Below are positions 1 to 64,000 of a DNA stretch of 64,000 nucleotides, one piece after another (positions within the stretch are counted from its first letter, which is position 1; every line of letters starts with the position of its first letter). The stretch is from Atribacter laminatus (GTDB taxonomy: Bacteria; Atribacterota; Atribacteria; Atribacterales; Atribacteraceae): positions 2,170,001-2,234,000 of the forward strand of contig NZ_CP065383.1 of the NCBI RefSeq assembly GCF_015775515.1. Direction: 5' to 3'. The notes below the pieces were generated by a model. The model was not told where the DNA came from. It searched no databases and saw nothing but the letters and a program-made list of their open reading frames with translations. Position numbers and translations under genes: made by a program.

Positions 1-1023
1 CCGGTTGGGACTCAAGGAACAGTAAAAGCCATGGCTCCTGATCGTTTAAAAGCTATTGGAGTGAAAATGTTGTTGGGCAATTCTTATCATCTCCATCTCC
101 GTCCGGGAGAAGATTTGATTGGCGAGATGGGTGGTCTGCATCGTTTTATGTCGTGGGATGGTTCTATACTCACCGATAGTGGTGGTTTCCAAATCTTCAG
201 TCTTTCTGGTTTAGTAAAAATTGATGACCAAGGAGCTCTTTTCCGGTCTCATTTAGATGGGTCTCTTCACAATTTTACTCCTGAAACATCAATGCAAATT
301 CAGCAAGACATTGGTGCTGATGTGGTTATGATTCTTGATCAATGCGTTGGCTACCCAGCGAATGATTTTCAAGTCAAGACTAGTACTAACCGAACACTGG
401 TGTGGGCGAAAAAATGTCGGGAAGCATTTCAATCAGACTCACAAATGTTATTTGGGATTCTTCAAGGAGGGACTCTTCCCGAGTTGAGAAGATACAGTGC
501 CGAAGAAACTGTAAATATTGGTTTTGATGGGTATGCCATTGGAGGATTGAGTGTCGGAGAACCAAAACCGATTATGTATTCAATAATTGATGAGGTAGAA
601 CCTTACTTACCAAAATCGCAAGCTCGGTACCTTATGGGTGTGGGATCACCTGATAGTATCATTGAAGGGGTGATGAGAGGAATCGATATGTTTGATTGTG
701 TTCTGCCAACCAGGAATGCGAGAAACTCAGCATTACTAACCTGGTCGGGAAGAATGAATATCGACCGATTAGAATATTCTCGAGATTCCAACCCAATTGA
801 TCCCCATTGTCAGTGTTATACCTGTCAAAATTTTTCTCGTTCTTATTTGCGTCATTTGTTTAAAGCCGGAGAAATTTTAGCGGCTGAACTGGCTACTATA
901 CACAATCTTTTTTTTATGGTAGAGTTAATGAATCGCATTCGTAAGGCCATTTTAAACGGTTCTTTTCAAGATTTATCATCTGATCTCTTAGCACGCTTCC
1001 AGGGACAGATTGTAAATACATAA
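1..1023 (+). CDS. tgt: Queuine tRNA-guanine transglycosylase (5'-truncated by window edge)
   Basis: Bacterial TGT exchanges G34 of tRNAs with GUN anticodons for the queuosine precursor preQ1. The frame is already open at base 1 (PVGTQGTVKA precedes the first Met), so roughly 30 N-terminal residues lie outside the window and the Met codon at 31 is internal. Visible motifs: LTDSGGFQIFSL, MILDQC (catalytic Asp region), RGIDMFDC followed by PTRNARN (nucleophile Asp and tRNA-binding segment), and the zinc site CQCYTC with the distal His of TIHN. It leads the classic tgt-yajC-secD-secF cluster, 28 bp ahead of yajC. The family assignment is secure; the truncation is an edge effect, not decay. Confidence 0.96.
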   Translation, partial: PVGTQGTVKAMAPDRLKAIGVKMLLGNSYHLHLRPGEDLIGEMGGLHRFMSWDGSILTDSGGFQIFSLSGLVKIDDQGALFRSHLDGSLHNFTPETSMQIQQDIGADVVMILDQCVGYPANDFQVKTSTNRTLVWAKKCREAFQSDSQMLFGILQGGTLPELRRYSAEETVNIGFDGYAIGGLSVGEPKPIMYSIIDEVEPYLPKSQARYLMGVGSPDSIIEGVMRGIDMFDCVLPTRNARNSALLTWSGRMNIDRLEYSRDSNPIDPHCQCYTCQNFSRSYLRHLFKAGEILAAELATIHNLFFMVELMNRIRKAILNGSFQDLSSDLLARFQGQIVNT

Positions 1024-1051
1024 AACAAATTTTTAAAGGAGTGATTTGAAT

Positions 1052-1387
1052 ATGGGTTTCTTTACCTCAATAGCGTATGCTTCAACTGGCGGCGCTGCAA
1101 CTGGTGGTGCCGCACCGGCAGCCGCACCAGCGGGTAGCATGTTTACACAACTGCTTCCACTCATTTTCATCATCGTTATATTTTACTTTTTGCTCATTCG
1201 ACCACAACAGCAAAAACAAAAAGCTCAGAGAGATTTGATCAGTAGCATACAGAAGGGAGATCATGTAGTTACCATTGGAGGAATTCATGGTACCGTGATT
1301 CAGGTGTCCGATGATGAAATCACCCTCGAAGTTTCCAAGGGAGTCAATATCCGTTTTGTCAAATCAGCAGTTTCTACGAAAAAGTAA
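1052..1387 (+). CDS. yajC: Preprotein translocase subunit YajC
   Basis: Small single-span membrane partner of the SecDF export complex. The 111-residue protein has an Ala/Gly/Pro-rich N-terminus, one hydrophobic segment (about residues 32-49), the hallmark RPQQQKQK basic stretch just after it, and a short C-terminal beta domain with a GGIHGTV loop. I prefer the ATG at 1052 over the in-frame TTG at 1046 because the ribosome site AAAGGAG (1035-1041) is 10 bp from the ATG but only 4 bp from the TTG. It lies between tgt and secD, as in many bacteria. Confidence 0.93.
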   Translation: MGFFTSIAYASTGGAATGGAAPAAAPAGSMFTQLLPLIFIIVIFYFLLIRPQQQKQKAQRDLISSIQKGDHVVTIGGIHGTVIQVSDDEITLEVSKGVNIRFVKSAVSTKK

Positions 1388-1424
1388 AAAAGGAAAAGAA
1401 ATTGGTTAAAGGGGGCAGGATATT

Positions 1425-2618
1425 TTGACAAAGAATTGGAAAGATTTTCCCTGGAGATTAATCATTACCATCGCTTTAGTCGTTTTGGCTATTATTTCAG
1501 TATTTCCTGTCGAGAAAAAAATTCGTTTGGGTTTGGACTTGAAAGGAGGGTCCCATATCCTTTTAGAGTGTGTTGATACTCCAGAAGCTCCCCTAGATGA
1601 AGATTCAGTGAAACGAGTGGTTGAAATTGTTCGAAATCGAATAGACCAATTAGGAGTAGCTGAACCATTAATTCTCCGACAGGGTGAAAAAAGAGTCTTA
1701 GTTCAGCTTCCAGGAATTGCCGATCCCCAAAGAGCAGTGGAGATTATTGGACAAACTGCTTTGTTGGAATTTAAAGATGAAACTGGAAAAACTCTACTAA
1801 CCGGAGCAACACTTAAAAATGCTCAAGTTCAATATGACCGTTTTGGAAGACCAACAGTCTCTATATCTTTTAATGATGAGGGAGCAAAGCTATTTGGTCA
1901 GGCTACTACCACCAATGTTGGGAAACCAATTGGCATTTATCTTGATGGGAATTTAATATCCAATCCAGTTGTTCAGGAACCTATTCTCCAAGGTGATGCT
2001 CAAATTACTGGTCAGTTTACTCTGGATGAAGCCCAAAATTTAGCTATATTATTAAGAGCTGGTGCCCTTCCGGTTAAAGTGGTTGTTGCTGAAGAACGCT
2101 CGGTTGGGCCATCCCTTGGAAAAGACTCAATTACTAGTGGATTAAGAGCAGCAATAATCGCCGGTATATTTGTATTTATTTTTATGTTCCTCTACTACGG
2201 TTGGTTAGGAATTCTTGCTGATATTGCTTTAGTATGTTATGCACTGTTTACATTAGCTTTGCTTTCTGTTTTACAGGCGACTCTTACTTTGCCAGGTATT
2301 GCAGGATTTATCTTATCCATCGCCATGGCGGTTGATGCGAATGTTTTAATTTTTGAAAGAATCAAAGAAGAATATCGTGCTGGAAAAACATGGAGAGCAG
2401 CAATTCAAGCTGGTTTTGATAAGGCATTCCGAACCATTCTTGACTCGAACATAACCACCATTATTGCCGCTGCGTTGTTGTTCTTTATTGGATCGGGTTC
2501 GGTGCGTGGATTTGGAATTACTCTCACCTTAGGTATCATCTGTAGTATGTTTACTGGAATATGGGTGACAAGAGTGCTGATTGATTATCTCGCACCAAAA
2601 CCAACAATTAAATCGTAG
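1425..2618 (+). CDS. secD: Protein translocase subunit SecD
   Basis: Membrane component that, with SecF, uses the proton or sodium gradient to help release translocated proteins. It starts with TTG behind a GGGGG-rich ribosome site. An N-terminal membrane span is followed by the LGLDLKGG motif, a periplasmic P1 region, and a C-terminal RND-type bundle with AMAVDANVLIFERIKEE (the D4 motif). At 397 residues it is the short form typical of Gram-positive and deep-branching bacteria, not the ~615-residue E. coli form. SecF starts 18 bp downstream. Confidence 0.96.
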   Translation: MTKNWKDFPWRLIITIALVVLAIISVFPVEKKIRLGLDLKGGSHILLECVDTPEAPLDEDSVKRVVEIVRNRIDQLGVAEPLILRQGEKRVLVQLPGIADPQRAVEIIGQTALLEFKDETGKTLLTGATLKNAQVQYDRFGRPTVSISFNDEGAKLFGQATTTNVGKPIGIYLDGNLISNPVVQEPILQGDAQITGQFTLDEAQNLAILLRAGALPVKVVVAEERSVGPSLGKDSITSGLRAAIIAGIFVFIFMFLYYGWLGILADIALVCYALFTLALLSVLQATLTLPGIAGFILSIAMAVDANVLIFERIKEEYRAGKTWRAAIQAGFDKAFRTILDSNITTIIAAALLFFIGSGSVRGFGITLTLGIICSMFTGIWVTRVLIDYLAPKPTIKS

Positions 2619-2636
2619 GATGTGGAGGGACCCGAT

Positions 2637-3512
2637 ATGGAGATATTTGTAAAACCAAATTTTAATTTTGTTGATCATCGGAAATTACCTTATATAATTT
2701 GTATCATTTTTATCATACTTACTGTGGTTGGATTAATCCGTGGTATAAATTATGGTGTGGACTTTCGTGGTGGAACACTTCTTCAATACCATTTTACCCA
2801 AGAAGTAACCGCTGAACAAGTTCGGGAGGTATTAGACGAATTCGATCTTTCAGCAAGCACCATTCAAAGATTTTCAGACAATGAAGTTGCCATCCGAACA
2901 CCTCAGCTAACTTTGGACCAGAGAAATCAACTTACTGATACCTTAAAAAATCAAATTGGTGAACTAAAAATAGTTCGAAATGAAGAAGTTGGACCAACGG
3001 TTGGCAGTGAATTAAGGCGAGCGGCCTATTTGGCTCTCATTTTTTCTATTATAGGAATTTTGATATATGTTGGAATACGTTTTGAATTGCGGCCAGCTGT
3101 AACATCAGTTTTAGCGTTAGCCAATACCGGTATTATGACTTTGGGGTTGGTAGCATTATTAAATATTGAATTTGACACTACTATATTAGCAGCCCTTCTC
3201 ACAGTTTTAGGATATTCGATTAATGACTCTATTGTGGTTATGGATAGGATTCGTGAACGATTAAACTACCGCAAGCGAGAAGACGCCAAAACCCTTATCA
3301 ATACCAGTCTCAATGAAACCCTTTCGAGAACTATAATGACTGGAACCACTACAATAATTGCAGTTATAATCCTTTATTTTTTTGGAGGAAAAATGTTGCA
3401 ACCCTTTGCTCTTACGATGCTTATGGGTTTGTTATTCGGAACTTTTTCTTCAATATTTGTAGCTGCGATGCTTTTTTATGAGTGGGAAGTCAAAAAACCT
3501 CTGAGGAGGTAA
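2637..3512 (+). CDS. secF: Protein translocase subunit SecF
   Basis: Partner of SecD in protein export. It shows the N-terminal span, GVDFRGGT motif, and the transmembrane GYSINDSIVVMDRIRE motif; the C-terminus is hydrophobic with a short basic tail. The ATG at 2637 is preferred to the in-frame GTG at 2622, because GGAGGGA (2624-2630) sits 6 bp before the ATG and overlaps the GTG. The protein is 291 residues, normal for SecF. The gene is followed by recJ with a ribosome site inside the last codons of secF. Confidence 0.96.
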   Translation: MEIFVKPNFNFVDHRKLPYIICIIFIILTVVGLIRGINYGVDFRGGTLLQYHFTQEVTAEQVREVLDEFDLSASTIQRFSDNEVAIRTPQLTLDQRNQLTDTLKNQIGELKIVRNEEVGPTVGSELRRAAYLALIFSIIGILIYVGIRFELRPAVTSVLALANTGIMTLGLVALLNIEFDTTILAALLTVLGYSINDSIVVMDRIRERLNYRKREDAKTLINTSLNETLSRTIMTGTTTIIAVIILYFFGGKMLQPFALTMLMGLLFGTFSSIFVAAMLFYEWEVKKPLRR

Positions 3513-3517
3513 ACTAT

Positions 3518-5221
3518 TTGAATCAGAGGAAATGGCAGATCCGAAAAGTAAACAGAGGCTGTTTGAAACATTTAGCAGGCAGCCTCTGTTCGCCAATCTC
3601 GATTGCGCGAGTCCTTATGAATCGGGGTATTATTACCCCTAACCAGGCTCAGTCATTTTTAGACCCCGACCTGTCCTCTCTGGATAACCTTCGTTCTCTA
3701 CCCGACCTCAGAAAAGCTGTTTTGCTAATAGACGCAATTATTAAAGGAAATGGGAAAATCCTTATTTTTGGTGATTATGATGCTGATGGATTAACTGCTT
3801 GTGCGATACTATTTCTTTTTTTAAAAAAAATAACTCCTTACGTGGAAACTTACATCCCCAGTCGTTTTCATGAAGGGTATGGTTTATCTGAAAAAGCTGT
3901 AGAAAATATAATCAAAATGAATCCCGATTTGGTTATTACTGTGGACTCTGGGATAAAAGATATCAAAGGAGTCAGTATATTAAAAAATAAAGGAATAAAA
4001 ATTATTATAACCGATCATCACGTTCCCCACCCCGAGGAGAGACCTGATGCCGATGTTCTGGTTTCTACCTGGGATTGGAATGATAAAAAAATAATCCTTC
4101 CTTTATCTGGAGCCGGAGTAGCCTTAGCTTTAGCGCACGAATATGCCATATATCGGGGAATGACCCTTTCTCCTATTGAAGAATTTATTTCTCTAGCTTG
4201 TGTAGGAACAGTTGGAGATGTCGTCCCATTATTGGATGAGAATCGGGTTATAGTAAAATATGGTTTGAAGAAAATTAATCAAAATCCGGGTTGTGGCTTG
4301 CAAGCGCTTATAGAAGTGGTTGGTTTTAGTAATAAAGACATACAATCAGAGCAGATTGGTTATATTATTGCCCCTCGTTTAAATGCTGCCGGGAGAGTAG
4401 AAGACCCAAGGGCGGCATTTGAACTTTTGATTAGTGATAATTATCATGACGCTCTGCAACAAGCCAAGCTTCTTAATGAGTATAATCAAAAGCGACAAAA
4501 AGAAGAAACGAAAGTTTTTTCAAGCTTGATCGAAGACAAAAATAATCAGGAAGCAATGAAAGATGAAATCGTAGTGGTTTCTGGAAAGAACTGGAGTACT
4601 GGCGTTTTAGGAATAATTGCTTCCAGGTTAAGCGAACGCCTATTACGGCCGGTAATTGTACTGAGTGAAAACGATTCTGTCGCCGTTGGTTCAGCAAGAA
4701 GTATTTTAGGATTTAATATTACTGATTCTTTGGAAAAAGTCTCATCATTACTCATTCGGTATGGAGGCCATGAAATGGCTGCCGGTCTCAAAATTTCTTT
4801 AGATAATCTGGATACTTTCCGACAGCGATTAAATGAATTATTCAGTGAACGAGTAAAGATGCTGAAAGAAAAAAATGGTATAGTTGTAGATGCTCAGGTA
4901 ACCATGGCTGATGTTGATTCACAGTTTATGCTATGGTTAAAAAAACTGGAACCTTTTGGAGAAAAAAATCCGAATCCATTGTTTGTTTCTTCAGATGTTA
5001 TTGTCAATGAAAGGTGGTATTCGGGAAAAAACCGACAGCGGTTGGAATTAGTTCTTATGCAGAATAATAAAATGAGACAACATCGTATTGATGCAATGAT
5101 TCGGAGCGAGAATGTATCTGATTTAGCTTCAAGCTCACTGATCGATTTAATATTTGAAGTTCGTAAAGGATATTGGGATCAGCCTTATTTAAAGATTATG
5201 GATTGGCGAATAAAAAAATGA
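3518..5221 (+). CDS. recJ: Single-stranded-DNA-specific exonuclease RecJ
   Basis: 5'-3' single-strand exonuclease of recombination and mismatch repair, DHH superfamily. Motifs in order: FGDYDADG, TVDSG, ITDHHVPHP (the DHH signature), PRLNAAGR, then the DHHA1-type RYGGHEMAAG and a C-terminal OB-like region with a PFGEKNPNPLF segment. TTG at 3518 is chosen as start because GAGGAGGT (3503-3510) lies 7 bp upstream; an in-frame GTG at 3482 would overlap secF by 31 bp and lacks a site. 567 residues, normal for RecJ. Its 3' end abuts apt. Confidence 0.95.
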   Translation: MNQRKWQIRKVNRGCLKHLAGSLCSPISIARVLMNRGIITPNQAQSFLDPDLSSLDNLRSLPDLRKAVLLIDAIIKGNGKILIFGDYDADGLTACAILFLFLKKITPYVETYIPSRFHEGYGLSEKAVENIIKMNPDLVITVDSGIKDIKGVSILKNKGIKIIITDHHVPHPEERPDADVLVSTWDWNDKKIILPLSGAGVALALAHEYAIYRGMTLSPIEEFISLACVGTVGDVVPLLDENRVIVKYGLKKINQNPGCGLQALIEVVGFSNKDIQSEQIGYIIAPRLNAAGRVEDPRAAFELLISDNYHDALQQAKLLNEYNQKRQKEETKVFSSLIEDKNNQEAMKDEIVVVSGKNWSTGVLGIIASRLSERLLRPVIVLSENDSVAVGSARSILGFNITDSLEKVSSLLIRYGGHEMAAGLKISLDNLDTFRQRLNELFSERVKMLKEKNGIVVDAQVTMADVDSQFMLWLKKLEPFGEKNPNPLFVSSDVIVNERWYSGKNRQRLELVLMQNNKMRQHRIDAMIRSENVSDLASSSLIDLIFEVRKGYWDQPYLKIMDWRIKK

Positions 5222-5235
5222 AAGGGATGAAAGAA

Positions 5236-5751
5236 ATGGATTTAGCCTCTATTATTCGTAATATTCCTGATTTCCCAAAAGCTGGAATTCAATTTAAAGA
5301 TATAACAACTTTATTAAAAAACCATGATGCTTTTCGCCAAGCTGTCGATTCGCTCTATCATCTTTTTAAAGATCAAGAAGTGGACATCGTTGTTGGGATA
5401 GAAGCCCGAGGTTTTATTTTAGGTTCTGTCGTTGCCTATCTTTTGGATGCCGGATTTGTACCGGTTCGAAAAAAGGGAAAGTTACCTGCAGCAGTTAGAT
5501 CAAAGACTTATGATTTGGAATACGGCAGTGCCACCCTGGAAATGCACCTGGATGCCATAGAAAAAAATCAAAAAGTGGTGATTATCGATGATTTGCTGGC
5601 AACAGGTGGGACAGTCCGTGCCGTGTGTGAGATGATTGAGGAAGCCGGCGGAGAGATCGCCGGAATCGCCTTTTTAATAGAGTTAGAGTCTTTACAGGGG
5701 AGAAAAGCTATCGATAAATATCAGGTTTACTCTTTGATTAAGTTAGACTGA
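5236..5751 (+). CDS. apt: Adenine phosphoribosyltransferase
   Basis: Salvages adenine plus PRPP to AMP. The PRPP-binding motif VVIIDDLLATGGT, the GIEARGF loop and the VRKKGKLPA segment are all present. Several in-frame Met codons are possible (5218, 5227, 5236); I choose 5236 (MDLASII) because it matches the usual start of this family (MDLKxx in B. subtilis) and has AAAGGGATGAAAG just upstream. 171 residues. The recJ-apt-rel order is a widespread bacterial arrangement. Certain as to family. Confidence 0.94.
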   Translation: MDLASIIRNIPDFPKAGIQFKDITTLLKNHDAFRQAVDSLYHLFKDQEVDIVVGIEARGFILGSVVAYLLDAGFVPVRKKGKLPAAVRSKTYDLEYGSATLEMHLDAIEKNQKVVIIDDLLATGGTVRAVCEMIEEAGGEIAGIAFLIELESLQGRKAIDKYQVYSLIKLD

Positions 5752-5996
5752 CCAAATTTTCCCTTCTCACTTAATGGGAGAAGTTAGTGATGAGAGTGAT
5801 AATGCTTATCTAAAACCGTTATTGCATGGTGTTGAACCATTCTTTGGCTAGAAGACGTGACAATCTGATCCACCTACTTCGTTGGTGGGGGATGTCACAA
5901 AGTGACGTGGTGAGTCTGGGTTTATCATATTTTGTATTTTATGATAATTAATTAAGAAGCTCACACCTTTCTTTCTGAAAAAAAAGGGAGGGAAAT
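5752..5996. repeat. Intergenic region with small inverted repeats
   Basis: Non-coding gap between apt and rel. It contains an inverted pair CTTCTC/GGAGAAG (about 5763-5783), a CCACC/GGTGG hairpin with GTCACaaaGTGAC beside it (about 5870-5908), and a separate TTATCATA/TATGATAA inverted repeat at 5922-5929 and 5940-5947 with a 10-bp spacer. The first elements look like pieces of the dispersed repeat family seen elsewhere in the window. The last pair could be an operator or leader hairpin for rel, but nothing proves this. Confidence 0.4.
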
Positions 5997-8207
5997 ATGC
6001 TTCGTAATGAGGAAGAAATAAATAGTATTTTTTCAAAAGCTATAACTCTTGAATCACTTCAAGAAAAAATTGATTCATATAACCCCAATGGCGACCGAGA
6101 ACTGATAAAAAAAGCTTATGATTACTCATTAGCTGCTCACACCGGACAGAGTCGCCTTTCGGGCGAGCCCTATATAATTCATCCTTTATCAGTAGCTCAC
6201 ATTGTTGCCGACCTTCGAATGGATGACAGCACTATTGCCGCTGCTTTGCTTCACGATGTGTTGGAAGATACCAAATCGACAGAAATTCAAGTTGGTGAAA
6301 TATTTGGAAAAGAAATAACTCTTTTAGTGAAAGGAGTAAGCAAGTTAAATGTTGGTTTTCATTTTACTTCCAAAGAGGAAGAACAAATAGAAAATTACAG
6401 ACGTCTCTTTGTAGCAATGGCTGAAGATATTCGGGTCATTATTATAAAATTAGCTGATCGTCTTCACAACATGAGAACTTTAAAATTCCAATACCGGGAC
6501 AAAAAGGAGTTGATAGCAAGAGAGACCTTGGAAATTTTTGCCCCAATCGCACATCGTCTTGGTATTGGTATGATTCAGACCGAATTGGAGAATTTAAGTC
6601 TTTATTTTCTTGATCCAGAATCTTACTGTAATATCCAACAAGGTATTGAAAAAATTAGAGATCACCGTGAAAAACAAATCCAGGAAGCGACAGAAAAGCT
6701 TTCTCAAAGGATTCAACAAGCCAATTTAGTTGTAGAAATCCAAAGCCGTTTGAAAAACATTTATAGTATTTATTTGAAAATCAATCGTCAAAATGTAAGC
6801 CTTGAAGATCTACATGATTTAATTGCTCTTCGAGTAATAACCAATACTGTTGAAGAGTGCTATGCAGTATTAGGACTGATACACTCTCTTTGGGTGCCGG
6901 TTGCGGGAAGGTTTAAAGATTATATTGCTCTCCCCAAATCGAATATGTACCAATCACTTCATACCACGGTAATCGGTCCTGGTGGAGTTCCAATGGAAAT
7001 TCAAATCCGAACCAAAGAAATGCATCATGTTGCTGAATATGGAATTGCTGCCCATTGGAGGTACAAAGAAGGGAAATCCGCCGATTCGGCTGATGCCTTT
7101 AATGAACGCATGGCTTGGTTAAGGCAAATATTGGAATGGCAACAAGACCTGAGAACCACCCATGAATTTGTGGAAAGCCTCAAAATTGACCTTTTTGATG
7201 ATGAAGTTTATGTTTTTACACCCAAGGGAGATTTAAAAAAACTTCCCAAAGGTTCAAGTCCAATCGATTTTGCATATTTAATTCATACTGAAGTGGGGAA
7301 TAACTGCATTGGAGCGCGAGTGAATAAGCAGATTGTCCCACTGGATTATGAACTAAAAAGCGGAGACATTGTAGAAATTATTTCTTCCCGTTCCTCTTCT
7401 GGACCTAGCCTAGACTGGTTGAGAATAGCAAAAACTCCTGCGGCTCGAAATAAAATCCGAGCATTTCTGCGCAGAAAGAATCGAGAAACCAATCGAGAAA
7501 GAGGAAAATTATTTATGGAGAGAGAGCTGGAAAAGTTTTCGCTTACTCCAGAAGAACAAAACCTGGTGAATGCTAAAATTACCGAGTTTATGGAAGCAAA
7601 TAACTATAAAACAATTGAGGATTTGCATGTTATAATCGGAGAAGGACGACTTACCATTCATCAATTTATTGGAAAAGTTGTTCCATTTGATATTCGAAAA
7701 CGTTTTCAAACTCGAAGAAAAGCAGATACAAAAAAAACTGCTCAAACCAGTGGAGATGGGGTTATCATTCAAGGAGCGACTGGTTTGGCTGTTAAGTTAG
7801 CTCGTTGTTGTACTCCAATTCCTGGCGATAAAATTGTCGGTTATGTAACTCTGGGGAAAGGCATTACTATTCATCGACTTGATTGCCATAATTTAGTTAG
7901 ATTGACCCAAGATGAAGAGCGTTTAGTGGAGGCAGAATGGGATGAAAATTATGGCCGCTTTTACGATGCTGGTTTGGTTGTTGATGCTTTGGATCGCCCA
8001 AAGCTTCTGGTGGATATTACCAATACAGTAGCCAATTATGGTGTAAGTATTCGATCAGTCCATGCTCATTCTATGATGAACGATGCTCGTATATATTTAG
8101 TAATATCGGTAAAAAATAAAGTTGAGCTTGATAATTTATTTCGTGAAATAAAAAAGGTTTCCAATGTTAGGAGTGTACGAAGAGGAGGAATATTTGGTTT
8201 ACGGTGA
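5997..8207 (+). CDS. rel: Bifunctional (p)ppGpp synthetase/hydrolase Rel
   Basis: Stringent-response enzyme that makes and degrades (p)ppGpp. Domain order: HD hydrolase (HD at residues 86-87 in ALLHDVLEDT), synthetase domain with GRFKDYIALPKSNMYQSLHTT, TGS domain (YVFTPKGDLKKLPKGSSPIDFAY), a helical/zinc-finger region with ARCCTPIPGD, and a C-terminal ACT domain. The RxKD form of the charged loop in GRFKD is typical of bifunctional Rel/SpoT enzymes, not monofunctional RelA. 736 residues, full length. The start ATG has a GGGAGGG site. It overlaps dtd by 4 bp. Confidence 0.96.
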   Translation: MLRNEEEINSIFSKAITLESLQEKIDSYNPNGDRELIKKAYDYSLAAHTGQSRLSGEPYIIHPLSVAHIVADLRMDDSTIAAALLHDVLEDTKSTEIQVGEIFGKEITLLVKGVSKLNVGFHFTSKEEEQIENYRRLFVAMAEDIRVIIIKLADRLHNMRTLKFQYRDKKELIARETLEIFAPIAHRLGIGMIQTELENLSLYFLDPESYCNIQQGIEKIRDHREKQIQEATEKLSQRIQQANLVVEIQSRLKNIYSIYLKINRQNVSLEDLHDLIALRVITNTVEECYAVLGLIHSLWVPVAGRFKDYIALPKSNMYQSLHTTVIGPGGVPMEIQIRTKEMHHVAEYGIAAHWRYKEGKSADSADAFNERMAWLRQILEWQQDLRTTHEFVESLKIDLFDDEVYVFTPKGDLKKLPKGSSPIDFAYLIHTEVGNNCIGARVNKQIVPLDYELKSGDIVEIISSRSSSGPSLDWLRIAKTPAARNKIRAFLRRKNRETNRERGKLFMERELEKFSLTPEEQNLVNAKITEFMEANNYKTIEDLHVIIGEGRLTIHQFIGKVVPFDIRKRFQTRRKADTKKTAQTSGDGVIIQGATGLAVKLARCCTPIPGDKIVGYVTLGKGITIHRLDCHNLVRLTQDEERLVEAEWDENYGRFYDAGLVVDALDRPKLLVDITNTVANYGVSIRSVHAHSMMNDARIYLVISVKNKVELDNLFREIKKVSNVRSVRRGGIFGLR

Positions 8208-8659
8208 AAGCGCTTATTCAAAGAGTGAACAAAGCACAAGTTTTAATTGACGGGAAGATAGTTGGAAAAATTGGGAAAGGAATGGTGGTATTTTTAGGAG
8301 TTGGTAAAAACGATAATTCACTAGACATAGATTTTATGGTGAGAAAAATTCCTCAGCTTCGAATATTCGATGATGTTCAAGGAAAAATGAATATCTGTCT
8401 AAAGGAAATCCAAGGCGAGATTCTCCTTATATCACAATTTACTCTTTATGGAAATTGTAGAAGAGGGCTTCGACCGAGTTATGATGAAGCGGCAGCACCC
8501 CTAGAAGCCAAGAAACTTTATGATCAAGTCGCTCAAAATCTGCGTGATCAGAATATAACCATTGCTGAAGGGGTTTTCGGAGCGATGATGCAAGTTGAAT
8601 TGAGCAACGATGGTCCAGTGACGATTTTGCTTGATAGCAAGGAAAGGAGAAAAGCATGA
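8204..8659 (+). CDS. dtd: D-aminoacyl-tRNA deacylase
   Basis: Proofreading enzyme that hydrolyses D-aminoacyl-tRNAs and Gly-tRNA(Ala). It carries the two family signatures: SQFTLYG near the middle and the cross-subunit NDGPVT segment near the end. 151 residues, normal length. It starts with GTG overlapping the rel stop by 4 bp, so translation is likely coupled; the purine-rich AGAGGAGGA (8181-8189) inside rel is rather far (about 14 bp). The rel-dtd pair is common in bacteria. Confidence 0.94.
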   Translation: MKALIQRVNKAQVLIDGKIVGKIGKGMVVFLGVGKNDNSLDIDFMVRKIPQLRIFDDVQGKMNICLKEIQGEILLISQFTLYGNCRRGLRPSYDEAAAPLEAKKLYDQVAQNLRDQNITIAEGVFGAMMQVELSNDGPVTILLDSKERRKA

Positions 8660-9315
8660 GTAACAATGTAAGAGTCGAAGTCTATACCCTCGGTGATTTA
8701 ATGACCAATTGTTACTGTCTTTATAATAGCAATGAAGCTCTCCTCATTGACCCTGGTGGCCCTTCTCAAGAGTTGGTCGAATTCATAACTTCTAAAAATT
8801 TAACTTTAAGATATATTATTAATACCCACGGTCATTTTGATCATATTAACGGAAATGATTTTTTTAAAAACTATTTTCCCTTTGCCAAGATAATAGTTTA
8901 TGAAGCTGATGTGGCCTATCTTAACCACCCTGATCTAAACTTATCGGTAGAATTTTTTCGACCTTATCAATCGCCTGAACCGGATATTCTAATTCGAGGA
9001 AAAAAAGAACTTTTTGAACTGTTTGATGAAGAAGTTTACTTTTATCATAGTCCTGGCCATACACCGGGAAGTATGTGTTTATCCTTTCCTAAACAAAAAT
9101 GGCTTTTTTGCGGAGATACACTTTTTTCTGGTTCAATAGGAAGAACCGATCATCCGGGGGGTTCATTTCAGGAGATCCTTGAATCCCTGACCATGATCAT
9201 GCAATGTTTTGATGATGAAACCAGAGTTTTTCCTGGTCACGGCCCGGAAACAACGATTGAAAATGAGAAAAAAATGAATCCGTATGTCCTTGAATACGTG
9301 AATTGTATTAGTTAA
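8656..9315 (+). CDS. MBL-fold metallohydrolase (glyoxalase II-like)
   Basis: Metallo-beta-lactamase fold hydrolase, YcbL/GloB-like subgroup, which usually hydrolyses thioesters such as S-lactoyl compounds. The metal ligands are all visible: THGHFDH, GHTPGS, GDTLFSGSIGR and the final FPGHGPE. 219 residues is the short form without the C-terminal substrate domain of true glyoxalase II, so the natural substrate is unknown. ATGA overlap with dtd shows it belongs to the same transcript. No signal peptide, so cytoplasmic. Confidence 0.85.
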   Translation: MSNNVRVEVYTLGDLMTNCYCLYNSNEALLIDPGGPSQELVEFITSKNLTLRYIINTHGHFDHINGNDFFKNYFPFAKIIVYEADVAYLNHPDLNLSVEFFRPYQSPEPDILIRGKKELFELFDEEVYFYHSPGHTPGSMCLSFPKQKWLFCGDTLFSGSIGRTDHPGGSFQEILESLTMIMQCFDDETRVFPGHGPETTIENEKKMNPYVLEYVNCIS

Positions 9316-9565
9316 TTCCTCACATTATTTTATAAAGACACTCCCCTAACCCCCCTCAATGGAGGAATTCATTTGATGGTATTTTTTGGATAATCCTTCA
9401 CACTGCATGGCAGCGCCAGATGAGAATGAAAATAGTTGCCACCCTCATCCTGAATCTCTCCCATCAGGGGAGAAGAAAAAAGAAAAAATAGAGAAGGTGA
9501 GAAGGAGATTGAAATACTCAAAATTGGGTGCAATAAATTTCACCCCTACATAAGAAAACCAAGTA
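9316..9565. repeat. Intergenic mosaic repeat
   Basis: Non-coding spacer between two convergent genes. It contains modules shared with other gaps in this window: the CCCCTAACCCCCCTCAATGG / GAGGAATT block, a GATGGTATTTTTTGGATAATCC block, and a CCTCATCCTGAATCTCTCCC block. No rho-independent terminator with a clean T-run was identified. I regard it as a degraded copy of the dispersed repeat family. Confidence 0.5.
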
Positions 9566-10915
9566 TTAAATTGAATTAATGATATCTATATATTTTTGAA
9601 CAATAGCTTGAGCTCTTTCGGCATCTCGAGATTCAGCAAAGATACGAAGGAGAGGTTCGGTACCTGAAGGTCGGATTAAAAGCCAAGAACCGTCGGGATA
9701 AAAAACTTTGTATCCATCAATCGTAATCCGATTTTCTTCTTCCGAAGTTAATCGATCTATTTCACTCAATATTTTCTCTTTTTTCTCAGGATTAACAGGC
9801 TTTTTCATTTTAATCTGGAAATATTGAGGAAGTTCTTTCAGAAGGTCATCAAGAGATTTTTCTTTGGTTGCCATGATGTGAAGGATTCGGGCTGCTGCTA
9901 TAGCGCCGTCTCTTCCCCAAACAAAGTCTGGAAAGATCATTCCTCCGTTCTCTTCACAACCAAAAATCCCCTTATTTTCTTGTAAAGCTTTGGCTACCAC
10001 TAGGTCACCGACAGCGGTGGCAAGAAATCCCCTTCCGGTTTTTATAGCAATATCCTTTAACATACTGGAGGTCGCAACGGTTGTTACAATTGGGCCGGGG
10101 ATATTCTGCGAGGCTAATTCATTGGCAACCAAACTTACACTATAGTCACCTGGAACAAATTCGCCATTCGGTCGAATCACAATTAAGCGATCACCGTCTC
10201 CATCCTGAGCAAAACCGATATGAAAGGATGCATGGGTAATAAGAGTGGTAAGATCGGTTAAATTATCGGGAGTAGGCTCAGGATTTCTCCCTGGAAAGCG
10301 ACCATCTGGATGGGCATTGAGACTTACAACTCGGCAGCCAAGATCGCTTAATAACTGAGGGGTAATCAAACATGGCGCACCGTTTGCACAGTCAACAACA
10401 ATTCGGAATCGGCTTTGTTGGATTAGAGGGAGATTCACTTTAGCAACAATTGCTCGAATATAATCATCGTTTACATCTCGTTTAATAGTTTTTTGCGGAA
10501 CATCCGTCCAGGGAACCAAATGATATTTTTCAGAATAAAAAATTTTTTCTACATCAACATCCTTTTCGCGATCTAAACCTTTACCGGTTTTTTCCATAAA
10601 TTTAATGCCATTCCATTGAGGAGGGTTATGGCTGGCAGTAATCATTGCTCCCCAAGCATCCCATTGTCGACAAGCCCATTGAAGGGTGGGAGTAGCGGTG
10701 AGCCCTAATTCAATCACTTGGCAACCACAAGCAAGGAGGCCGGAAATAACGGCATCATAGATCATTTCACTGTGTTTTCGGGCATCTCTTCCCACAACAA
10801 CGATTTCTCGATTGATATAAGTTCCGAAGCTGTAAGCTAATTTTAATGCAAAATCCGGTGTGAGCACTTCATTTACAATTCGCCGAATACCAAAAGTTCC
10901 GAATAGCTTTTCCAT
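9566..10915 (-). CDS. Phosphoglucomutase/phosphomannomutase family protein
   Basis: Alpha-D-phosphohexomutase that moves phosphate between C1 and C6 of hexose phosphates. All four active-site loops are present: TASHNP (phosphoserine), DGDGDR (metal), EENGG (sugar specificity) and RPSGTEP (phosphate binding). 449 residues. The EENGG loop fits glucose/mannose or glucosamine phosphate; the sequence alone does not separate GlmM from ManB/Pgm, and the TASHNP Ser favours these over acetylglucosamine mutases. The start ATG has a TAAGGAGGT site 5 bp upstream. It is transcribed alone on the minus strand, divergent from the GAF-ANTAR gene. Confidence 0.9.
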   Translation of the reverse strand: MEKLFGTFGIRRIVNEVLTPDFALKLAYSFGTYINREIVVVGRDARKHSEMIYDAVISGLLACGCQVIELGLTATPTLQWACRQWDAWGAMITASHNPPQWNGIKFMEKTGKGLDREKDVDVEKIFYSEKYHLVPWTDVPQKTIKRDVNDDYIRAIVAKVNLPLIQQSRFRIVVDCANGAPCLITPQLLSDLGCRVVSLNAHPDGRFPGRNPEPTPDNLTDLTTLITHASFHIGFAQDGDGDRLIVIRPNGEFVPGDYSVSLVANELASQNIPGPIVTTVATSSMLKDIAIKTGRGFLATAVGDLVVAKALQENKGIFGCEENGGMIFPDFVWGRDGAIAAARILHIMATKEKSLDDLLKELPQYFQIKMKKPVNPEKKEKILSEIDRLTSEEENRITIDGYKVFYPDGSWLLIRPSGTEPLLRIFAESRDAERAQAIVQKYIDIINSI

Positions 10916-11242
10916 GGGAATACCTCCTTATATGAATGAAAAGTCTAACGACTTAATTCATTTTTCCTGAGAAATAAGACTTTAAAAAGGTTGGAATTTT
11001 TATCTTTTTATGAAAGGTACAAAAAATCCAAATAACAATTACTATCCTTGAGCACCAACTCGTAAATAAAACGGATTTCCACCCATAAATTATTGATTTT
11101 GCTTTTTAGAGGGGATTTTAAAAGCTTACCTCCTCATCCCTGGTTTTTTCCTAATAAGAACATATTTATTGTTTCATATCAACGCTATTTCACTCATTAC
11201 TGTTATATAATTATAGTGCATTTTTATCCAGGGAGGCAGATT
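10916..11242. other. Divergent intergenic region
   Basis: About 330 bp between the start codons of the phosphohexomutase (minus) and the GAF-ANTAR gene (plus). A TATAAT hexamer lies at 11206-11211, 32 bp before the plus-strand start codon, but no good -35 box is at the right spacing. An open frame upstream of 11243 exists but has no ribosome site and non-protein-like composition, so I leave it non-coding. No repeat-family modules were seen here. Confidence 0.35.
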
Positions 11243-11932
11243 ATGAAAGAAGAACTTGATGCCATATCGCAAATAAGTCAATTAATAATATCAGATAAGG
11301 GATTTGAAGATGTTCTACGGCTTATGGTGAATATCACTGCTCAGGTGATGAAATCCAATATCTGTTCGCTTATGCTGCTAGATGAAAAGAAAAAAGTTTT
11401 AGAAATTAAAGCAACTCAGTCGGTGAGCGAAGCTTATAATAAAAAGCCGCCGATCAAATTGGGAGAAGGGGTAGCTGGAAAAGTTGCTTTAGAAAAAAAA
11501 CCGATGATAATAGCGGACGTGCGCAATGACCCTTATTACCGAAATAAAGAAATTGCTGAAAATGAGGGCCTTTGCTCCTTGGTAAGCCTCCCCTTAATGG
11601 TCAGGGGGAGAATAGTTGGTGTGCTTAATCTCTATACCTCAGAACCACGAGATTTTCATGAAGACGATATCAAAACCTTAACAACCATTGCCAACCAAGC
11701 AGCCGTCGTTATAGAAAATTATCGTTTGCTCATGGAAAGCGAATTTGTCAAAGAAGAATTAGAGACACGGAAAAAGATTGAAAGAGCAAAGGGATTTTTA
11801 ATGGCTGAATATAATATCAATGAAGAGGAAGCTTACCGAAGGATTCAGAGATACAGTATGAATAAACAGAAGAGCATGAAAGATGTTGCTGAAGCAGTAA
11901 TTCTTGCTTGGGAAATGAAAAAAAAGATATGA
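11243..11932 (+). CDS. GAF domain / ANTAR antitermination regulator
   Basis: Probable RNA-binding antiterminator controlled by a small ligand. Residues ~15-165 form a GAF domain (GEGVAGKVALEKKPMIIADV, SLPLMVRGRIVGVLNLYT), a coiled linker follows, and the last ~55 residues form an ANTAR three-helix domain (KIERAKGFLMAEYNINEEEAYR...KSMKDVAEAVI). ANTAR proteins bind paired hexaloop hairpins in nascent RNA and block termination. The start ATG at 11243 has GGGAGGC 7 bp upstream; the longer open frame to 11093 is not supported. No ANTAR-type dual hairpin was recognised nearby, so its target is unknown. Stand-alone, convergent with the metal ABC permease. Confidence 0.85.
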   Translation: MKEELDAISQISQLIISDKGFEDVLRLMVNITAQVMKSNICSLMLLDEKKKVLEIKATQSVSEAYNKKPPIKLGEGVAGKVALEKKPMIIADVRNDPYYRNKEIAENEGLCSLVSLPLMVRGRIVGVLNLYTSEPRDFHEDDIKTLTTIANQAAVVIENYRLLMESEFVKEELETRKKIERAKGFLMAEYNINEEEAYRRIQRYSMNKQKSMKDVAEAVILAWEMKKKI

Positions 11933-11937
11933 AACTT

Positions 11938-12741
11938 TTAACCTTTCTTTTTTGATGAAAAGATAGAGGTTACCAAAAAAATAATCGTTGCAACGAGAAC
12001 TATGGTTGCTCCTGATGGTGTGTCTAAAAAATAGGAGAGGATAAGTCCTCCTCCTGACGAAGCAACTCCAAAGACAATAGCAGTTATTAAGGCTTTTTTA
12101 AAATTATCAGTGATTTGTAAAGCTGCAGCTGAAGGGATGATGAGCAAAGCCGAAACCAAAACGATTCCAACTACTTTTATTGAAATGACAATCGTGAGAG
12201 AAATAAAGCTAACCAGTAAGTAATATATTATCGATACAGGAATTCCGCTTACTTCTGCCATTTCTTGATCTAATACCAAGAGTAAGAGCTCTTTATAATA
12301 ATAAAGAACAAAGAAGAAAACAACCCCTTCGACAAGAAGTGCAAGATAAAGGTCGTTCAAAGTCACTGATAATATATTGCCAAATAAATACCCGAATAGG
12401 TCAACATTTACGCCTTTCAGGAGACCGAAAATCAATATTCCAAGCGCCATTGTGCTAGCAAAAAAAATTCCAATCGTTGTATCTTCTTTTATGCGACTTT
12501 TTTTTGAGATATATGCAATTCCTAAACCAGAAGCAACACAAAAGATAATTGAGGATAATACCGGATCAATTTGAAGAAGAAAACCGATGGCTACTCCTCC
12601 AAAGGCAGCATGTGAGATACCAGCTCCCATAAAGGACATTCCTTTTAAAACAACATAAACTCCAATTACAGCACAGAGCGAACCAATTAATATTCCTGCC
12701 AATAAAGCACGTTGCATAAAGGTATAACTGAGAATGTCCAG
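11938..12741 (-). CDS. znuB: Zinc/manganese-type ABC transporter permease
   Basis: Inner-membrane permease of the ABC-3 (ZnuB/MntB) family that imports divalent metal. The core shows the usual MQRALLAG start of the first helix, GMSFMGAGISHAAFGGVAIG, and about eight hydrophobic spans. The first ATG (12717) begins inside what is normally a longer N-terminus; codons upstream read DILSYTF before MQRALL, matching the family, and a CTG at 12741 lies about 9 bp after a GGAG site. I therefore extend the gene to that CTG; the ATG-only form would be 259 residues. Downstream of its ATPase on the same strand. No binding-protein gene is nearby; the metal is not determined. Confidence 0.8.
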   Translation of the reverse strand: MDILSYTFMQRALLAGILIGSLCAVIGVYVVLKGMSFMGAGISHAAFGGVAIGFLLQIDPVLSSIIFCVASGLGIAYISKKSRIKEDTTIGIFFASTMALGILIFGLLKGVNVDLFGYLFGNILSVTLNDLYLALLVEGVVFFFVLYYYKELLLLVLDQEMAEVSGIPVSIIYYLLVSFISLTIVISIKVVGIVLVSALLIIPSAAALQITDNFKKALITAIVFGVASSGGGLILSYFLDTPSGATIVLVATIIFLVTSIFSSKKKG

Positions 12742-12787
12742 TTCAAATCACTCCTTGGAATCGAGCGCTTAATACAAGCGGGAATTC

Positions 12788-13639
12788 TTAGGTTTTATGC
12801 TGATTTTCAACGTCTTCTGTGGTTTCTCCTGCGCAATAATGAACCGGTGAAGATTTTCGAACAACAATATGAGGAACAATTCCATGATGGAAGAAAGCTG
12901 CTTCGCGACCGTACATTTCTGTTAAGGTTTCATCGGTTATCCCCTTTTCTGGTCGATCATGGACAAATACCTTTCGATTGACGCAGGCGATAGTATCGAC
13001 ATATTGGGCAATGACACCAATGTCGTGGGAAACTGTGAGGATAGTAATCCTTTGTTGATGTAGAGTGAGAAGGAGTTCATACAAACTTTCGCTGTTTTTT
13101 GGGTCAACAGCGGTGGTTGGTTCATCGAGAATTAACATGTCAGGATTATTTATTAAAGCCCGAGCGATCATTATTCTTTGTCGCTGACCACCAGATAATT
13201 TGCCTATTTGCTTTCTGCGTAAGGATTGAAGGCCAGTCTTTTCCAAAGTTTCATTCACTGCTAAGCGATCGTATTTATGCGGGAGGCGTCCAGGACCAAT
13301 GGTCGCGTACCTGCCGGTTAATACAAAATCTTCAACGTTGATGGGGAAGGAGTAGTCTATTTTACTCATTTGTGGAACATAACCTATTTGTTTTCGGATG
13401 CTGGGATGTTCGTTGATATTTTTCCCAAAAACCAACACCTTACCGGAAGTTGGTTTTAAGAGACCTAAAATGAGTTTTAGCAATGTCGTTTTTCCTGCTC
13501 CATTTGGTCCAATAACGGCAAGAAATTCTCCTTTTTTAACCTGAAGAGAAACATCTTCTAAAACTTCCAAATCTGGGTAAGAAAATGAAACAGACATGAA
13601 TTCTATATCATATAAAAAACTCGTTTGGTTCCTATCCAT
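12788..13639 (-). CDS. znuC: Zinc/manganese-type ABC transporter ATP-binding protein
   Basis: Energises the adjacent metal permease. Walker A GPNGAGKTT, Q-loop VPQM, signature LSGGQRQR, Walker B LILDEPT and the H-loop SHD are intact. 283 residues, slightly long because of a C-terminal tail with several His/Cys (HHGIVPH, HYCAGE) that could sense or bind metal; this is inference. It is the promoter-proximal gene of a two-gene minus-strand operon and is divergent from yjbQ. The solute-binding subunit must be encoded elsewhere. Confidence 0.88.
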   Translation of the reverse strand: MDRNQTSFLYDIEFMSVSFSYPDLEVLEDVSLQVKKGEFLAVIGPNGAGKTTLLKLILGLLKPTSGKVLVFGKNINEHPSIRKQIGYVPQMSKIDYSFPINVEDFVLTGRYATIGPGRLPHKYDRLAVNETLEKTGLQSLRRKQIGKLSGGQRQRIMIARALINNPDMLILDEPTTAVDPKNSESLYELLLTLHQQRITILTVSHDIGVIAQYVDTIACVNRKVFVHDRPEKGITDETLTEMYGREAAFFHHGIVPHIVVRKSSPVHYCAGETTEDVENQHKT

Positions 13640-13783
13640 TGGTAATCACCTTCATCATCGAGACATAAATGAACCTTACCTAAGATGGAGTAAAATCAAC
13701 TGCTTCTTAATGCTAATCAATGCTTCATTTTCTGTCAAGGTCGGTTACAATTATAGAGAGAATTTAGAAATTGAGGTGGATTT

Positions 13784-14200
13784 ATGAAAAGCTATCGAAA
13801 GGAATTATGGTTTGAAATATCACAACGGAGAAGTTTTACTTGCATAACACCAACTGTCAGAACCTATGTTGAAGAAAGCCGAGTAAAAGAAGGATTACTC
13901 CTTTGTAATACGATGCATATTACCGCGAGTGTTTTTATTAATGATAATGAGACTGGTTTACATAATGATTTTGAAAAGTGGTTGGAAAAATTGGCTCCAG
14001 AAAAACCCTATAATCAATACCAACACAATGGTTATGAAGATAATGCTGATGCTCATTTGAAGAGAACCATAATGGGGAGAGAAGTTGTGATTGCAATAAC
14101 GAATGGAAAATTGGATTTAGGACCATGGGAGGAAATTTTCTATGGTGAGTTTGATGGGAAAAGAAGAAAGAGAGTTCTAGTAAAAATTATTGGAGAATAA
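13784..14200 (+). CDS. yjbQ: YjbQ family protein (UPF0047)
   Basis: Small conserved enzyme-like protein of the YjbQ/UPF0047 family, sometimes called secondary thiamine-phosphate synthase from complementation data in E. coli. The family block [19 protein letters not shown] and the final [23 protein letters not shown] are well conserved; 138 residues is full length. GAGGTGG lies a few bases before the ATG. It is 57 bp upstream of iorA on the same strand, probably co-transcribed, although no functional link is known. Confidence 0.88.
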
Positions 14201-14257
14201 CTTAAGCCAAATTTAGCTGAATTATATATTTCCGTTTTGATGGAAGGAGCGAAATCA

Positions 14258-16012
14258 TTGAAAGAGCAAAAAAATAATTCTTGCTTAATGTTAGGAAATG
14301 AAGCAATTGCCAGGGGTGCCTATGAAGGGGGTGTTCAGGTTGGTTCTGGTTACCCAGGAACTCCCAGTAGCGAAATTCTTGAGTATCTCAGTCAATATAA
14401 GGAAGTCCATTCAAGGTGGTGTCCAAATGAAAAAGTTGCTCTCGAGGTAGCTGCTGGAGTAGCTATAGCAGGAGGACGAGTTTTAGTCACTATGAAACAC
14501 GTTGGTCTAAATGTTGCTGCTGATCCATTGATGACAATTTCTTATACAGGAGTGAGAGGAGGGCTGGTTATAGTCGTTGCCGATGATCCAGGGATGCATT
14601 CTTCTCAAAATGAGCAAGATAGCCGTAACTATGCAAAGTTTGCCAAAATACCTTTTTTAGAGCCAGCAGATAGTGAGGAAGCCCGGATTTTTACAAAGGA
14701 AGGGTTTATTATAAGTGAAAAATTTGACACTCCAATTATGATTCGTTCAACCACCCGAGTTTCACACTCTCGATCAGTTGTATTTCCTCAGGAACGAATT
14801 CATTTTACACCTTTTCCTTATCAAAAAGATGCAGAAAAATATGTTATGATTCCAGCATTTGCCAGAAAGCGAAGAGTTGCTCTTGAAAAGCGCTTAGAGG
14901 TATTAAGAGGTTGGGTAGAAGAATCAGATCTAAATCGTATTGAAATGAGAGACCCTCAATTTGGAATAATCACTGGAGGAGTCCTCTATAATCATGTTCG
15001 TGAAGTATTTCCTCAAGCTTCAATATTAAAAATAGGAATTGGTTATCCTCTTCCTTATCAGACGATATCAGATTTTGTCAGAAAAGTTAAAAATGTAGTG
15101 GTTGTTGAAGAATTGGATCCTTTTTGGGAAACTGAAATTAAAGCAGCCGGCATTCCGGTTGAGGGGAGAAATCGAATTCCAGGAATTGGTGAAATCACCC
15201 CCGATGTTCTAAAGGTAGCATTTGGAGTACCTCAACCCGTACCGTCAATTGACGATTTAAATCAATATATTTTCCCCAGGCCACCTGTATTGTGTGCTGG
15301 TTGTCCTCATCGGGGAGTATTTAGGATTCTTTCCGAACTGAAAATTACCGTTACAGGGGATATCGGATGCTATACCTTGGGCGTTATGCCGCCAATTTCA
15401 TCTATTGATTCCTGTATTTGTATGGGGGCATCAATTTCAAATGCTGAAGGTTTCAAGTTAACTCATCCAGAACTGACCGTTGGAGCGGTAATTGGTGATT
15501 CAACATTTATTCATAGCGGGATCGGCCCTCTTTTAGATGCAGTATATAACCAAACCAATATTATAGTCTTTATTTTAGACAACCGCATTACCGCAATGAC
15601 TGGGGGGCAAAATCATCCTGGAACGGGAATAACTTTGATGGGAGAAAAAACCTCAGCACTCGACATTGAAGAACTGGTAAAAGCTTTAGGAGTGAAAGAG
15701 GTTCACCATTTTAGTTCATTTGATATTTTACATTTCCGATCGCTCCTGAAGGAAGTAATAAAAAAGAATTCTGGACCAACCGTTTTTATTCTCAGTGAGC
15801 CTTGTCAGCTTATTCGAAAAAAAGGAAATAAAAATTTCTATCAAGTAGATCCAAATCTCTGTCGGCTTTGTAAGAAGTGCTTACAATTAGGTTGTCCGGC
15901 AATACGACTCGATGGCGAACGAGTTCAGATTATCGCTGAATATTGTCGTGCTTGTGGTGTTTGTAGTCAGATATGCCAGTTTAACGCAATTAAGGAGGAA
16001 TACCAATCATGA
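14258..16012 (+). CDS. iorA: Indolepyruvate ferredoxin oxidoreductase alpha subunit
   Basis: Catalytic subunit of IOR: oxidatively decarboxylates aryl pyruvates to aryl-CoA, reducing ferredoxin, in anaerobic aromatic amino-acid fermentation. N-terminal pyrimidine domain (GSGYPGTPSSEIL), central linker, thiamine-diphosphate domain (GDIGCYTLG, IGDSTFIHSGIG), and two C-terminal [4Fe-4S] motifs, CRLCKKCLQLGCP and CRACGVCSQIC. The TTG at 14258 has AAGGAG (14244-14249) 8 bp upstream and is preferred over an ATG at 14240 that overlaps that site. 584 residues. ATGA overlap with iorB. Confidence 0.94.
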   Translation: MKEQKNNSCLMLGNEAIARGAYEGGVQVGSGYPGTPSSEILEYLSQYKEVHSRWCPNEKVALEVAAGVAIAGGRVLVTMKHVGLNVAADPLMTISYTGVRGGLVIVVADDPGMHSSQNEQDSRNYAKFAKIPFLEPADSEEARIFTKEGFIISEKFDTPIMIRSTTRVSHSRSVVFPQERIHFTPFPYQKDAEKYVMIPAFARKRRVALEKRLEVLRGWVEESDLNRIEMRDPQFGIITGGVLYNHVREVFPQASILKIGIGYPLPYQTISDFVRKVKNVVVVEELDPFWETEIKAAGIPVEGRNRIPGIGEITPDVLKVAFGVPQPVPSIDDLNQYIFPRPPVLCAGCPHRGVFRILSELKITVTGDIGCYTLGVMPPISSIDSCICMGASISNAEGFKLTHPELTVGAVIGDSTFIHSGIGPLLDAVYNQTNIIVFILDNRITAMTGGQNHPGTGITLMGEKTSALDIEELVKALGVKEVHHFSSFDILHFRSLLKEVIKKNSGPTVFILSEPCQLIRKKGNKNFYQVDPNLCRLCKKCLQLGCPAIRLDGERVQIIAEYCRACGVCSQICQFNAIKEEYQS

Positions 16013-16587
16013 AATTTGGTGGTATTGTTATTGTCGGTGTGGGTGGAACCGGTGTTTTAAAAGCAAGTGAAATACTATCGAGATTCCTCCTTATTCAGGG
16101 ATTTGATGTTCGTCAATCAGAAGTTCATGGAATGGCTCAACGCGGTGGATCAGTGATAACTCAACTCAAATATGGTGAAAAAGTGTATTCCCCTTTGTTA
16201 GGGAAGGGCGAAGCTCAATATATGATTGCCACTGAAGAAGTTGAAGCGCTTCGATATGGTGAATTTCTTTCTTCTGATGCAACTATCATCATTAATTCCT
16301 GGAGGCTGAACCCATTGGGTACCAAGCCAGAACCTTATACCGGCTTATCCGCTCGTTTATATAGGGAAAAAGGTATTCAAGTGTATGAAGTGAATGCTAA
16401 TTCGGTAGCTGAATCCCTGCAGAATTCAAGAGTTGCAAATTCAGTATTGATTGGTGCTTTTAGTAAAATATTTAATGCCGATAATGAAAATATATGGGAA
16501 GATGTTGTCAGGGAAACATTTCCTCAGAAGTTTTTTGATATCAATATGAGGGCCTTCTTAAAAGGGAGAGAATTGGTTACTATCTAA
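16009..16587 (+). CDS. iorB: Indolepyruvate ferredoxin oxidoreductase beta subunit
   Basis: Gamma-domain subunit of IOR, the partner of IorA. It has the family start GIVIVGVGGTGVLKASEIL and the QSEVHGMAQRGGSV motif characteristic of 2-oxoacid ferredoxin oxidoreductase gamma domains. 192 residues, normal. Overlaps the iorA stop by 4 bp, so expression is coupled. Downstream there are only ~45 bp before the left end of the insertion sequence, so the element lies just past the iorAB operon and does not break it. Confidence 0.94.
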   Translation: MKFGGIVIVGVGGTGVLKASEILSRFLLIQGFDVRQSEVHGMAQRGGSVITQLKYGEKVYSPLLGKGEAQYMIATEEVEALRYGEFLSSDATIIINSWRLNPLGTKPEPYTGLSARLYREKGIQVYEVNANSVAESLQNSRVANSVLIGAFSKIFNADNENIWEDVVRETFPQKFFDINMRAFLKGRELVTI

Positions 16588-16615
16588 TAAGTTAATTTAT
16601 ACATAAGAAAGAGAA

Positions 16616-16630
16616 ATAACATAACAGATA
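16616..16630. repeat. Target-site duplication, left copy
   Basis: ATAACATAACAGATA is found immediately outside the left end of the insertion sequence and again immediately outside its right end. The identity extends one base further on each side (17 bp in all), because the element probably starts with T and ends with A. With TGT/ACA termini the duplication is 15 bp. A long duplication of this size narrows the element family. Confidence 0.8.
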
Positions 16631-16665
16631 TGTTAGCTAAAATTTAAAATTGCACCTTTTAAGTT

Positions 16666-17928
16666 TTAAAATTGCACTAATTTTAATTCCGAACATTTTA
16701 TCTTTTCTATTCCCACCAACTGGGATTTATACCAAAAACGAATTTCAGCAAGGTTCATTTCGTCATCTGGGACAATACGGAGCTGAACCTTTTCCCGGAT
16801 CGGAACCCCGGGAACCTTGAATTCAACATTTTGAAAGGAGATCTTCCGGTAGGGATTCACCACCCGTTCCGCTCGTAAGCAGAAGATATCTTTGGTAGAT
16901 TGGAAAGGAACCGGAAGAGTAAATTCTCGAAAAAGTGATTTTCCTTGCTCGAAAGCTTTTGCCATCCGGAGCGCTGGTATTTCTCCGGTAGTACTATGAA
17001 CCTGATGATAATTATAGCGATTCATTTCATTATTGAGGATCTGTTGTCCCTCTTCAATGGTAGTGGCGTTTTCCCGATAACAGGTCCGAACAATGCGATC
17101 CTGCAACCACTGAAAAGGTCTTTCAATTTTGCCTTTGGCTTGGGGTGAAAGAGCATAGGCGATCTTGACCCGGCATTCATCTAAGACCTGTTTCCACTGG
17201 GGATTGATTTCATCAGTGAGACGTTGATGTTTTCTCCAGAAACTATCCCGGGTTTGAACAAAACGAAAGATCGAGTGATTGTCGACATAATAAGAATAAG
17301 GAAAGCCGTAGCGCAGCCAGACGGTTTCTAAAGCTTGGATATGGTTCCAGCTGGTCTCCCTTAAGACGAACTGGGCAAAGACAATCATCCGACTATAATC
17401 ATCTAAGCTGGTGATAAGATACCACTTGTCTTCGGCACTGGGTGAAAAGCGGTGATGGGAGGAATCATGTTGGATGAGTTCTCCGATATAGTGGGTGAGG
17501 ACTTCCCGGTCATGAGTTTTTTTGGGTGGTTTTTCTTGAAAAAAGCCATGTTTTTTCGCCCGGTTAATGATGGTGGGAAGAGATACTTTTTGCTGGTATT
17601 TCCGAAAGAGTTCATCTTGTATGTAACTATAGTTGTAGGTTCGAATGGGAAGGTCGGGATTCACGATCAGGACTTTTTCCAGAGCCAGTTCGTTAAAGAT
17701 GTTGATTTCAATCTCGGGAGCAAGGGTTCGAGGTGGTTTTTCCCTGGGAAACACCAGAGAAAAATGTTTCGGATCAGTCTGATACCGGTTGAGGAGCTGG
17801 AAAAACCGTCTTCTTTTAATACCGAGGATATCTAAAAGATAAGAAAGCTCAAGGGTCTTATCAAGATATCGTTCCAAATAGGATTGAACCATTTCAGTGG
17901 AAAATCGCTTATGAAGTTGTTGTCCCAT
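16666..17928 (-). CDS. DDE transposase (integrase core)
   Basis: Transposase of the surrounding insertion sequence. The N-terminal ~60 residues form a helix-turn-helix-like region (LLDILGIKRRRFFQLLNRY), followed by a second HTH (TIINRAKKHGFF) and an rve-type catalytic core: first Asp in QHDSSHHRF, second in YYVDNHSIF, Glu in KGKIERPFQW. A C-terminal beta domain (NPYRKISFQNVEFKVPG) resembles the Mu-type C domain. 420 residues with no frameshift, so probably functional. AAGGAGGT lies 8 bp before the ATG. There is no separate ATPase gene, which argues against IS21. Confidence 0.9.
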   Translation of the reverse strand: MGQQLHKRFSTEMVQSYLERYLDKTLELSYLLDILGIKRRRFFQLLNRYQTDPKHFSLVFPREKPPRTLAPEIEINIFNELALEKVLIVNPDLPIRTYNYSYIQDELFRKYQQKVSLPTIINRAKKHGFFQEKPPKKTHDREVLTHYIGELIQHDSSHHRFSPSAEDKWYLITSLDDYSRMIVFAQFVLRETSWNHIQALETVWLRYGFPYSYYVDNHSIFRFVQTRDSFWRKHQRLTDEINPQWKQVLDECRVKIAYALSPQAKGKIERPFQWLQDRIVRTCYRENATTIEEGQQILNNEMNRYNYHQVHSTTGEIPALRMAKAFEQGKSLFREFTLPVPFQSTKDIFCLRAERVVNPYRKISFQNVEFKVPGVPIREKVQLRIVPDDEMNLAEIRFWYKSQLVGIEKIKCSELKLVQF

Positions 17929-17944
17929 GGATTTCGACCTCCTT

Positions 17945-18072
17945 CTTCTTAAAAAGAAGTCTATACCATAGGAGGCTCTGGTGGATACTGACGCTGATGG
18001 GGATAATAGAAAGGATCATTATCCCCATCGCTTGGACAACTCTTAAAACGAGTTGCCCACAGTTTCCACCAG
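17945..18072. other. Branched inverted-repeat structure inside the IS
   Basis: Non-coding segment between the right terminus and the transposase start. A 13-bp outer stem (17978-17990 with 18060-18072, one mismatch) encloses two inner hairpins: GATGGGGATAAT/ATTATCCCCATC (17996-18007 with 18018-18029, 12 perfect pairs, 10-nt loop) and CAACTC/GAGTTG (18037-18042 with 18050-18055). Another hairpin, CTTCTT/AAGAAG (17945-17950 with 17954-17959), sits next to the transposase ribosome site. Together they predict a three-way junction on either strand. It could be a regulatory leader RNA or a DNA structure used in transposition; the role is unknown. Confidence 0.6.
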
Positions 18073-18116
18073 CCGACGACGAAATATTTATATGGTAATA
18101 ATGATCTACCCATTAC

Positions 18117-18185
18117 AATTTAGTGCACTTTTAAATTTTAATTTAGTGCACTTTTAAATTTTAATTTAGTGCACTTTTAAAACTT
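18117..18185. repeat. Three 23-bp tandem repeats at right end of the IS
   Basis: The unit AATTTAGTGCACTTTTAAAT occurs three times with the TAGTGCAC core starting at 18121, 18144 and 18167 (exact period 23). The left end has two copies of a related AAAATTGCAC motif 22 bp apart (16646 and 16668). Such iterated motifs at both termini are most simply multiple transposase-binding sites. Confidence 0.75.
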
Positions 18186-18193
18186 AAATGACA

Positions 18194-18208
18194 ATAACAT
18201 AACAGATA
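18194..18208. repeat. Target-site duplication, right copy
   Basis: Exact copy of the 15 bases left of the element. On the minus strand this reads TATCTGTTATGTTAT, which resembles the central region plus the XerD arm of a dif site; see the finding on a possible Xer target at 18192-18219. Confidence 0.8.
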
Positions 18209-18291
18209 TTGACAAATTTAACTAAATGAATATAATAATGTAAGGAAATAACGTTTAAAAAAATATAAATAAATAGAAAATCCCCTCCTTG

Positions 18292-18340
18292 CATTTATAG
18301 GGAGCCGACTCGCCCGAGTTAGCTCCCTATAAATGTTTTT
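18292..18340. terminator. Long stem-loop with T-run, terminator-like
   Basis: CATTTATAGGGAGC (18292-18305) pairs perfectly with GCTCCCTATAAATG (18322-18335), and the loop contains a second stem ACTCG/CGAGT. A TTTTT run follows directly. It looks like an intrinsic terminator on the plus strand, but no gene precedes it except the IS, so it may instead be part of a small mobile repeat or a remnant of the region disrupted by the IS. Confidence 0.5.
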
Positions 18341-18650
18341 AGGGATCATTTACTTAAATGATTGTTAGCGACCTATAAAAAAACATGAAAGACACATGCC
18401 ATTGAATCATCAATCAATGGGAGAATGAATTTAACAATTGTCCTTCTTGGAGAGGTGCCGCTTTGCGGCGGGGAGGATGTCTTTTGGTTTTTTTATGGTT
18501 ACCCTAAGAGAATGAGTAAGTAACACAAAAAATTTGGCTAAATGATATTGCCACGTCGCCTTACTCCTCGCAATGAAAGAGCAGTAATAAATTCAAATCT
18601 CCCTAACCCCTTTGCAAAAGGGGGAGGTACCACACATATGGCATGAGGTT

Positions 18651-18919
18651 CTATCCTGAAAATACCATCTTATAAATTCCCCCATTGAGGGGGGATAAAG
18701 GGGGGTGTGCCTTTAATCGGTCATCCTGAGCCCTCGCTTTTTGAGGGCGTGAGGATCTCATCTTTTAAGTTTTTTCTTCATAAATACTTTAAATGATGAG
18801 ATTCTTACGTCGTCCGGCAAAAACACCGGACTCCTCAGAATGACTAAGTGGATGGTAGAGATTGCCACGTCGCACAAGACGCTCCTCGCAATGACGGATT
18901 TAGATAGGTATTTTCATCC
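18651..18919 (+). repeat. Exact 269-bp inverted repeat, left copy
   Basis: This stretch is identical, as reverse complement, to 32154-32422. Similarity continues with a few differences to 18960 (pairing with 32111). Inside are nested small inverted repeats: GCCCTC/GAGGGC, GTCCGG/CCGGAC, and an ATTGCCACGTCG...CTCGCAATGAC pair. No open frame in it looks coding. Confidence 0.9.
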
Positions 18920-18960
18920 TCATCTGGTGCTGCAAAGCAGCATGACGGTCTATCCTGAAA

Positions 18961-19120
18961 ATCCACGGACATGATAAATCAAGCCCCTACAAAAGAATTA
19001 AAAAATAGAAGAGCTCAATTTATTGCGCCCGATCAATGGAGCGACATGCCATGGCATGTCGAATCTTTGTTTTCATCCTCATCTGGTGTTGCTAGGCAGT
19101 ATAAAAATCTATCCCGAAAA
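18961..19120 (+). repeat. Dispersed repeat module with 20-bp palindrome, copy 1
   Basis: Shares blocks with 59841-60005 in the same orientation: ATGATAAATCAAGCCCCTAC, CAATTTATTG, the palindrome CGACATGCCATGGCATGTCG (19042-19061), then GAATCTT and CATCTGGTG...CTAGGCAGTAT. The order and spacing are conserved between the two copies, so this is one repeat unit of about 160 bp, not chance. Confidence 0.75.
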
Positions 19121-19191
19121 AGCAGTGAGAAGTGAGTGGTGAAATTTATCTTTAAAGCCAACACAGATAACTACCCAGAAAAAAGTAAAAT

Positions 19192-20007
19192 TTATTTATG
19201 ATAAGTGATTTGAGAGAATTGACCAATAATTTTTCTTGGAACTCCAAAATAGCGCTCAAATAACAAACCATGACCAGTTGGAAACCAAAATATTTTTTTT
19301 GGTGAAGAAGCAGCATCAAAAAGTGCCCAAGTACATTCGGGAGGAACAATGACATCTTGGCTGGCATTAAAAAAATAGACAGGAACCTGATCCAAATGAG
19401 ATATCCAATGCAATGGATCGATATCCTTCCATTGCCGAGCAAGGTCAAAAGGTGAGATTTTTTTCTTAAGAAGGCTATAGCGGATATTGACCATGGAATC
19501 AAGCAGGCTTTCTCGAGCAAGAATTTCTAAATTTCCACCTCCTACCACCAGGGCAATTCCTTTAAAATTTTTATATTGGCCACAAACAATACTACCAATT
19601 ATCGCGCCCAAGCTTACCCCCCAAAAAAAAAGAGAATGACGATCAAAATCAGGATGATTTTCAATAAACCGAAGAGCGATTAAAGAATTGTTAATAGTTC
19701 TAAAAAAAGCTTTTTTATCATTTTCAATGTCAGGAGAAAGAATGTCTTTTCCAGCTTGAGTTCGATCACCATGATATTCCATGTCTATGGCTAACGCCAT
19801 AAAGCCCGACTTTCCAAGCTCATTGGCAAGGAATTGGATGTTTTCTTTGCTGCCACGATAATAATGAAGGAAAAAAATGGCCGGGTAGGGAGGGGGTGTG
19901 GTTGGTTTAATCATCAGTGCGGGTATTTGTGGGTTAATATAGAACTTGGTTAAGAGATAGTTTTTACTTTGACGAATTATTCGATGGGATTTTGAATCAG
20001 CATTCAT
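19192..20007 (-). CDS. Alpha/beta-hydrolase (dienelactone hydrolase/esterase-like)
   Basis: Serine hydrolase with the nucleophile elbow WGVSLGA (GxSxG), an acid-loop Asp in ASQDVIVPPE and the catalytic His in TGHGLLF. An oxyanion-type FFLHYYRGSKE segment follows the first strand. 271 residues, no signal peptide, so cytoplasmic. It belongs to the DLH/acetyl-xylan-esterase-like group; the substrate cannot be told. It is divergent from the sugar-ABC operon, sharing a 206-bp intergenic region, so an esterase acting on acylated sugars is possible but unproven. Confidence 0.78.
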   Translation of the reverse strand: MNADSKSHRIIRQSKNYLLTKFYINPQIPALMIKPTTPPPYPAIFFLHYYRGSKENIQFLANELGKSGFMALAIDMEYHGDRTQAGKDILSPDIENDKKAFFRTINNSLIALRFIENHPDFDRHSLFFWGVSLGAIIGSIVCGQYKNFKGIALVVGGGNLEILARESLLDSMVNIRYSLLKKKISPFDLARQWKDIDPLHWISHLDQVPVYFFNASQDVIVPPECTWALFDAASSPKKIFWFPTGHGLLFERYFGVPRKIIGQFSQITYHK

Positions 20008-20057
20008 TTCTTTTCACCAATAAGCTTTTATTGTTGTTTTTTATCAAAAAATATAAA

Positions 20058-20086
20058 TTGACAGCTCAAACCAGCTCAATTATACT
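20058..20086 (+). promoter_or_regulatory. Sigma-70-type promoter of the sugar ABC operon
   Basis: TTGACA (20058-20063), exactly 17 bp spacer, TATACT (20081-20086). The spacer contains a repeated GCTCAA and paired AGCT half-sites, which could be an operator. The expected start point near 20093 gives a leader of about 120 nt before the binding-protein gene. Confidence 0.72.
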
Positions 20087-20213
20087 CTAAAAGAGGTCGG
20101 AAGTCTTATTGTGTTTTTGTTTTAGGGTGATCGAAAATGGCAAGGAGGTGAAAATCAAATAGTTTTATATGAAGGTGATTATTCATTAAAAAAAATTAAA
20201 AGGGGGGTTATTT

Positions 20214-21227
20214 ATGAAAAGAAATAGATCAAAGTTGGTCTTGTATATTAGTATTATTACAATTCTTGTCCTCAGTCTTTTCCTCTCTGCTGGCATCTCC
20301 AATGCACAAGATAAAAAACTAACTTTCTATTATGTTGACCACGGAACACCTGGTAATCCTTTCTGGGCAGTTTATTACAAGGGGATCGAAGATGCTATTC
20401 AGTGGTTAGCTCAATTTGGTGTAGAAGTGAAGCATCTTTCTGCTGAAGCTGATGTAAAAAAACAGATTGATATGCTAAAAATGGCTGTAGCAGCAAAACC
20501 TGATGGGTTGGTTACCTCAATAATTGATCCGAAAACTTTCGATCCCATTCTTCGGCCAGCTATTGAAGCAGGTATGGCGTTAATGGCAGCTAATGTAGAG
20601 GATCCTCGTCCTCCCGAGGAAAGAATTCCCTATTTAGCCTATTATGGAGAAGACACTTGGAAATCTGGTGTTGAGTTAGGAGCAGCTTTAATTAAATACA
20701 TCAAAGAAACCAATGGTTTCCAACCAAAACATGTGCTTCTGTGTAATCCCATGGCAGGCCATTACGTTTGGGAAGCACGACTCCAAATGTTGGGAGAAAC
20801 CTTGGAAAAAGAATATGGAACCAAGCAAGATAAAGTGGTTGTTGGTGAAGATCCAACCAAAGCCATGGAAATTATTCGAGCCTTTTTGGTAAAGAATCCT
20901 GATGTTGATGTTATTTGTGCCCCAACCCACTTTACCCATGCTAATGTAGGTTTGGTAAAAGAATTAGGCAGAGAAGCAGGCAAAGATATTTATCTTTGTT
21001 GTTTTGATATGATGCCGGAAACGCTTCAGGATATCAAAGATGGAAAAGTTGTTTGTACTCATGACCAGCAACAATATTTACAAGGCTTTCTCCCGCTGAT
21101 CGATCTCTATCTCTATAAAGCAAAATACAATGTTCATCCTTACGGAATTGTATCAACCGGACCAATTATTATTGATCGATACAACGTAGATACAGTAATA
21201 GAGGGAGCAAAAGCTGGATATCGGTAG
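20214..21227 (+). CDS. Sugar ABC transporter substrate-binding protein
   Basis: Periplasmic-binding-protein (RbsB-like, Peripla_BP_4) that captures a sugar or related polyol for import. The N-terminus is a clear signal peptide (KRNRSK, hydrophobic core, cleavage near SNA-Q); there is no lipobox Cys, so the protein is likely free in a periplasm. The mature part has the typical KQIDMLKMAVAAKPDGLVTSIID and late hinge segments. 337 residues. A GGGGGG ribosome site precedes the ATG. It is the first gene of the SBP-ATPase-permease-permease operon; the ligand is not deducible. Confidence 0.9.
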   Translation: MKRNRSKLVLYISIITILVLSLFLSAGISNAQDKKLTFYYVDHGTPGNPFWAVYYKGIEDAIQWLAQFGVEVKHLSAEADVKKQIDMLKMAVAAKPDGLVTSIIDPKTFDPILRPAIEAGMALMAANVEDPRPPEERIPYLAYYGEDTWKSGVELGAALIKYIKETNGFQPKHVLLCNPMAGHYVWEARLQMLGETLEKEYGTKQDKVVVGEDPTKAMEIIRAFLVKNPDVDVICAPTHFTHANVGLVKELGREAGKDIYLCCFDMMPETLQDIKDGKVVCTHDQQQYLQGFLPLIDLYLYKAKYNVHPYGIVSTGPIIIDRYNVDTVIEGAKAGYR

Positions 21228-21243
21228 ATTTGTTGAGTAAAAA

Positions 21244-21271
21244 ATCCTGCCCGTTTTTTAACGGGCAGGAT
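21244..21271 (+). other. Intra-operon stem-loop after binding-protein gene
   Basis: ATCCTGCCCGTT pairs with AACGGGCAGGAT across a 4-nt T loop (12 perfect pairs), 16 bp after the binding-protein stop codon. No T-run follows, so it is not a full terminator. Such hairpins usually protect the upstream mRNA from decay and raise binding-protein output over the transporter genes. Confidence 0.65.
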
Positions 21272-21306
21272 GGGTCAATTCCCATTCTTGGAGAGGAGAT
21301 AGGATT

Positions 21307-22101
21307 ATGAACACTGAGACTGCATCGATTGCAAATGAAACCTCCCCACTTCTCAAAATTAAAGGATTAACCAAACGTTTTGGAGGAGTCATTGCCCTCA
21401 ATAAAGTAGATTTTGATGTCAATTACAATGAAGTTGTTGGACTTCTTGGTGATAATGGAGCAGGAAAATCTACTTTGGTAAAAACTATAATGGGAGTTTT
21501 CCCACCCGATCAAGGTGAAATGTTTTTCATGGGGAAAAAAATTTCTTTCCGTTCACCAGAAGAAGCAAGAGCGGCTGGCATTGAGATAGTTTATCAAGGA
21601 ATGAACCTCATTGAAACCATGAACATCTGGAGAAATTTTTTTGTTGGTAAAGAAGAAGTAAAAAAAGATAGTTTTTTTAAATTTCTTGATGTTCAGATCA
21701 TGAAACAACGAACCAGTGAAAATTTAGAGAAGGTCCGGGTCAGTATGCGTTCCCCCGACGAATATGTCAACATCCTATCGGGAGGTCAGAAACAATCAAT
21801 TGCCATAGGTCGAGCCCTTTACTTTGGCGCTAAGTTACTCATTCTCGATGAACCAACAACCGCTTTATCAGTTCGAGAAACTGAAAAAGTGCTTGATTTT
21901 ATTAAATCACTCAAAAAGGAAGGCGTTTCGGTTATATTCATTACCCATAATATTTATCATGTATTTGATGTTGCTGATCGCTTTGAAATTTTAGACCACG
22001 GTGTCAAAATTGGTTCTCTTTCTCGTCATGAAGCTGCTGCTGGAACCTGCTCTCCAGAAATTATTATGGAAATTATCAGAAAGGGGAGGAAAGATGCCTG
22101 A
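21307..22101 (+). CDS. Sugar ABC transporter ATP-binding protein
   Basis: Single-nucleotide-binding-domain ATPase for the CUT2-type sugar importer. Walker A GDNGAGKST, Q-loop YQGM, signature LSGGQKQS, Walker B LLILDEPT, H-loop ITHN. At 264 residues it is one ABC domain, unlike RbsA/XylG, which are fused doubles of about 500, so it must act as a homodimer. GAGAGGAG lies upstream of the ATG. The 3' end overlaps the next permease gene by 8 bp. Confidence 0.92.
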   Translation: MNTETASIANETSPLLKIKGLTKRFGGVIALNKVDFDVNYNEVVGLLGDNGAGKSTLVKTIMGVFPPDQGEMFFMGKKISFRSPEEARAAGIEIVYQGMNLIETMNIWRNFFVGKEEVKKDSFFKFLDVQIMKQRTSENLEKVRVSMRSPDEYVNILSGGQKQSIAIGRALYFGAKLLILDEPTTALSVRETEKVLDFIKSLKKEGVSVIFITHNIYHVFDVADRFEILDHGVKIGSLSRHEAAAGTCSPEIIMEIIRKGRKDA

Positions 22102-23077
22102 GCATAATCAGCTTAAACCTTCAAATTCATCAAAACCCCTTCTATTGCGGTCGGAATTAATAGTTATTCTTCTTCTTCTGGTTTTTTTTATTCTTTTTTC
22201 TCGGATATCTGCTGGGTTTTTTTCCTCAAGCATGCTCAATGTCATTTTTTTAACTGGTTCTGAATTAGGGATTATTGCCTTAGGTGTAACCTTATTAATT
22301 ATCTCCGGTGAAATGGATCTTTCAGTTGCATCGGTTTTTGTTTTCAGCAATTACATAGTTTTAATTAGTAATCAATTTGGTTTGCCGATTCTGTTCAGTT
22401 TTATTTTTGGAATTATTTTTGGAATTGGTGCTGGATTCTTAAATGGATTTTTCACTATGAAATTTAAAATTCCGTCATTTGTTGTTACCCTGGGATTTAT
22501 GATTTTTTGGCGGGCAGTATTAGCTGGATTAACCAATGGAGAACCTACTTATTACGAGGGAGCTCCGACTCGATTTTTTGAGATATTGGGTGGGCAAATC
22601 GGATTCATACCGAATCAATTTATCTGGTTCTGTATTTTAGCAGTTATATTCAGCATTGTCCTCAATCGAACCAAGTTTGGTAACTGGATTATGGCAACCG
22701 GAGGAAGCATTCAAACCGCTCGGGCTTTAGGGGTTAATGTTTTTCGTACTAAAATGATCTGTTTTATGATTTCATCAGCTTTAGCCGCCTTTGCCGGAGC
22801 ATCGTTTTTGGTTCGTTCTAGTTACCTTGATCCTATTGTGGCTACTGGGATGGAATTAGAGGCGGTAGCAGCTGCTGTTATTGGAGGGACTATTCTTACC
22901 GGTGGAATTGGGAGTATCATTGGAACATCGATATGTGCCTTCCTTCTTAAGGAAGTCCAAGTAGGAATTGCGACTTATGGAATTCGAGTCGAATATTATA
23001 ATGTTCTGGTAGGAATCTTGCTCATGATTGCTGCAGTAATTAATAGCGCCTTGATTAAAAAACTTCTAAAAACTTAA
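22094..23077 (+). CDS. Sugar ABC transporter permease 1
   Basis: CUT2-type inner-membrane permease (BPD_transp_2). It contains GEMDLSVASVFVFSNY, the MKFKIPSFVVTLGF segment and the EAA-like ATGGSIQTARALGVN loop, with 8-10 predicted spans. The ATG at 22094 has GGGGAGGA just before it and is preferred over a longer frame that overlaps the ATPase gene by 100 bp. 327 residues. Paired with a second, related permease, so the transporter is likely a heterodimeric channel. Confidence 0.9.
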   Translation: MPEHNQLKPSNSSKPLLLRSELIVILLLLVFFILFSRISAGFFSSSMLNVIFLTGSELGIIALGVTLLIISGEMDLSVASVFVFSNYIVLISNQFGLPILFSFIFGIIFGIGAGFLNGFFTMKFKIPSFVVTLGFMIFWRAVLAGLTNGEPTYYEGAPTRFFEILGGQIGFIPNQFIWFCILAVIFSIVLNRTKFGNWIMATGGSIQTARALGVNVFRTKMICFMISSALAAFAGASFLVRSSYLDPIVATGMELEAVAAAVIGGTILTGGIGSIIGTSICAFLLKEVQVGIATYGIRVEYYNVLVGILLMIAAVINSALIKKLLKT

Positions 23078-23121
23078 AACATGAGGGTTAAAAGGATATG
23101 AAGAGAACGTAGGGGGAGAGC

Positions 23122-24141
23122 ATGAAAAACATACTTAATCATTATCGGGAAAATCAAGCAGCCACTCGGGATATACCATTTAAAAGAAAAGTCACCTTAC
23201 GATACGAAATAACTGTTATCCTTGCCTTGGCAATTATTTTTGTATTTTTTTCAATATTATCTCCAAATTTCCTTGGACCGCTTATCCTTCCTGGAATACT
23301 CCTGATCGGGGCAGAATTGGGAATATTAGCCTTGGGTCAAACTTTTGTTATCATTGTAGGAGAAATTGATCTCTCGATAGCATCAGTTTATGGCTGGGCG
23401 GCAGTTATTGCCACTCTTTTGTCCAATAATGGTTTTCCTTATCCGGTCAGTTTAATTATTGCGATTGCTTTTGGATGCATGGTCGGTTTTTTGAACGGGT
23501 TAATAACTCAAAAGTTTAAAATTCCTGCTTTGATTGCGACCTTGGGCATGATGTGGATCTTGAGGGGAAATTTAATTGGGCTCTTTGGCGGCAGTTTTAT
23601 TTCTTATAAAGGGAAAGAATCAATCCTGCTGCAATCACTTGGTGGTCGTATTGGCTATTTCCCACGTCTATTTTTCTGGTTTATTGGCATTGCCCTGCTA
23701 CTCAATTATATTTTATACCATACCCGAATAGGGAATTGGATATTTGCAACTGGGGGAAATCGTGAAACCGCACGAGCTTTAGGTGTGAACACCACCCGGA
23801 GTAAAATTGCTTCTTTCGTTATTTGTTCTGCTTTAGCAGCTTTTGCGGGTGGGGCTTACATTGGAAGGATTGATTGGTTTATGACTCGGATTGGTATGAG
23901 TAGTATGGGTTATGGTTTAGAAATTGAGGCGATTGCAGCATCTATTATGGGAGGTACCGCTTTCACTGGAGGGAAAGGAAGTATCATTGCTGTTTCAATC
24001 GCAGCCTTTGCCTTTTCTTCTTTTAAAAGTGGTTTGATACTAATTGGAGCAACTGGTTACTGGATTGATGCCGCAGTAGCAGTTCTTCTTATCCTTTTTT
24101 GTCTTCTCCAACGAATGGGCCGCAGTAGTAATCATACTTGA
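23122..24141 (+). CDS. Sugar ABC transporter permease 2
   Basis: Second CUT2-type permease, clearly paralogous to the preceding one: GEIDLSIASVYGW, QKFKIPALIATLGM and ATGGNRETARALGVN align with its counterparts. 339 residues with an extra basic N-terminal extension. GTAGGGGGAGAG precedes the ATG. The end of the operon proper; pckA follows after 58 bp with its own ribosome site. Confidence 0.9.
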   Translation: MKNILNHYRENQAATRDIPFKRKVTLRYEITVILALAIIFVFFSILSPNFLGPLILPGILLIGAELGILALGQTFVIIVGEIDLSIASVYGWAAVIATLLSNNGFPYPVSLIIAIAFGCMVGFLNGLITQKFKIPALIATLGMMWILRGNLIGLFGGSFISYKGKESILLQSLGGRIGYFPRLFFWFIGIALLLNYILYHTRIGNWIFATGGNRETARALGVNTTRSKIASFVICSALAAFAGGAYIGRIDWFMTRIGMSSMGYGLEIEAIAASIMGGTAFTGGKGSIIAVSIAAFAFSSFKSGLILIGATGYWIDAAVAVLLILFCLLQRMGRSSNHT

Positions 24142-24199
24142 TGAATGAAAAATATATGGTAGAATTGAAAAAATTCTTTTTTGGGAAGGTGAGAACCGG

Positions 24200-25747
24200 A
24201 TGCTGAAAGCCCACTATTCATTCGAGAAATCAGGTGTATTTAACCCCAAACAAGTGTTTTATCATTTAAGCATACCTGAGTTGTTTGAACATGCATTACA
24301 AAAAAAAGAGGGCATACTATCATCAACAGGTGCGTTCAGTGTTCTCACTGGAGCTTATACTGGGCGATCACCAGAAGATCGTTTTTTTGTTGATGACGAA
24401 ACGACCCATAATTTGATTGACTGGGGCAAGGTTAATAAACCGATATCACAGGAAATATATGAGCGTTTGTATGCCAAAATGATGAGTTATCTTCAGCAAA
24501 AAGATGTCTATCTCGATGACGCTTATGTTGGAACCGACCCAAAAAATCGCTTGGCAGTTCGTTTTATCAACGAATATGCATATTGTTCAATATTTGTGAA
24601 TAATATGTTTTTAGAACCGAATACCCAAGAATTGCAATCATTTGTTCCAGATTTTACTGTATTCTGTTTCCCTCGTTTTAAAGCAATTCCTGGGATTGAT
24701 GGAGTTCGTTCTGAAGCGTTTGTCATTATCAATTTTAAGGAGAAAAAAATAATAATCGGTGGTACCTCCTACGGTGGTGAAATAAAAAAAGCCGTTTTTA
24801 CTGTTATGAATTTTCTTCTTCCTCAAAAAGGAGTTCTCCCAATGCATTGCTCGGCTAATATTGGTAAAGATGGAGATGTGGCAATATTTTTTGGCTTATC
24901 AGGAACTGGTAAAACTTCACTTTCAGCTGATATTGAAAGACGTCTAATCGGAGATGATGAGCATGGTTGGTCAGAGCAAGGGATCTTTAACTTTGAGGGA
25001 GGCTGCTATGCAAAATGTATCAATCTTTCAAAAGAAAAAGAACCACAAATTTGGGATGCTATCCGCTATGGAGCAATAATGGAAAATATTTACCTTGCAC
25101 CAGATTCTCGCCAACCTGATTATACCGACAACCGATATACCGAAAATACACGGGTGAGCTATCCAATTGAATTTATCCCAAATGCTTTAATACCAGGAAT
25201 TGCAAAACATCCGCAAGTAATTATATTTTTAACTGCCGATGCTTTCGGAGTTATGCCGCCAGTAGCGAAGTTAACCACCGAAAAAGCTATTTATAACTTT
25301 ATTTTAGGTTACACCAGTAAATTGGCTGGGACAGAAAGAGGGATAGTAGAACCACAGGCCACCTTTTCAGTGTGTTTTGGAGCACCTTTTATGCCTCTCA
25401 ACCCCAAAACCTACGCTCAAATGTTGGGAAAGAAAATTTCCCAACATGGTTCCAGAGTTTATTTGGTAAATACCGGTTGGGTTGGTGGTCCCTACGGAAT
25501 AGGAAAGAGAATCGATATTGATTATACCCGGAAAATGGTCAAGGTAGCAATTGATGGGACGATTGATCAGAATGGTTATCATGAAGATACAGTTTTCCAG
25601 CTTTTAATACCAAACGAATTGCCTGGTATTCCCAATGATATATTGAATCCGGGGAATCTTTGGAACAATCATTCTGACTATGCCAACGAAGCTCAAAAAC
25701 TGAAAAATCGTTTTGATGAGGTTATGAAGAAATACCTCCCTCTTTAA
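24200..25747 (+). CDS. pckA: Phosphoenolpyruvate carboxykinase (ATP)
   Basis: Interconverts oxaloacetate + ATP and PEP + CO2 + ADP; in fermenters it may run either way. It has the kinase-1a P-loop GLSGTGKTS, kinase-2 LIGDDEHGW, the GAYTGRSPEDRF substrate loop and the ENTRVSYP segment. 515 residues, typical of the ATP-dependent class. Lies right after the sugar transport operon and is closed by a strong bidirectional terminator, so it may be co-transcribed with the transporter, although this is inference from spacing. Confidence 0.95.
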   Translation: MLKAHYSFEKSGVFNPKQVFYHLSIPELFEHALQKKEGILSSTGAFSVLTGAYTGRSPEDRFFVDDETTHNLIDWGKVNKPISQEIYERLYAKMMSYLQQKDVYLDDAYVGTDPKNRLAVRFINEYAYCSIFVNNMFLEPNTQELQSFVPDFTVFCFPRFKAIPGIDGVRSEAFVIINFKEKKIIIGGTSYGGEIKKAVFTVMNFLLPQKGVLPMHCSANIGKDGDVAIFFGLSGTGKTSLSADIERRLIGDDEHGWSEQGIFNFEGGCYAKCINLSKEKEPQIWDAIRYGAIMENIYLAPDSRQPDYTDNRYTENTRVSYPIEFIPNALIPGIAKHPQVIIFLTADAFGVMPPVAKLTTEKAIYNFILGYTSKLAGTERGIVEPQATFSVCFGAPFMPLNPKTYAQMLGKKISQHGSRVYLVNTGWVGGPYGIGKRIDIDYTRKMVKVAIDGTIDQNGYHEDTVFQLLIPNELPGIPNDILNPGNLWNNHSDYANEAQKLKNRFDEVMKKYLPL

Positions 25748-25763
25748 AAATGGAATTCAAAAA

Positions 25764-25800
25764 AATAAAAAGCGGTCGTCTAGGACAGCCGCTTTTTATT
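25764..25800. terminator. Bidirectional intrinsic terminator
   Basis: AATAAAAAGCGG (25764-25775) pairs with CCGCTTTTTATT (25789-25800); T-runs on both strands. It sits between the convergent pckA and ACT-domain genes and should terminate both. Confidence 0.85.
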
Positions 25801-25801
25801 T

Positions 25802-26230
25802 TTAATACTTATAAATCTCTTCATCGGTGAGGAGCTGAAAGTTATTTCTTTCTAAAACACTCTGAGCTCGTGGCTGGCTTTCAACCTGAATAATGAGTAT
25901 TGCCTTCTTGCCACTGGCTACAACAAATCCGTAAGCATCTTCGATGTTGATGCTATTTTCCGCTAAGACCTCGGCAACCCGATGGAGACCACCTGGTAGG
26001 TCTTCCATAATGACTGCGATGACTTCTTGTAAATAGGAAGGAATTCCTTGGCTACGAAGAATTTCAAAAGCTTCATGGGGTTGATCGACTAAAACTTTAA
26101 TGACCCCGAATCCATTTGCGCTGGATATGGTTATTGCCCGAATATTAATGGAAGCTTCTGTAAATAAACGTGTTAATTTTTCTATTCTCCCCGGTTTATT
26201 TTCAGCAAAAATTGAAACCTGATGAGCCAT
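25802..26230 (-). CDS. Tandem ACT-domain protein
   Basis: Two ACT ligand-binding domains (about residues 1-70 and 72-142) and nothing else: HQVSIFAENKPGRIEKLTRLF begins the first, IMEDLPGGLHRVAEVLAENSINIEDAY the second. ACT domains bind amino acids or related small molecules. The gene follows paaK on the same strand, 28 bp away; this PaaK-ACT pairing is common in anaerobes and archaea and suggests a regulator of aryl-acid activation. Confidence 0.88.
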   Translation of the reverse strand: MAHQVSIFAENKPGRIEKLTRLFTEASINIRAITISSANGFGVIKVLVDQPHEAFEILRSQGIPSYLQEVIAVIMEDLPGGLHRVAEVLAENSINIEDAYGFVVASGKKAILIIQVESQPRAQSVLERNNFQLLTDEEIYKY

Positions 26231-26258
26231 ATTCGGTCCGCACTCCTTTCAAGGAAAG

Positions 26259-27557
26259 TTATAATTGACGTTTATCAACTACCCGGACAGCTTTTCCCTC
26301 GGTAGTGGGAAGCGTCCCTGGTTCAACTAAGATAATCTCTGGTGTAACTAATGTTTCGGAGCGAATTTCTGCTTGAATCCGTTCTCTTAATCTTTCCAAC
26401 TTGGGAAGGTCACCAATAAAGAGTTCGGGTTTGATTTCTATTTCGACTTTCATAGTATCCCGAAGATCTTTTCTCTCTAAAATGATGAGGTAATTTGAAC
26501 CAACCTCAGGGTTATTCATCAATACTTTATCGATTTGTATCGGAAAAATATTTACACCGTGATAAATAAACATATCATCGGTTCGTCCTTGGATTCGGGA
26601 GATTCGGTAGTGGGTTCTTCCACAGGGGCATGGTTCATCGATCCAATAAGCCAAATCTTTCGTTCGATAACGGAGTATTGGGGTGGCCTGTCGACTTAAA
26701 GTAGTGAGAATCATCTCTCCTAGTTCCCCAGCTGGACATGGCTCGAGAGTTTTTGGATTAACGATTTCTAAAATATAGGCATCTTCCCAAACGTGTAATC
26801 CATTCTGATAGGCGCACTCAAAAGCCACACCAGGACCGTTCATTTCAGACAAACCATAGGAATTAAATGCTTTAGATTGGTAAAGTTCCTCAATTCGTTG
26901 ACGGGTTTCTTCGCTGTGGGGTTCAGCTCCGATCAGCATTATCTTCAAGTTTAAATCTTGGGATGAATCTAAGCCTTCACTTTTAATAAGATTAGAAAGC
27001 AGGAGTGCATAGCTGGGTATAATATGTGTCACCGTCGTTTGAAAGTTTTTAAGAAACCAGATTTGACGTTTACTGTTGCCTGCTGCAATTGGGATTACCA
27101 AGGTACCGATTTTTTCGGCTCCATAATGCATTCCCAAGCCACCGGTAAAAAGACCATAACTCATCATGTTTTGAAAAATATCATTTTTCCGAACCCCCAC
27201 ACCATAGAGTGAGCGTGCTACTAAATTTGACCAAGAATCAATATCAGCAGCGGTATGATAAATAACCGTGGGAACGCCGGTTGTTCCAGAAGAAGAATGG
27301 AGACGAACGACTTGTTCCAGTGGCGTAGCCAAGAAACCGTAGGGAAATCCACTCCTTAGGTCTTCTTTGGTTGTGGGAGGGATGTTTTGCAAATCCTTAA
27401 GGGTTGATATTTTTTCTGGTTGGATGTGGAGTTTATCAAACAACTTCTTATAATAGGACGTTTTTGCCGCCTGTAGCACAGTTGCTTGTAACCGTTTTGA
27501 CTGTAATTGGGTCAATTGTTCTCGATCCATGGTTTCAATCTCTTTTTCCCAATACAA
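26259..27557 (-). CDS. paaK: Phenylacetate-CoA ligase
   Basis: AMP-forming ligase of arylacetates and CoA, ANL superfamily. Motifs: SSSGTTGVPT (P-loop), YGLSEMNGPG, and the C-terminal RTDDMFIYHGVNIFP with the final catalytic Lys in TTEGKAVRVVDKR. 432 residues, normal for PaaK. Starts with TTG with GAAGGTGAT 7 bp upstream. With iorAB, it could convert or recover phenylacetyl-CoA formed from phenylalanine; the direction of flux is inference. Confidence 0.92.
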   Translation of the reverse strand: MYWEKEIETMDREQLTQLQSKRLQATVLQAAKTSYYKKLFDKLHIQPEKISTLKDLQNIPPTTKEDLRSGFPYGFLATPLEQVVRLHSSSGTTGVPTVIYHTAADIDSWSNLVARSLYGVGVRKNDIFQNMMSYGLFTGGLGMHYGAEKIGTLVIPIAAGNSKRQIWFLKNFQTTVTHIIPSYALLLSNLIKSEGLDSSQDLNLKIMLIGAEPHSEETRQRIEELYQSKAFNSYGLSEMNGPGVAFECAYQNGLHVWEDAYILEIVNPKTLEPCPAGELGEMILTTLSRQATPILRYRTKDLAYWIDEPCPCGRTHYRISRIQGRTDDMFIYHGVNIFPIQIDKVLMNNPEVGSNYLIILERKDLRDTMKVEIEIKPELFIGDLPKLERLRERIQAEIRSETLVTPEIILVEPGTLPTTEGKAVRVVDKRQL

Positions 27558-27722
27558 TTGATATCACCTTCTTTTTTTCTTCTTCAAATGCTTATCCAAA
27601 TCAAGACGAATAAATTATTTCCTTCAACATTCAAAAACTAAAAAATAAAAAAGCTCATAGTATTTATATCACACTCAGGTTTAAATTTACCATGGAATAA
27701 TCATATTTTTACGAAAAAGCTT

Positions 27723-27731
27723 TGTTATAAT
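27723..27731 (+). promoter_or_regulatory. Extended -10 promoter upstream of ccdA
   Basis: TGTTATAAT provides an extended -10 element (TGn plus TATAAT at 27726-27731), 55 bp before the ccdA ATG. No convincing -35 hexamer is present, as is usual for this promoter class. Confidence 0.45.
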
Positions 27732-27786
27732 AGTAAGGACCATCAATTATCTTATTGGAAAAGCAGTCGGAAGCGAAGGTGCAGAT

Positions 27787-28509
27787 ATGGATATTCAATT
27801 AAATGGCTTGGTAAGTTTTTTAGCTGGTTTACTGTCTTTTTTATCCCCGTGTGTTTTAGGCATAGCCCCAGCCTATGTGAGTTATATCAGTGGAGTTGAG
27901 TCATTGGAAAAAGAACGCAAGAAAGTTTTTCTCCATACCATTCTTTTTGTGGTTGGATTTTCTCTGGTTTTCATATTCATGGGTATCGGTGCTTCTTTTT
28001 TAGGAACTTTTCTGATGAAATATAAAATATGGTTTAACCGAATAGCTGGTATTATAATTATTATTTTTGGTCTACAAATCTTGGGAGTTTTAAAAATTAA
28101 GATGTTTTATGCCGAAAAGAGAATTCAGCCCAAGAAAACTTGGGCAAAGATGAGAAGTCTGATATTGGGTATCACCTTTGGGTTGGGATGGACACCTTGT
28201 GTCGGTCCAATTTTAGGTTCCATCCTCCTGTATGTGTCGACTTTGGGGAATGTTCTTCAGGGAGGTATTTATTTGTCTTTTTATGCCCTTGGATTAGCTA
28301 TTCCCTTTATTTTATTGGGGATTGGTTGGGGATATATGATAAGTGCTCTTCGGACACTTCAAAAAAGAGGTCATATCATTGAAATAATTAGTGGAATCTT
28401 GCTGATTTTCTTGGGAGTCATATTGATGTTTGACCAAATGGATGCGTTCATGACTTTTTTGGGATTAGGGAATCTGGTTCCTGGTGAAAGCTTATTTATG
28501 AACCAATAA
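27787..28509 (+). CDS. ccdA: Cytochrome c biogenesis protein CcdA
   Basis: Thiol-disulfide electron carrier across the membrane, DsbD-gamma/CcdA family. Six hydrophobic spans with the two key cysteines, C22 in FLSPCV and C138 in GWTPCVGP. 240 residues, typical. No cytochrome c maturation or thioredoxin-like genes are adjacent, so here it may feed reducing power to another extracytoplasmic thiol system. First gene of a probable three-gene operon with the ParB-like and Ca2+-ATPase genes. Confidence 0.92.
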   Translation: MDIQLNGLVSFLAGLLSFLSPCVLGIAPAYVSYISGVESLEKERKKVFLHTILFVVGFSLVFIFMGIGASFLGTFLMKYKIWFNRIAGIIIIIFGLQILGVLKIKMFYAEKRIQPKKTWAKMRSLILGITFGLGWTPCVGPILGSILLYVSTLGNVLQGGIYLSFYALGLAIPFILLGIGWGYMISALRTLQKRGHIIEIISGILLIFLGVILMFDQMDAFMTFLGLGNLVPGESLFMNQ

Positions 28510-28536
28510 CAGAAAGAATGAAGGGGTTTTATCGTA

Positions 28537-29337
28537 ATGAGAGCTCAACCGGTTAAAGGGTTTGGAGTTGTCTCAAAAAAATTGAATTTATCGAACCGAG
28601 CCTATCGGGGAATTCACGCTATTCAGGTAAAGAATATTGTTGGAAGTGTGGGTCGAGTACAGGACCTTTTAAGTGGATTTAAATTGAAAAATCCCGATGT
28701 TCGGTATTATCGATTAAGAAAAATTATGGAAAAAGGTGATGTTGTTCCCCCCATAATTGTGTATAAAGTTGGTAATGAATATTATGTTTTGGATGGAAAT
28801 CATCGAGTGGCAATTGCCAAAGAACTTGGTGTAGAGTTCATTGATGCCGAGGTAATTGAGTTTTTCCCAAGCGAAAGAAAAGAAAGCCGAACTCTTAGGA
28901 AAAAGAGAATTGAGTTTGAAAACCTAACCGGATTGAAAGGAATCGACTTAACCGAACCTCGTCATTATGATACATTTATTAACTATATCCATGACTATGC
29001 TCAACGAATGGAGTTATTTCTCAAGAGAAAAGTTGCCATAAATGAAGCTGCTTTGAATTGGTTCCTTTCGGTCTATACACCTGCAGTTCAGTGTATTGTA
29101 GAAAAAGGCTTAGAGGATGTATACCAGGGGAAAACCTTAGGTGATATTTTTTGTTTTATTCTTGACTATAAATGGTATAAAAGTCAAAAAGAGGGCTATG
29201 ATATTGGCTTTGACAATGCAATGCAGGGTTTTATTGAGGAAATTTTAGGAAAAGATGAACCTGAAGAGAAGAAATCCTTGATAGAAAAATTCGAGGGCTT
29301 GTTGGAGGAGGTTTTACCGTGGATCAAAAAGGAATAA
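28537..29337 (+). CDS. ParB/sulfiredoxin-fold protein of unknown function
   Basis: The N-terminal ~110 residues match the ParB/Srx fold: RVQDLLSGFKL, PPIIVYKVGNEYYVLDGNHRVAIAKELG, with DGNHR as the nucleotide-loop motif. The C-terminal ~150 residues are helical and unknown to me (somewhat like DUF4032-type proteins). There is no DNA-binding KorB/HTH region, so it is not a chromosome-partition ParB. Related folds act as free-serine kinases or NTPases. 266 residues. Overlaps the downstream Ca2+-ATPase start by 19 bp, so the two are translationally coupled. Confidence 0.7.
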   Translation: MRAQPVKGFGVVSKKLNLSNRAYRGIHAIQVKNIVGSVGRVQDLLSGFKLKNPDVRYYRLRKIMEKGDVVPPIIVYKVGNEYYVLDGNHRVAIAKELGVEFIDAEVIEFFPSERKESRTLRKKRIEFENLTGLKGIDLTEPRHYDTFINYIHDYAQRMELFLKRKVAINEAALNWFLSVYTPAVQCIVEKGLEDVYQGKTLGDIFCFILDYKWYKSQKEGYDIGFDNAMQGFIEEILGKDEPEEKKSLIEKFEGLLEEVLPWIKKE

Positions 29338-31952
29338 ACTGGCATACACTTACGTCTCAGGCAGTCATCCAGCAACTTAAAACTGACTTTGAAAAAGGCA
29401 TAGGAACTGAAGAAGCTCAAAAAAGGCTCATCGATAATGGTCGAAATGCTCTTCCTACTGGGAAAAGAAAAACCATTTTAGGGATGTTTATCGACCAATT
29501 TAAAGACTTTTTAATCCTTATCTTAGTTGCAGCTGCAGTTATCTCGGGTTTGTTGGGCGAAACCACCGATGCAACGGTTATTATTGTCATATTAATCATA
29601 AATGCTGTTTTAGGAGTTAGTCAAGAAAGAAAAGCTAGTAAAGCGTTGGATGCTTTAAAAAAAATGTCGGTTCCCGAGTGTGATGTAATTCGCGATGGAT
29701 CGTTACAAAAAATATCATCAGAAGAATTAGTTCCTGGTGATATTATCCTCCTTCATGAAGGTGATTATATACCAGCTGATTTACGGTTGATTGAAGCATA
29801 TAACTTACGTGTTGATGAAGCGAGCCTTACCGGCGAATCTGTACCAGTTGAAAAAGTAATTGAACCAGTGGCGGATGATCTACCCATTGCTGATCGGATT
29901 AATATGGCCTATTCAGGAACTATTGTCGCCTATGGTCGTGCCAAAGGAGTTGTTACCGAAACCGGACTGAATCGGGAAATAGGGAAAATAGCTCAATTAT
30001 TAGAAAAAGAAGAAGAAGTCATTACCCCTCTTCAGAAACGCTTAGCCGGCCTGGGAAAGCTGTTAGGATATTTAACTTTAATCGTTTGTGGAGTGGTTTT
30101 CGTAGTTGGAATCATCCGAGGGGAGCAAACTTTTGACATGTTTATGACCGCAGTAAGTTTAGCAGTAGCCGCAATTCCAGAAGGTCTTCCAGCCATAGTA
30201 ACCATAGTACTTGCTTTGGGTGTCACGCGCATGAGTCAACGTAATGCCATAATTCGCAAACTACCTGCAGTTGAGACCTTGGGAAGTGCTACCGTGATTT
30301 GCACCGATAAAACCGGAACCTTAACCCAGAACCAAATGACTGTTCAAGAAGTTTTTCAAATGAATGACGAGGAGAAAGAGGCTCAGGTACAAGCTTTTTT
30401 ACCCAGCGAAGTCCTTATTAAAATCGGAGTTCTTTGCAATGATAGCTCAATTGCCAAAGATAATGGTAAAGTACAGCGCTTCGGTGATCCAACTGAGTTG
30501 GCTTTAGTCGAGTTGGCTGAAAAGAATGGCTATTCCGCGGAAAAGATTAGACAGGATTTTCCTCGTTTGGACGAAGTCCCTTTTGATTCGAAACGAAAAA
30601 TGATGTCAACCCTTCATGAGTTCAATGGGAAAAAAAGAATTTTAGTGAAAGGTGCCCCAGATGTTTTAATTAATCGTTGTAGTTCTTATCAAGAAGGAGA
30701 TCAAAAACATCCTCTTGGAGAAGAAGAAAAACAACTCATTCTAAGCACGATTGAAGAAATGGCCGGGAAAGCTTTGCGAGTTTTAGCTTTTGCCGAAAAA
30801 GAAATGCCGGATAAAAAGAAAATCAGCCAGGAAGATGAAGTCGATCTCAATTTTTATGGCTTAGTAGGCATGATTGATCCTCCTCGTCCGGAAGTAAGGC
30901 AAGCTTTGGAAGAAGCCAATAGCGCCGGAATTGAAACAATTATGATTACCGGAGACAATCTCCTCACCGCGAAAACCATTGCCCAGGACTTGGGATTACT
31001 TCAATCCGGAGATGAAGCCATCACAGGTCAAGAGATGGAAAAGCTTTCTCAAGAAACCCTAATGGAAAAGATCAAACAACTTCGAGTATTTGCTCGGGTA
31101 TGGCCGGAACAAAAGTTAAATATTGTTGAAGCTCTTCAAAAGAACCATGAAGTAGTAGCTATGACTGGTGATGGAGTGAATGATGCGCCAGCTTTGAAAA
31201 AGGCTGATATTGGTGTAGCAATGGGTATCACCGGAACCGATGTTGCCAAAGAAGTGGCCGATGTTGTTTTAATGGATGATAACTTTGCTACCATTGTTAA
31301 GGCGATTGAGGAAGGGAGAGTCATTTTTGATAATATCAGGAAATTCGTCATGTATCTTTTAGCCTGTAATATCGGTGAAATATTTGCTATTTTTATACCG
31401 ATATTAATTGGGTTGCATCGTCCTCTGGTTCCAGTTCAAATACTGCTTATTAACTTAGTAACCGATGGTTTGCCAGCAATGGCACTGGGAGTTGACAGTC
31501 CAGAACCAGATATTATGATGAGAAAACCTCGTAACCCCAAGGAAGGGATTCTCAATCCACAATCCATGAAAATTATCCTCTTTAATTCGGTATTTATTGC
31601 TATTTCGGTCATCATCGCCTTTGTTACCGGAACATCGATGGGTGGAATTGAAACTGGTCGAACCATGGCATTTGTCACTCTGGCGTTTTCAGAACTCCTT
31701 CGAGCTTATAGTTTTCGCTCAGAGAAAAGAAATTTTTGGCAGATTAATCTCCGTTCCAACCTCTATCTCATTGAAGCTGCATTACTATCAGCAGCCATTG
31801 TTTTAATCACCGTAATCGTTCCTTCGGCGGCTCGAGTGTTTTCTAACGTTCAGCTTAATGGATTGGAATGGATGTATACAATAATATTTTCTTTCATTTC
31901 ATTTTTTGCTTACGAAATCTGGAAAATCTGGGATAAAAATCGTCATCCTTAA
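29319..31952 (+). CDS. P-type calcium-transporting ATPase (SERCA-like)
   Basis: P2A-type ATPase exporting Ca2+ from the cytoplasm. Visible: N-terminal cation-ATPase domain, actuator loop TGES, phosphorylation site DKTGTLT (Asp 330), KGAPD nucleotide motif, TGDGVNDAPAL hinge, and ten membrane spans. Ca2+ ligands of SERCA site II are conserved: VAAIPEGLP (E309 equivalent, here E288), ACNIGE, and NLVTDGLPA. 877 residues, full length, GTG start behind GGAGGAGG inside the preceding gene. Downstream lies only a repeat region. Confidence 0.93.
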   Translation: MDQKGINWHTLTSQAVIQQLKTDFEKGIGTEEAQKRLIDNGRNALPTGKRKTILGMFIDQFKDFLILILVAAAVISGLLGETTDATVIIVILIINAVLGVSQERKASKALDALKKMSVPECDVIRDGSLQKISSEELVPGDIILLHEGDYIPADLRLIEAYNLRVDEASLTGESVPVEKVIEPVADDLPIADRINMAYSGTIVAYGRAKGVVTETGLNREIGKIAQLLEKEEEVITPLQKRLAGLGKLLGYLTLIVCGVVFVVGIIRGEQTFDMFMTAVSLAVAAIPEGLPAIVTIVLALGVTRMSQRNAIIRKLPAVETLGSATVICTDKTGTLTQNQMTVQEVFQMNDEEKEAQVQAFLPSEVLIKIGVLCNDSSIAKDNGKVQRFGDPTELALVELAEKNGYSAEKIRQDFPRLDEVPFDSKRKMMSTLHEFNGKKRILVKGAPDVLINRCSSYQEGDQKHPLGEEEKQLILSTIEEMAGKALRVLAFAEKEMPDKKKISQEDEVDLNFYGLVGMIDPPRPEVRQALEEANSAGIETIMITGDNLLTAKTIAQDLGLLQSGDEAITGQEMEKLSQETLMEKIKQLRVFARVWPEQKLNIVEALQKNHEVVAMTGDGVNDAPALKKADIGVAMGITGTDVAKEVADVVLMDDNFATIVKAIEEGRVIFDNIRKFVMYLLACNIGEIFAIFIPILIGLHRPLVPVQILLINLVTDGLPAMALGVDSPEPDIMMRKPRNPKEGILNPQSMKIILFNSVFIAISVIIAFVTGTSMGGIETGRTMAFVTLAFSELLRAYSFRSEKRNFWQINLRSNLYLIEAALLSAAIVLITVIVPSAARVFSNVQLNGLEWMYTIIFSFISFFAYEIWKIWDKNRHP

Positions 31953-32669
31953 TAAGAAGATCGCAGGTAAATTTTTAATAATAACTTTTTTTAAACGTCA
32001 TTGCGAGGAGTCGGAGTTCCTTCTCCAGAAGGTGAGGATGAGGGTGAAAGCCCAGGATGAGATCCTGGTTAGTTGCTCTAAAAGAATTCCCTTAAAAAAC
32101 GTTTCGGTATTTTCAGGATAGACCCTCATGCTGCTCTTAGCAGCACCAGATGTGGATGAAAATACCTATCTAAATCCGTCATTGCGAGGAGCGTCTTGTG
32201 CGACGTGGCAATCTCTACCATCCACTTAGTCATTCTGAGGAGTCCGGTGTTTTTGCCGGACGACGTAAGAATCTCATCATTTAAAGTATTTATGAAGAAA
32301 AAACTTAAAAGATGAGATCCTCACGCCCTCAAAAAGCGAGGGCTCAGGATGACCGATTAAAGGCACACCCCCCTTTATCCCCCCTCAATGGGGGAATTTA
32401 TAAGATGGTATTTTCAGGATAGACAGTGTCATGCTGCCTATCAGAACCATATGAAGATGAAAAACCAATGATTCGACATGCCATGGCATGTTGCTACATT
32501 AAATAGTGACTGGGTATTATGAATTGTCGCTCCCCCTTTTTTTAATTCTTTTGTAGGGGCTAAATTTATCATACCTGCAAATTGATAAACAGGATAATAA
32601 CTATTAAAAAATCAAAAGATAAAATTACCATACCAGGTAACCATAAGAAAACAAAGGAGGTAAAGAAAG
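31953..32669. repeat. Repeat-rich intergenic region
   Basis: About 715 bp with no credible gene. Contains CATTGCGAGGAG (about 31999), a diverged block, the second copy of the exact inverted repeat (32154-32422, tail from 32111), then a third, reverse-oriented, degraded copy of the palindrome module with CGACATGCCATGGCATG at 32474-32490, and a TTTTGTAGGGGCTAAATTTATCAT block. An open frame of about 70 codons here is translated repeat and not credible as a gene. Confidence 0.7.
32154..32422 (-). repeat. Exact 269-bp inverted repeat, right copy
   Basis: Reverse complement of 18651-18919 with no difference found by eye. The adjoining stretch 32111-32153 is similar to 18920-18960 with three substitutions and a short indel. 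The two copies bracket about 13.2 kb. Confidence 0.9.
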
Positions 32670-33152
32670 TTGGAAATTGAACTTATCACCTTAGAAAATC
32701 CCAAACTCTATAATTTTATATTAGGGCAAACTCATTTTATAAAAAGCGTCGAAGATATTTATGAAACAGTTATTGGTTCATCTCCATCGATTAAATTTGG
32801 CTTGGCTTTCTGTGAGGCTTCTGGCCTCTGCTTGGTTCGTTGTGAAGGCAATGATGCCGAACTTATCGATTTAGCTACTAAAAACGCTCAGAAATTGGGT
32901 TGCGGTCATAGTTTTATTCTTTTTCTAAAGGATGGATATCCAATCAATATTTTAAATGCTTTGAAAATGGTTCCTGAAGTTTGCAGGATATTTTGTGCAT
33001 CAGCTAACCCTTGTGAGATTGTAGTCGCACGTTCTCAACAAGGGAATGGAATTATGGGAGTTATCGATGGTTTTCCACCCAAAGGAGTAGAAAGCGAAAA
33101 AGATAAAATTGAACGCCAGGAACTTCTCCAAAAGTTTGGATATAAACGGTAA
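32670..33152 (+). CDS. Adenosine-specific kinase family protein (PF04008-like)
   Basis: Compact 160-residue protein of the 'adenosine specific kinase' family known mainly from archaea and thermophiles. Conserved blocks: LILGQTHFIKSVEDIYE, IKFGLAFCEASGLCLVR, PINILNALKMVPEVCRIFCASANP and GNGIMGVIDGFPPKGVE. Its activity is poorly characterised; the family name comes from a structural/ligand study as far as I recall. TTG start with AAAGGAGG 9 bp upstream. Followed 28 bp later by the nitroreductase gene. Confidence 0.85.
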   Translation: MEIELITLENPKLYNFILGQTHFIKSVEDIYETVIGSSPSIKFGLAFCEASGLCLVRCEGNDAELIDLATKNAQKLGCGHSFILFLKDGYPINILNALKMVPEVCRIFCASANPCEIVVARSQQGNGIMGVIDGFPPKGVESEKDKIERQELLQKFGYKR

Positions 33153-33180
33153 TAAATAGTGTGATGAAAGGAGAGGAAGT

Positions 33181-33678
33181 ATGAATGCGATAGAAGTATT
33201 AAAAGCCAGACGTTCAATCCGTCGTTATCTGAGCAAAACTGTTGAAAAAGAAAAAATTGAAATTATAATCGATTGTGCTCGTTTAGCCCCAACTGCGATC
33301 AACATTCAGCCCTGGGAATTCATTGTTTTAACTGATAATAAAATAAAAAAAGCCGTAGCAGAAGCAACTGATCATGGAAAATTTATACAAGATGCACCAG
33401 TTGCTATTATTGTTATATGTAAAAATGTAAAATATTTTCTAGAAGATGGTTGCGCAGCGACAACCAACATTTTAAATGCAGCATATGCGTTGGGTTTGGG
33501 AGCTTGCTGGATTGCGGGAGATAAAAAACCTTATGCAAATAAGATCCTTGAGCTTATACAAGCACCAAAAGAATACCAGCTGGTGAGCCTCATTTCCTTG
33601 GGATACCCTCTGAAAGCTACTTTAGATAACCAGATGAAAAGACCACTTAACGAGGTCATTCACTGGGAAACATTTTAA
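33181..33678 (+). CDS. Nitroreductase family protein
   Basis: FMN-dependent oxidoreductase. The N-terminal RRSIRRYLSKTVEKEKI and the LAPTAINIQPWEFIVL segment are the usual FMN-binding signatures, with GLGACWIAGD near the C-terminus. 165 residues, the short form without an Fe-S domain. Substrate unknown; such proteins reduce quinones, nitro compounds or flavins. In a run of four small same-strand genes with short spacers. Confidence 0.87.
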   Translation: MNAIEVLKARRSIRRYLSKTVEKEKIEIIIDCARLAPTAINIQPWEFIVLTDNKIKKAVAEATDHGKFIQDAPVAIIVICKNVKYFLEDGCAATTNILNAAYALGLGACWIAGDKKPYANKILELIQAPKEYQLVSLISLGYPLKATLDNQMKRPLNEVIHWETF

Positions 33679-33696
33679 CCATGGGAGTTAAAGGCT

Positions 33697-34176
33697 ATGA
33701 AAATAGGGATACTTTCTGATTCTCACGATGCTTTGGGGAAAATTCGAAATGCAGTTCAAATTTTCCGGGAAAAAAAAGTTGATGGAATCATTCATGGTGG
33801 AGATTTTGTAGCACCCTTTTCGGTGGCAATATTAGCTGAATTACCAATTCCCTGGTGGGGCGTATTGGGAAATAATGATGGTGAAGTTGTGGGGATATTT
33901 CAGAAGTCAAAAGGATTAGTCCGCTCCTACTATCAAGAAATAGAAGTCGATTGTTATCGGATTTGGGTTTCTCACTACTATCATCCAGCCGAACTGGCTT
34001 TTCAATCGGGGAAATATGACTTATCAATTTTTGGTCATACCCATGAAAAAAAGATACAGGAAGAAAAAGGTCGATTCTTGTTGAACCCTGGGGAGTGTTG
34101 TGGCCTCCTTACTGGAGTGGCTTCGGTTGCCATATTTGATTTAATGAAAAAAGAAGTCGAATTTCTAGAAATTTAA
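33697..34176 (+). CDS. YfcE/MJ0936-type metallophosphoesterase
   Basis: Di-metal phosphodiesterase. All five metal-binding motifs are in place: D8 and H10 (LSDSH), HGGDF (Asp 36), GNND (about 58-61), the HYYH segment, and GHTHEKK. 159 residues, the minimal family size. Family members hydrolyse phosphodiesters including cyclic nucleotides in vitro; the natural role is unclear. Starts 18 bp after the nitroreductase gene. Confidence 0.88.
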   Translation: MKIGILSDSHDALGKIRNAVQIFREKKVDGIIHGGDFVAPFSVAILAELPIPWWGVLGNNDGEVVGIFQKSKGLVRSYYQEIEVDCYRIWVSHYYHPAELAFQSGKYDLSIFGHTHEKKIQEEKGRFLLNPGECCGLLTGVASVAIFDLMKKEVEFLEI

Positions 34177-34252
34177 TTATTCTGGAATGAATAATGATCT
34201 CTTTTGTTTTATTGGATAGTAGGGTTCTCCCCATCTATCCGAATGTTGTGAA

Positions 34253-34281
34253 TTGAAAAAATGTAAAAAAACGTATATTAT
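34253..34281 (+). promoter_or_regulatory. Sigma-70-type promoter upstream of phoU
   Basis: TTGAAA (34253-34258), 17-bp spacer, TATTAT (34276-34281). The predicted start near 34288 gives a leader of about 125 nt. No obvious Pho-box direct repeats were seen. Confidence 0.55.
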
Positions 34282-34414
34282 GCTTATAACCTTATTAAAT
34301 TGAGTTATTCAATCAATAATTGGTTTAAATCACAATCGATGAGATGGTGAGATAATTAGAATAAAGCACCTGGGATGATTTACGGTGGAAAATATTATTT
34401 CGGGAGGAGAACCA

Positions 34415-35077
34415 ATGGAGATAATTCGAGGTCATTTTACCCGTCAGCTAAGAGAGGTCCAGGAAGATTTGGTAAATATGACCCAGGCTGCTAAAAAGAT
34501 GTTACAAATGTCGATTGAATCGCTTCAAGAAAGAGATGTAGCCAAAGCAAAAGAAGTTATTGCACTGGATGATATCGTTGATTCATATAATTATAAGATA
34601 GAAGACAAATGTCTGAGAATGATTGCTCTCCAACAACCAGTAGCTAAAGATTTACGAGTTATAGCTGCTGTAATGAAGATTATAACCGACGTAGAAAGAA
34701 TTGGTGATTATTCGATTGATATTGCCAAATTCAGTATCCGACTTGCCGATAAGCCACTTTTTAAACCGCTTATCGATGTCCCAAAAATGGCAGATATCGT
34801 CGTAAAAATGTTGGAAGAAACCTCGGCAACTTTTATTCAGAAAGATTTAAATGTAGTTCAAAAAGTTGTTGAAGATGATGATAAAGTTGATACCCTATAT
34901 CGAGCGGTTCATGAGGAAGTTGTCAATTTCATTGAAAAAGACCCTTCAGTTACTAGGCAAGCGATTTGGATTCTTATGATCGCCCGTTATCTGGAAAGGA
35001 TTGGTGACCATATTACCAATATAACTGAACGGATTTATTATATGGAAACTGGTGAAATGATTGAACTTCACCAATAA
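34415..35077 (+). CDS. phoU: Phosphate uptake regulator PhoU
   Basis: Negative modulator of phosphate uptake and phosphate two-component signalling. Two three-helix repeats are visible, each with the metal-binding E/DxxxD pattern: KIITDVERIGDYSIDIA and MIARYLERIGDHITNITER. 220 residues. The ATG at 34415 is preferred over a GTG at 34385 because GGGAGGAG sits 7 bp before it. No pst transporter or phoB/R genes are adjacent; instead a stand-alone pyruvate-kinase C-domain protein follows 7 bp downstream. Confidence 0.92.
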   Translation: MEIIRGHFTRQLREVQEDLVNMTQAAKKMLQMSIESLQERDVAKAKEVIALDDIVDSYNYKIEDKCLRMIALQQPVAKDLRVIAAVMKIITDVERIGDYSIDIAKFSIRLADKPLFKPLIDVPKMADIVVKMLEETSATFIQKDLNVVQKVVEDDDKVDTLYRAVHEEVVNFIEKDPSVTRQAIWILMIARYLERIGDHITNITERIYYMETGEMIELHQ

Positions 35078-35084
35078 GAACGAA

Positions 35085-35672
35085 ATGATGAAGCGGTCAA
35101 CTGAAAAGACAATTCATTATTTTTCTCAACCTGGTAAAGAAAATACCCAAAAAACCTTAGAATTAGCTGTTGGGAGAGCCTCATTGCTTCAATTGAAAGC
35201 AATATTGGTCTCGACTAAAAGCGGTGAAACGGCATTGCGTTTAACAGAGGCAGCCCAGGCATCACATTACAATGGAAGAATAATTGCCGTGACTTACCAT
35301 CAGGGATTTTTTAATAATCAATCGTCAACCATATCAGAAGACGTTCAAAAACTTCTTTCCGAGAAAAATATTTCAATCGTGATGTCATCACACGCCTTGA
35401 GTGGGGTAAGCCGTTCTTTTCGTGAGAAATATGGGGGAATCAGTATACCGGAAATTATTGCTGAAAGTTTCCGAAGAATATCCCAGGGGTTTAAAGTCGC
35501 AGTTGAAATTACTATCATGGCAGCTGATGCCGGTGCGGTTCCATCGGATCAAGATGTAGTCGCAATCGGTGGGCAAAGCCAGGGAGCCGATGCTGCTTTG
35601 GTTTTAAGACCGGCTCATCAGAATTCTTTTTTTGATTTGAAAATAAAGGAAGTTATCTGTTTTCCTTCTTAA
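35085..35672 (+). CDS. Stand-alone pyruvate kinase alpha/beta (C-terminal) domain protein
   Basis: 195 residues resembling only the C-terminal allosteric domain of pyruvate kinase (PF02887-type): NTQKTLELAVGRASLLQLKAILVSTKSGETA aligns with that domain's start, and there is no catalytic TIM barrel. Such solo proteins exist in Firmicutes and archaea and are of unknown function. ATG at 35085 (a second ATG follows at once) with only a weak purine-rich site, 7 bp after phoU, so probably translated by coupling. A complete pyruvate kinase lies elsewhere in the window. Confidence 0.72.
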   Translation: MMKRSTEKTIHYFSQPGKENTQKTLELAVGRASLLQLKAILVSTKSGETALRLTEAAQASHYNGRIIAVTYHQGFFNNQSSTISEDVQKLLSEKNISIVMSSHALSGVSRSFREKYGGISIPEIIAESFRRISQGFKVAVEITIMAADAGAVPSDQDVVAIGGQSQGADAALVLRPAHQNSFFDLKIKEVICFPS

Positions 35673-35738
35673 AAAATATTTATTGAGAAAAATAAGGACG
35701 GAGAATTCGGAATCATTATATCAAAGGAGGAATAAAAC

Positions 35739-36176
35739 ATGGTAGCGACTTTTAAATCAAGTGGACATTGGGATGGGTGTTTAAGAATAAAATCGATAGT
35801 GCGTGACTTTTCACTTTCTTATGATGAGCCACCTTCCTTAGGGGGTGAAGATACTGCTCCCAATCCGGTAGAAGCATTGCTTTCATCTTTGGTTGGCTGT
35901 TTAGGTATTGTTGCCTGTGTGGTAGCTAATGAAAAAAAGATACCTTTTGAAGGAATCGATATTAGTGTTGAAGGTGATCTTGATCCAAGAGGATTTATGG
36001 GACAGGATAAAAATGTCAGGCCTGGAATGCAAGCTATACGATATAGTATCAAAGTGAAAGGGGACATAAGCGAAGCTCAACTTAAGGATTTTTTAGAGGA
36101 AATTGAAAAGAGATGTCCGGTTTCCGATACTTTGAAAAACGGAACAAATGTAACTGGTCACATCACAAATGCTTAA
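35739..36176 (+). CDS. OsmC family peroxiredoxin-like protein
   Basis: Thiol-dependent peroxidase fold. The two redox cysteines are at C54 (LVGCLGIVA) and C126 (KRCPVSDTL), in the correct relative contexts. 145 residues, normal for OsmC/YhfA. AAAGGAGG precedes the ATG by 9 bp. Monocistronic or at the end of the phoU operon. In an anaerobe it would help remove organic hydroperoxides. Confidence 0.88.
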   Translation: MVATFKSSGHWDGCLRIKSIVRDFSLSYDEPPSLGGEDTAPNPVEALLSSLVGCLGIVACVVANEKKIPFEGIDISVEGDLDPRGFMGQDKNVRPGMQAIRYSIKVKGDISEAQLKDFLEEIEKRCPVSDTLKNGTNVTGHITNA

Positions 36177-36553
36177 TAAGCAGTAAAGTATGAAATAATT
36201 GGTATAATTTGAATCGACTTGACAAAAAATGATCTGATTAAAGATTACCGTTCAATGTGTATTTCCAAGTTGGAGGTGTAAATGGTAAGCTGTTGATTTT
36301 TTAGCCAGAGGGCAACAATTCCCTCTGGCTTTTTCATTTGAATCGATTTGATAAAAAAATTCTGATTAATAGGTTTTATTCATTGAAGCCGATAAAAAAG
36401 TTACTCTTTAAATTTCATGTCTTGCTTTCTCATTTTTTACTAAGTAAAGGTTTTGAATGATTTATTTTGCTCAAGACGAATTGTTGATCATCCATCGTTT
36501 TTACTATTTTTGCTAAAATTACTGAACTATAAAATAAATAATGGAGGAATCTC
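36177..36553. other. Intergenic region with terminator and short direct repeats
   Basis: About 375 bp. A block ATTTGAATCGACTTGACAAA (from about 36208) recurs, slightly changed, as ATTTGAATCGATTTGATAAA (from about 36336), flanking a mini-unit that has a GGAGGT site, a four-codon ORF (MVSC) at 36280-36294 and a terminator. The remainder before 36554 is AT-rich promoter-like sequence with TATAAA about 20 bp upstream of the dehydrogenase ATG. Confidence 0.5.
36303..36335 (+). terminator. Intrinsic terminator
   Basis: AGCCAGAGGG pairs with CCCTCTGGCT (36303-36312 with 36321-36330) across an 8-nt loop, followed by TTTTTC. It ends transcripts from the OsmC gene or from the small unit just upstream. 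Confidence 0.82.
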
Positions 36554-37591
36554 ATGAAAGCTGCAGTTTTAGAAGGAATTGACCAACTCGTTGTTAAAGA
36601 AGTACCAGATTATAAAGTTGGGTTGGGAGAAGTTCTAGTTCGAGTGAAAACCTGTGCAGTTTGTGGGTCCGATTTACGAATTATGCATTCAGGAAATCCT
36701 CGTGTGAAGTATCCTCAAATAGTTGGACATGAAATCGCCGGAGAAGTTGTTGAAGTGGGAGATGGTGTTGAACGGCTAGGAGTGGGAGACCGAGTAGCCG
36801 TTGGTGCTGATGTTCCTTGTGGGAAATGTTATTGGTGCCAGAATGGTATGGGAACCAACTGTGCTATTAATTATGCGGTCGGTTATCAATTTCCTGGTGG
36901 TTTTGCTGAGTATATCCTTTTGAATGAACTCACCGTAAACCAACAGGTCGTAAATTTGATACCTGATAACCTATCCTTTGATGAAGCCAGCTTGGCAGAG
37001 CCCTTGGCCTGTGCGATTAATGGATTGGAAATGAGTCAATTGGGAGTTGGAGATACCCTATGTATTATAGGGGCTGGTCCAATTGGTTGCATGATGATCG
37101 AATTAGGAAGACACATGGGAGCAACCAATATCATAGTTATTCAAAGGTCGCAAAGGCGTTTGGATATGGCTAAAAAATATAGCGCCGATCATTACTTCCT
37201 CAGTGATGACCCTGATATTGATGCGAAAGTGAAAGGAGTAACTAAGGGCGAAGGGCCTGATGTAATCATGATTACTTGCGCTTCGCCTGAAGCCCAAGAA
37301 CAGTCTCTCCTTTTAGCACGGCATCGAGCACGAATTAATTTTTTTGGAGGCTTAGCTTCAACCGCTAGAAAACTCAACATATCCAGTAATCTTATTCATT
37401 ATAAAGAACTTACCATATTAGGAAGTCATGGCAGCCTACCTCGCCATCATAAGAAAGCAATTAAAATCATTGATAGAGGAATGGTTCATACGGCTCAATA
37501 TATAACTCATCGTTTTCCTTTGGATCAAATTCATGAAGCTTTCCATGCTGCTGAATCAAGAGAAGGCTTGAAAGTGGTGGTGAACCCCTAA
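36554..37591 (+). CDS. Zinc-dependent alcohol/polyol dehydrogenase (MDR family)
   Basis: Medium-chain dehydrogenase oxidising a secondary alcohol with NAD(P). Catalytic zinc region CAVCGSD and GHE, structural-zinc cluster CGKCYWCQNGMGTNC, and Rossmann motif GAGPIGCM. 345 residues, similar to threonine or sorbitol dehydrogenases. ATGGAGGAATCTC precedes the ATG. First gene of a four-gene carbohydrate operon; the next gene begins 2 bp downstream. Substrate not determined. Confidence 0.87.
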   Translation: MKAAVLEGIDQLVVKEVPDYKVGLGEVLVRVKTCAVCGSDLRIMHSGNPRVKYPQIVGHEIAGEVVEVGDGVERLGVGDRVAVGADVPCGKCYWCQNGMGTNCAINYAVGYQFPGGFAEYILLNELTVNQQVVNLIPDNLSFDEASLAEPLACAINGLEMSQLGVGDTLCIIGAGPIGCMMIELGRHMGATNIIVIQRSQRRLDMAKKYSADHYFLSDDPDIDAKVKGVTKGEGPDVIMITCASPEAQEQSLLLARHRARINFFGGLASTARKLNISSNLIHYKELTILGSHGSLPRHHKKAIKIIDRGMVHTAQYITHRFPLDQIHEAFHAAESREGLKVVVNP

Positions 37592-37593
37592 AG

Positions 37594-38643
37594 ATGGATA
37601 CCATGAAAGCATTAGTTCTACTGAAAAAGGGCGATATTCAATATCAAAGCGTTCCAAAACCAAAGCCTGAAAAAGGAGAAGCTCTAATACGGGTAAAAGC
37701 CTGTGGTATATGTGGATCAGATATTCCTCGAATTTATGGAGATATTGCTTATTATTATCCCTCAATCCCCGGACACGAGTTTGCTGGAGAAGTTGAAGAA
37801 GTTGGCGATCTCAGTCAGGACGGTAAATGGGTTGGGAAAAGAGTGACGGTTTTTCCCCTTATTCCCTGCTATCATTGTCGATTATGTCAAATTGGGTTAT
37901 ATGAAATGTGTGAAAATTATGGATATATTGGCTCGCGACGTGACGGCGCTTTTGCCGAATATGTTACTGTTCCGGTTGCCAATTGTATGGAGCTTCCTGA
38001 AAAGGTTTCTTATGAATCAGGGGCTTTCAGCGAACCGGCGGCAGTGACCCTACATGCTCTGCGGAGGTCATCGATACCATTTGGAAAAACCGTTGCTGTT
38101 TTTGGGTTGGGGCCCATTGGAGTGTTGTTTGGAATCTGGGCAAAAATTTCAGGAACTAGGCGTGTAATTGGCTTCGATATCGATCAGCAAAAAGTTAATT
38201 TTGCCCGAGAGAATGGTTTTGATGATGCTATTGTTCCCGAACCAGAAAAATTGAAAAGAGCAGTGGAAAGCCATACCGAAGCTTTGGGTTTCGATTTAAC
38301 CTGTGAGGCTTCGGGGAGCAACCTTGCCTTAGTAAATTCATTGAAAGTTACTCATAAATTCGGAGAGGTCCTTCTCTTAGGAAACCAGGAACGGAACGTG
38401 ACCTTAACTCCTCAAGATATGAGTCTAATTTTGAGAAAACAGTTAACATTATACGGAACCTGGAATTCTCGATTTACCCATATTGGATCGGATTGGAAAG
38501 CGGTTTTGGAGTTTGAGAATTCAGGTCAAGCAAATTTTAAACCATTCATTTCTCATCGTCTTCCTTTACAAGAAGCTCCTGAGTTCATTCAGCTGATGAG
38601 AGATAAAAAGGTATTCTACAACAAGGTTCTCATCATTCCATGA
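37594..38643 (+). CDS. Galactitol-1-phosphate 5-dehydrogenase-like zinc dehydrogenase
   Basis: Second MDR dehydrogenase, distinct from its neighbour. GICGSDIPRIYGDIAYYYPSIPGHEFAGE and YIGSRRDGAFAEYV match E. coli GatD closely at these blocks; structural zinc CYHCRLCQIGLYEMC; Rossmann GLGPIGVL. 349 residues. ATG at 37594 or 37603 is possible; spacing is so tight (2 bp after the previous stop) that coupling is likely. It probably oxidises a sugar-alcohol or its phosphate at C5, by analogy. Confidence 0.83.
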   Translation: MDTMKALVLLKKGDIQYQSVPKPKPEKGEALIRVKACGICGSDIPRIYGDIAYYYPSIPGHEFAGEVEEVGDLSQDGKWVGKRVTVFPLIPCYHCRLCQIGLYEMCENYGYIGSRRDGAFAEYVTVPVANCMELPEKVSYESGAFSEPAAVTLHALRRSSIPFGKTVAVFGLGPIGVLFGIWAKISGTRRVIGFDIDQQKVNFARENGFDDAIVPEPEKLKRAVESHTEALGFDLTCEASGSNLALVNSLKVTHKFGEVLLLGNQERNVTLTPQDMSLILRKQLTLYGTWNSRFTHIGSDWKAVLEFENSGQANFKPFISHRLPLQEAPEFIQLMRDKKVFYNKVLIIP

Positions 38644-38704
38644 AAAACCGATTCACAAAAGGTTTAATAAATCAACTAAAAATTCCGAAGGAGGAAAGTC
38701 AGCC

Positions 38705-39385
38705 ATGAATGAGGAAACGATAAAAATTAGTGCATCCCTGGATTGTGCTAATTATTTAGATTTGTTATCAGATATTCGGAAGTTAGAAGAAGGCGGGGTC
38801 AACATGCTTCACCTGGATATCATGGATGGACATTTTGTACCAAATTATGCTCTGGGTACCAATTTACTCCGAAAACTCCGTCCTCAAACCAGCCTTCTTT
38901 TTGATGTTCATTTCATGACCAGTAATCCTGAGGTGTCAATTCCCATTTTTGCCGACTTGGGTGCCGATATCATTACCTTTCATGTTGAAACCACATCTCG
39001 TCTTCATCAGATGGTCAGTTCTATAAAAAATTTGGGGAAAAAAGCCGGTTTAGCCTTAAATCCTTCAACGCCACCAGATATTTTAGAGTATATTTTTCCT
39101 TATATCGACATGGTATTGGTTATGACGGTTGATCCAGGATTTGTTGGACAAAAATTTGTACCAGAAGTAGTTAAAAAAGTTCAAATCATCAAAAGCCTGA
39201 TTGATTCCAGACATTTAAATATTGATATTGCCGTAGATGGAGGGATTGGCGAGAAGACAGTTCCACTTTTAAAAAAGGCCGGTGCCAACGTATTTATTGC
39301 TGGGACTTCTAGTATATTTTCTGGAAAAGATGAAATTGAAATTGCTGCTAGAAAATTTAGAGAACTGTGTGAAAAAACTTATTAA
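38705..39385 (+). CDS. Ribulose-phosphate/allulose-6-phosphate 3-epimerase family protein
   Basis: TIM-barrel epimerase at C3 of a ketose phosphate. Metal and acid/base residues visible in LHLDIMDGHFVPN, VHFMTSNPE, MTVDPGFVGQKF and the VDGGIG loop. Its first strand reads ISASLDCANYLDL, not the usual SPSILSADF of housekeeping Rpe, and resembles AlsE-like specialised epimerases somewhat. 226 residues. AAGGAGGA upstream of the ATG. In a sugar operon, so a catabolic rather than pentose-cycle role is favoured. Confidence 0.85.
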   Translation: MNEETIKISASLDCANYLDLLSDIRKLEEGGVNMLHLDIMDGHFVPNYALGTNLLRKLRPQTSLLFDVHFMTSNPEVSIPIFADLGADIITFHVETTSRLHQMVSSIKNLGKKAGLALNPSTPPDILEYIFPYIDMVLVMTVDPGFVGQKFVPEVVKKVQIIKSLIDSRHLNIDIAVDGGIGEKTVPLLKKAGANVFIAGTSSIFSGKDEIEIAARKFRELCEKTY

Positions 39386-39398
39386 GAGGTGAAAAAAT

Positions 39399-40631
39399 AT
39401 GTCTTTTTATGAAGATCTTTTTAATCAACTCTTGACCTGGAAAAAAATCGATACCCATGAGCATTTTCTTCCTCAAAATACTTATCAAGATCATCCGGAT
39501 ATTTTATTTGCCATTCTTCGTGAAAGTTATCTTCCCTGGATTGTGTATGGTGCACGGGATCATAATACTGTAACCGTAACCCGAGAAGGTCTTTTAAAAG
39601 GAATGAAAAAAATACCAGCCAGTGCTTTTTTACGGTATATCATTGAAGCTTTTCAGTATATGTATGGTTTTTCCGATGATCAAATCAAAGAAGAAAATTG
39701 GGATCAACTATCCCAGCTTATTCGAGAAAGTTATTCAAAGAAAAATATGTTGAACTATTGGATATTTGATAAGTTCAATGTCGAAAAAGTTGTCCATGAT
39801 CGATATTGGAAATTAGGTGAATTCGATATTGACCAGAGCCATTACTTTGCCGTTTTTAGAATTGATCCGTTGTTCTGTGGCTATTCAAAAGAAAAATTAA
39901 ATCATGACCGAATGAACCCGCATATTGAAGCGGCCAAACAGGGAATTCACATTGATACATTTGATGAATATCTTGCTTACATAGATCAACTTTTTAAAAA
40001 AGCAGTTGCTGAGGGTATCGGGACCATGAAATGTGCGGTTGCCTACGACCGGACTCTCCGCTTTGAAAGAGTCGAGAAAGAGCAAGCCGAGAAGGCTTTT
40101 TATAAAAAAGATGGTACCGAGCTCCCTTCTGAAGTGAGAGATTTTCAGGACTATATTTTCCATTATTGCCTTCAAAAAGCAGTAGATTATCGTTTACCGG
40201 TCCAAATTCATACCGGTCCGGGAAAAGCTTTCGAGACGGCTGCCTCACATTTAGGGAATATTTTTGAGGAATACCATAACTTAAAAATATCTCTTTTCCA
40301 TGGGAGTTTTCCTTGGGTTGGGGAACCAGGAGCAATGTCACTCTTTTATCCGAACCTGTATTTAGACTTGGTTTGGTTACCGGTTATGTCACCTTCCTAT
40401 GCTGTTTTGGCTTTATCGGAATGGATAGAAACTGCCGGTGGAGCTCGAATCATGATGGGAGGAGATTCCTGGAATGCTGAAGGGGCAGTTGGGTCAATTC
40501 TTTATAATCTCAAAACCATTGCTCAAGTATTGGCGGAAAAAGTTGAAAAGAAATATTTGAGCCGGTCATCAGCCGAACAAATTGGAAAAATGATTCTTTA
40601 CAATAATCCCATGGAGTTTTTAAGCAGATAA
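39399..40631 (+). CDS. Amidohydrolase-superfamily protein (TIM barrel)
   Basis: Metal-dependent barrel enzyme of the Amidohydro_2/uronate-isomerase-like group. HxH at residues 20 and 22 (IDTHEHF), QIHTGPG, LFHGSFPW and the C-terminal GGDSWNAEG supply the usual metal ligands and the final Asp. 410 residues. Specific activity not recognisable; in this setting it could open a lactone or isomerise/hydrolyse a sugar acid produced by the dehydrogenases. 13 bp after the epimerase gene, last in the operon. Confidence 0.78.
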   Translation: MSFYEDLFNQLLTWKKIDTHEHFLPQNTYQDHPDILFAILRESYLPWIVYGARDHNTVTVTREGLLKGMKKIPASAFLRYIIEAFQYMYGFSDDQIKEENWDQLSQLIRESYSKKNMLNYWIFDKFNVEKVVHDRYWKLGEFDIDQSHYFAVFRIDPLFCGYSKEKLNHDRMNPHIEAAKQGIHIDTFDEYLAYIDQLFKKAVAEGIGTMKCAVAYDRTLRFERVEKEQAEKAFYKKDGTELPSEVRDFQDYIFHYCLQKAVDYRLPVQIHTGPGKAFETAASHLGNIFEEYHNLKISLFHGSFPWVGEPGAMSLFYPNLYLDLVWLPVMSPSYAVLALSEWIETAGGARIMMGGDSWNAEGAVGSILYNLKTIAQVLAEKVEKKYLSRSSAEQIGKMILYNNPMEFLSR

Positions 40632-41042
40632 ACCATTGGAATATTTTCTTTTTTTTCTCTCCCGAAAATACAATTTCAACCAAATTCCCGTTATATTGAC
40701 CTCTCCCTCCCATCAAGGGAGAAGGAACTCTGACTCATCATTGCGAGGAGCGAAGCAACGAGGCAATCTCATGAGCTCAATCTTTTTTATTCCTCTTTTT
40801 TAGATAAAGGGTGTTTGAAAAGGGTTCGATTTTTTATCTAATTCTTTCAAATCCCCTTAACCCCCTTTTCTAAAGGGGGAAATTGATTTCTGAATAGATT
40901 TTCTCATCCTCATCTCGTTTCACTAAAAAGCATAGATGTTTTTTTAAGGAAAAATTTCAAAAAAAGGATTCATCTTTTTATCAGAAAAGAAATGAAAAGT
41001 ATCTAAAATTATAAACAACCTGAAACTTTGTATTCGAGAAAC
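40632..41042. repeat. Intergenic mosaic repeat
   Basis: About 410 bp between convergent genes. Contains CTCCCTCCCATCAAGGGAG (inverted), CATTGCGAGGAGCGAAGCAA followed by CGAGGCAATCTC (about 40739-40770), a CCCCCTTTTCTAAAGGGGG hairpin (about 40861-40880) and a TCTCATCCTCATCTCGTTTC block, all related to the dispersed family. No gene and no clear terminator recognised. Confidence 0.55.
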
Positions 41043-42230
41043 CTATGCCTGAAGATAAGCATAGGTTTCTCGAGCTATCATTAATTCCTCGTTAGTTGGG
41101 ATTACCCAGACTTCGACTTGAGAAGTATTATTATGAATTGATTTAGGAAGAGGATCGTTGGATCGGTTTTTTTGACTGTCGATTACAATCCCTACTTGAT
41201 CGAGGTTATGGCATATTTTCTCTCGAACGAAAGAATCATTTTCACCGATACCTCCAGTAAAAACCAACGCATCGAGCCCATTCATTAAAGCGATAAATGA
41301 GCCAATATATTTTTTTACCTGGTAAACAAAAACCTCGATTGTGAGCAAAGCCCGCTCGTTTCCTTCTTTAGCAGCTTTTTCCAATTCCCAAATTTCGGTA
41401 CTTTGTCCAGAAATGCCAAGTAAACCTGACTTCTTCACCAATAATTCGTTGATTGCAGAATAACTCATCTTCTCTTTTTCTTGGAGGTAGGTAATAACCT
41501 GAGGATCAAAATCTCCCGGTCGAGAGGACATTATAATTCCACTTTGCGGAGTGAAACCACTGGAAATATCTAATGATTTTCCATCTTGAATTGCACAGAT
41601 GCTGCTTCCACTTCCCAAATGGCAGGAAATAACCCGACTAGATGCGGTAGTCAATTGAGATATTTTTTCCGATATATATCGATGGGAATTTCCATGAAAA
41701 CCAAATTTAAAAATTCCATGTTTTTGACAAAGTTCGAAAGGGAGCCCATAGGTATAGTGAGCTAAGGGAATGCTTTGGTGGAAGGTGGTTTCAAAAACTC
41801 CAACCAAAGGGACTTGAGGGAGAAACCTTTGGAAAATGTCGATGGTAAGTAATGTTGGTGAATTGTGAACCGGTGTAACGCTTTCTAATTCTTGAAGAGC
41901 ACTAATTACCTGAAAATCAATCAAAGAAGTGGAATTGACTCGATTTCCTCCATTGATGCACTTAATGCCGATTGCCTTAAGCTCTTTCAAATCGTTGAGA
42001 GGTCCGTATTCAACGATGTTATTTATTATGGTTTTTAAACCTTGTTCATGAGAACACTGGGGCATGGAGGTTTGAAATATTTTCCCGTTAATCTTATGTT
42101 CCCAAAGCGAGTCATCGCGATACAATTGTTTTATTGCTCCTCGGCCAAGGGAAATTTCTTGTTCTTTCTCAATTTCATAGAGTTCATATTTGATTGAAGA
42201 CCCACCGCTGTTTAAAGCCATAATTTTCAT
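41043..42230 (-). CDS. Acetate/propionate-kinase family protein with altered active site
   Basis: ASKHA-fold acyl-phosphate kinase, full length (395 residues). Aligns throughout with AckA: NSGGSSIKYEL, TPVHNSP (H122), GFHGNSHRYIS (H179), CHLGSGSSI, SSRPGDFDP (Arg), FTGGIGEN and NEELMIARET (Glu). Two residues essential in Methanosarcina AckA differ: R91 is Lys here (K90, in IKCINGG) and D148 is Glu (E147, in VFETTFHQ). The changes are conservative but atypical, so it may be a slower or differently specific kinase. ATGA overlap with ttuA upstream; no pta nearby. Confidence 0.8.
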   Translation of the reverse strand: MKIMALNSGGSSIKYELYEIEKEQEISLGRGAIKQLYRDDSLWEHKINGKIFQTSMPQCSHEQGLKTIINNIVEYGPLNDLKELKAIGIKCINGGNRVNSTSLIDFQVISALQELESVTPVHNSPTLLTIDIFQRFLPQVPLVGVFETTFHQSIPLAHYTYGLPFELCQKHGIFKFGFHGNSHRYISEKISQLTTASSRVISCHLGSGSSICAIQDGKSLDISSGFTPQSGIIMSSRPGDFDPQVITYLQEKEKMSYSAINELLVKKSGLLGISGQSTEIWELEKAAKEGNERALLTIEVFVYQVKKYIGSFIALMNGLDALVFTGGIGENDSFVREKICHNLDQVGIVIDSQKNRSNDPLPKSIHNNTSQVEVWVIPTNEELMIARETYAYLQA

Positions 42231-43174
42231 AACTCATTATCATCCTTTCCAATACAAAGTTGAGATTTGCTTTGGGCGGTTTCAAGTAATGTACAAAAGG
42301 AACATCTTTCTTGAGTGGTAGGCATACCACAAGAAGAACAATTATTGAGGACAACCTTTGGTTGCTTTTCTGGAAAGAGGGATTGCTTTTTTTCTAAGTA
42401 ATGAAATAAAAAATAATGTTTGGTTCCAAAGGATTGCTCCTCAATAATATTCAGAGCCTTTTTAAAATCAAGACTGGAAGCTTTTTGAGAGAGAGGACAA
42501 ATGCTATCGCAAAAAGGGATTTTCATCTGTTGGACGTACCAGAGGATTTCCTGGTCGGTAAGGGTATAAAAGGGTTTTACTTTTTTTACTAAACCTGGGT
42601 AGTCGCTGGGTAAGCACGGGCTTTGATGCTGCAGATATTCTTCTCTCCATCGGAGTATGTTTCCCAAAAGGGTGGCGGCTTCGTCATCGAGGTTATGACC
42701 GGTAGTTAAAACCGAAAAGTGATGATGAAAGGCATAATGGTTCAGTAAATATCTCTTGACAAGGCCACAAACTGAGCAGGTAGGCCGAGGGATCTTTTTT
42801 TGTAATTCCGGTAAAGAAAAACCCAAATGTTCTTTTACATGGATAACCACCAGCGGAAGGTTTTTTTCTTCCGCGAATTTTTGAACAGCTTGAAGGGATT
42901 TATCGGAAAAATTGGAGATTCCAAGATCCAAGTGGATAGCAGTTACCTGGTTACCAAGATCAGTTAATACTGACCATAAAGCCATACTATCTTTCCCACC
43001 TGAAACCGCCAACAATACCGGTTCTTTTTTTGAAAACATCTGATACTTTTTTATAGCTTGTATGGTTTGTTTTTGAATGAATTTAATAAAGCATCTCTGG
43101 CAAAACGCAACATGGTGTCGCTTAATACGAAGAATAGCTTCATCTTTACAGGCAGTACATTTCAAACCCTTCAC
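42227..43174 (-). CDS. ttuA: TtuA/TtcA-type tRNA 2-thiolation enzyme
   Basis: Adenylating sulfurtransferase that thiolates tRNA; TtuA makes s2T54, a thermostability modification. N-terminal zinc finger (CTACKD...FCQRC), P-loop SGGKDSMA, central Fe-S cysteines (TCSVCG and later the Cys in ICPLS), TGHNLDDEAAT, and C-terminal zinc finger (NCSSCG...CSFC). The double zinc finger favours TtuA over TtcA. 315 residues. No ttuB sulfur-carrier gene is in view. Upstream in a two-gene minus-strand operon with the acetate-kinase relative. Confidence 0.83.
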   Translation of the reverse strand: MKGLKCTACKDEAILRIKRHHVAFCQRCFIKFIQKQTIQAIKKYQMFSKKEPVLLAVSGGKDSMALWSVLTDLGNQVTAIHLDLGISNFSDKSLQAVQKFAEEKNLPLVVIHVKEHLGFSLPELQKKIPRPTCSVCGLVKRYLLNHYAFHHHFSVLTTGHNLDDEAATLLGNILRWREEYLQHQSPCLPSDYPGLVKKVKPFYTLTDQEILWYVQQMKIPFCDSICPLSQKASSLDFKKALNIIEEQSFGTKHYFLFHYLEKKQSLFPEKQPKVVLNNCSSCGMPTTQERCSFCTLLETAQSKSQLCIGKDDNEL

Positions 43175-43712
43175 CTCAGCTGATCATTTCTTACTTATTT
43201 TGAATTAAAACATATTCAAGTAGAAATTTCTATCCTGAAGAACCGCGGGCATGACAAATCAAGTTTCTACAAGAGATTTAAAAAAATGCCGTCATCCTGA
43301 GGCTTCGTATTCTGAAGCCACGAGGATCTCATCTTTTTATTATCTTTAAAAAAATTTGCTAAATGAGATTGCCACGTCGTCCAACCAAAGAACGGTTGAA
43401 CTTCTCGCAATGACGATTTTATATAAGTATTTTTATCCTCGTCTGCTGCTATGCAATACAACCGTCTATCCTGCTAAAACAGTGAGCGGTGAGTTGTGAG
43501 CGATGATTAGTAAAATTTCAACCGCTTCTCAACCTTCTTCCATCAAGGAAGAGGGAACAATTAGACCAATGAAATTGAAAATTTCGTAGGGGCAGGCCTA
43601 TGTGTCTGCCCTCATCATTTTGATACAACATTATGTAATTATCCTCCTAAGTTAGACCTAGGGGGAAGTTCCATTTATTTATCTTTAGAACGATTATTTT
43701 CTTTGTGAGCAC
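43175..43712. repeat. Intergenic mosaic repeat before tRNA-Met
   Basis: About 540 bp. Contains TATCCTGAAGAACCGCGGGC with ATGACAAATCAAG...CTACAAGAG (related to 18951-18996), a GTCATCCTGAGGCTTCGTAT...GAAGCCACGAGGATCTCATC hairpin block, ATTGCCACGTCG...CTCGCAATGAC (about 43371-43416), and a TCGTAGGGGCAGG block. Same modules as the other repeat regions but rearranged. No gene supported. Confidence 0.6.
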
Positions 43713-43741
43713 TTGTAAATTGAACTGTTGGTGAATATAAT
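43713..43741 (+). promoter_or_regulatory. Sigma-70-type promoter of tRNA-Met (and tilS)
   Basis: TTGTAA (43713-43718), 17-bp spacer, consensus TATAAT (43736-43741). The start point would be only about 4 nt before the tRNA, so the primary transcript has almost no 5' leader. Confidence 0.72.
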
Positions 43742-43751
43742 AGGTACTGCT

Positions 43752-43828
43752 GGCGGTGTAGCTCAGTTGGCAAGAGCATCCGGCTCATACCCGGAGCGTC
43801 AGGGGTTCGAATCCCTTCACCGCCACCA
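43752..43828 (+). tRNA. tRNA-Met (anticodon CAT)
   Basis: Full cloverleaf: acceptor GGCGGTG/CACCGCC, D-arm GCTC/GAGC, anticodon stem TCCGG/CCGGA with loop CTCATAC (anticodon 43786-43788), T-arm AGGGG/CCCTT with TTCGAAT, and encoded CCA. The first base pair is G-C, so it is not initiator tRNA. The body resembles elongator tRNA-Met (GGCGGTG...CATAC); tRNA-Ile2, whose CAT is modified by TilS, is the alternative. The tilS gene follows directly and there is no terminator between them. Confidence 0.92.
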
Positions 43829-43867
43829 GTTTCCTCAATGTTATTCCTATCAGGAGCCCTCGCTGGT

Positions 43868-45247
43868 ATGAAGAAGTATCCTTATTTGGTTAAATCCGTT
43901 TCCCGGCTCATTCAAGAGCAGGAGTTAATTATTTCGGGAGACCGAGTTTTAGTTGCTTTTTCTGGTGGTCCCGATTCTACTGCCTTATCCGATATACTTG
44001 AACAACTTCGAGAAGAATTCAAATTTCAATTAGCTCTTTTTCACTTAAACCATGGCTTGAGGGGACAAGAAGCTCTCCGTGATCAAAATTTTTGTATTGA
44101 ATGGGCTAAAAAACGTAATTTAAAGATATTTGTTGAACAGCATGATATAAGAGCATATAAAAAGGAGCTATCGATTTCTTTAGAAGAAGCTGCTCGAAAA
44201 GTTCGCTACCAAAAATTAAAAGAAGTTGCTGAGCTCTGGAAAGCTGATAAAATTGCTCTTGGCCATCATCGTAACGATCAGGTAGAAACCATCTTGATGA
44301 ACATCATTCGAGGAACTGGATTAGATGGTCTCAGAGGAATGCCCTTTCGAAATGGAAAATTTATACGTCCTCTTTTAAAGACAACCCTTGATGAAATTCG
44401 CCACTACCTAAAAGAGCATAACTTGACATATGTTGTTGATTCAACAAACCTTGATAAATCTTTTTTAAGAAATCGAATTCGTCATGGATTAATTCCCTTA
44501 TTAAAACAGGACTATAATGCCAAAATTGAAGACGTAATTTTTCGCATGGGATTAAATATTCAAGAATCTCTTTCGACATATCCAGAAGAGAAGTGGCCAA
44601 TTGAAAAAAAGGGTCAACTTTATTACTTGCCTCTGAGTAGCTTGGTTGAAACTTCTGACTACAAAAGAAGACGAGGTTTAATTGAATTAATTAAACAGGT
44701 AAAAGGAGATACCTATCACATAACCAGAGCCCATTTTAAAGCACTGGAATATATTGTAAAAAAAGGGAAAGGGCAAACCATTCTTCCGGAAAAGATTTCT
44801 TTTTGGGTGGATGATGGTTTTATTTATGCTCGTCGGGGCGAATTATTATTAGGATATATTCCCACATGGTCTTACGATTTAAAAATGCCCGGGAGCAATC
44901 AACTAGAAAATATTGGATTAATTATCGAGTCTTTTTATAAGAACTCCACAGTTCAATTTGGTTTGAAGACTTTGTGGTGTGAAATTGATCTGAATAAATG
45001 TGAATTTCCTTTGTTGGTAAGGAATTATTTAAATGGAGATCGAGTAGTAGTTAATGGAAAAGAAAAGAAATTAAAAACATTTTTTCATAGCCAAGGCATT
45101 CCTGAAAATTGGAGAAGAAAGATCCCAATTTTATGTGATCAAAAAAAGATTCTATGGATACCCGGAATTTTACTTGACGAAAGAGCTCAAGTTCAGGAAA
45201 ATAGCAAAAGCATTCTTATTGTCACGATGAGGGCATATAAGAGGTGA
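43868..45247 (+). CDS. tilS: tRNA(Ile)-lysidine synthase
   Basis: Adds lysine to C34 of tRNA-Ile2 so that it reads AUA. PP-loop SGGPDST, HLNHGLRG, GHHRNDQVETILMNIIRGTG and the RNRIRH segment are diagnostic; a TilS-C substrate-recognition domain follows. 459 residues. ATG at 43868 chosen because AGGAG lies 12 bp upstream; an in-frame ATG at 43838 is only 9 bp past the tRNA CCA end and has no ribosome site. tilS-hpt-ftsH is a conserved order. Confidence 0.93.
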   Translation: MKKYPYLVKSVSRLIQEQELIISGDRVLVAFSGGPDSTALSDILEQLREEFKFQLALFHLNHGLRGQEALRDQNFCIEWAKKRNLKIFVEQHDIRAYKKELSISLEEAARKVRYQKLKEVAELWKADKIALGHHRNDQVETILMNIIRGTGLDGLRGMPFRNGKFIRPLLKTTLDEIRHYLKEHNLTYVVDSTNLDKSFLRNRIRHGLIPLLKQDYNAKIEDVIFRMGLNIQESLSTYPEEKWPIEKKGQLYYLPLSSLVETSDYKRRRGLIELIKQVKGDTYHITRAHFKALEYIVKKGKGQTILPEKISFWVDDGFIYARRGELLLGYIPTWSYDLKMPGSNQLENIGLIIESFYKNSTVQFGLKTLWCEIDLNKCEFPLLVRNYLNGDRVVVNGKEKKLKTFFHSQGIPENWRRKIPILCDQKKILWIPGILLDERAQVQENSKSILIVTMRAYKR

Positions 45248-45251
45248 AAAA

Positions 45252-45797
45252 ATGGATGATTTTATAGATAAAATATTAATATCTCAAGAGGAAATCGAGA
45301 CTCGAGTAAATGAATTGGCTAAACAAATAAGCAAGGATTATGTCGGCAAGGAGATCCGTGCTATCGGAATTCTACGCGGAGCTTTTATTTTTATGTCAGA
45401 TCTAATCCGGAATATTTCGGTTCCCTTAAGTGTTGACTTTATGTCTATATCAAGTTATGGGGATGACAGCGAGTCGGGTGGAGTCATTAGAATATTAAAA
45501 GACTTAGATAAACCAATTCATAATAAGCATGTTCTTATCATTGAAGATATTGTTGATACCGGCCTCACTCTGCAACATCTGAAGGAGGTTCTTGCCATTC
45601 GAGAACCAGCAAGCTTGAGAGTATGTGCATTATTGGACAAAAAAGAAAGAAGAATAGTCAATAATTTAGAAGCTGAATATACCGGTTTTGTGATTCCTGA
45701 TCAGTTTGTGGTTGGGTACGGTTTAGATTATGCTGAAAAATACCGGAATTATCCTTTTATCTTTGTGCTGAAATCAAAATATTATCAAGGGATTTGA
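45252..45797 (+). CDS. hpt: Hypoxanthine phosphoribosyltransferase
   Basis: Converts hypoxanthine or guanine plus PRPP to IMP/GMP. PRPP motif VLIIEDIVDTGLTL, ILRGAFIFMSDLIR, and the flexible-loop and late VVGYGLDYAEKYRN signatures are intact. 181 residues, normal. Begins 4 bp after tilS with AAGAGGTG just upstream of the ATG; in many bacteria hpt sits between tilS and ftsH, exactly as here. Confidence 0.95.
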   Translation: MDDFIDKILISQEEIETRVNELAKQISKDYVGKEIRAIGILRGAFIFMSDLIRNISVPLSVDFMSISSYGDDSESGGVIRILKDLDKPIHNKHVLIIEDIVDTGLTLQHLKEVLAIREPASLRVCALLDKKERRIVNNLEAEYTGFVIPDQFVVGYGLDYAEKYRNYPFIFVLKSKYYQGI

Positions 45798-45894
45798 TAT
45801 GTTACAATTATTTTAAATTATTATTTTTTTAGAATACACTTATATAAAAATATCTGAATAAATATTAGAAAATGACAAAAGGAGAATATTGATT

Positions 45895-45933
45895 ATGTTT
45901 CTTAGTCGGAATAATCAGAGGAGGATGAAATAA
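45895..45933 (+). CDS. Putative upstream ORF ahead of ftsH
   Basis: A 12-codon ORF (MFLSRNNQRRMK) starting with ATG 10 bp after AAAAGGAG (45877-45884), and ending TAA 3 bp before the ftsH GTG. The ftsH ribosome site GAGGAGG lies inside it, so ribosomes on the small ORF would occlude or deliver to the ftsH start. It is in frame with ftsH but separated by two stop codons. Coding status is inferred only from the site and position. Confidence 0.35.
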   Translation: MFLSRNNQRRMK

Positions 45934-45936
45934 TAA

Positions 45937-47859
45937 GTGAAACTGAATAATACCCCTGGAGGGAAATTTTACAGAAACATGGGATTTTATCTCTTGTTTC
46001 TTATCATAGTAGTTTCATTAGTAACCTCCTTTATGCAACAGGAAATACCACCTCAAGCTTTTACCTATACCGAATTCATTGATTTGGTTAAAGAAAATGA
46101 GGTTGAGAGCGTTACTATAATGGATAAAAATATATTAGGCAGCCTCAGAGACGGGACCAACTTTACCACGTATGCTCCAGAAGACCCTCAATTGATTGAA
46201 ATCCTAAGAAACCAAAATGTCAACATTGATGCCAAACCGCCTACTGAGCCGTCTTGGTGGTCAAGGATTCTTGGATCGCTTCTACCAACAGCTTTGCTTA
46301 TTATTGTGTGGATTTTTTTACTTCAGCAATTTCAGGGTGGAGGAAGTAAAGTCACTTCATTTTCCAAAAGTCATGCTCGAATGGTAGATGCCGAAAAGGT
46401 GAAGATTACCTTTGACGATGTTGCAGGTATTGAAGAGGTAAAAGAAGAATTAAGTGAAGTGGTTGATTTTCTAAAGAATCCTCGAAAATTCCAGAAATTA
46501 GGAGCTCGAATCCCCCGTGGCGTATTATTATACGGACCGCCAGGCACAGGGAAAACCCTTTTAGCCAAAGCAGTAGCCGGTGAAGCAGGGGTTCCTTTTT
46601 TTAGCATCAGTGGTTCCGATTTTGTGGAAATGTTCGTTGGTGTTGGAGCAGCCCGGGTTCGAGATCTGTTTGGAAATGCCAAACGAAATTCTCCTTGTAT
46701 AATTTTTGTTGATGAGCTGGATGCTGTTGGGCGGCATCGAGGTGCTGGTTTAGGGGGAGGACACGATGAAAGGGAACAAACATTAAATCAACTTTTAGTG
46801 GAAATGGATGGGTTTGATCCAAATCAGGGGGTTATATTGATTGCGGCTACCAACCGACCTGATATTCTCGATCCAGCTCTCCTCAGACCAGGTCGCTTTG
46901 ACAGGAGAATTGCCGTACCACGGCCTGATGTTTCTGGAAGAGAAGCGATCCTCAAGGTTCATGCTAAGGGGAAACCCTTGGGGAAAGATATTGATCTCAA
47001 AATATTAGCTCGAAGAACTCCGGGCTTTGTGGGGGCTGACCTTGCCAACATGATGAACGAAGCAGCATTGCTTGCCGCCCGTAAAGGAAAAGATTTCATT
47101 GAAATGTCGGATCTGGAAGAATCCATTGATAAAGTTGTTGCTGGACCGGAAAGGAAAAACGTCATAATTAGCGAGAAGGAAAAGAAAGTTGTAGCTTATC
47201 ATGAGGCTGGTCATGCATTAGTAGCAAGGTTTCTTCCTAACACCGATCCGGTCCATAAAATATCAATAATTCCGCGTGGTGGAGCAGCTCTTGGATATAC
47301 CTTACAACTTCCAACTGAAGATCGATATCTTATCAGTAAACAAGAATTGATGACTCGTTTGGCAGTCCTATTAGGAGGGCGAGTCGCTGAAGAAATCGTT
47401 TTTGGAGATATAACCACTGGTGCTCATGATGATTTGCAGAAAGCAACTGAAATAGCCAGAGAGATGGTTTGTGAATATGGTATGAGCGACACCCTGGGAC
47501 CTTTAACTTTAGGACGCAGACATAAGGAAGTTTTTTTGGGGAAAGACATTGCAGAAGACCGAAATTACAGCGAAGAAGTTGCTTATACAATCGACAAAGA
47601 GGTTAGAAGCATTATTGATAGTGCTTATGAACAAGCTCGAAAATTAATCGTGGAAAATCGAGATAAACTGGATAAACTTACCACAATACTATTAGAAAAG
47701 GAAGTCTTAGAGAGAGAAGAAATTGATAATATCTTAGAAATTAATGAGAAAGAGAACTCTGAAATTCCAACAGAAAAGGATAAAAATCAACAAACTTCTA
47801 CTGCACCATTATTGTCAGATATACCTTCGGACCAGGAAGGGAGGATTAATACAAAATGA
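45937..47859 (+). CDS. ftsH: ATP-dependent zinc metalloprotease FtsH
   Basis: Membrane-anchored AAA+ protease that degrades misfolded and regulatory proteins. Two spans (about residues 15-32 and 112-130) flank a small extracytoplasmic domain; Walker A GPPGTGKT (200-207), Walker [13 protein letters not shown], second region of homology [18 protein letters not shown], and zinc motif HEAGH (422-426) with a late Asp. 640 residues with a polar tail. GTG start with GAGGAGG 11 bp upstream. Follows hpt after 139 bp; overlaps the thioesterase gene by 4 bp. Confidence 0.96.
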
Positions 47860-48266
47860 AGAGTAATACCCTTCGGATTGGTTTAACCGGGGTTGCTTCA
47901 GCTATTGTAGGGAAAGAAAATACTGCCGATAAGTTTGAAAAAGAGATGGTTCCGGCATTTGCTACTCCTATGTTGGTATCGCTTATGGATAATGCTGCCT
48001 TTTATGCAGTTAAGAATCATTTAGCTGATGGTTATGAAAGCGTGGGAACCCGGATTAGTATTTCCCATATTGCTGCTACGCCACCGGGAATGAAAGTTAC
48101 TGCTCGGGCAACTTTAGTAGAAATTTATAGGAACCGATTAGTTTTTGAAGCCGAAGCATTTGATGAAATCGAAAAAATAGGTGAAGGAAAATTAGAACGA
48201 TTTGTGGTTAGAAGGGACAGCTTTTTAAAGAAACTTGATCAAAAAACACGAATAATATCAAAATAA
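47856..48266 (+). CDS. FlK-like hot-dog thioesterase
   Basis: Acyl-CoA thioesterase-like protein of the fluoroacetyl-CoA thioesterase family. FATPMLVSLMDNAAFYAV supplies the catalytic Thr region and VGTRISISHIAATPPGMKVTARATL the catalytic His strand. 136 residues, one hot-dog fold. Starts within the ftsH stop codon region (4-bp overlap), so expression is coupled, but no functional link to FtsH is known. It may trim a wasteful acyl-CoA. Confidence 0.83.
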   Translation: MKSNTLRIGLTGVASAIVGKENTADKFEKEMVPAFATPMLVSLMDNAAFYAVKNHLADGYESVGTRISISHIAATPPGMKVTARATLVEIYRNRLVFEAEAFDEIEKIGEGKLERFVVRRDSFLKKLDQKTRIISK

Positions 48267-48317
48267 TAGGATATAATTCAATACTTTAATTTTTTAAATA
48301 TGAAATGGTGATGAAAG

Positions 48318-48998
48318 ATGCGGCAATTTGCAGTATTTGGATTAGGTATATTTGGGAAGAATATAGCCTTAGCGCTTTATCAACAAGGTTTTATGGTTTT
48401 AGCAGTCGATATTGATGAAACACCGGTGAGAGATTTAGCAAGTGAGGTAAGCGAAGTTGTTCAAGCTGATACAACTGATGAAAAGGTTTTGGAGGCACTT
48501 GGGGTCAAGAATTTCGATGTTGCTATTGTCAGCATTGGAAATGATATACAATCCAGCGTCCTGACAACCTTAGCATTAAAAGATATGGGAGTACCATTTA
48601 TCGTAGCTCGAGCTATTAATGAAAATCATGGAAAAATTCTTAGTAAAGTTGGAGCTGACCGAGTCATTTTTCCTGAAAAAGATATGGCGATTAAAGTTGC
48701 GAAAACTTTGACCTTTCAAAATGCGATACGAACTGAAGAACTTTTTCCTGGTTATAATATTGTTGAATCAAAGCTTCCTGTAGTTTTGGCAAATACAACT
48801 TTAAGCAAGTCACAACTTAGAAACCGCTTTGGTGTTACTGTTTTAGCCATTAGAAGGGCAGATGAATACATAGTATCTCCTGCCGCCAGTGAAATATTGA
48901 ACAAAAATGATATCATCTACGTCTTAGGAGATGAGAATCAGCTCAAGAAGTTTTTCCGTGAATTAGCTTCAGAACGAACCGATAATGGGGGATCTTAA
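48318..48998 (+). CDS. RCK/KTN domain protein (TrkA/KtrA-type potassium channel regulator)
   Basis: Cytoplasmic gating subunit of a potassium transport system. RCK-N Rossmann domain with GLGIFGKNIALAL and acidic AVDIDE, followed by RCK-C (about residues 140-220). 226 residues. No KtrB/TrkH channel gene is adjacent in this window, so its membrane partner lies elsewhere. Its TAA stop shares one base with the ATG of the next gene. Confidence 0.88.
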   Translation: MRQFAVFGLGIFGKNIALALYQQGFMVLAVDIDETPVRDLASEVSEVVQADTTDEKVLEALGVKNFDVAIVSIGNDIQSSVLTTLALKDMGVPFIVARAINENHGKILSKVGADRVIFPEKDMAIKVAKTLTFQNAIRTEELFPGYNIVESKLPVVLANTTLSKSQLRNRFGVTVLAIRRADEYIVSPAASEILNKNDIIYVLGDENQLKKFFRELASERTDNGGS

Positions 48999-49849
48999 TG
49001 AAAGCACAAGCTGAATGTTTTGGTTGTAATATTCGACAAGCCTTAGAAGCAATAGAGAAAACAGGGAAAGATCAGCAATTTGCTTGGCAAGTGTTAAAAA
49101 GTATATGTAAAAATTATGCTCAAGCCGATTCAAAATGGACACCAGCTTTTATGACAACTGTTGCTCATCGCATTGCACAGGACATGATTGGTATCGAGGA
49201 TATCTTTTATGAGGAAAAAAGATATTATAATCAGATGGCCTTGGAGCTTTATCCTCAATTAAAAGAATATGTGGAAAAAAGTCAAAACCGCTTGGAAACA
49301 GCTTTACGGATTGCAATTGCTGGAAATATAATTGATTTGGGTGTTTACAAAGAAATCAAGGTAGATGAAATTCTCTATCAGATTGAACATACTCCCTGGG
49401 GAATTTATGATTGGATTGATTTTCAATCTGATCTGAAAGCTTCTAAAAATCTCCTCTATATCGGTGACAATGCTGGTGAAGTCGTATTTGATCGAGTGTT
49501 TTTAGAAGAAATAAATCAAGGGAGAAAAATATATTTTATTGTTAAAGAAAAACCAATTTCCAATGATGCTCTCCGGGAAGACGCTGTTGAAGCTGGTATA
49601 GATAAAATAGCAACAATATTAACCACAGGCCAGGGTGAAATTGGGATAGATATTGAACGTGCTCCTCAGGACGTACAAGAGATATGGCATAAAGCTGATT
49701 GTATTTTTTCTAAAGGACAGGGAAACTATGAAACTCTGAGCGATCGACCAGAGGGCATCTATTTTCTCTTAAAAGCAAAATGTAAAGCGGTATCTCGAGA
49801 GCTGGGTGTAGAAAAGGGAGCATTAATTTTAAAGAAAAATAGGAGCTAA
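48998..49849 (+). CDS. DUF89/ARMT1-like phosphatase
   Basis: Damage-control phosphatase family (AF1104-type), which removes phosphate from damaged sugar phosphates or related metabolites. N-terminal ECFGC (CxxC), IGDNAGEVVFDRVF (metal/phosphate site) and KGQGNYETLSD are the family signatures. 283 residues, typical for prokaryotic members with a CxxC. Overlaps the RCK gene stop by one base, so coupled. Natural substrate unknown. Confidence 0.83.
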   Translation: MKAQAECFGCNIRQALEAIEKTGKDQQFAWQVLKSICKNYAQADSKWTPAFMTTVAHRIAQDMIGIEDIFYEEKRYYNQMALELYPQLKEYVEKSQNRLETALRIAIAGNIIDLGVYKEIKVDEILYQIEHTPWGIYDWIDFQSDLKASKNLLYIGDNAGEVVFDRVFLEEINQGRKIYFIVKEKPISNDALREDAVEAGIDKIATILTTGQGEIGIDIERAPQDVQEIWHKADCIFSKGQGNYETLSDRPEGIYFLLKAKCKAVSRELGVEKGALILKKNRS

Positions 49850-50104
49850 AAGAGATTTGATTACGGTACTGGGATTTCTATACTTTTTTTTCTTGACAAC
49901 CCAGCGATATTGTAAATAATATTAATTATTAATCACTTGCTAAAATAATTGTTAGTCTTTATCATATAAATGGTATATATCTAAAAAACTGGCTTTTTAT
50001 TTGCAAAAAACCAATTTTCATGTAAAAATTGTGAATAAGTTTTTGATTTATTAAGACGGGTTTAAAAATGCCCAATCCCATACTGTCAAGGAGATCGTCA
50101 AAAG

Positions 50105-50521
50105 GTGAATATAACTAACGTTCAAGCCTGTGGCGGGATAGTAAGGAAATTCGAAGGGCAAAACCAATATATTCTCCTCATTAGAAAAAAGAACTCCCCC
50201 CTATGGACCCTTCCCAAAGGCCACCAAGAAAATCATGAATCTGATCAGGAAACTGCAATAAGGGAAGTTCAAGAAGAAACCGGCTATCAATGCAATATTG
50301 AAAAAACAGCAGGGGAAATCAAATTTCAATACCAAAAAAATGGTCAGAGCTTCTTTGAAAGAGTTAAGTATTTTGTTATGATACCTGAAAACAATATAAA
50401 CGCTTTTGATACTGAAGAAATCGAAGAAGTTCGTTGGGTGGAAATTAAAGAAGCCAAGAATTTTCTTTTTTATCAGAACGAAAAGGATCTTATTCAAATT
50501 ATAATCGAAAAAAAATTTTGA
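50105..50521 (+). CDS. Nudix hydrolase
   Basis: Pyrophosphatase of nucleoside diphosphates linked to other groups. The Nudix box GHQENHESDQETAIREVQEE fits GX5EX7REUXEEXGU with TGY completing it. 138 residues, resembling diadenosine tetraphosphate hydrolases. GTG start behind an AAGGAG-type site. Immediately followed, after a short spacer, by the spoVS upstream ORF. Confidence 0.88.
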   Translation: MNITNVQACGGIVRKFEGQNQYILLIRKKNSPLWTLPKGHQENHESDQETAIREVQEETGYQCNIEKTAGEIKFQYQKNGQSFFERVKYFVMIPENNINAFDTEEIEEVRWVEIKEAKNFLFYQNEKDLIQIIIEKKF

Positions 50522-50617
50522 ATTTAAAAATTGAGAAAGGGGGAAAAGTAAGAAAATATTGAAAAAAATGTGTACAGCGCTTGAAATTTTCGGTGAAATA
50601 TTGTAAAAGGAGGGGGA

Positions 50618-50689
50618 ATGTTGGTTTCCCCGGGATCACAGGGAAACGGATCCCCAAAAATAGCAGTTCAATGCGGACTAAGGAGGTAG
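50618..50689 (+). CDS. Putative 23-residue upstream ORF ahead of spoVS
   Basis: ATG with AAAAGGAGGGGG just upstream, reading MLVSPG... to ...CGLRR, and TAG 4 bp before the spoVS ATG. The spoVS ribosome site AAGGAGG (50680-50686) is inside its last codons. Its RNA can fold in two exclusive ways: GTTTCCC/GGGAAAC (50624-50630 with 50641-50647) or GGGATC/GATCCC (50632-50637 with 50649-50654). This suggests a leader peptide controlling spoVS, but conservation was not tested. Confidence 0.4.
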   Translation: MLVSPGSQGNGSPKIAVQCGLRR

Positions 50690-50693
50690 GCAA

Positions 50694-50954
50694 ATGGAGC
50701 TTCTCAAGATCTCTTCCAAAACAAGACCAGCAGCATTAGCGGGGGCTCTGGCAGGGGTAATAAGGGAACATGGGAAGGCAGAGATGCAAGCTGTTGGAGC
50801 AGGAGCGGTTAATCAGGCGGTAAAGGCGATAGCTATTGCTAGGGGTTATCTTGCGCCAAGCGGTGTAGATCTGGTTTGTATTCCGGCCTTTGTTGATGTT
50901 AAAATTGATGACAATGAGAAAACTGCAATAAGATTCATAGTTCTTCCTGGATAG
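50694..50954 (+). CDS. spoVS: Stage V sporulation protein S
   Basis: Small Alba-like nucleic-acid-binding protein, required for coat formation in Bacillus and also found in non-sporulating Thermus and Thermotoga relatives. The 86-residue sequence is highly conserved: SSKTRPAALAGALAGVIRE, AVGAGAVNQAVKAIAIARGY, and the C-terminal basic-poor FVDVKIDDNEKTAIRF. AAGGAGG 7 bp before the ATG. Followed 40 bp later by HU, so both may be chromatin-related. Confidence 0.95.
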   Translation: MELLKISSKTRPAALAGALAGVIREHGKAEMQAVGAGAVNQAVKAIAIARGYLAPSGVDLVCIPAFVDVKIDDNEKTAIRFIVLPG

Positions 50955-50994
50955 GGGAAATCAGAATTTAAATTAAAAGGAGGTAAGTGGAGGG

Positions 50995-51285
50995 ATGAAT
51001 AAACAAGAATTAGTAAATGTATTATCGGAAAAAATTAACAAAAACCGCAAAGATAAAATATCTAAGAAAGATATGGCGATGATTGTTGATAATTTATTTG
51101 ATTCTATCCAAAAGGAGTTAAAAAAGGGAGGGAAAATTCAACTCGTTGGTTTTGGGACCTTTGGAGTGAAAACCAGAGCTGGTCGGAGAGGTAGGAATCC
51201 ACAGACTGGAAAAGAGATCCAAATCCCTTCCACAAAGGTACCGTTTTTCCGTCCTGGTAAAGGCTTAAAGGAAATTGTAAAATAA
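50995..51285 (+). CDS. hup: DNA-binding protein HU
   Basis: Histone-like dimer that bends DNA. Beta-arm RGRNPQTGKEIQIP, GFGTFGVKTRAGR and the C-terminal PFFRPGKGLKE are characteristic. 96 residues, a few longer than E. coli HU because of a basic NKNRKDK loop near residue 17. Strong AAAGGAGG upstream. A robust terminator follows, ending the spoVS-hup unit. Confidence 0.95.
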   Translation: MNKQELVNVLSEKINKNRKDKISKKDMAMIVDNLFDSIQKELKKGGKIQLVGFGTFGVKTRAGRRGRNPQTGKEIQIPSTKVPFFRPGKGLKEIVK

Positions 51286-51313
51286 TTTTTTAGAATTATA
51301 TTATATTGAGATC

Positions 51314-51350
51314 AATAAAAAAGAAGGGGCGATGCCCCTTCTTTTTTATT
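51314..51350. terminator. Strong intrinsic terminator after hup
   Basis: 17 perfect pairs between 51314-51330 (ends GAAGGGGC) and 51334-51350 (begins GCCCCTTC), with a 3-nt loop and T-runs on both strands, so it may also act on minus-strand read-through. Confidence 0.88.
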
Positions 51351-51396
51351 CGTAAAGTATAAAAATCTTGTAATTATTGAACAAGGAGATATCGAT

Positions 51397-52209
51397 ATGT
51401 TATGCGATTACCATATTCATACTCATCGCTGTGGCGATGCTCAAGGTAACTATGAAGAGTATATCGAGAACGCTTTGAAGGTAGGATTAACCGAGATTGG
51501 CTTTTCGGGTCACTGCCCCCAATATTTTCTACCCAAGGAGAAAAGAACCCGCCATTGTGCAATACCTGATGAAGAACTGGAAATCTATGTTGAAGAAGTG
51601 GAATCTCTTAAAACAAAATATAAAGATTCAATTACCATAAAAACCGGCTTAGAAGTTGATTATATCCCTGGAAAAGAGAAAGAAGCTTTATCAGTTGTAG
51701 AATTCTATGATTGGGATTACCTATTTTTGTCAGTTCATTTTTTAGGCGATTGGGCTTTCGATCACCCCAAATATATTCATTGCTATGAAAATCGGGATAT
51801 CAATGAAATATATCGATCATACTATAAAACCTTAATGCAAGGTATTGAGACTGGTTGTTATAATATTATTGCTCATTTTGATCTACCGAAAAAATTTCGT
51901 TTCCAACCAACCGAAACTATTATTGAAGAAGACCAAGCAATTGAATTGTGTAAAAATTTTAATATGGCAATTGAATTGAATACCGCTGGATACCGAAAAC
52001 CAATTGGAGAAGCCTATCCATCAGAAGATATTTTAAGAAAATGTTTTCAAGCACAAATTCCGATTTGTCTTGGTTCTGATGCTCATCGTCCTGATGAGGT
52101 CGGAAAAAATTTTAAAACGGCCTTAGATTTACTTAAAAAAGTGGGATATACTCGTTTGACTCAATTTAATAAAAAGAGAAAAACATCTTATCCTATTGGA
52201 AAGGAATAA
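51397..52209 (+). CDS. PHP-family histidinol-phosphatase-like phosphoesterase
   Basis: Metal-dependent phosphatase of the PHP family (HisK/HisJ-like). CDYHIHTH, SGHCPQY, TGLEVDYIP, LSVHFL, AHFDLPKKF and LGSDAHRPDEVG supply the trinuclear metal site. 270 residues. No histidine-biosynthesis genes are near, so histidinol-phosphate is only the best guess; other small phosphomonoesters are possible. Followed by a small membrane protein and pyruvate kinase on the same strand. Confidence 0.84.
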   Translation: MLCDYHIHTHRCGDAQGNYEEYIENALKVGLTEIGFSGHCPQYFLPKEKRTRHCAIPDEELEIYVEEVESLKTKYKDSITIKTGLEVDYIPGKEKEALSVVEFYDWDYLFLSVHFLGDWAFDHPKYIHCYENRDINEIYRSYYKTLMQGIETGCYNIIAHFDLPKKFRFQPTETIIEEDQAIELCKNFNMAIELNTAGYRKPIGEAYPSEDILRKCFQAQIPICLGSDAHRPDEVGKNFKTALDLLKKVGYTRLTQFNKKRKTSYPIGKE

Positions 52210-52269
52210 AAAAGCCATTATCTCGATAATTTATTTGAGTGGAGGAAGAGGAGTTAGGGAGAGATTAAA

Positions 52270-52440
52270 ATGAGGTTGATTATAACTATGATTTCAATAG
52301 TCATCATCGTACCTATCCTCTTTCTAAAATTAGCCCAAGACCATCCCCAATCAATCTTTTTTCGAAATTTTATTTGGATCATAATTATAGCTTTAGTTCT
52401 CATTTTTTTATCTGCCATAGGAGGGAAAAAAAGTGATTGA
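52270..52440 (+). CDS. Small membrane protein of unknown function (56 residues)
   Basis: ATG 6 bp after AGGGAGAG, reading MRLIITMISI... to ...IGGKKSD. Two hydrophobic stretches (about residues 3-20 and 33-50) joined by a short polar turn (AQDHPQS), the pattern of a two-span hairpin protein. Its last 8 bp overlap the pyruvate kinase start, so translation is coupled, and the pyk ribosome site lies in its final codons. No family recognised. Its credibility rests on the ribosome site, composition and coupling. Confidence 0.6.
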   Translation: MRLIITMISIVIIVPILFLKLAQDHPQSIFFRNFIWIIIIALVLIFLSAIGGKKSD

Positions 52441-53875
52441 CTTTTTGACATCAGTTAACAACCTCCCACGAAAAACAAAAATAGTTGCTACAATTGGACC
52501 TAGTGTTGCAAATCCAGAAAAAATTGTGAAGTTAATACAAGAGGGAGTAGATGTTTTTCGTTTAAATTTTTCACATGGTACTCTGGAAGAACACTTTTCC
52601 GTCCTTCAAACCATTCGGAAATACGATTCCCAACAAAAGGAGTTTCATGGTGTAATTGGTGATCTTCCTGGCCCAAAACTCAGAATCGGAGAAATACAGG
52701 GAGAGGAGGCAGAGTTATTAAATGGAGCAATCATTTATATCATACATTCAACTCTTCCTGGTTCCTTGCCGGTAATTACCGTTGAAAATGATATGTTATT
52801 TGCTCTTCTTAAAGCCGGAGATATTTTTTTTATTAATGACGGTTTGGTGCGTTTAAGGATTCTTTCCAATCAGAATCGTATAATTTTGTGTAAAGTTGAA
52901 AAGGGAGGGATTATTTCTTCACGAAAAGGAATAAATATTCCCTATTTACCCGATAGTTTTCCTTCTTTAACCGCCCGGGATCTTCTCATTTTAGAAGCGA
53001 TTAAAGATTGGGATTTGGATTTTCTTGCTCTTTCGTTTGTTCGAGGAGTAAAGGATATTCTTACTTTGCGTAAAAAAATTAGCCCATTCAAGAAACCCTT
53101 TTCTATTATTGCTAAAATAGAGAAGCCACAGGCTTTGGATGAAATCGAAGATATCGTTGAAGCATCGGATGGAATAATGATTGCCCGGGGCGATCTTGGA
53201 GTTGAGATACCAGTTGAATCGGTTCCTTTTTGGCAAAAAAAGATAATATTTGAATCACGCCGTAGATGTAAACCAGTTATAGTAGCAACACAAATGTTGG
53301 ATAGCATGATAAGAAATCCAATCCCAACCAGAGCCGAAGTAAGTGATGTTGCAGGTGCTATTTTTGATGGAACCGATGCGATTATGTTATCAGGTGAGAC
53401 AGCCATGGGTGACTTTCCTATGGAATCGGTTCAAATAGCTAGCAAAATTGCTCGATATACCGAAAATCATGCTGATTTTGTTCCTGATGTCCAGAAAATT
53501 ATATCCGACAATACTGATTTGTCCAGTGCAATATCTTTTGGTGCCTGGGAAATAGCTCGCAATCTTAAACTTCCTGTAATTGTAACAGCAACTTATTCGG
53601 GAAGTACTGCCCGAAGGATATCCCGCTTTCGACCTAATATTCCGATATTGGCTTTTTCACCACAATATCATATTCTCCGCCATCTAAAACTTTCCTATGG
53701 AGTAATTCCCTTTTCGATGAATTTATGTACTGAACCATCTGAATTAATTGAAGAAATGAAAAGACTTACTCTTGCATCTCGTTTCGGGAAAAAAGGAGAT
53801 AAAATTGTTATTACAGCTGGAGTTCCATTACAGAAATCAGGTTTTACCAATTTACTCCAAGTTGAAGAAATTTAA
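52433..53875 (+). CDS. pyk: Pyruvate kinase
   Basis: Makes pyruvate and ATP from PEP and ADP. ATIGPS, RLNFSHG, GDLPGPKLRIG, AKIEKPQALDEIEDI, the signature MIARGDLGVEIP, ATQMLDSMI and SGETAMGDFP are intact. 480 residues: barrel, B domain and C-domain, without the extra PEP-utiliser domain of many Firmicutes. GTG start, TAGGAGGG 7 bp upstream. Overlaps the small membrane-protein gene by 8 bp. Confidence 0.95.
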   Translation: MIDFLTSVNNLPRKTKIVATIGPSVANPEKIVKLIQEGVDVFRLNFSHGTLEEHFSVLQTIRKYDSQQKEFHGVIGDLPGPKLRIGEIQGEEAELLNGAIIYIIHSTLPGSLPVITVENDMLFALLKAGDIFFINDGLVRLRILSNQNRIILCKVEKGGIISSRKGINIPYLPDSFPSLTARDLLILEAIKDWDLDFLALSFVRGVKDILTLRKKISPFKKPFSIIAKIEKPQALDEIEDIVEASDGIMIARGDLGVEIPVESVPFWQKKIIFESRRRCKPVIVATQMLDSMIRNPIPTRAEVSDVAGAIFDGTDAIMLSGETAMGDFPMESVQIASKIARYTENHADFVPDVQKIISDNTDLSSAISFGAWEIARNLKLPVIVTATYSGSTARRISRFRPNIPILAFSPQYHILRHLKLSYGVIPFSMNLCTEPSELIEEMKRLTLASRFGKKGDKIVITAGVPLQKSGFTNLLQVEEI

Positions 53876-53977
53876 TATTAAGTCAAAAAATAAGATATTT
53901 CAATAACTTTATAGTATTATAATTTTACTTTGAATCAATTGGAATATATGAAATACAGATATTTGAGGAGCTCGTTT

Positions 53978-54553
53978 ATGGATTTTATGGATCTCCTTCG
54001 TTCTTATCCGGTGATTCCCGCTCTACGTTTTGAAGGACAAAAAAAGATAGACTTATCATCCATTCAAACTGGTGGACCTTGTTTTCTTCTCGATGGCAAT
54101 ATAAATACTATTAAATTAATTTTAGAAAAAATAGAAAAACATTTCTCAACCTTTTTTTTACATCTTGATTTGTTTTCCGGTCTTTCTGCCGATCAAGATG
54201 GCTTAATCTTTATGAAAAAACATTTCCAGGAGATCAACGGAATTATATCGACCCGATCTCGTACTATATCTTTAGCAAAAAAACTCGGTTTTATAACAAT
54301 ATTTAGAATTTTTCTTTTAGATAGCGAAAGCTTAAATACCGGGTTGAAAGTTGCATCTCAATTATCTCCCGAGGCAATTGAAATATTACCAGGAATTATA
54401 TTTCCCTTTATCCAAAAACAAATCCCCATTAAAAATCTACCTCCAGTTATTTGTGGAGGATTCATAAGAAACCGTGAGGAAGTAAAATCAATTTTACAAT
54501 CTGGTGCAACAGCCGTATCAACCAGTTCGCCGGATTTATGGATGAGAGGATGA
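53978..54553 (+). CDS. glpP: Glycerol-3-phosphate-responsive antiterminator GlpP
   Basis: RNA-binding regulator that, with glycerol-3-phosphate, prevents termination in glp leaders. YPVIPALRFE, FLHLDLFSGLSADQDG, GIISTRSRTISLAKKLGF, LLDSESL, IEILPGI, CGGFIRNREEV and GATAVSTSSPDLW align with B. subtilis GlpP along its length. Start ATG at 53978 has GAGGAG 8 bp upstream; earlier in-frame starts lack sites. 191 residues. No glpF/K/D genes are in the window, so its targets lie elsewhere. Confidence 0.88.
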   Translation: MDFMDLLRSYPVIPALRFEGQKKIDLSSIQTGGPCFLLDGNINTIKLILEKIEKHFSTFFLHLDLFSGLSADQDGLIFMKKHFQEINGIISTRSRTISLAKKLGFITIFRIFLLDSESLNTGLKVASQLSPEAIEILPGIIFPFIQKQIPIKNLPPVICGGFIRNREEVKSILQSGATAVSTSSPDLWMRG

Positions 54554-54657
54554 AATCTTCTATCAAAGATCAAAAAATCTATTATATAAAATAGATCAAG
54601 AAACCGATATTTTTAGGAATCGAAGGGTAAATATGAGAACTTTTGTAGGAGGAAAAA

Positions 54658-56931
54658 ATGATTGAATTGTTGGATAAAGAATTCATAGTCCTCATCCTTC
54701 AAAAAAACCAATCTCTTTTTGACCAGTTAACTTCCAAGTTGTTTAAATGCTATCCGAAAGTCCATTTTTTTACCGCAACCAATGTAGCCATCGGTCTTGA
54801 TATCGCTCAAAGGGAAAAACCCGAAATAATATTTTTAGAAAATTCGATATTTCATCAGGGACAACAACAATTTTATCAAACAATCCGGAACCATGAATTA
54901 ACTAAGGATATACCGATCATTCTACTTCTTCCAGAAAACTTCAAATTTCAAAATCAACACCAGCTATTGGAATTTGAGGCAGATGGCTTTCTCAGGTATC
55001 CCTACGACGAAGATGAATTAATTGTACTTGTCAATGCTCTTTTAAAAATAAAATCAATCCCTTTTCGGAGAAATAACGGGATAAAAAATATCATACTTCA
55101 ATATGAAAGACGTATTCAGGAATTGGAAAATGAATTAAGTAAAAGGAAACATTCCGAAGAAGAATTGAAAGTAAATATTGATAAATATCATTCTTTTTTT
55201 GAAAACAGTATTGATGCAATGTTGTTAACTCAACCTGATGGAACAATATACGCTGCTAACCCCGAAGCTTGTAAAATGTTTGGTTGGACTGAAGAGGAAA
55301 TTATTAGATTAGGAAGAAATGGTGTTGTCGATGTCAATGATCCGCAACTTCCTCTCTTATTAAAAGAAAGGAGAGATAAGGGAAAAGCTAAAGGTGAATT
55401 GTTGTTTATCCGAAAAGACGGAAGCCGCTTTCCAGCCGAATTGACATCAGCAGTATTTTATAATTCCCGCAATCAAGAGAGAACCATCATTATCATTCGG
55501 GATATAACTGAACGAAAAAAGATTGAGGAAGCCTTAAGAAAAAGTGAAGAAAAATTCCGTCTAATTGCGGAAAATACCGGAGACAACATCACGGTTTTAG
55601 ATCTTAAATTAAATCTTACCTATGTTAGTCCCTCAATAATAAAGGTCCGTGGTTATTCTGCTGAAGAAGCTATTCATCAGACTTTAGATCAAATATTTAC
55701 ACCTGAATCATTAAAAAAACTGATGCAAATCTTTGAAGAACAAATGGCCTTAGAAGCCAGTGGTAGCGCCGACCCGAAAAGAACGATAAGTTTAGAAGTT
55801 GAAGAATACCATAAAGATGGATCGACCATTTGGGTTGAGAATACCATGTCTTTTTTAAGAGATGATTCTCAAAAACCCATCGGCATTATTGCTGTAACGC
55901 GTGATGTAACCAAGAGGAAACAGGTTGAACAGGCATTGAGGGAAAGTGAAGATTATATCAAAACCGTCTTAGACAATCTTCCAATTGGAGTGGCAGTTAA
56001 TCTTCTTGACCCTCATGTCTCGTTTCGCTATATGAATGATAACTTTCCGAAATTTTATCGGACTACACGGGAAGCGATAGAAAAAGAGGGTTCTTTTTGG
56101 GAAGCAGTATATGAAGATTTAGAATTCCGAGAAATAATTAAAAAAAGAGTTTTAGAAGATTGTGCCAGTAATGACTTAGAACATATGCAATGGAATGATG
56201 TTCCTATTGTTCGTCAAGGACAAGAGACAAAATATATAAATGCCAGAAACATTCCCATACCGGGAAGAGATCTCATGATATCAACTGTTATGGATGTAAC
56301 TGAGCGCAAGAAAGCAGAGTTAGCTTTAGAAACGAGCAATAAAAAACTACGGAAAACCTTAGAATCAATAGTAGAAACTATAGCGGAGATTGTAGAAACT
56401 AGGGATTATTATACTGCCGGTCATCAGAGAAGAGTCGCTCACCTCGCCCAAGCGATCGCATTGGAATTAGGTTTAGAAAATGATCGGGTTATTGGCCTCT
56501 ATATGGCAAGCGCTATTCATGATATTGGGAAAATAGCAGTGCCCATAGAAATCCTCATTAAACCAACAAAACTGTCTAATATTGAATTTAGCTTGATAAA
56601 GACCCATTGCCGAGCAGGTTATGAGATACTTAAGGATATTGAGTTTCCTTGGCCAATAGCTGATATTGTTTTACAACACCATGAAAGAATCAACGGTACT
56701 GGGTATCCTGCTGGCCTAAAAGGAGAAGAAATAATTTTAGAAGCGCGAATTTTGACTGTGGCAGATGTGGTTGAGGCGATTGCTTCCCACCGGCCGTATC
56801 GACCAGCCAAAGGAATTGAAATTGCTCTGAAGGAAATAAAAGAGAACCGAGGCACTCTTTATGAACCAGTCGTTGTTGACTGCTGTTTATCCCTTTTTGA
56901 AGAAAAAGGTTATCAGTTTCCTATCCTATAA
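54658..56931 (+). CDS. PAS-PAS-PAS HD-GYP regulator with degenerate receiver
   Basis: Probable cyclic-di-GMP phosphodiesterase. Order: pseudo-receiver (1-130), a helical linker, three PAS domains with PAC ends (RDITERKK, RDVTKRKQ, MDVTERKK), then HD-GYP (about 580-757) with HDIGK and HHERINGTGYP. The usual phosphoryl Asp is replaced by Glu (E61, FLENS) and the acidic pocket near residue 10 is missing, so it is unlikely to be phosphorylated. 757 residues, no membrane span, cytoplasmic. GTAGGAGG upstream of the ATG. Confidence 0.88.
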   Translation: MIELLDKEFIVLILQKNQSLFDQLTSKLFKCYPKVHFFTATNVAIGLDIAQREKPEIIFLENSIFHQGQQQFYQTIRNHELTKDIPIILLLPENFKFQNQHQLLEFEADGFLRYPYDEDELIVLVNALLKIKSIPFRRNNGIKNIILQYERRIQELENELSKRKHSEEELKVNIDKYHSFFENSIDAMLLTQPDGTIYAANPEACKMFGWTEEEIIRLGRNGVVDVNDPQLPLLLKERRDKGKAKGELLFIRKDGSRFPAELTSAVFYNSRNQERTIIIIRDITERKKIEEALRKSEEKFRLIAENTGDNITVLDLKLNLTYVSPSIIKVRGYSAEEAIHQTLDQIFTPESLKKLMQIFEEQMALEASGSADPKRTISLEVEEYHKDGSTIWVENTMSFLRDDSQKPIGIIAVTRDVTKRKQVEQALRESEDYIKTVLDNLPIGVAVNLLDPHVSFRYMNDNFPKFYRTTREAIEKEGSFWEAVYEDLEFREIIKKRVLEDCASNDLEHMQWNDVPIVRQGQETKYINARNIPIPGRDLMISTVMDVTERKKAELALETSNKKLRKTLESIVETIAEIVETRDYYTAGHQRRVAHLAQAIALELGLENDRVIGLYMASAIHDIGKIAVPIEILIKPTKLSNIEFSLIKTHCRAGYEILKDIEFPWPIADIVLQHHERINGTGYPAGLKGEEIILEARILTVADVVEAIASHRPYRPAKGIEIALKEIKENRGTLYEPVVVDCCLSLFEEKGYQFPIL

Positions 56932-56981
56932 CTTCAATGATAAAAGTAATGATCCCAAATTCAAAAAAACCTTATTCATTC

Positions 56982-57743
56982 CTAACGATTAGGTGATGGT
57001 TTAATTTCAAATTCAAAGCTCACTTCTTTGATATCTTCAAGAATTCTTTTTTGATTCTCATCCTTGCTCTTTTTCCCTTTTAACTTTTCTCCGTTTTTTC
57101 CCACTAAATTTTGAATCGCTGGAATTTGGTTTTCTGGGTAAAAGGAGACTCGGATTTGGAAGGGACCTTGGGAGAACTGATAACTTTCTGGAGCGCTGAA
57201 AGTTGTTTGAAAGGAATTTTTGAGGACAATAGCATTGGTTTGCAAATCAAATTGATTGGGGTATTTTGGAGTACTGAGCTGACGAAATAGAATTTCTAAA
57301 ATTGAACCACTGGGAAGATCGGTTTCTCCAGTGATTTCTACCAATTGGTCAAAGCGAGTAACTAAAGAAATTGAGAGCGATACATATTGTTCAGGTTGAG
57401 CTTCCTTGCTGGAAAAATATTTTTCCGATTCTCTTAACCAATCAAGAGTTGATAATTGGTTGGATTGCCTGCCGATGCGGTTCTCATTGGTATTTTGATC
57501 AGATATCTCATTGGCAACAGGAGGTACTTCATCATTTGAAGGCAATATTGTCTGCGGAGGAGGAGAGGTTATAATCAATATAATGAGTGATACCAGGGTA
57601 AGTGTTCCATAAATCAGTATGACCAAGAATCTTCTTTTCTTGAAATGAAAAATAACCAGAGACGGATTGATCAACCCTATAATAAAAAGGACTAAAGAGA
57701 TCATTGTCAGGATCAGGAAGAAATAGACCATAAAAATTCTCAT
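56982..57743 (-). CDS. Membrane-anchored protein of unknown function
   Basis: 253 residues. Two N-terminal hydrophobic segments (about 4-25 and 38-60) are followed by a Pro/Asn/Ser-rich linker and a soluble domain of ~170 residues with alternating hydrophobic pattern and a charged KGKKSKDENQKR turn. No family recognised. It follows, on the same strand after 101 bp, the TPR membrane protein, so the pair may form one envelope-associated unit. No catalytic motif visible. Confidence 0.6.
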   Translation of the reverse strand: MRIFMVYFFLILTMISLVLFIIGLINPSLVIFHFKKRRFLVILIYGTLTLVSLIILIITSPPPQTILPSNDEVPPVANEISDQNTNENRIGRQSNQLSTLDWLRESEKYFSSKEAQPEQYVSLSISLVTRFDQLVEITGETDLPSGSILEILFRQLSTPKYPNQFDLQTNAIVLKNSFQTTFSAPESYQFSQGPFQIRVSFYPENQIPAIQNLVGKNGEKLKGKKSKDENQKRILEDIKEVSFEFEIKPSPNR

Positions 57744-57844
57744 ACTCCTAATGAAGCATTGAATCCATTTTAGGAATTCCCAAAAAATGGAAACTGAATA
57801 ATTATATCAATTTTTCTTAAAACATTAACCAAGAGCTCTTTTGT

Positions 57845-58804
57845 TCATGGAAGGCTCATTGGAAGCCTTAATTGGAGCATGGCAATTTTCATTTTTGTGA
57901 CTGGTATCATGGTAGTTTGATTTTGATTTTCGGCTAATTCAAGAACACGTGCGTAGGCTTTTAAGGCTTCTATAAAGTTATTTTCATCCTCATAAATAGT
58001 TCCCAATAAGTTTAATGCCCCTAATGAATCAGGATTTTCCTTGAGAACAGTAGAAAGTGAATCTTTAGCCTGGTTTTTCATTCCTAAACGAAAATACCAG
58101 GTTGCTCGATCAAGAAGAAAATCTTCTTGAGATGGGTAAAGTGATAACGCTTGATTAAAGCTTGCTTGAGCTTCAGATGAATTGTTTAATTTTTCTGCAA
58201 TGGCTCCTTTGATAAGCAGGGGTACGGGTCGTTCGGGAAAAAGAGTGAGAGCTTCTTCGCATTCTTGAATAATATCGTAGTATATATTAATTATTATATC
58301 CTGGTCAGTTTCAATAAGTGATTGGTCGATTTTCTTCTCAATGGATGAATTTAAATCTAAGTACCTTCTTTCTTGAGGAGGAAGGCGGAGTAAGGTAAAA
58401 TAGACTAAAAATAAGATTACAAAAAAAATTCCAAATTGGAGAAGGTTTTTTTTGATAACTTTTTTTCGATTTTTTTCGTACACAGTATCCAACCACCACC
58501 ACCAGTGATCAGCCGGTGGATTAAGTGCAGCTCGTTGGTCAATAAATGATTTTTTACCGGTTATTTTTACCAAAAGGCGGCTTTGCTTTTTAAGTAAAGA
58601 ATCAAAGTTCCCTAAACGGGTTTCCTCAGGGTCTAAGGAAGCGTTTTTAGAACGAAAAGAATTAAGCCCCCTTTCTATATCAGTTCTAATACGGAGGATT
58701 TCAATACCGTTTCCTTTCTGGTCTTTTAAATTGGCGACTTTTTTTGCGTAAATTTCAATGAGATTTCTTATATCATCTAATGATAGATGTGGATTTTCAG
58801 CCAT
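57845..58804 (-). CDS. TPR-repeat membrane protein
   Basis: 319 residues. A ~115-residue polar N-terminal part, one transmembrane segment (about 121-141), then a C-terminal TPR array (for example LLIKGAIAEKLNNSSEAQASFNQALSLYPSQ as four-residue-spaced helices, and ALNLLGTIYEDENNFIEALKAYARVLELA). TPRs mediate protein-protein contacts, here most likely outside the cytoplasm. Ribosome site GGAGGTG upstream of the ATG. Divergent from deoC. Partner unknown; the downstream membrane protein is a candidate. Confidence 0.75.
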   Translation of the reverse strand: MAENPHLSLDDIRNLIEIYAKKVANLKDQKGNGIEILRIRTDIERGLNSFRSKNASLDPEETRLGNFDSLLKKQSRLLVKITGKKSFIDQRAALNPPADHWWWWLDTVYEKNRKKVIKKNLLQFGIFFVILFLVYFTLLRLPPQERRYLDLNSSIEKKIDQSLIETDQDIIINIYYDIIQECEEALTLFPERPVPLLIKGAIAEKLNNSSEAQASFNQALSLYPSQEDFLLDRATWYFRLGMKNQAKDSLSTVLKENPDSLGALNLLGTIYEDENNFIEALKAYARVLELAENQNQTTMIPVTKMKIAMLQLRLPMSLP

Positions 58805-59044
58805 TCCTTATACCACCTCCGGATTATCATTCTAAACTAAAAAGAGCTAAGGGTAAACATTGATTATCGAGAATAAATTATTAATTATTGTGTTCTATGC
58901 ATTATGCTATAAGCCTTTGGTTTGATAGAAATTGGAAGTTTTAGTATTGATGAATAAAAAACCGTTGAGTACTATATTATAAGTATTAACAAATTAAAAG
59001 AAATGAATATTTTTAAAATAAACAAGATTGAAGGGGGTTAGCAC

Positions 59045-59794
59045 ATGAATACTGCGCAACCAGAAAAGATAACTGCTAAAGATATTGCAAAAATGATAGA
59101 CCATTCACTCCTCAGGCCGCAGCTTACTCGAAAAGAAGTTATAGAAGGATGTCGATTAGCCAAAGAGTACGATGTAGCTTCGGTTTGTGTAAAACCTTGC
59201 GATGTCCAAGTAGCTGCAGAAGTTTTAAAAGGAAGTGATGTATTAGTTACAACCGTCATAGGATTTCCCCATGGAGCTCATCGGACTGATGTAAAAGTAT
59301 TTGAAGCAGAGAAAGCCATGGATGATGGAGCAGTAGAGCTGGATATGGTAATTAATATAGGACGACTTTTATCCAGGGAGTTTGATTATATCGAGCAGGA
59401 TATAAAAGCAGTTGTTGACATTGCTCATCAAAGAAATGTTATTGTTAAAGTTATTTTAGAAAATTATTATCTTACCGATGAACTTAAAGAATTGGCTTGT
59501 AAAATTTGCGAAAAAGCCGGTGCTGATTTTGTCAAAACTTCTACTGGTTTTGCTCCAGGTGGAGCGACTATTGAAGACCTAAAGCTTATGCGAAGATCAG
59601 TTAATCCAACAATTCAAGTCAAAGCAGCTGGTGGAGTACGAACTTTGGAGGGAGCGTTGGCAGTTCGTGCAGTTGGTGGAGTTCGATTTGGCGCGACCGC
59701 AACCAAAAGTATAATGGAAAATGCTTACAAAAGCGAAGCAGCAGGAACATTGGTTCTTCCATTGGAACCGAAAGATTTAGGCCCAAGTAAATAA
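59045..59794 (+). CDS. deoC: Deoxyribose-phosphate aldolase
   Basis: Cleaves deoxyribose 5-phosphate to glyceraldehyde 3-phosphate and acetaldehyde. Schiff-base Lys in FVKTSTGF, the second Lys in VKAAGGVR, IDHSLLRPQ, and the VIGFPHG region. 249 residues, class I, normal. GAAGGGGG precedes the ATG. No nucleoside phosphorylase, phosphopentomutase or microcompartment shell gene is adjacent, so its context differs from the usual deo operon. Confidence 0.94.
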   Translation: MNTAQPEKITAKDIAKMIDHSLLRPQLTRKEVIEGCRLAKEYDVASVCVKPCDVQVAAEVLKGSDVLVTTVIGFPHGAHRTDVKVFEAEKAMDDGAVELDMVINIGRLLSREFDYIEQDIKAVVDIAHQRNVIVKVILENYYLTDELKELACKICEKAGADFVKTSTGFAPGGATIEDLKLMRRSVNPTIQVKAAGGVRTLEGALAVRAVGGVRFGATATKSIMENAYKSEAAGTLVLPLEPKDLGPSK

Positions 59795-60214
59795 AATAAG
59801 TGAAAACATTAAAATTCATAATAATAATTTTGACTATCTAACCTGAAAATCCACGAGTATGATAAATCAAGCCCCTACTGAAGAATATAATAATGTTAGG
59901 ACGCAATTTATTGTGCACGATCTTAATTTTATGTAGCGACATGCCATGGCATGTCGAATCTTAAGTTTTCACTCTCATCTGGTGTAGCTAGGCAGTATGA
60001 AGGTCTTTCCTGAAAATACAGGAACGATTAATAAAGGTGTAATTCTAAGCCCTCCTTTTTGGGGAATGATTATAACATCTTGTTTAATTATTATTTAAAA
60101 TACTTGTGAGGATGGAAATCTTACCTTGTCCGACAAAAGACAACGGACTTTTTAAAATAATAAATTTGTTTAATAAAATAAGCAAAAATGAAGAATAAAG
60201 GGAGGTATTAATGC
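59795..60214. repeat. Intergenic mosaic repeat with 20-bp palindrome
   Basis: About 420 bp. The left half (59841-60005) is the second direct copy of the palindrome module, with CGACATGCCATGGCATGTCG at 59936-59955 in the same surrounding blocks as the copy at 18961. The right half is a degraded CTTACCTTGTCCGACAAAAG...CGGACTTTTTA hairpin block like the GTCCGG/CCGGAC element of the 269-bp repeat. No gene supported. Confidence 0.7.
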
Positions 60215-62326
60215 ATGCCATTTGAACATATGTTTTCACCAATTAAGATTGCTCAAGTTGTTGTACAAAATAGAGTCGTTCATGTTCCTACCGATATTAG
60301 TTCGGCAAATGCTGATGGTTCAGTGAACGAAAGAGTGATTCGTTATCATGAAGAAATAGCTAAAGGCGGGTGTGGGTTGATAATTGTTGGGGCAACTTCG
60401 CCAGATAGAGAAACCGGTCGCCCCACGGTTACTTGTTTATCTGCTGATGCCGATTACTTTATACCTGGACTTCATCATTTAGCAACAGCAATGCAGCGCC
60501 ATGGTGCCAAGTGTGCAGTTCAAATCCAACACCCCGGCCGACAGGCTGCATATCCTCGGAAAGGATTGATTTCCTGTAGTGATATGGTTACTGATGTTCC
60601 CGGTTCAGCAGGACATGAAGTTATTTATGCTGGCGCTGAGGCGAAAGGAAAAGACATTCGAGGAATGGACATCGAGGAAGTCTATGATTTAATCGAGAAA
60701 TTTGCTGAAGCAGCCTGGAGAATCCAACAAGCTGGATTTGATATGGTTGAGCTTCATGGTGCACATGGCTATATGATCGCTCAATTTTTAAGCCCCTATA
60801 CCAATAAAAGAAATGACCGTTTTGGAGGTCCATTAAAGAATAGAATGCGGTTTGTTTTGGAAATTATCAGCCGGATAAAGTATAAATGTGGTCCAAGTTT
60901 CCCTATCGGAGTGAGATATTCTGGAGAAGAATGGATGCCCGGGAGCCGAACCCTGGATGAATCGATTGAAATCGCCAAAGAGTTAGAAAAAGCTGGAGTG
61001 GCATTTTTGGATATCAGCGCTGGTATCTTTGAAGCTGCTGGTCCGACCATGGACCCAATGTATTACGAAGAAGGATGGAATACATATACTGCCGAGGCAA
61101 TTAAAAAAGCGGTAAAGATTCCGGTTATAACCAGCCATACCCTGCGAACTCCTGAATATTGCGATAAAATCATTGCCGAAGGAAAAACCGACATGGTTGG
61201 ATTATCGAGACAAATGATCGCCGATCCCTATTGGGCGAATAAAGCCAAAGCGGGAAAAGTCAAGGAAATTAGAAAATGCATTTCCTGTCTAATTGGATGT
61301 TGGAAAGAGTCGCTTTATATTAAAAGAGAAATGCGATGTGCAGTAAATCCAGCTATTGGCGACGAAAGATTCTTAGATTTAAAACCGGCATCAACTAAGA
61401 TGAAGGTCGCTGTGGTTGGTGGTGGAATTGCCGGAATGGAAGCAGCTAGAATTGCTACCTTGAGAGGACATCAAGTCACCCTTTTTGAGAAAGAGGATGA
61501 ATTAGGGGGAATTTTAAGAACCTGTTGTATGGTTCCTCCTAAATCGAAAATGAAATGGTATATGGATTGGATTCGGGAACAAATCAAAGCATTAAAGGTT
61601 GAAGTAAGGCTCAATACAGTTGCAAGTCTGGATGAACTCAGAAAATTCGATGTTGTTTTGTGTGGGACCGGTGCCAAGACGGTCGTTCCTGATATATCCG
61701 GTGCGGAAAAAGCAATAAAATTTGAAGACGTTCTTCGCTGTGCAAAGAAAAATTGTGAATATTGGCCGAAAGAAAGAATAGTCAAAGCGGTTAAGATTGG
61801 TCAGAAAGTCTTGGTCTGGGGAAATCATTATGCGGCTACCGATACCACTGAAGCCTTGGCATTGAGAGGCAAAGAAGTTATTTACGTTACTGAAGATAAA
61901 GAAGTTGCTCCTAATATCGAACCAATTCATCGTGAAGTTATGATGATGCGATTTAACGGTGGGAATGGTCAAGGGCTAGAAGAAAAAGCCTTCAAATATC
62001 CAGTTGAAATACGTCTCAATACCACCGTTGTTGAAATCAAAGATGGTGAAGTAGTCCTGATGAACGATGTTTTTGAAAAAGAAACCATTGCTATAGACAC
62101 TGTCGTATTAGCAAAAACCGAACCAAATACCGAACTATATGATAGTTTGCTGGCAGCCGGCCTCAATGTCGTTAACATGGGTGATTCTAATTTAGTCAGA
62201 AACGTACGAGGGGCAATGACTGATGGTGCCAATGCCGGATTAATGATAGATGGAGACGTTTTTATGAATGCGAACAATGCTCTTTCCCGTGCGTTACCTT
62301 ATGATGTAAAACTTCAGATGAAATAA
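60215..62326 (+). CDS. Fe-S flavoenzyme: NADH:flavin oxidoreductase / 2,4-dienoyl-CoA reductase type
   Basis: Three-domain reductase. FMN TIM barrel (1-370, Old Yellow Enzyme type: FELHGAHGYMIAQFLSPYTNKRNDRFGG-like core, here VELHGAHGY), a [4Fe-4S] site CISCLIGC with a fourth Cys before AVNP, and a C-terminal FAD/NADH domain (VVGGGIAGMEAAR). 703 residues. Homologues reduce enoates, dienoyl-CoA or bile acids; substrate is not resolved. GGGAGG upstream, ATG at 60215 chosen since the ATG at 60211 meets a stop after four codons. Confidence 0.88.
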   Translation: MPFEHMFSPIKIAQVVVQNRVVHVPTDISSANADGSVNERVIRYHEEIAKGGCGLIIVGATSPDRETGRPTVTCLSADADYFIPGLHHLATAMQRHGAKCAVQIQHPGRQAAYPRKGLISCSDMVTDVPGSAGHEVIYAGAEAKGKDIRGMDIEEVYDLIEKFAEAAWRIQQAGFDMVELHGAHGYMIAQFLSPYTNKRNDRFGGPLKNRMRFVLEIISRIKYKCGPSFPIGVRYSGEEWMPGSRTLDESIEIAKELEKAGVAFLDISAGIFEAAGPTMDPMYYEEGWNTYTAEAIKKAVKIPVITSHTLRTPEYCDKIIAEGKTDMVGLSRQMIADPYWANKAKAGKVKEIRKCISCLIGCWKESLYIKREMRCAVNPAIGDERFLDLKPASTKMKVAVVGGGIAGMEAARIATLRGHQVTLFEKEDELGGILRTCCMVPPKSKMKWYMDWIREQIKALKVEVRLNTVASLDELRKFDVVLCGTGAKTVVPDISGAEKAIKFEDVLRCAKKNCEYWPKERIVKAVKIGQKVLVWGNHYAATDTTEALALRGKEVIYVTEDKEVAPNIEPIHREVMMMRFNGGNGQGLEEKAFKYPVEIRLNTTVVEIKDGEVVLMNDVFEKETIAIDTVVLAKTEPNTELYDSLLAAGLNVVNMGDSNLVRNVRGAMTDGANAGLMIDGDVFMNANNALSRALPYDVKLQMK

Positions 62327-62590
62327 TCATGCCAATTCTATAGGGATTATCAAACAGTTGATGAAAAGGATATGATATAGAAATAAAATCTTTTATTCAT
62401 TAAAATGGTTTTATGAAAAGGGTTGAGGGGGGTTTGAATTGTTGAAAAGAAGAAGTAAGCCCCCCTTAGCCTTATTTCAATGAAAAAGTGACTTTTATTT
62501 GAACAATCTCAAGTAATTATTTTAAACTTCACTGAATATAGTCTAAATATTAATCACGGATCGTGGCATCGGTGAGGAGGATAGATATCT

Positions 62591-63508
62591 ATGTTTAAAC
62601 TTGGTTTTGTCAGTGCGATTTTATCCGATTTAAGTTTTGAAGAAGTGGTTGATTTTGCGTCCATTAATGGATATGCCTGTGTTGAAATGCTTTGTTGGCC
62701 AAAGGGAAAGGCAGAAAGAAGATATGCTGGTGTTACCCATATTGATGTTAATGATTTGGATGAACAAAAGATCAAATCAATAAAAAAATACGCTAGGGAG
62801 AAGAATGTTGAAATATCAGCATTGGGCTATTACCCTAATCCTCTTGATCCTGACACAGAAAAAAGGAAATATTATATTGAACACATTAAGAAAGTCATTA
62901 CCGCAGCAGCAAAACTCGGACTCAAAAATGTGAATACCTTTGTTGGGAAAGATAAGAATAAGAATATTGAAGAAAATTTTAAAATCTTCAAAAAAGTATG
63001 GCCAGCAATTATAAAACACGCTGAACAAAGTAAAATAATGATTGGAATTGAAAATTGTCCCATGTTTTTTACCAATGACGAGTGGCCAGGGGGAAATAAT
63101 TTGGCAACTACTCCAGCGATTTGGAGAAGAATGTTTGAAGAAATAAAAAGTGATAATTTTGGCTTGAATTATGATCCTTCCCACTTGCTCTGGCAGCAGA
63201 TTGATTATATAAAACCTATTTATGAGTTTAAGGACAAAATTTTCCACGCTCACATTAAAGATGCTAAAGTTTTTCAAAATAAATTAGATGAGGTTGGAAT
63301 TCTGGCTACGCCTTTGGAGTTTCATGCACCTAAACTACCAGGGTTGGGAGATGTAAACTGGGGGAAATTCGTTTCTGCTCTCACTGATATTGGTTACCAA
63401 GGCAGTGTCTGCGTAGAAGTGGAAGATCGGTCTTTTGAAGATTCCTTAGATTCTCGAAAAAAATCATTGATTTTAAGCAAGCAGTACCTCAATCAGTATG
63501 TGGTTTAA
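62591..63508 (+). CDS. Sugar phosphate isomerase/epimerase (AP-endonuclease-2 TIM barrel)
   Basis: Xylose-isomerase-like TIM barrel used for inositol and rare-sugar conversions. Metal ligands are expected in GIENCP (Glu), [10 protein letters not shown] (Asp, His), HIKDAK and [11 protein letters not shown] (Glu). 305 residues. GTGAGGAGG precedes the ATG. 125 bp upstream of a new sugar-binding-protein gene on the same strand, so it likely acts on the sugar imported by that system. Specific sugar unknown. Confidence 0.84.
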
Positions 63509-63633
63509 AATAATTCATAAGTTTTATTCTATGATAATATTTACTGAAGAGGGAGGTGAAATAGAAGAAAAATATAGATGAGAATGAAGAAGTTCGTTCT
63601 TTTTAGATTTTAAATTAAGAGGAGGTTACTATT

Positions 63634-64000
63634 ATGATTAAAAGAATATCAAAGCTCGTTACTCTCTTAGTAGCTTTTGGATTGGTTTTTGCATTTTCAG
63701 TTGGAAGTTTTGCTCAGGAACCGCCAGTGGTAGGTATTTCTACTGGTTCATCAGGTACTTCTTGGCGAAATATCATGATTGCAGCTTTGGAAGAAGTAGG
63801 GAATGAATATAAAGCTGCCGGTAAAATTGCAGATTATAAAATTGTCAACAATATAACTAATGGTGATGCAACTGAGCAAGCGAACATCCTGCGTGATTTT
63901 ATATCCCAAGGTGTAGATATCATTATGGTTAACCCTAATTCACCAGACGCCCTGAATGGTGTCATCAGCGAAGCTCAGGATGAAGGAATCTTAGTTATTG
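63634..64000 (+). CDS. Sugar ABC transporter substrate-binding protein (3'-truncated by window edge)
   Basis: Begins ATG after AAGAGGAGG and runs to the end of the window (122 codons seen). A clear signal peptide (MIKRISKLVT, hydrophobic core, cleavage near SFA-Q) is followed by PPVVGISTGSSGTSWRNIMIAALEEVG and ILRDFISQGVDIIMVNPNSPDAL, the standard N-lobe of RbsB-like binding proteins. No lipobox Cys. Presumed first gene of another sugar importer operon continuing beyond the window. Confidence 0.88.
   Translation, partial: MIKRISKLVTLLVAFGLVFAFSVGSFAQEPPVVGISTGSSGTSWRNIMIAALEEVGNEYKAAGKIADYKIVNNITNGDATEQANILRDFISQGVDIIMVNPNSPDALNGVISEAQDEGILVI

Follow-up and report, generated by a model that had tools for sequence, protein, structure and literature searches.

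The gene run and its flanks

The window, a stretch of 64,000 nucleotides of Atribacter laminatus contig NZ_CP065383.1, contains between positions 36554 and 40631 four reading frames, here called ADH1, ADH2, EPI and AHY, all of which are open, intact and on the forward strand (Table 1). They are separated by gaps of 2, 61 and 13 bases. Family searches place the upstream neighbours in the OsmC and PhoU families, and the downstream neighbour, on the opposite strand, in the acetate kinase family. The stem and T tail of the putative terminator preceding ADH1 are conserved in 5/5 aligned copies from the genus, though the total number of terminator-like sites in the window equals that in shuffled sequences. 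The window held fewer promoter-like sites than shuffled sequence, and no RNA element was found 5' of the operon, the sole Rfam match in the window being a tRNA elsewhere. No kinase, transporter or regulator was found among the four genes, as the original prediction had stated for this gene run.

Table 1. Coordinates in the window of the four genes, of selected residues of their products and of the flanking terminator
Feature	Position	Strand	Remarks
Putative intrinsic terminator, 10-pair stem and T tail	36303..36330	+	between the upstream OsmC-like gene and the four-gene unit
ADH1, zinc MDR dehydrogenase, Arg-Ser (NADP-type) clade	36554..37591	+	345 aa; ADH_N and ADH_zinc_N; zinc ligand motifs kept
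ADH1 Gln197-Arg198-Ser199 codons	37142..37150	+	Asp/Glu first in NAD-type relatives
ADH2, GatD-like zinc MDR dehydrogenase, NAD-type	37594..38643	+	349 aa; ADH_N and ADH_zinc_N; four structural-zinc Cys kept
ADH2 Asp195 codon	38176..38178	+	acidic residue expected in an NAD-type enzyme
EPI, Rpe/AlsE-superfamily sugar-phosphate 3-epimerase	38705..39385	+	226 aa; Ribul_P_3_epim
AHY, uronate-isomerase-clan amidohydrolase	39399..40631	+	410 aa; Amidohydro_2
AHY H20-x-H22, metal ligands, end of strand 1	39456..39464	+	invariant, 17/17
AHY K211, strand 4	40029..40031	+	invariant, 11/11; modelled strand 207-213
AHY H271, strand 5	40209..40211	+	invariant, 11/11
AHY H301, strand 6	40299..40301	+	no His aligned in uronate isomerase TM0064
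AHY D356, followed by S-W	40464..40466	+	x-R in uronate isomerases (alignment)

The two dehydrogenases

The earlier reading of two zinc dehydrogenases, one of them GatD-like, agrees with the domain content of both proteins. The best model for ADH2 is GatD (NF007642), its 200.6 bits lying far under the cut-off of 550, and of three E. coli enzymes set against ADH2, GatD is the nearest, at 32% identity. By sequence the closest solved structure is 4a2c.

The two enzymes carry opposite cofactor signatures. In ADH1 the acidic residue at the end of strand 2 is replaced and Arg-Ser follows, as in NADP-type MDR enzymes: the alignment has QRS in 22/22 orthologues versus Asp or Glu at the first position in 18/18 paralogues. 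Arg-Ser, where NAD enzymes carry Asp/Glu, occurs in 65/65 genomes; outside the Atribacterota all 46 distinct genomes have it (41 QRS, 4 NRS and 1 LRS), and the 35 sampled Arg-Ser sequences form a single clade (support 1.0). In ADH2 position 195 is Asp or Glu in all 27 aligned sequences, and Asp in 43/43 rows from outside the Atribacterota. Engineering of a yeast xylitol dehydrogenase offers a parallel, the passages of PMC7973232 describing a switch to NADP by D207A/I208R/F209S/N211R. As judged from these residues, ADH1 is probably NADP-linked and ADH2 NAD-linked, a pair of signatures absent from the original prediction. They fit opposed roles for the dehydrogenases at least as well as two successive oxidations, which makes the suggestion that a polyol is oxidised twice doubtful.

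The epimerase

EPI is, as had been proposed, an Rpe/AlsE-like 3-epimerase. It scores above the Rpe model TIGR01163 (229.5 vs a cut-off of 212.6 bits) and below the AlsE model NF007266 (191 vs 271 bits), and is 38% identical to E. coli AlsE; the motifs that we take to be catalytic and phosphate-binding are kept. A second Rpe-like gene of this genome (G000:C1:90656) groups with E. coli Rpe, with a support of 0.96 in one tree and 90 in another. By these trees the housekeeping Rpe is that copy, separate from EPI, so that EPI would be free to act on another substrate; the possibility that EPI is the sole Rpe of the genome was thereby discarded.

The amidohydrolase

In profile searches up to an E value of 0.001 AHY matched Amidohydro_2 of Pfam only and no NCBIfam model, UxaC included. 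The structures nearest in fold to its predicted model are 4i6v, the Thermotoga maritima uronate isomerase and 2qpx (1j5s ranked second, with Z 31.0, rmsd 3.2 and 392 residues aligned), and the earlier label "uronate-isomerase-like" is therefore fair for the fold.

The ligand set of binuclear (subtype I) amidohydrolases comprises HxH, a lysine on strand 4, histidines on strands 5 and 6 and an aspartate on strand 8, and all of these are present in AHY. K211 occupies what is presumably the position of the bridging lysine; it is not conserved in two distant paralogues (L002 and L034). With UxaC the protein shares the fold, HxH and the final Asp, and it differs in its additional strand 4 Lys and strand 6 His and in having no D-x-R arginine, the residue which in uronate isomerases binds the carboxylate. 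Strand 8 reads D-S-W in 13/13 aligned orthologues, versus D-S-R in TM0064 and D-A-R in BH0493. Because this arginine is missing, the idea that AHY processes an acid finds no support. On its predicted fold and ligands AHY belongs to the uronate-isomerase clan and is most likely a metal-dependent enzyme of the hydrolase type. Its relatives lie variously beside glutamine synthetase family genes, sugar/inositol ABC genes and an apparent hydroxyacid dehydrogenase; these contexts have nothing in common, and they point to no shared substrate.

Conservation of the gene run within the order

ADH1, ADH2 and EPI were all found in 23 of the 25 genomes of the order, and in 21 of these 23 they lie on one contig. 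Individually, ADH1 and EPI were each found in 24 genomes and ADH2 in 23, some genes being cut by contig ends; the two incomplete sets, each short of two genes, belong to genomes that are 75% (G022) and 60% (G024) complete. AHY behaves differently. It lies directly 3' of EPI in 10/10 genomes of the window's family, and as its identity falls to 50-57% in four of these the adjacency is more than chance, but the linkage is confined to that family. Elsewhere in the order AHY is present and unlinked in four genomes (G011, G012, G019 and G021), and on a contig without any of the three other genes in G020, and G024 has a fragment of it at the end of a contig; the search of the order's genomes did not find it in G010, G013, G015-G018, G022 or G023. 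In G014 it has been deleted and the other three genes are intact.

The functional unit is thus most likely the triad ADH1-ADH2-EPI, for which AHY is not needed, and AHY is most likely a later, dispensable neighbour that entered the operon within the family to which the window belongs. Of the tight four-gene operon originally described, the spacing and common strand stand, and the single pathway finds no support: the synteny illustrates how genes that look like one compact four-gene operon in a single genome can turn out to be a unit of three with a passenger. The proposed route in which a polyol is oxidised twice and epimerised at C3, with AHY taking the acid or lactone product, could draw on the constant adjacency within the family, on the uronate isomerase fold and on a few distant AHY relatives in sugar/inositol clusters (L014 and L002 recognised by eye, L166 and L171 as annotated). 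Given the loss in G014, the lack of the D-x-R arginine and the fact that elsewhere in the order AHY was unlinked or not found, we regard it as very improbable.

The triad in other phyla

The complete triad recurs in three phyla besides the Atribacterota, and in 7 of the 19 wide loci from there (L213, L214, L216 and L276-L291). It is found in both sampled genomes of one phylum (L213 and L214), in 5/5 wide loci of family f46 of another, and in G394 and G395 of a third. The full four-gene set, a search for which had been suggested, was recovered in the window's family, the triad in four phyla, and AHY was not linked to it elsewhere. The remaining wide loci comprise six with ADH2-ADH1 (one cut by the contig end), one with EPI-ADH1 and five with ADH1 alone (one cut). 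Where a locus was not covered by a family search, its genes were recognised by eye from the protein start.

ADH2 lies within the examined stretch around ADH1 in 33 of the 46 distinct genomes outside the Atribacterota; among the 13 without it, no more than two have a contig edge just upstream. ADH1 must therefore have a use by itself, and its solitary occurrence argues more strongly than any other result against a module of strictly three steps. One might conclude that there is no joint function at all, the run consisting of separate dehydrogenases and a spare Rpe adjacent by chance; the score of EPI above the Rpe cut-off would agree with this, but the same three genes stand together in four phyla, and we consider such an accident improbable. 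In G095 EPI is paired with an NAD-type ADH1, and the EPI partners of different phyla may represent separate recruitments, the deep EPI tree lacking resolution.

In two genomes, G087 and G232, a TIM-barrel-like (xylose-isomerase-like) gene adjoins EPI; Pfam recognises the protein of G232, not that of G087. Since aldose-ketose isomerases are known on both the uronate-isomerase and the xylose-isomerase-like folds, AHY could be such an enzyme, supplying the triad from a new scaffold in place of this barrel. K211 and H301 are however absent from the aligned uronate isomerase and the loss of AHY is tolerated in G014, and of the explanations discussed here this one is the least probable.

Transporters, kinases and regulators

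No transporter, sugar kinase or regulator was found within the gene run of the triad in the loci read. In some relatives the wider neighbourhood does have transporters and regulators. Four genomes of family f2 (G010, G013, G015 and G017) carry, convergent to EPI, a gene whose product NCBIfam assigns to the folate family of ECF S components, with a weaker riboflavin-type match in Pfam; it is on the opposite strand and present in only 4 of the 13 loci searched in the order, and no substrate was deduced from it. An MFS gene lies about 2 kb beyond EPI in G019, and a sigma-54 activator 5-6 kb beyond ADH1 in family f46. The genome of the window has sugar ABC genes and kinases, unlinked to the triad, and here and in relatives paralogues of ADH1, ADH2 and EPI adjoin ABC genes and FGGY kinases. 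As a guide to the substrate, relatives of ADH1 on plasmids (32-38% identity among the matches listed) were also considered and set aside, the two loci read being sugar kinase/regulator/ABC clusters.

These paralogues, together with the GatD-like character of ADH2, favour a catabolic explanation, in which each dehydrogenase would oxidise its own polyol phosphate (as the arabitol phosphates give xylulose 5-phosphate and ribulose 5-phosphate) and EPI would join the products into the pentose phosphate pathway, transport and phosphorylation being encoded elsewhere. NADP-type enzymes are unexpected in a fermentative catabolic step, and ADH1 bears an NADP signature; its identity of 74-78% between the window and other families of the order is more like that of a core function; and the gene run provides neither transporter nor sugar kinase. 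We consider this explanation possible, if somewhat unlikely. The use of mannitol and sorbitol by Atribacter laminatus, reported in passages of PMC7736352, is on its side. So is the atl (arabitol) operon of Bacillus methanolicus, which in the passages of PMC6685057 combines, like the triad, a polyol phosphate dehydrogenase (for arabitol phosphate) with a second dehydrogenase annotated as galactitol-1-phosphate 5-dehydrogenase; xylulose 5-phosphate was the assayed partner, with NADH. Unlike the triad it has PTS genes of its own, and those passages mention no linked epimerase.

Other known systems and a possible role of the triad

The E. coli gat genes, which include the relative of ADH2, differ from the triad by their PTS and aldolase genes and the lack of an epimerase, and als, which includes AlsE, by its own ABC transporter and kinase. 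The Thermotoga inositol pathway (IolG-IolM-IolN-IolO) resembles the four genes in that a single cluster encodes two oxidation steps together with a hydrolase and an epimerase. The IolM model (NF041097) matches both dehydrogenases weakly, however (192.2 and 183.4 bits vs a cut-off of 450), AHY has no NCBIfam match, and an inositol pathway was rejected; the open-licence literature search yielded no paper on the Thermotoga route. As the original prediction suspected, the combination corresponds to no described pathway that we could find: the protein families are known already, and neither the three- nor the four-gene set was found in the open-licence literature searched.

Our preferred, though tentative, reading is that the triad interconverts two stereoisomeric polyols, probably phosphates, by way of ketose phosphates, with the steps divided between NAD and NADP. 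ADH2 would oxidise one polyol (or its phosphate) to a 2-ketose phosphate, EPI would invert carbon 3, and ADH1 would reduce the resulting epimer. The use of NAD for the oxidation and of NADPH for the reduction would set the direction, and an intracellular origin of the substrate is probable, given that neither a transporter nor a sugar kinase lies in the gene run. A broader form of this reading, which we put forward as unlikely but worth stating, is that the module serves in at least four phyla to invert a stereocentre of an internal polyol or sugar phosphate by NAD-dependent oxidation, C3 epimerisation and NADPH-dependent reduction, with the difference in cofactors imposing a single direction, and so supplies a rare polyol phosphate or clears one that was wrongly made. 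If true, this would be a new route for making or removing a rare polyol phosphate, common to several phyla. As the enzyme families are familiar, routine annotation is likely to give sorbitol/galactitol-phosphate dehydrogenases and an Rpe, and the set would be overlooked. A role of the triad as a source of NADPH in place of a missing oxidative pentose phosphate pathway was dismissed, the glucose-6-phosphate and 6-phosphogluconate dehydrogenase families both being present.

Gene organization

The window (G000:C1:2170001-2234000) lies in a genome that is a single contig of 3,101,225 bases. Its G+C content is 38.0%, and a value of 38.69 mol% is given for Atribacter laminatus RT761 (PMC7736352). 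On re-examination the four ORFs of the original prediction were present as claimed: two zinc dehydrogenases (ADH1, ADH2), a 3-epimerase (EPI) and an amidohydrolase (AHY). A motif check revealed intact zinc ligand motifs in both dehydrogenases, and intact catalytic and phosphate-site motifs in EPI. The terminator that separates ADH1 from the OsmC-like gene is conserved in all five genus copies, which suggests that the four genes begin a unit of their own.

Features of the gene run and its surroundings
Feature	Position in window	Strand	Remarks
GGAGGTG box and terminator	36270-36330		box directly before the terminator in 5/5 genus copies; no obvious conserved reading frame downstream of the box
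Terminator	36303-36330		between OsmC-like gene and ADH1
ADH1	36554-37591	+	zinc dehydrogenase
ADH2	37594-38643	+	zinc dehydrogenase
EPI	38705-39385	+	3-epimerase
AHY	39399-40631	+	amidohydrolase
Acetate-kinase-family gene	41043-42230	-	apparently much shorter in sister genome G005 (L039), split in G001 (L012)

The triad and the amidohydrolase within the phylum

ADH1, ADH2 and EPI are a conserved three-enzyme set (the triad) with opposite cofactor signatures, and AHY is a lineage-specific passenger. With identity thresholds of at least 69% for ADH1, 64% for EPI and 50% for ADH2, the order (25 genomes, G000-G024) has orthologues in 24, 24 and 23 genomes, respectively, a few of these genes being truncated where a contig stops. 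The complete set occurs in 23 of the 25; G022 (75% complete) has EPI alone and G024 (60% complete) an ADH1 fragment alone. In 21 of these 23 genomes a single contig carries the genes, arranged ADH1-ADH2-EPI; in G009 and G020 they are spread over separate contigs. The phylum contributes 25 further genomes (G025-G049), in which the top ADH1 match had 38% identity, so that no orthologue was counted.

AHY adjoins EPI in 10/10 genomes of the window's family (G000-G009). In the rest of the order it occurs at 49-56% identity in five genomes, apart from the triad in G011, G012, G019 and G021, and in G020 on a 3.6 kb contig without any triad gene. G024 has an AHY fragment where its contig stops, and searches of G010, G013, G015, G016, G017, G018, G022 and G023 found none. 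In G014 AHY is reduced to its last 46 residues, 89% identical to G012 and with the same flanking genes, while the triad is intact. The triad therefore does not need AHY. Among 12 loci that share an AHY relative with the window, 11 are in MAGs named Candidatus Atribacteria and one is in an Actinomycetota MAG.

Cofactor signatures and a possible pathway

At the end of Rossmann strand 2, ADH1 carries Gln-Arg-Ser in 22/22 orthologues of a first set (19 from Atribacterota, three others), whereas its paralogues have Asp or Glu first in 18/18 and ADH2 has Asp or Glu in 27/27. Outside Atribacterota Arg-Ser was present in ADH1 of 46/46 distinct genomes examined (41 QRS, 4 NRS, 1 LRS), for a total of 65/65 with the 19 Atribacterota; ADH2 had Asp in 43/43 rows, in which some genomes are counted twice. 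The Arg-Ser enzymes form a single clade in the tree (35/35 sampled, support 1.0). ADH1 would, from this signature, use NADP(H), since the same kind of change, D207A/I208R/F209S with N211R, is reported to have switched yeast xylitol dehydrogenase to NADP (PMC7973232). Families of oxidative pentose phosphate enzymes are present in the genome, and the triad is therefore not the sole possible NADPH source.

EPI passed the Rpe profile model and failed the AlsE model, with 38% identity to E. coli AlsE and 35% to Rpe. A second EPI-like copy at G000:C1:90656 clusters with E. coli Rpe (0.96 in one tree, 90 in the other). The deeper branches of the EPI tree lacked resolution, and the EPIs of different phyla may be one lineage or several.

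We tentatively favour a pathway in which a sugar phosphate would be oxidized, epimerized at carbon 3, and the epimer reduced. Ranked next, and somewhat less probable, is polyol phosphate catabolism by the triad. In G000 an ADH1 paralogue (38-39%) and an ADH2 paralogue (37%), both NAD-type, adjoin a microcompartment locus (L154, G000:C1:622001-642000) which holds a EutN-type shell gene, RpiB, a DeoC-type aldolase, an aldehyde dehydrogenase, PTAC, an FGGY kinase and apparent sugar ABC genes. ADH1 and EPI paralogues occur in G010 with an FGGY kinase, an L-fucose-isomerase-like protein and an apiosidase-like enzyme, and like pairs adjoin ABC-like genes in G013 and G007. These contexts show that the families operate alongside sugar and polyol genes; in the paralogues concerned, the cofactor site carries an acidic residue. 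Loci L161, L162 and L163 are operons joining ADH1 and EPI paralogues, L161 adding the FGGY kinase, fucose-isomerase-like and apiosidase-like genes.

The original prediction noted no kinase, transporter or regulator. This stands within the gene run, where no transporter, sugar kinase or regulator was seen in the loci read (G232 has extra enzymes), but not for the surroundings of the triad in relatives. An ECF transporter S component directly adjoins EPI, convergently, in four genomes of another family of the order (G010, G013, G015 and G017; loci L150, L148, L147 and L145), and the two tested scored 112 and 113 bits on a folate-family model (cut-off 60). A related S-component-like gene lies one gene off in G012, an MFS gene ca. 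2 kb beyond EPI in G019, and, in family f46 of another phylum, a sigma-54 activator 5-6 kb beyond ADH1, after Sec genes. These neighbours weaken the case for an internal substrate, and slightly lowered our confidence in the oxidation, epimerization and reduction of a sugar phosphate; they likewise lowered that in a module inverting a stereocentre of an internally made polyol or sugar phosphate, which we consider improbable.

The triad outside the phylum

Among 386 genomes searched, Arg-Ser type ADH1 (51-55% identity) was found in G087, G232, G326 and G088. G087 and G232, the two genomes representing their phylum, have one run of EPI, a TIM-barrel-like gene, ADH2 and ADH1. In G232 (L214; G232:C84, 2313-10580) the run also includes RuBisCO-like, isopropylmalate-synthase-like and GlcD-like genes; the first of these encodes a protein close to the DK-MTP-1-P enolase type, which scored 400.4 bits on an MtnW-type model, slightly below the cut-off of 409.

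ADH1 was detected at E 1e-108 or better in 57/84 genomes of the phylum of G088, 55 of them in f46. The order EPI-ADH2-ADH1 is found in all five wide f46 loci that were read (L216, L276, L277, L280, L281), followed in four by a phosphoribosyltransferase-like gene and apparent secD and secF (L216 stops at ADH1); these downstream families were tested in L276, and in L277 for the phosphoribosyltransferase-like gene only.

In stretches reaching mostly only 1.5 kb upstream, ADH2 lies beside ADH1 in 33 of the 46 distinct genomes outside Atribacterota whose ADH1 locus was examined, and EPI was seen near it in 13/46; two of the 13 genomes without ADH2 stop at a contig edge. The 19 wide loci (L213, L214, L216, L276-L291) comprise seven full triads, six ADH2-ADH1 pairs (one cut at a contig end), one EPI-ADH1 pair and five lone ADH1 genes (one cut). 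The phylum of G326 has ADH1 in 28/68 genomes and the full triad in stretches of G394 and G395, but ADH1 is alone in some of its loci, and these lone genes are the strongest result against oxidation, epimerization and reduction as a strict three-step module. In L278 (G452:C165) a spore-photoproduct-lyase-like gene (3949-5178) separates ADH2-ADH1 from a xylose-isomerase-like TIM barrel.

The amidohydrolase

The predicted structure of AHY (pLDDT 88.1, pTM 0.89) is nearest in fold to 4i6v (Z 36.2), Thermotoga maritima uronate isomerase (31.0) and 2qpx (30.9). Uronate isomerases have the arginine of a D-x-R motif where AHY has W, and AHY has K211 (strand 4), H271 and H301, which are invariant (11/11). 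Together with H20, H22 and D356 these make up the ligand set of binuclear hydrolases. The distant paralogues L002 and L034 are without K211, H271 and H301. By eye, a distant relative in an Actinomycetota MAG (L014) lies amid an apparent rhamnose mutarotase, an FGGY kinase, corrinoid methyltransferase parts and sugar ABC genes.
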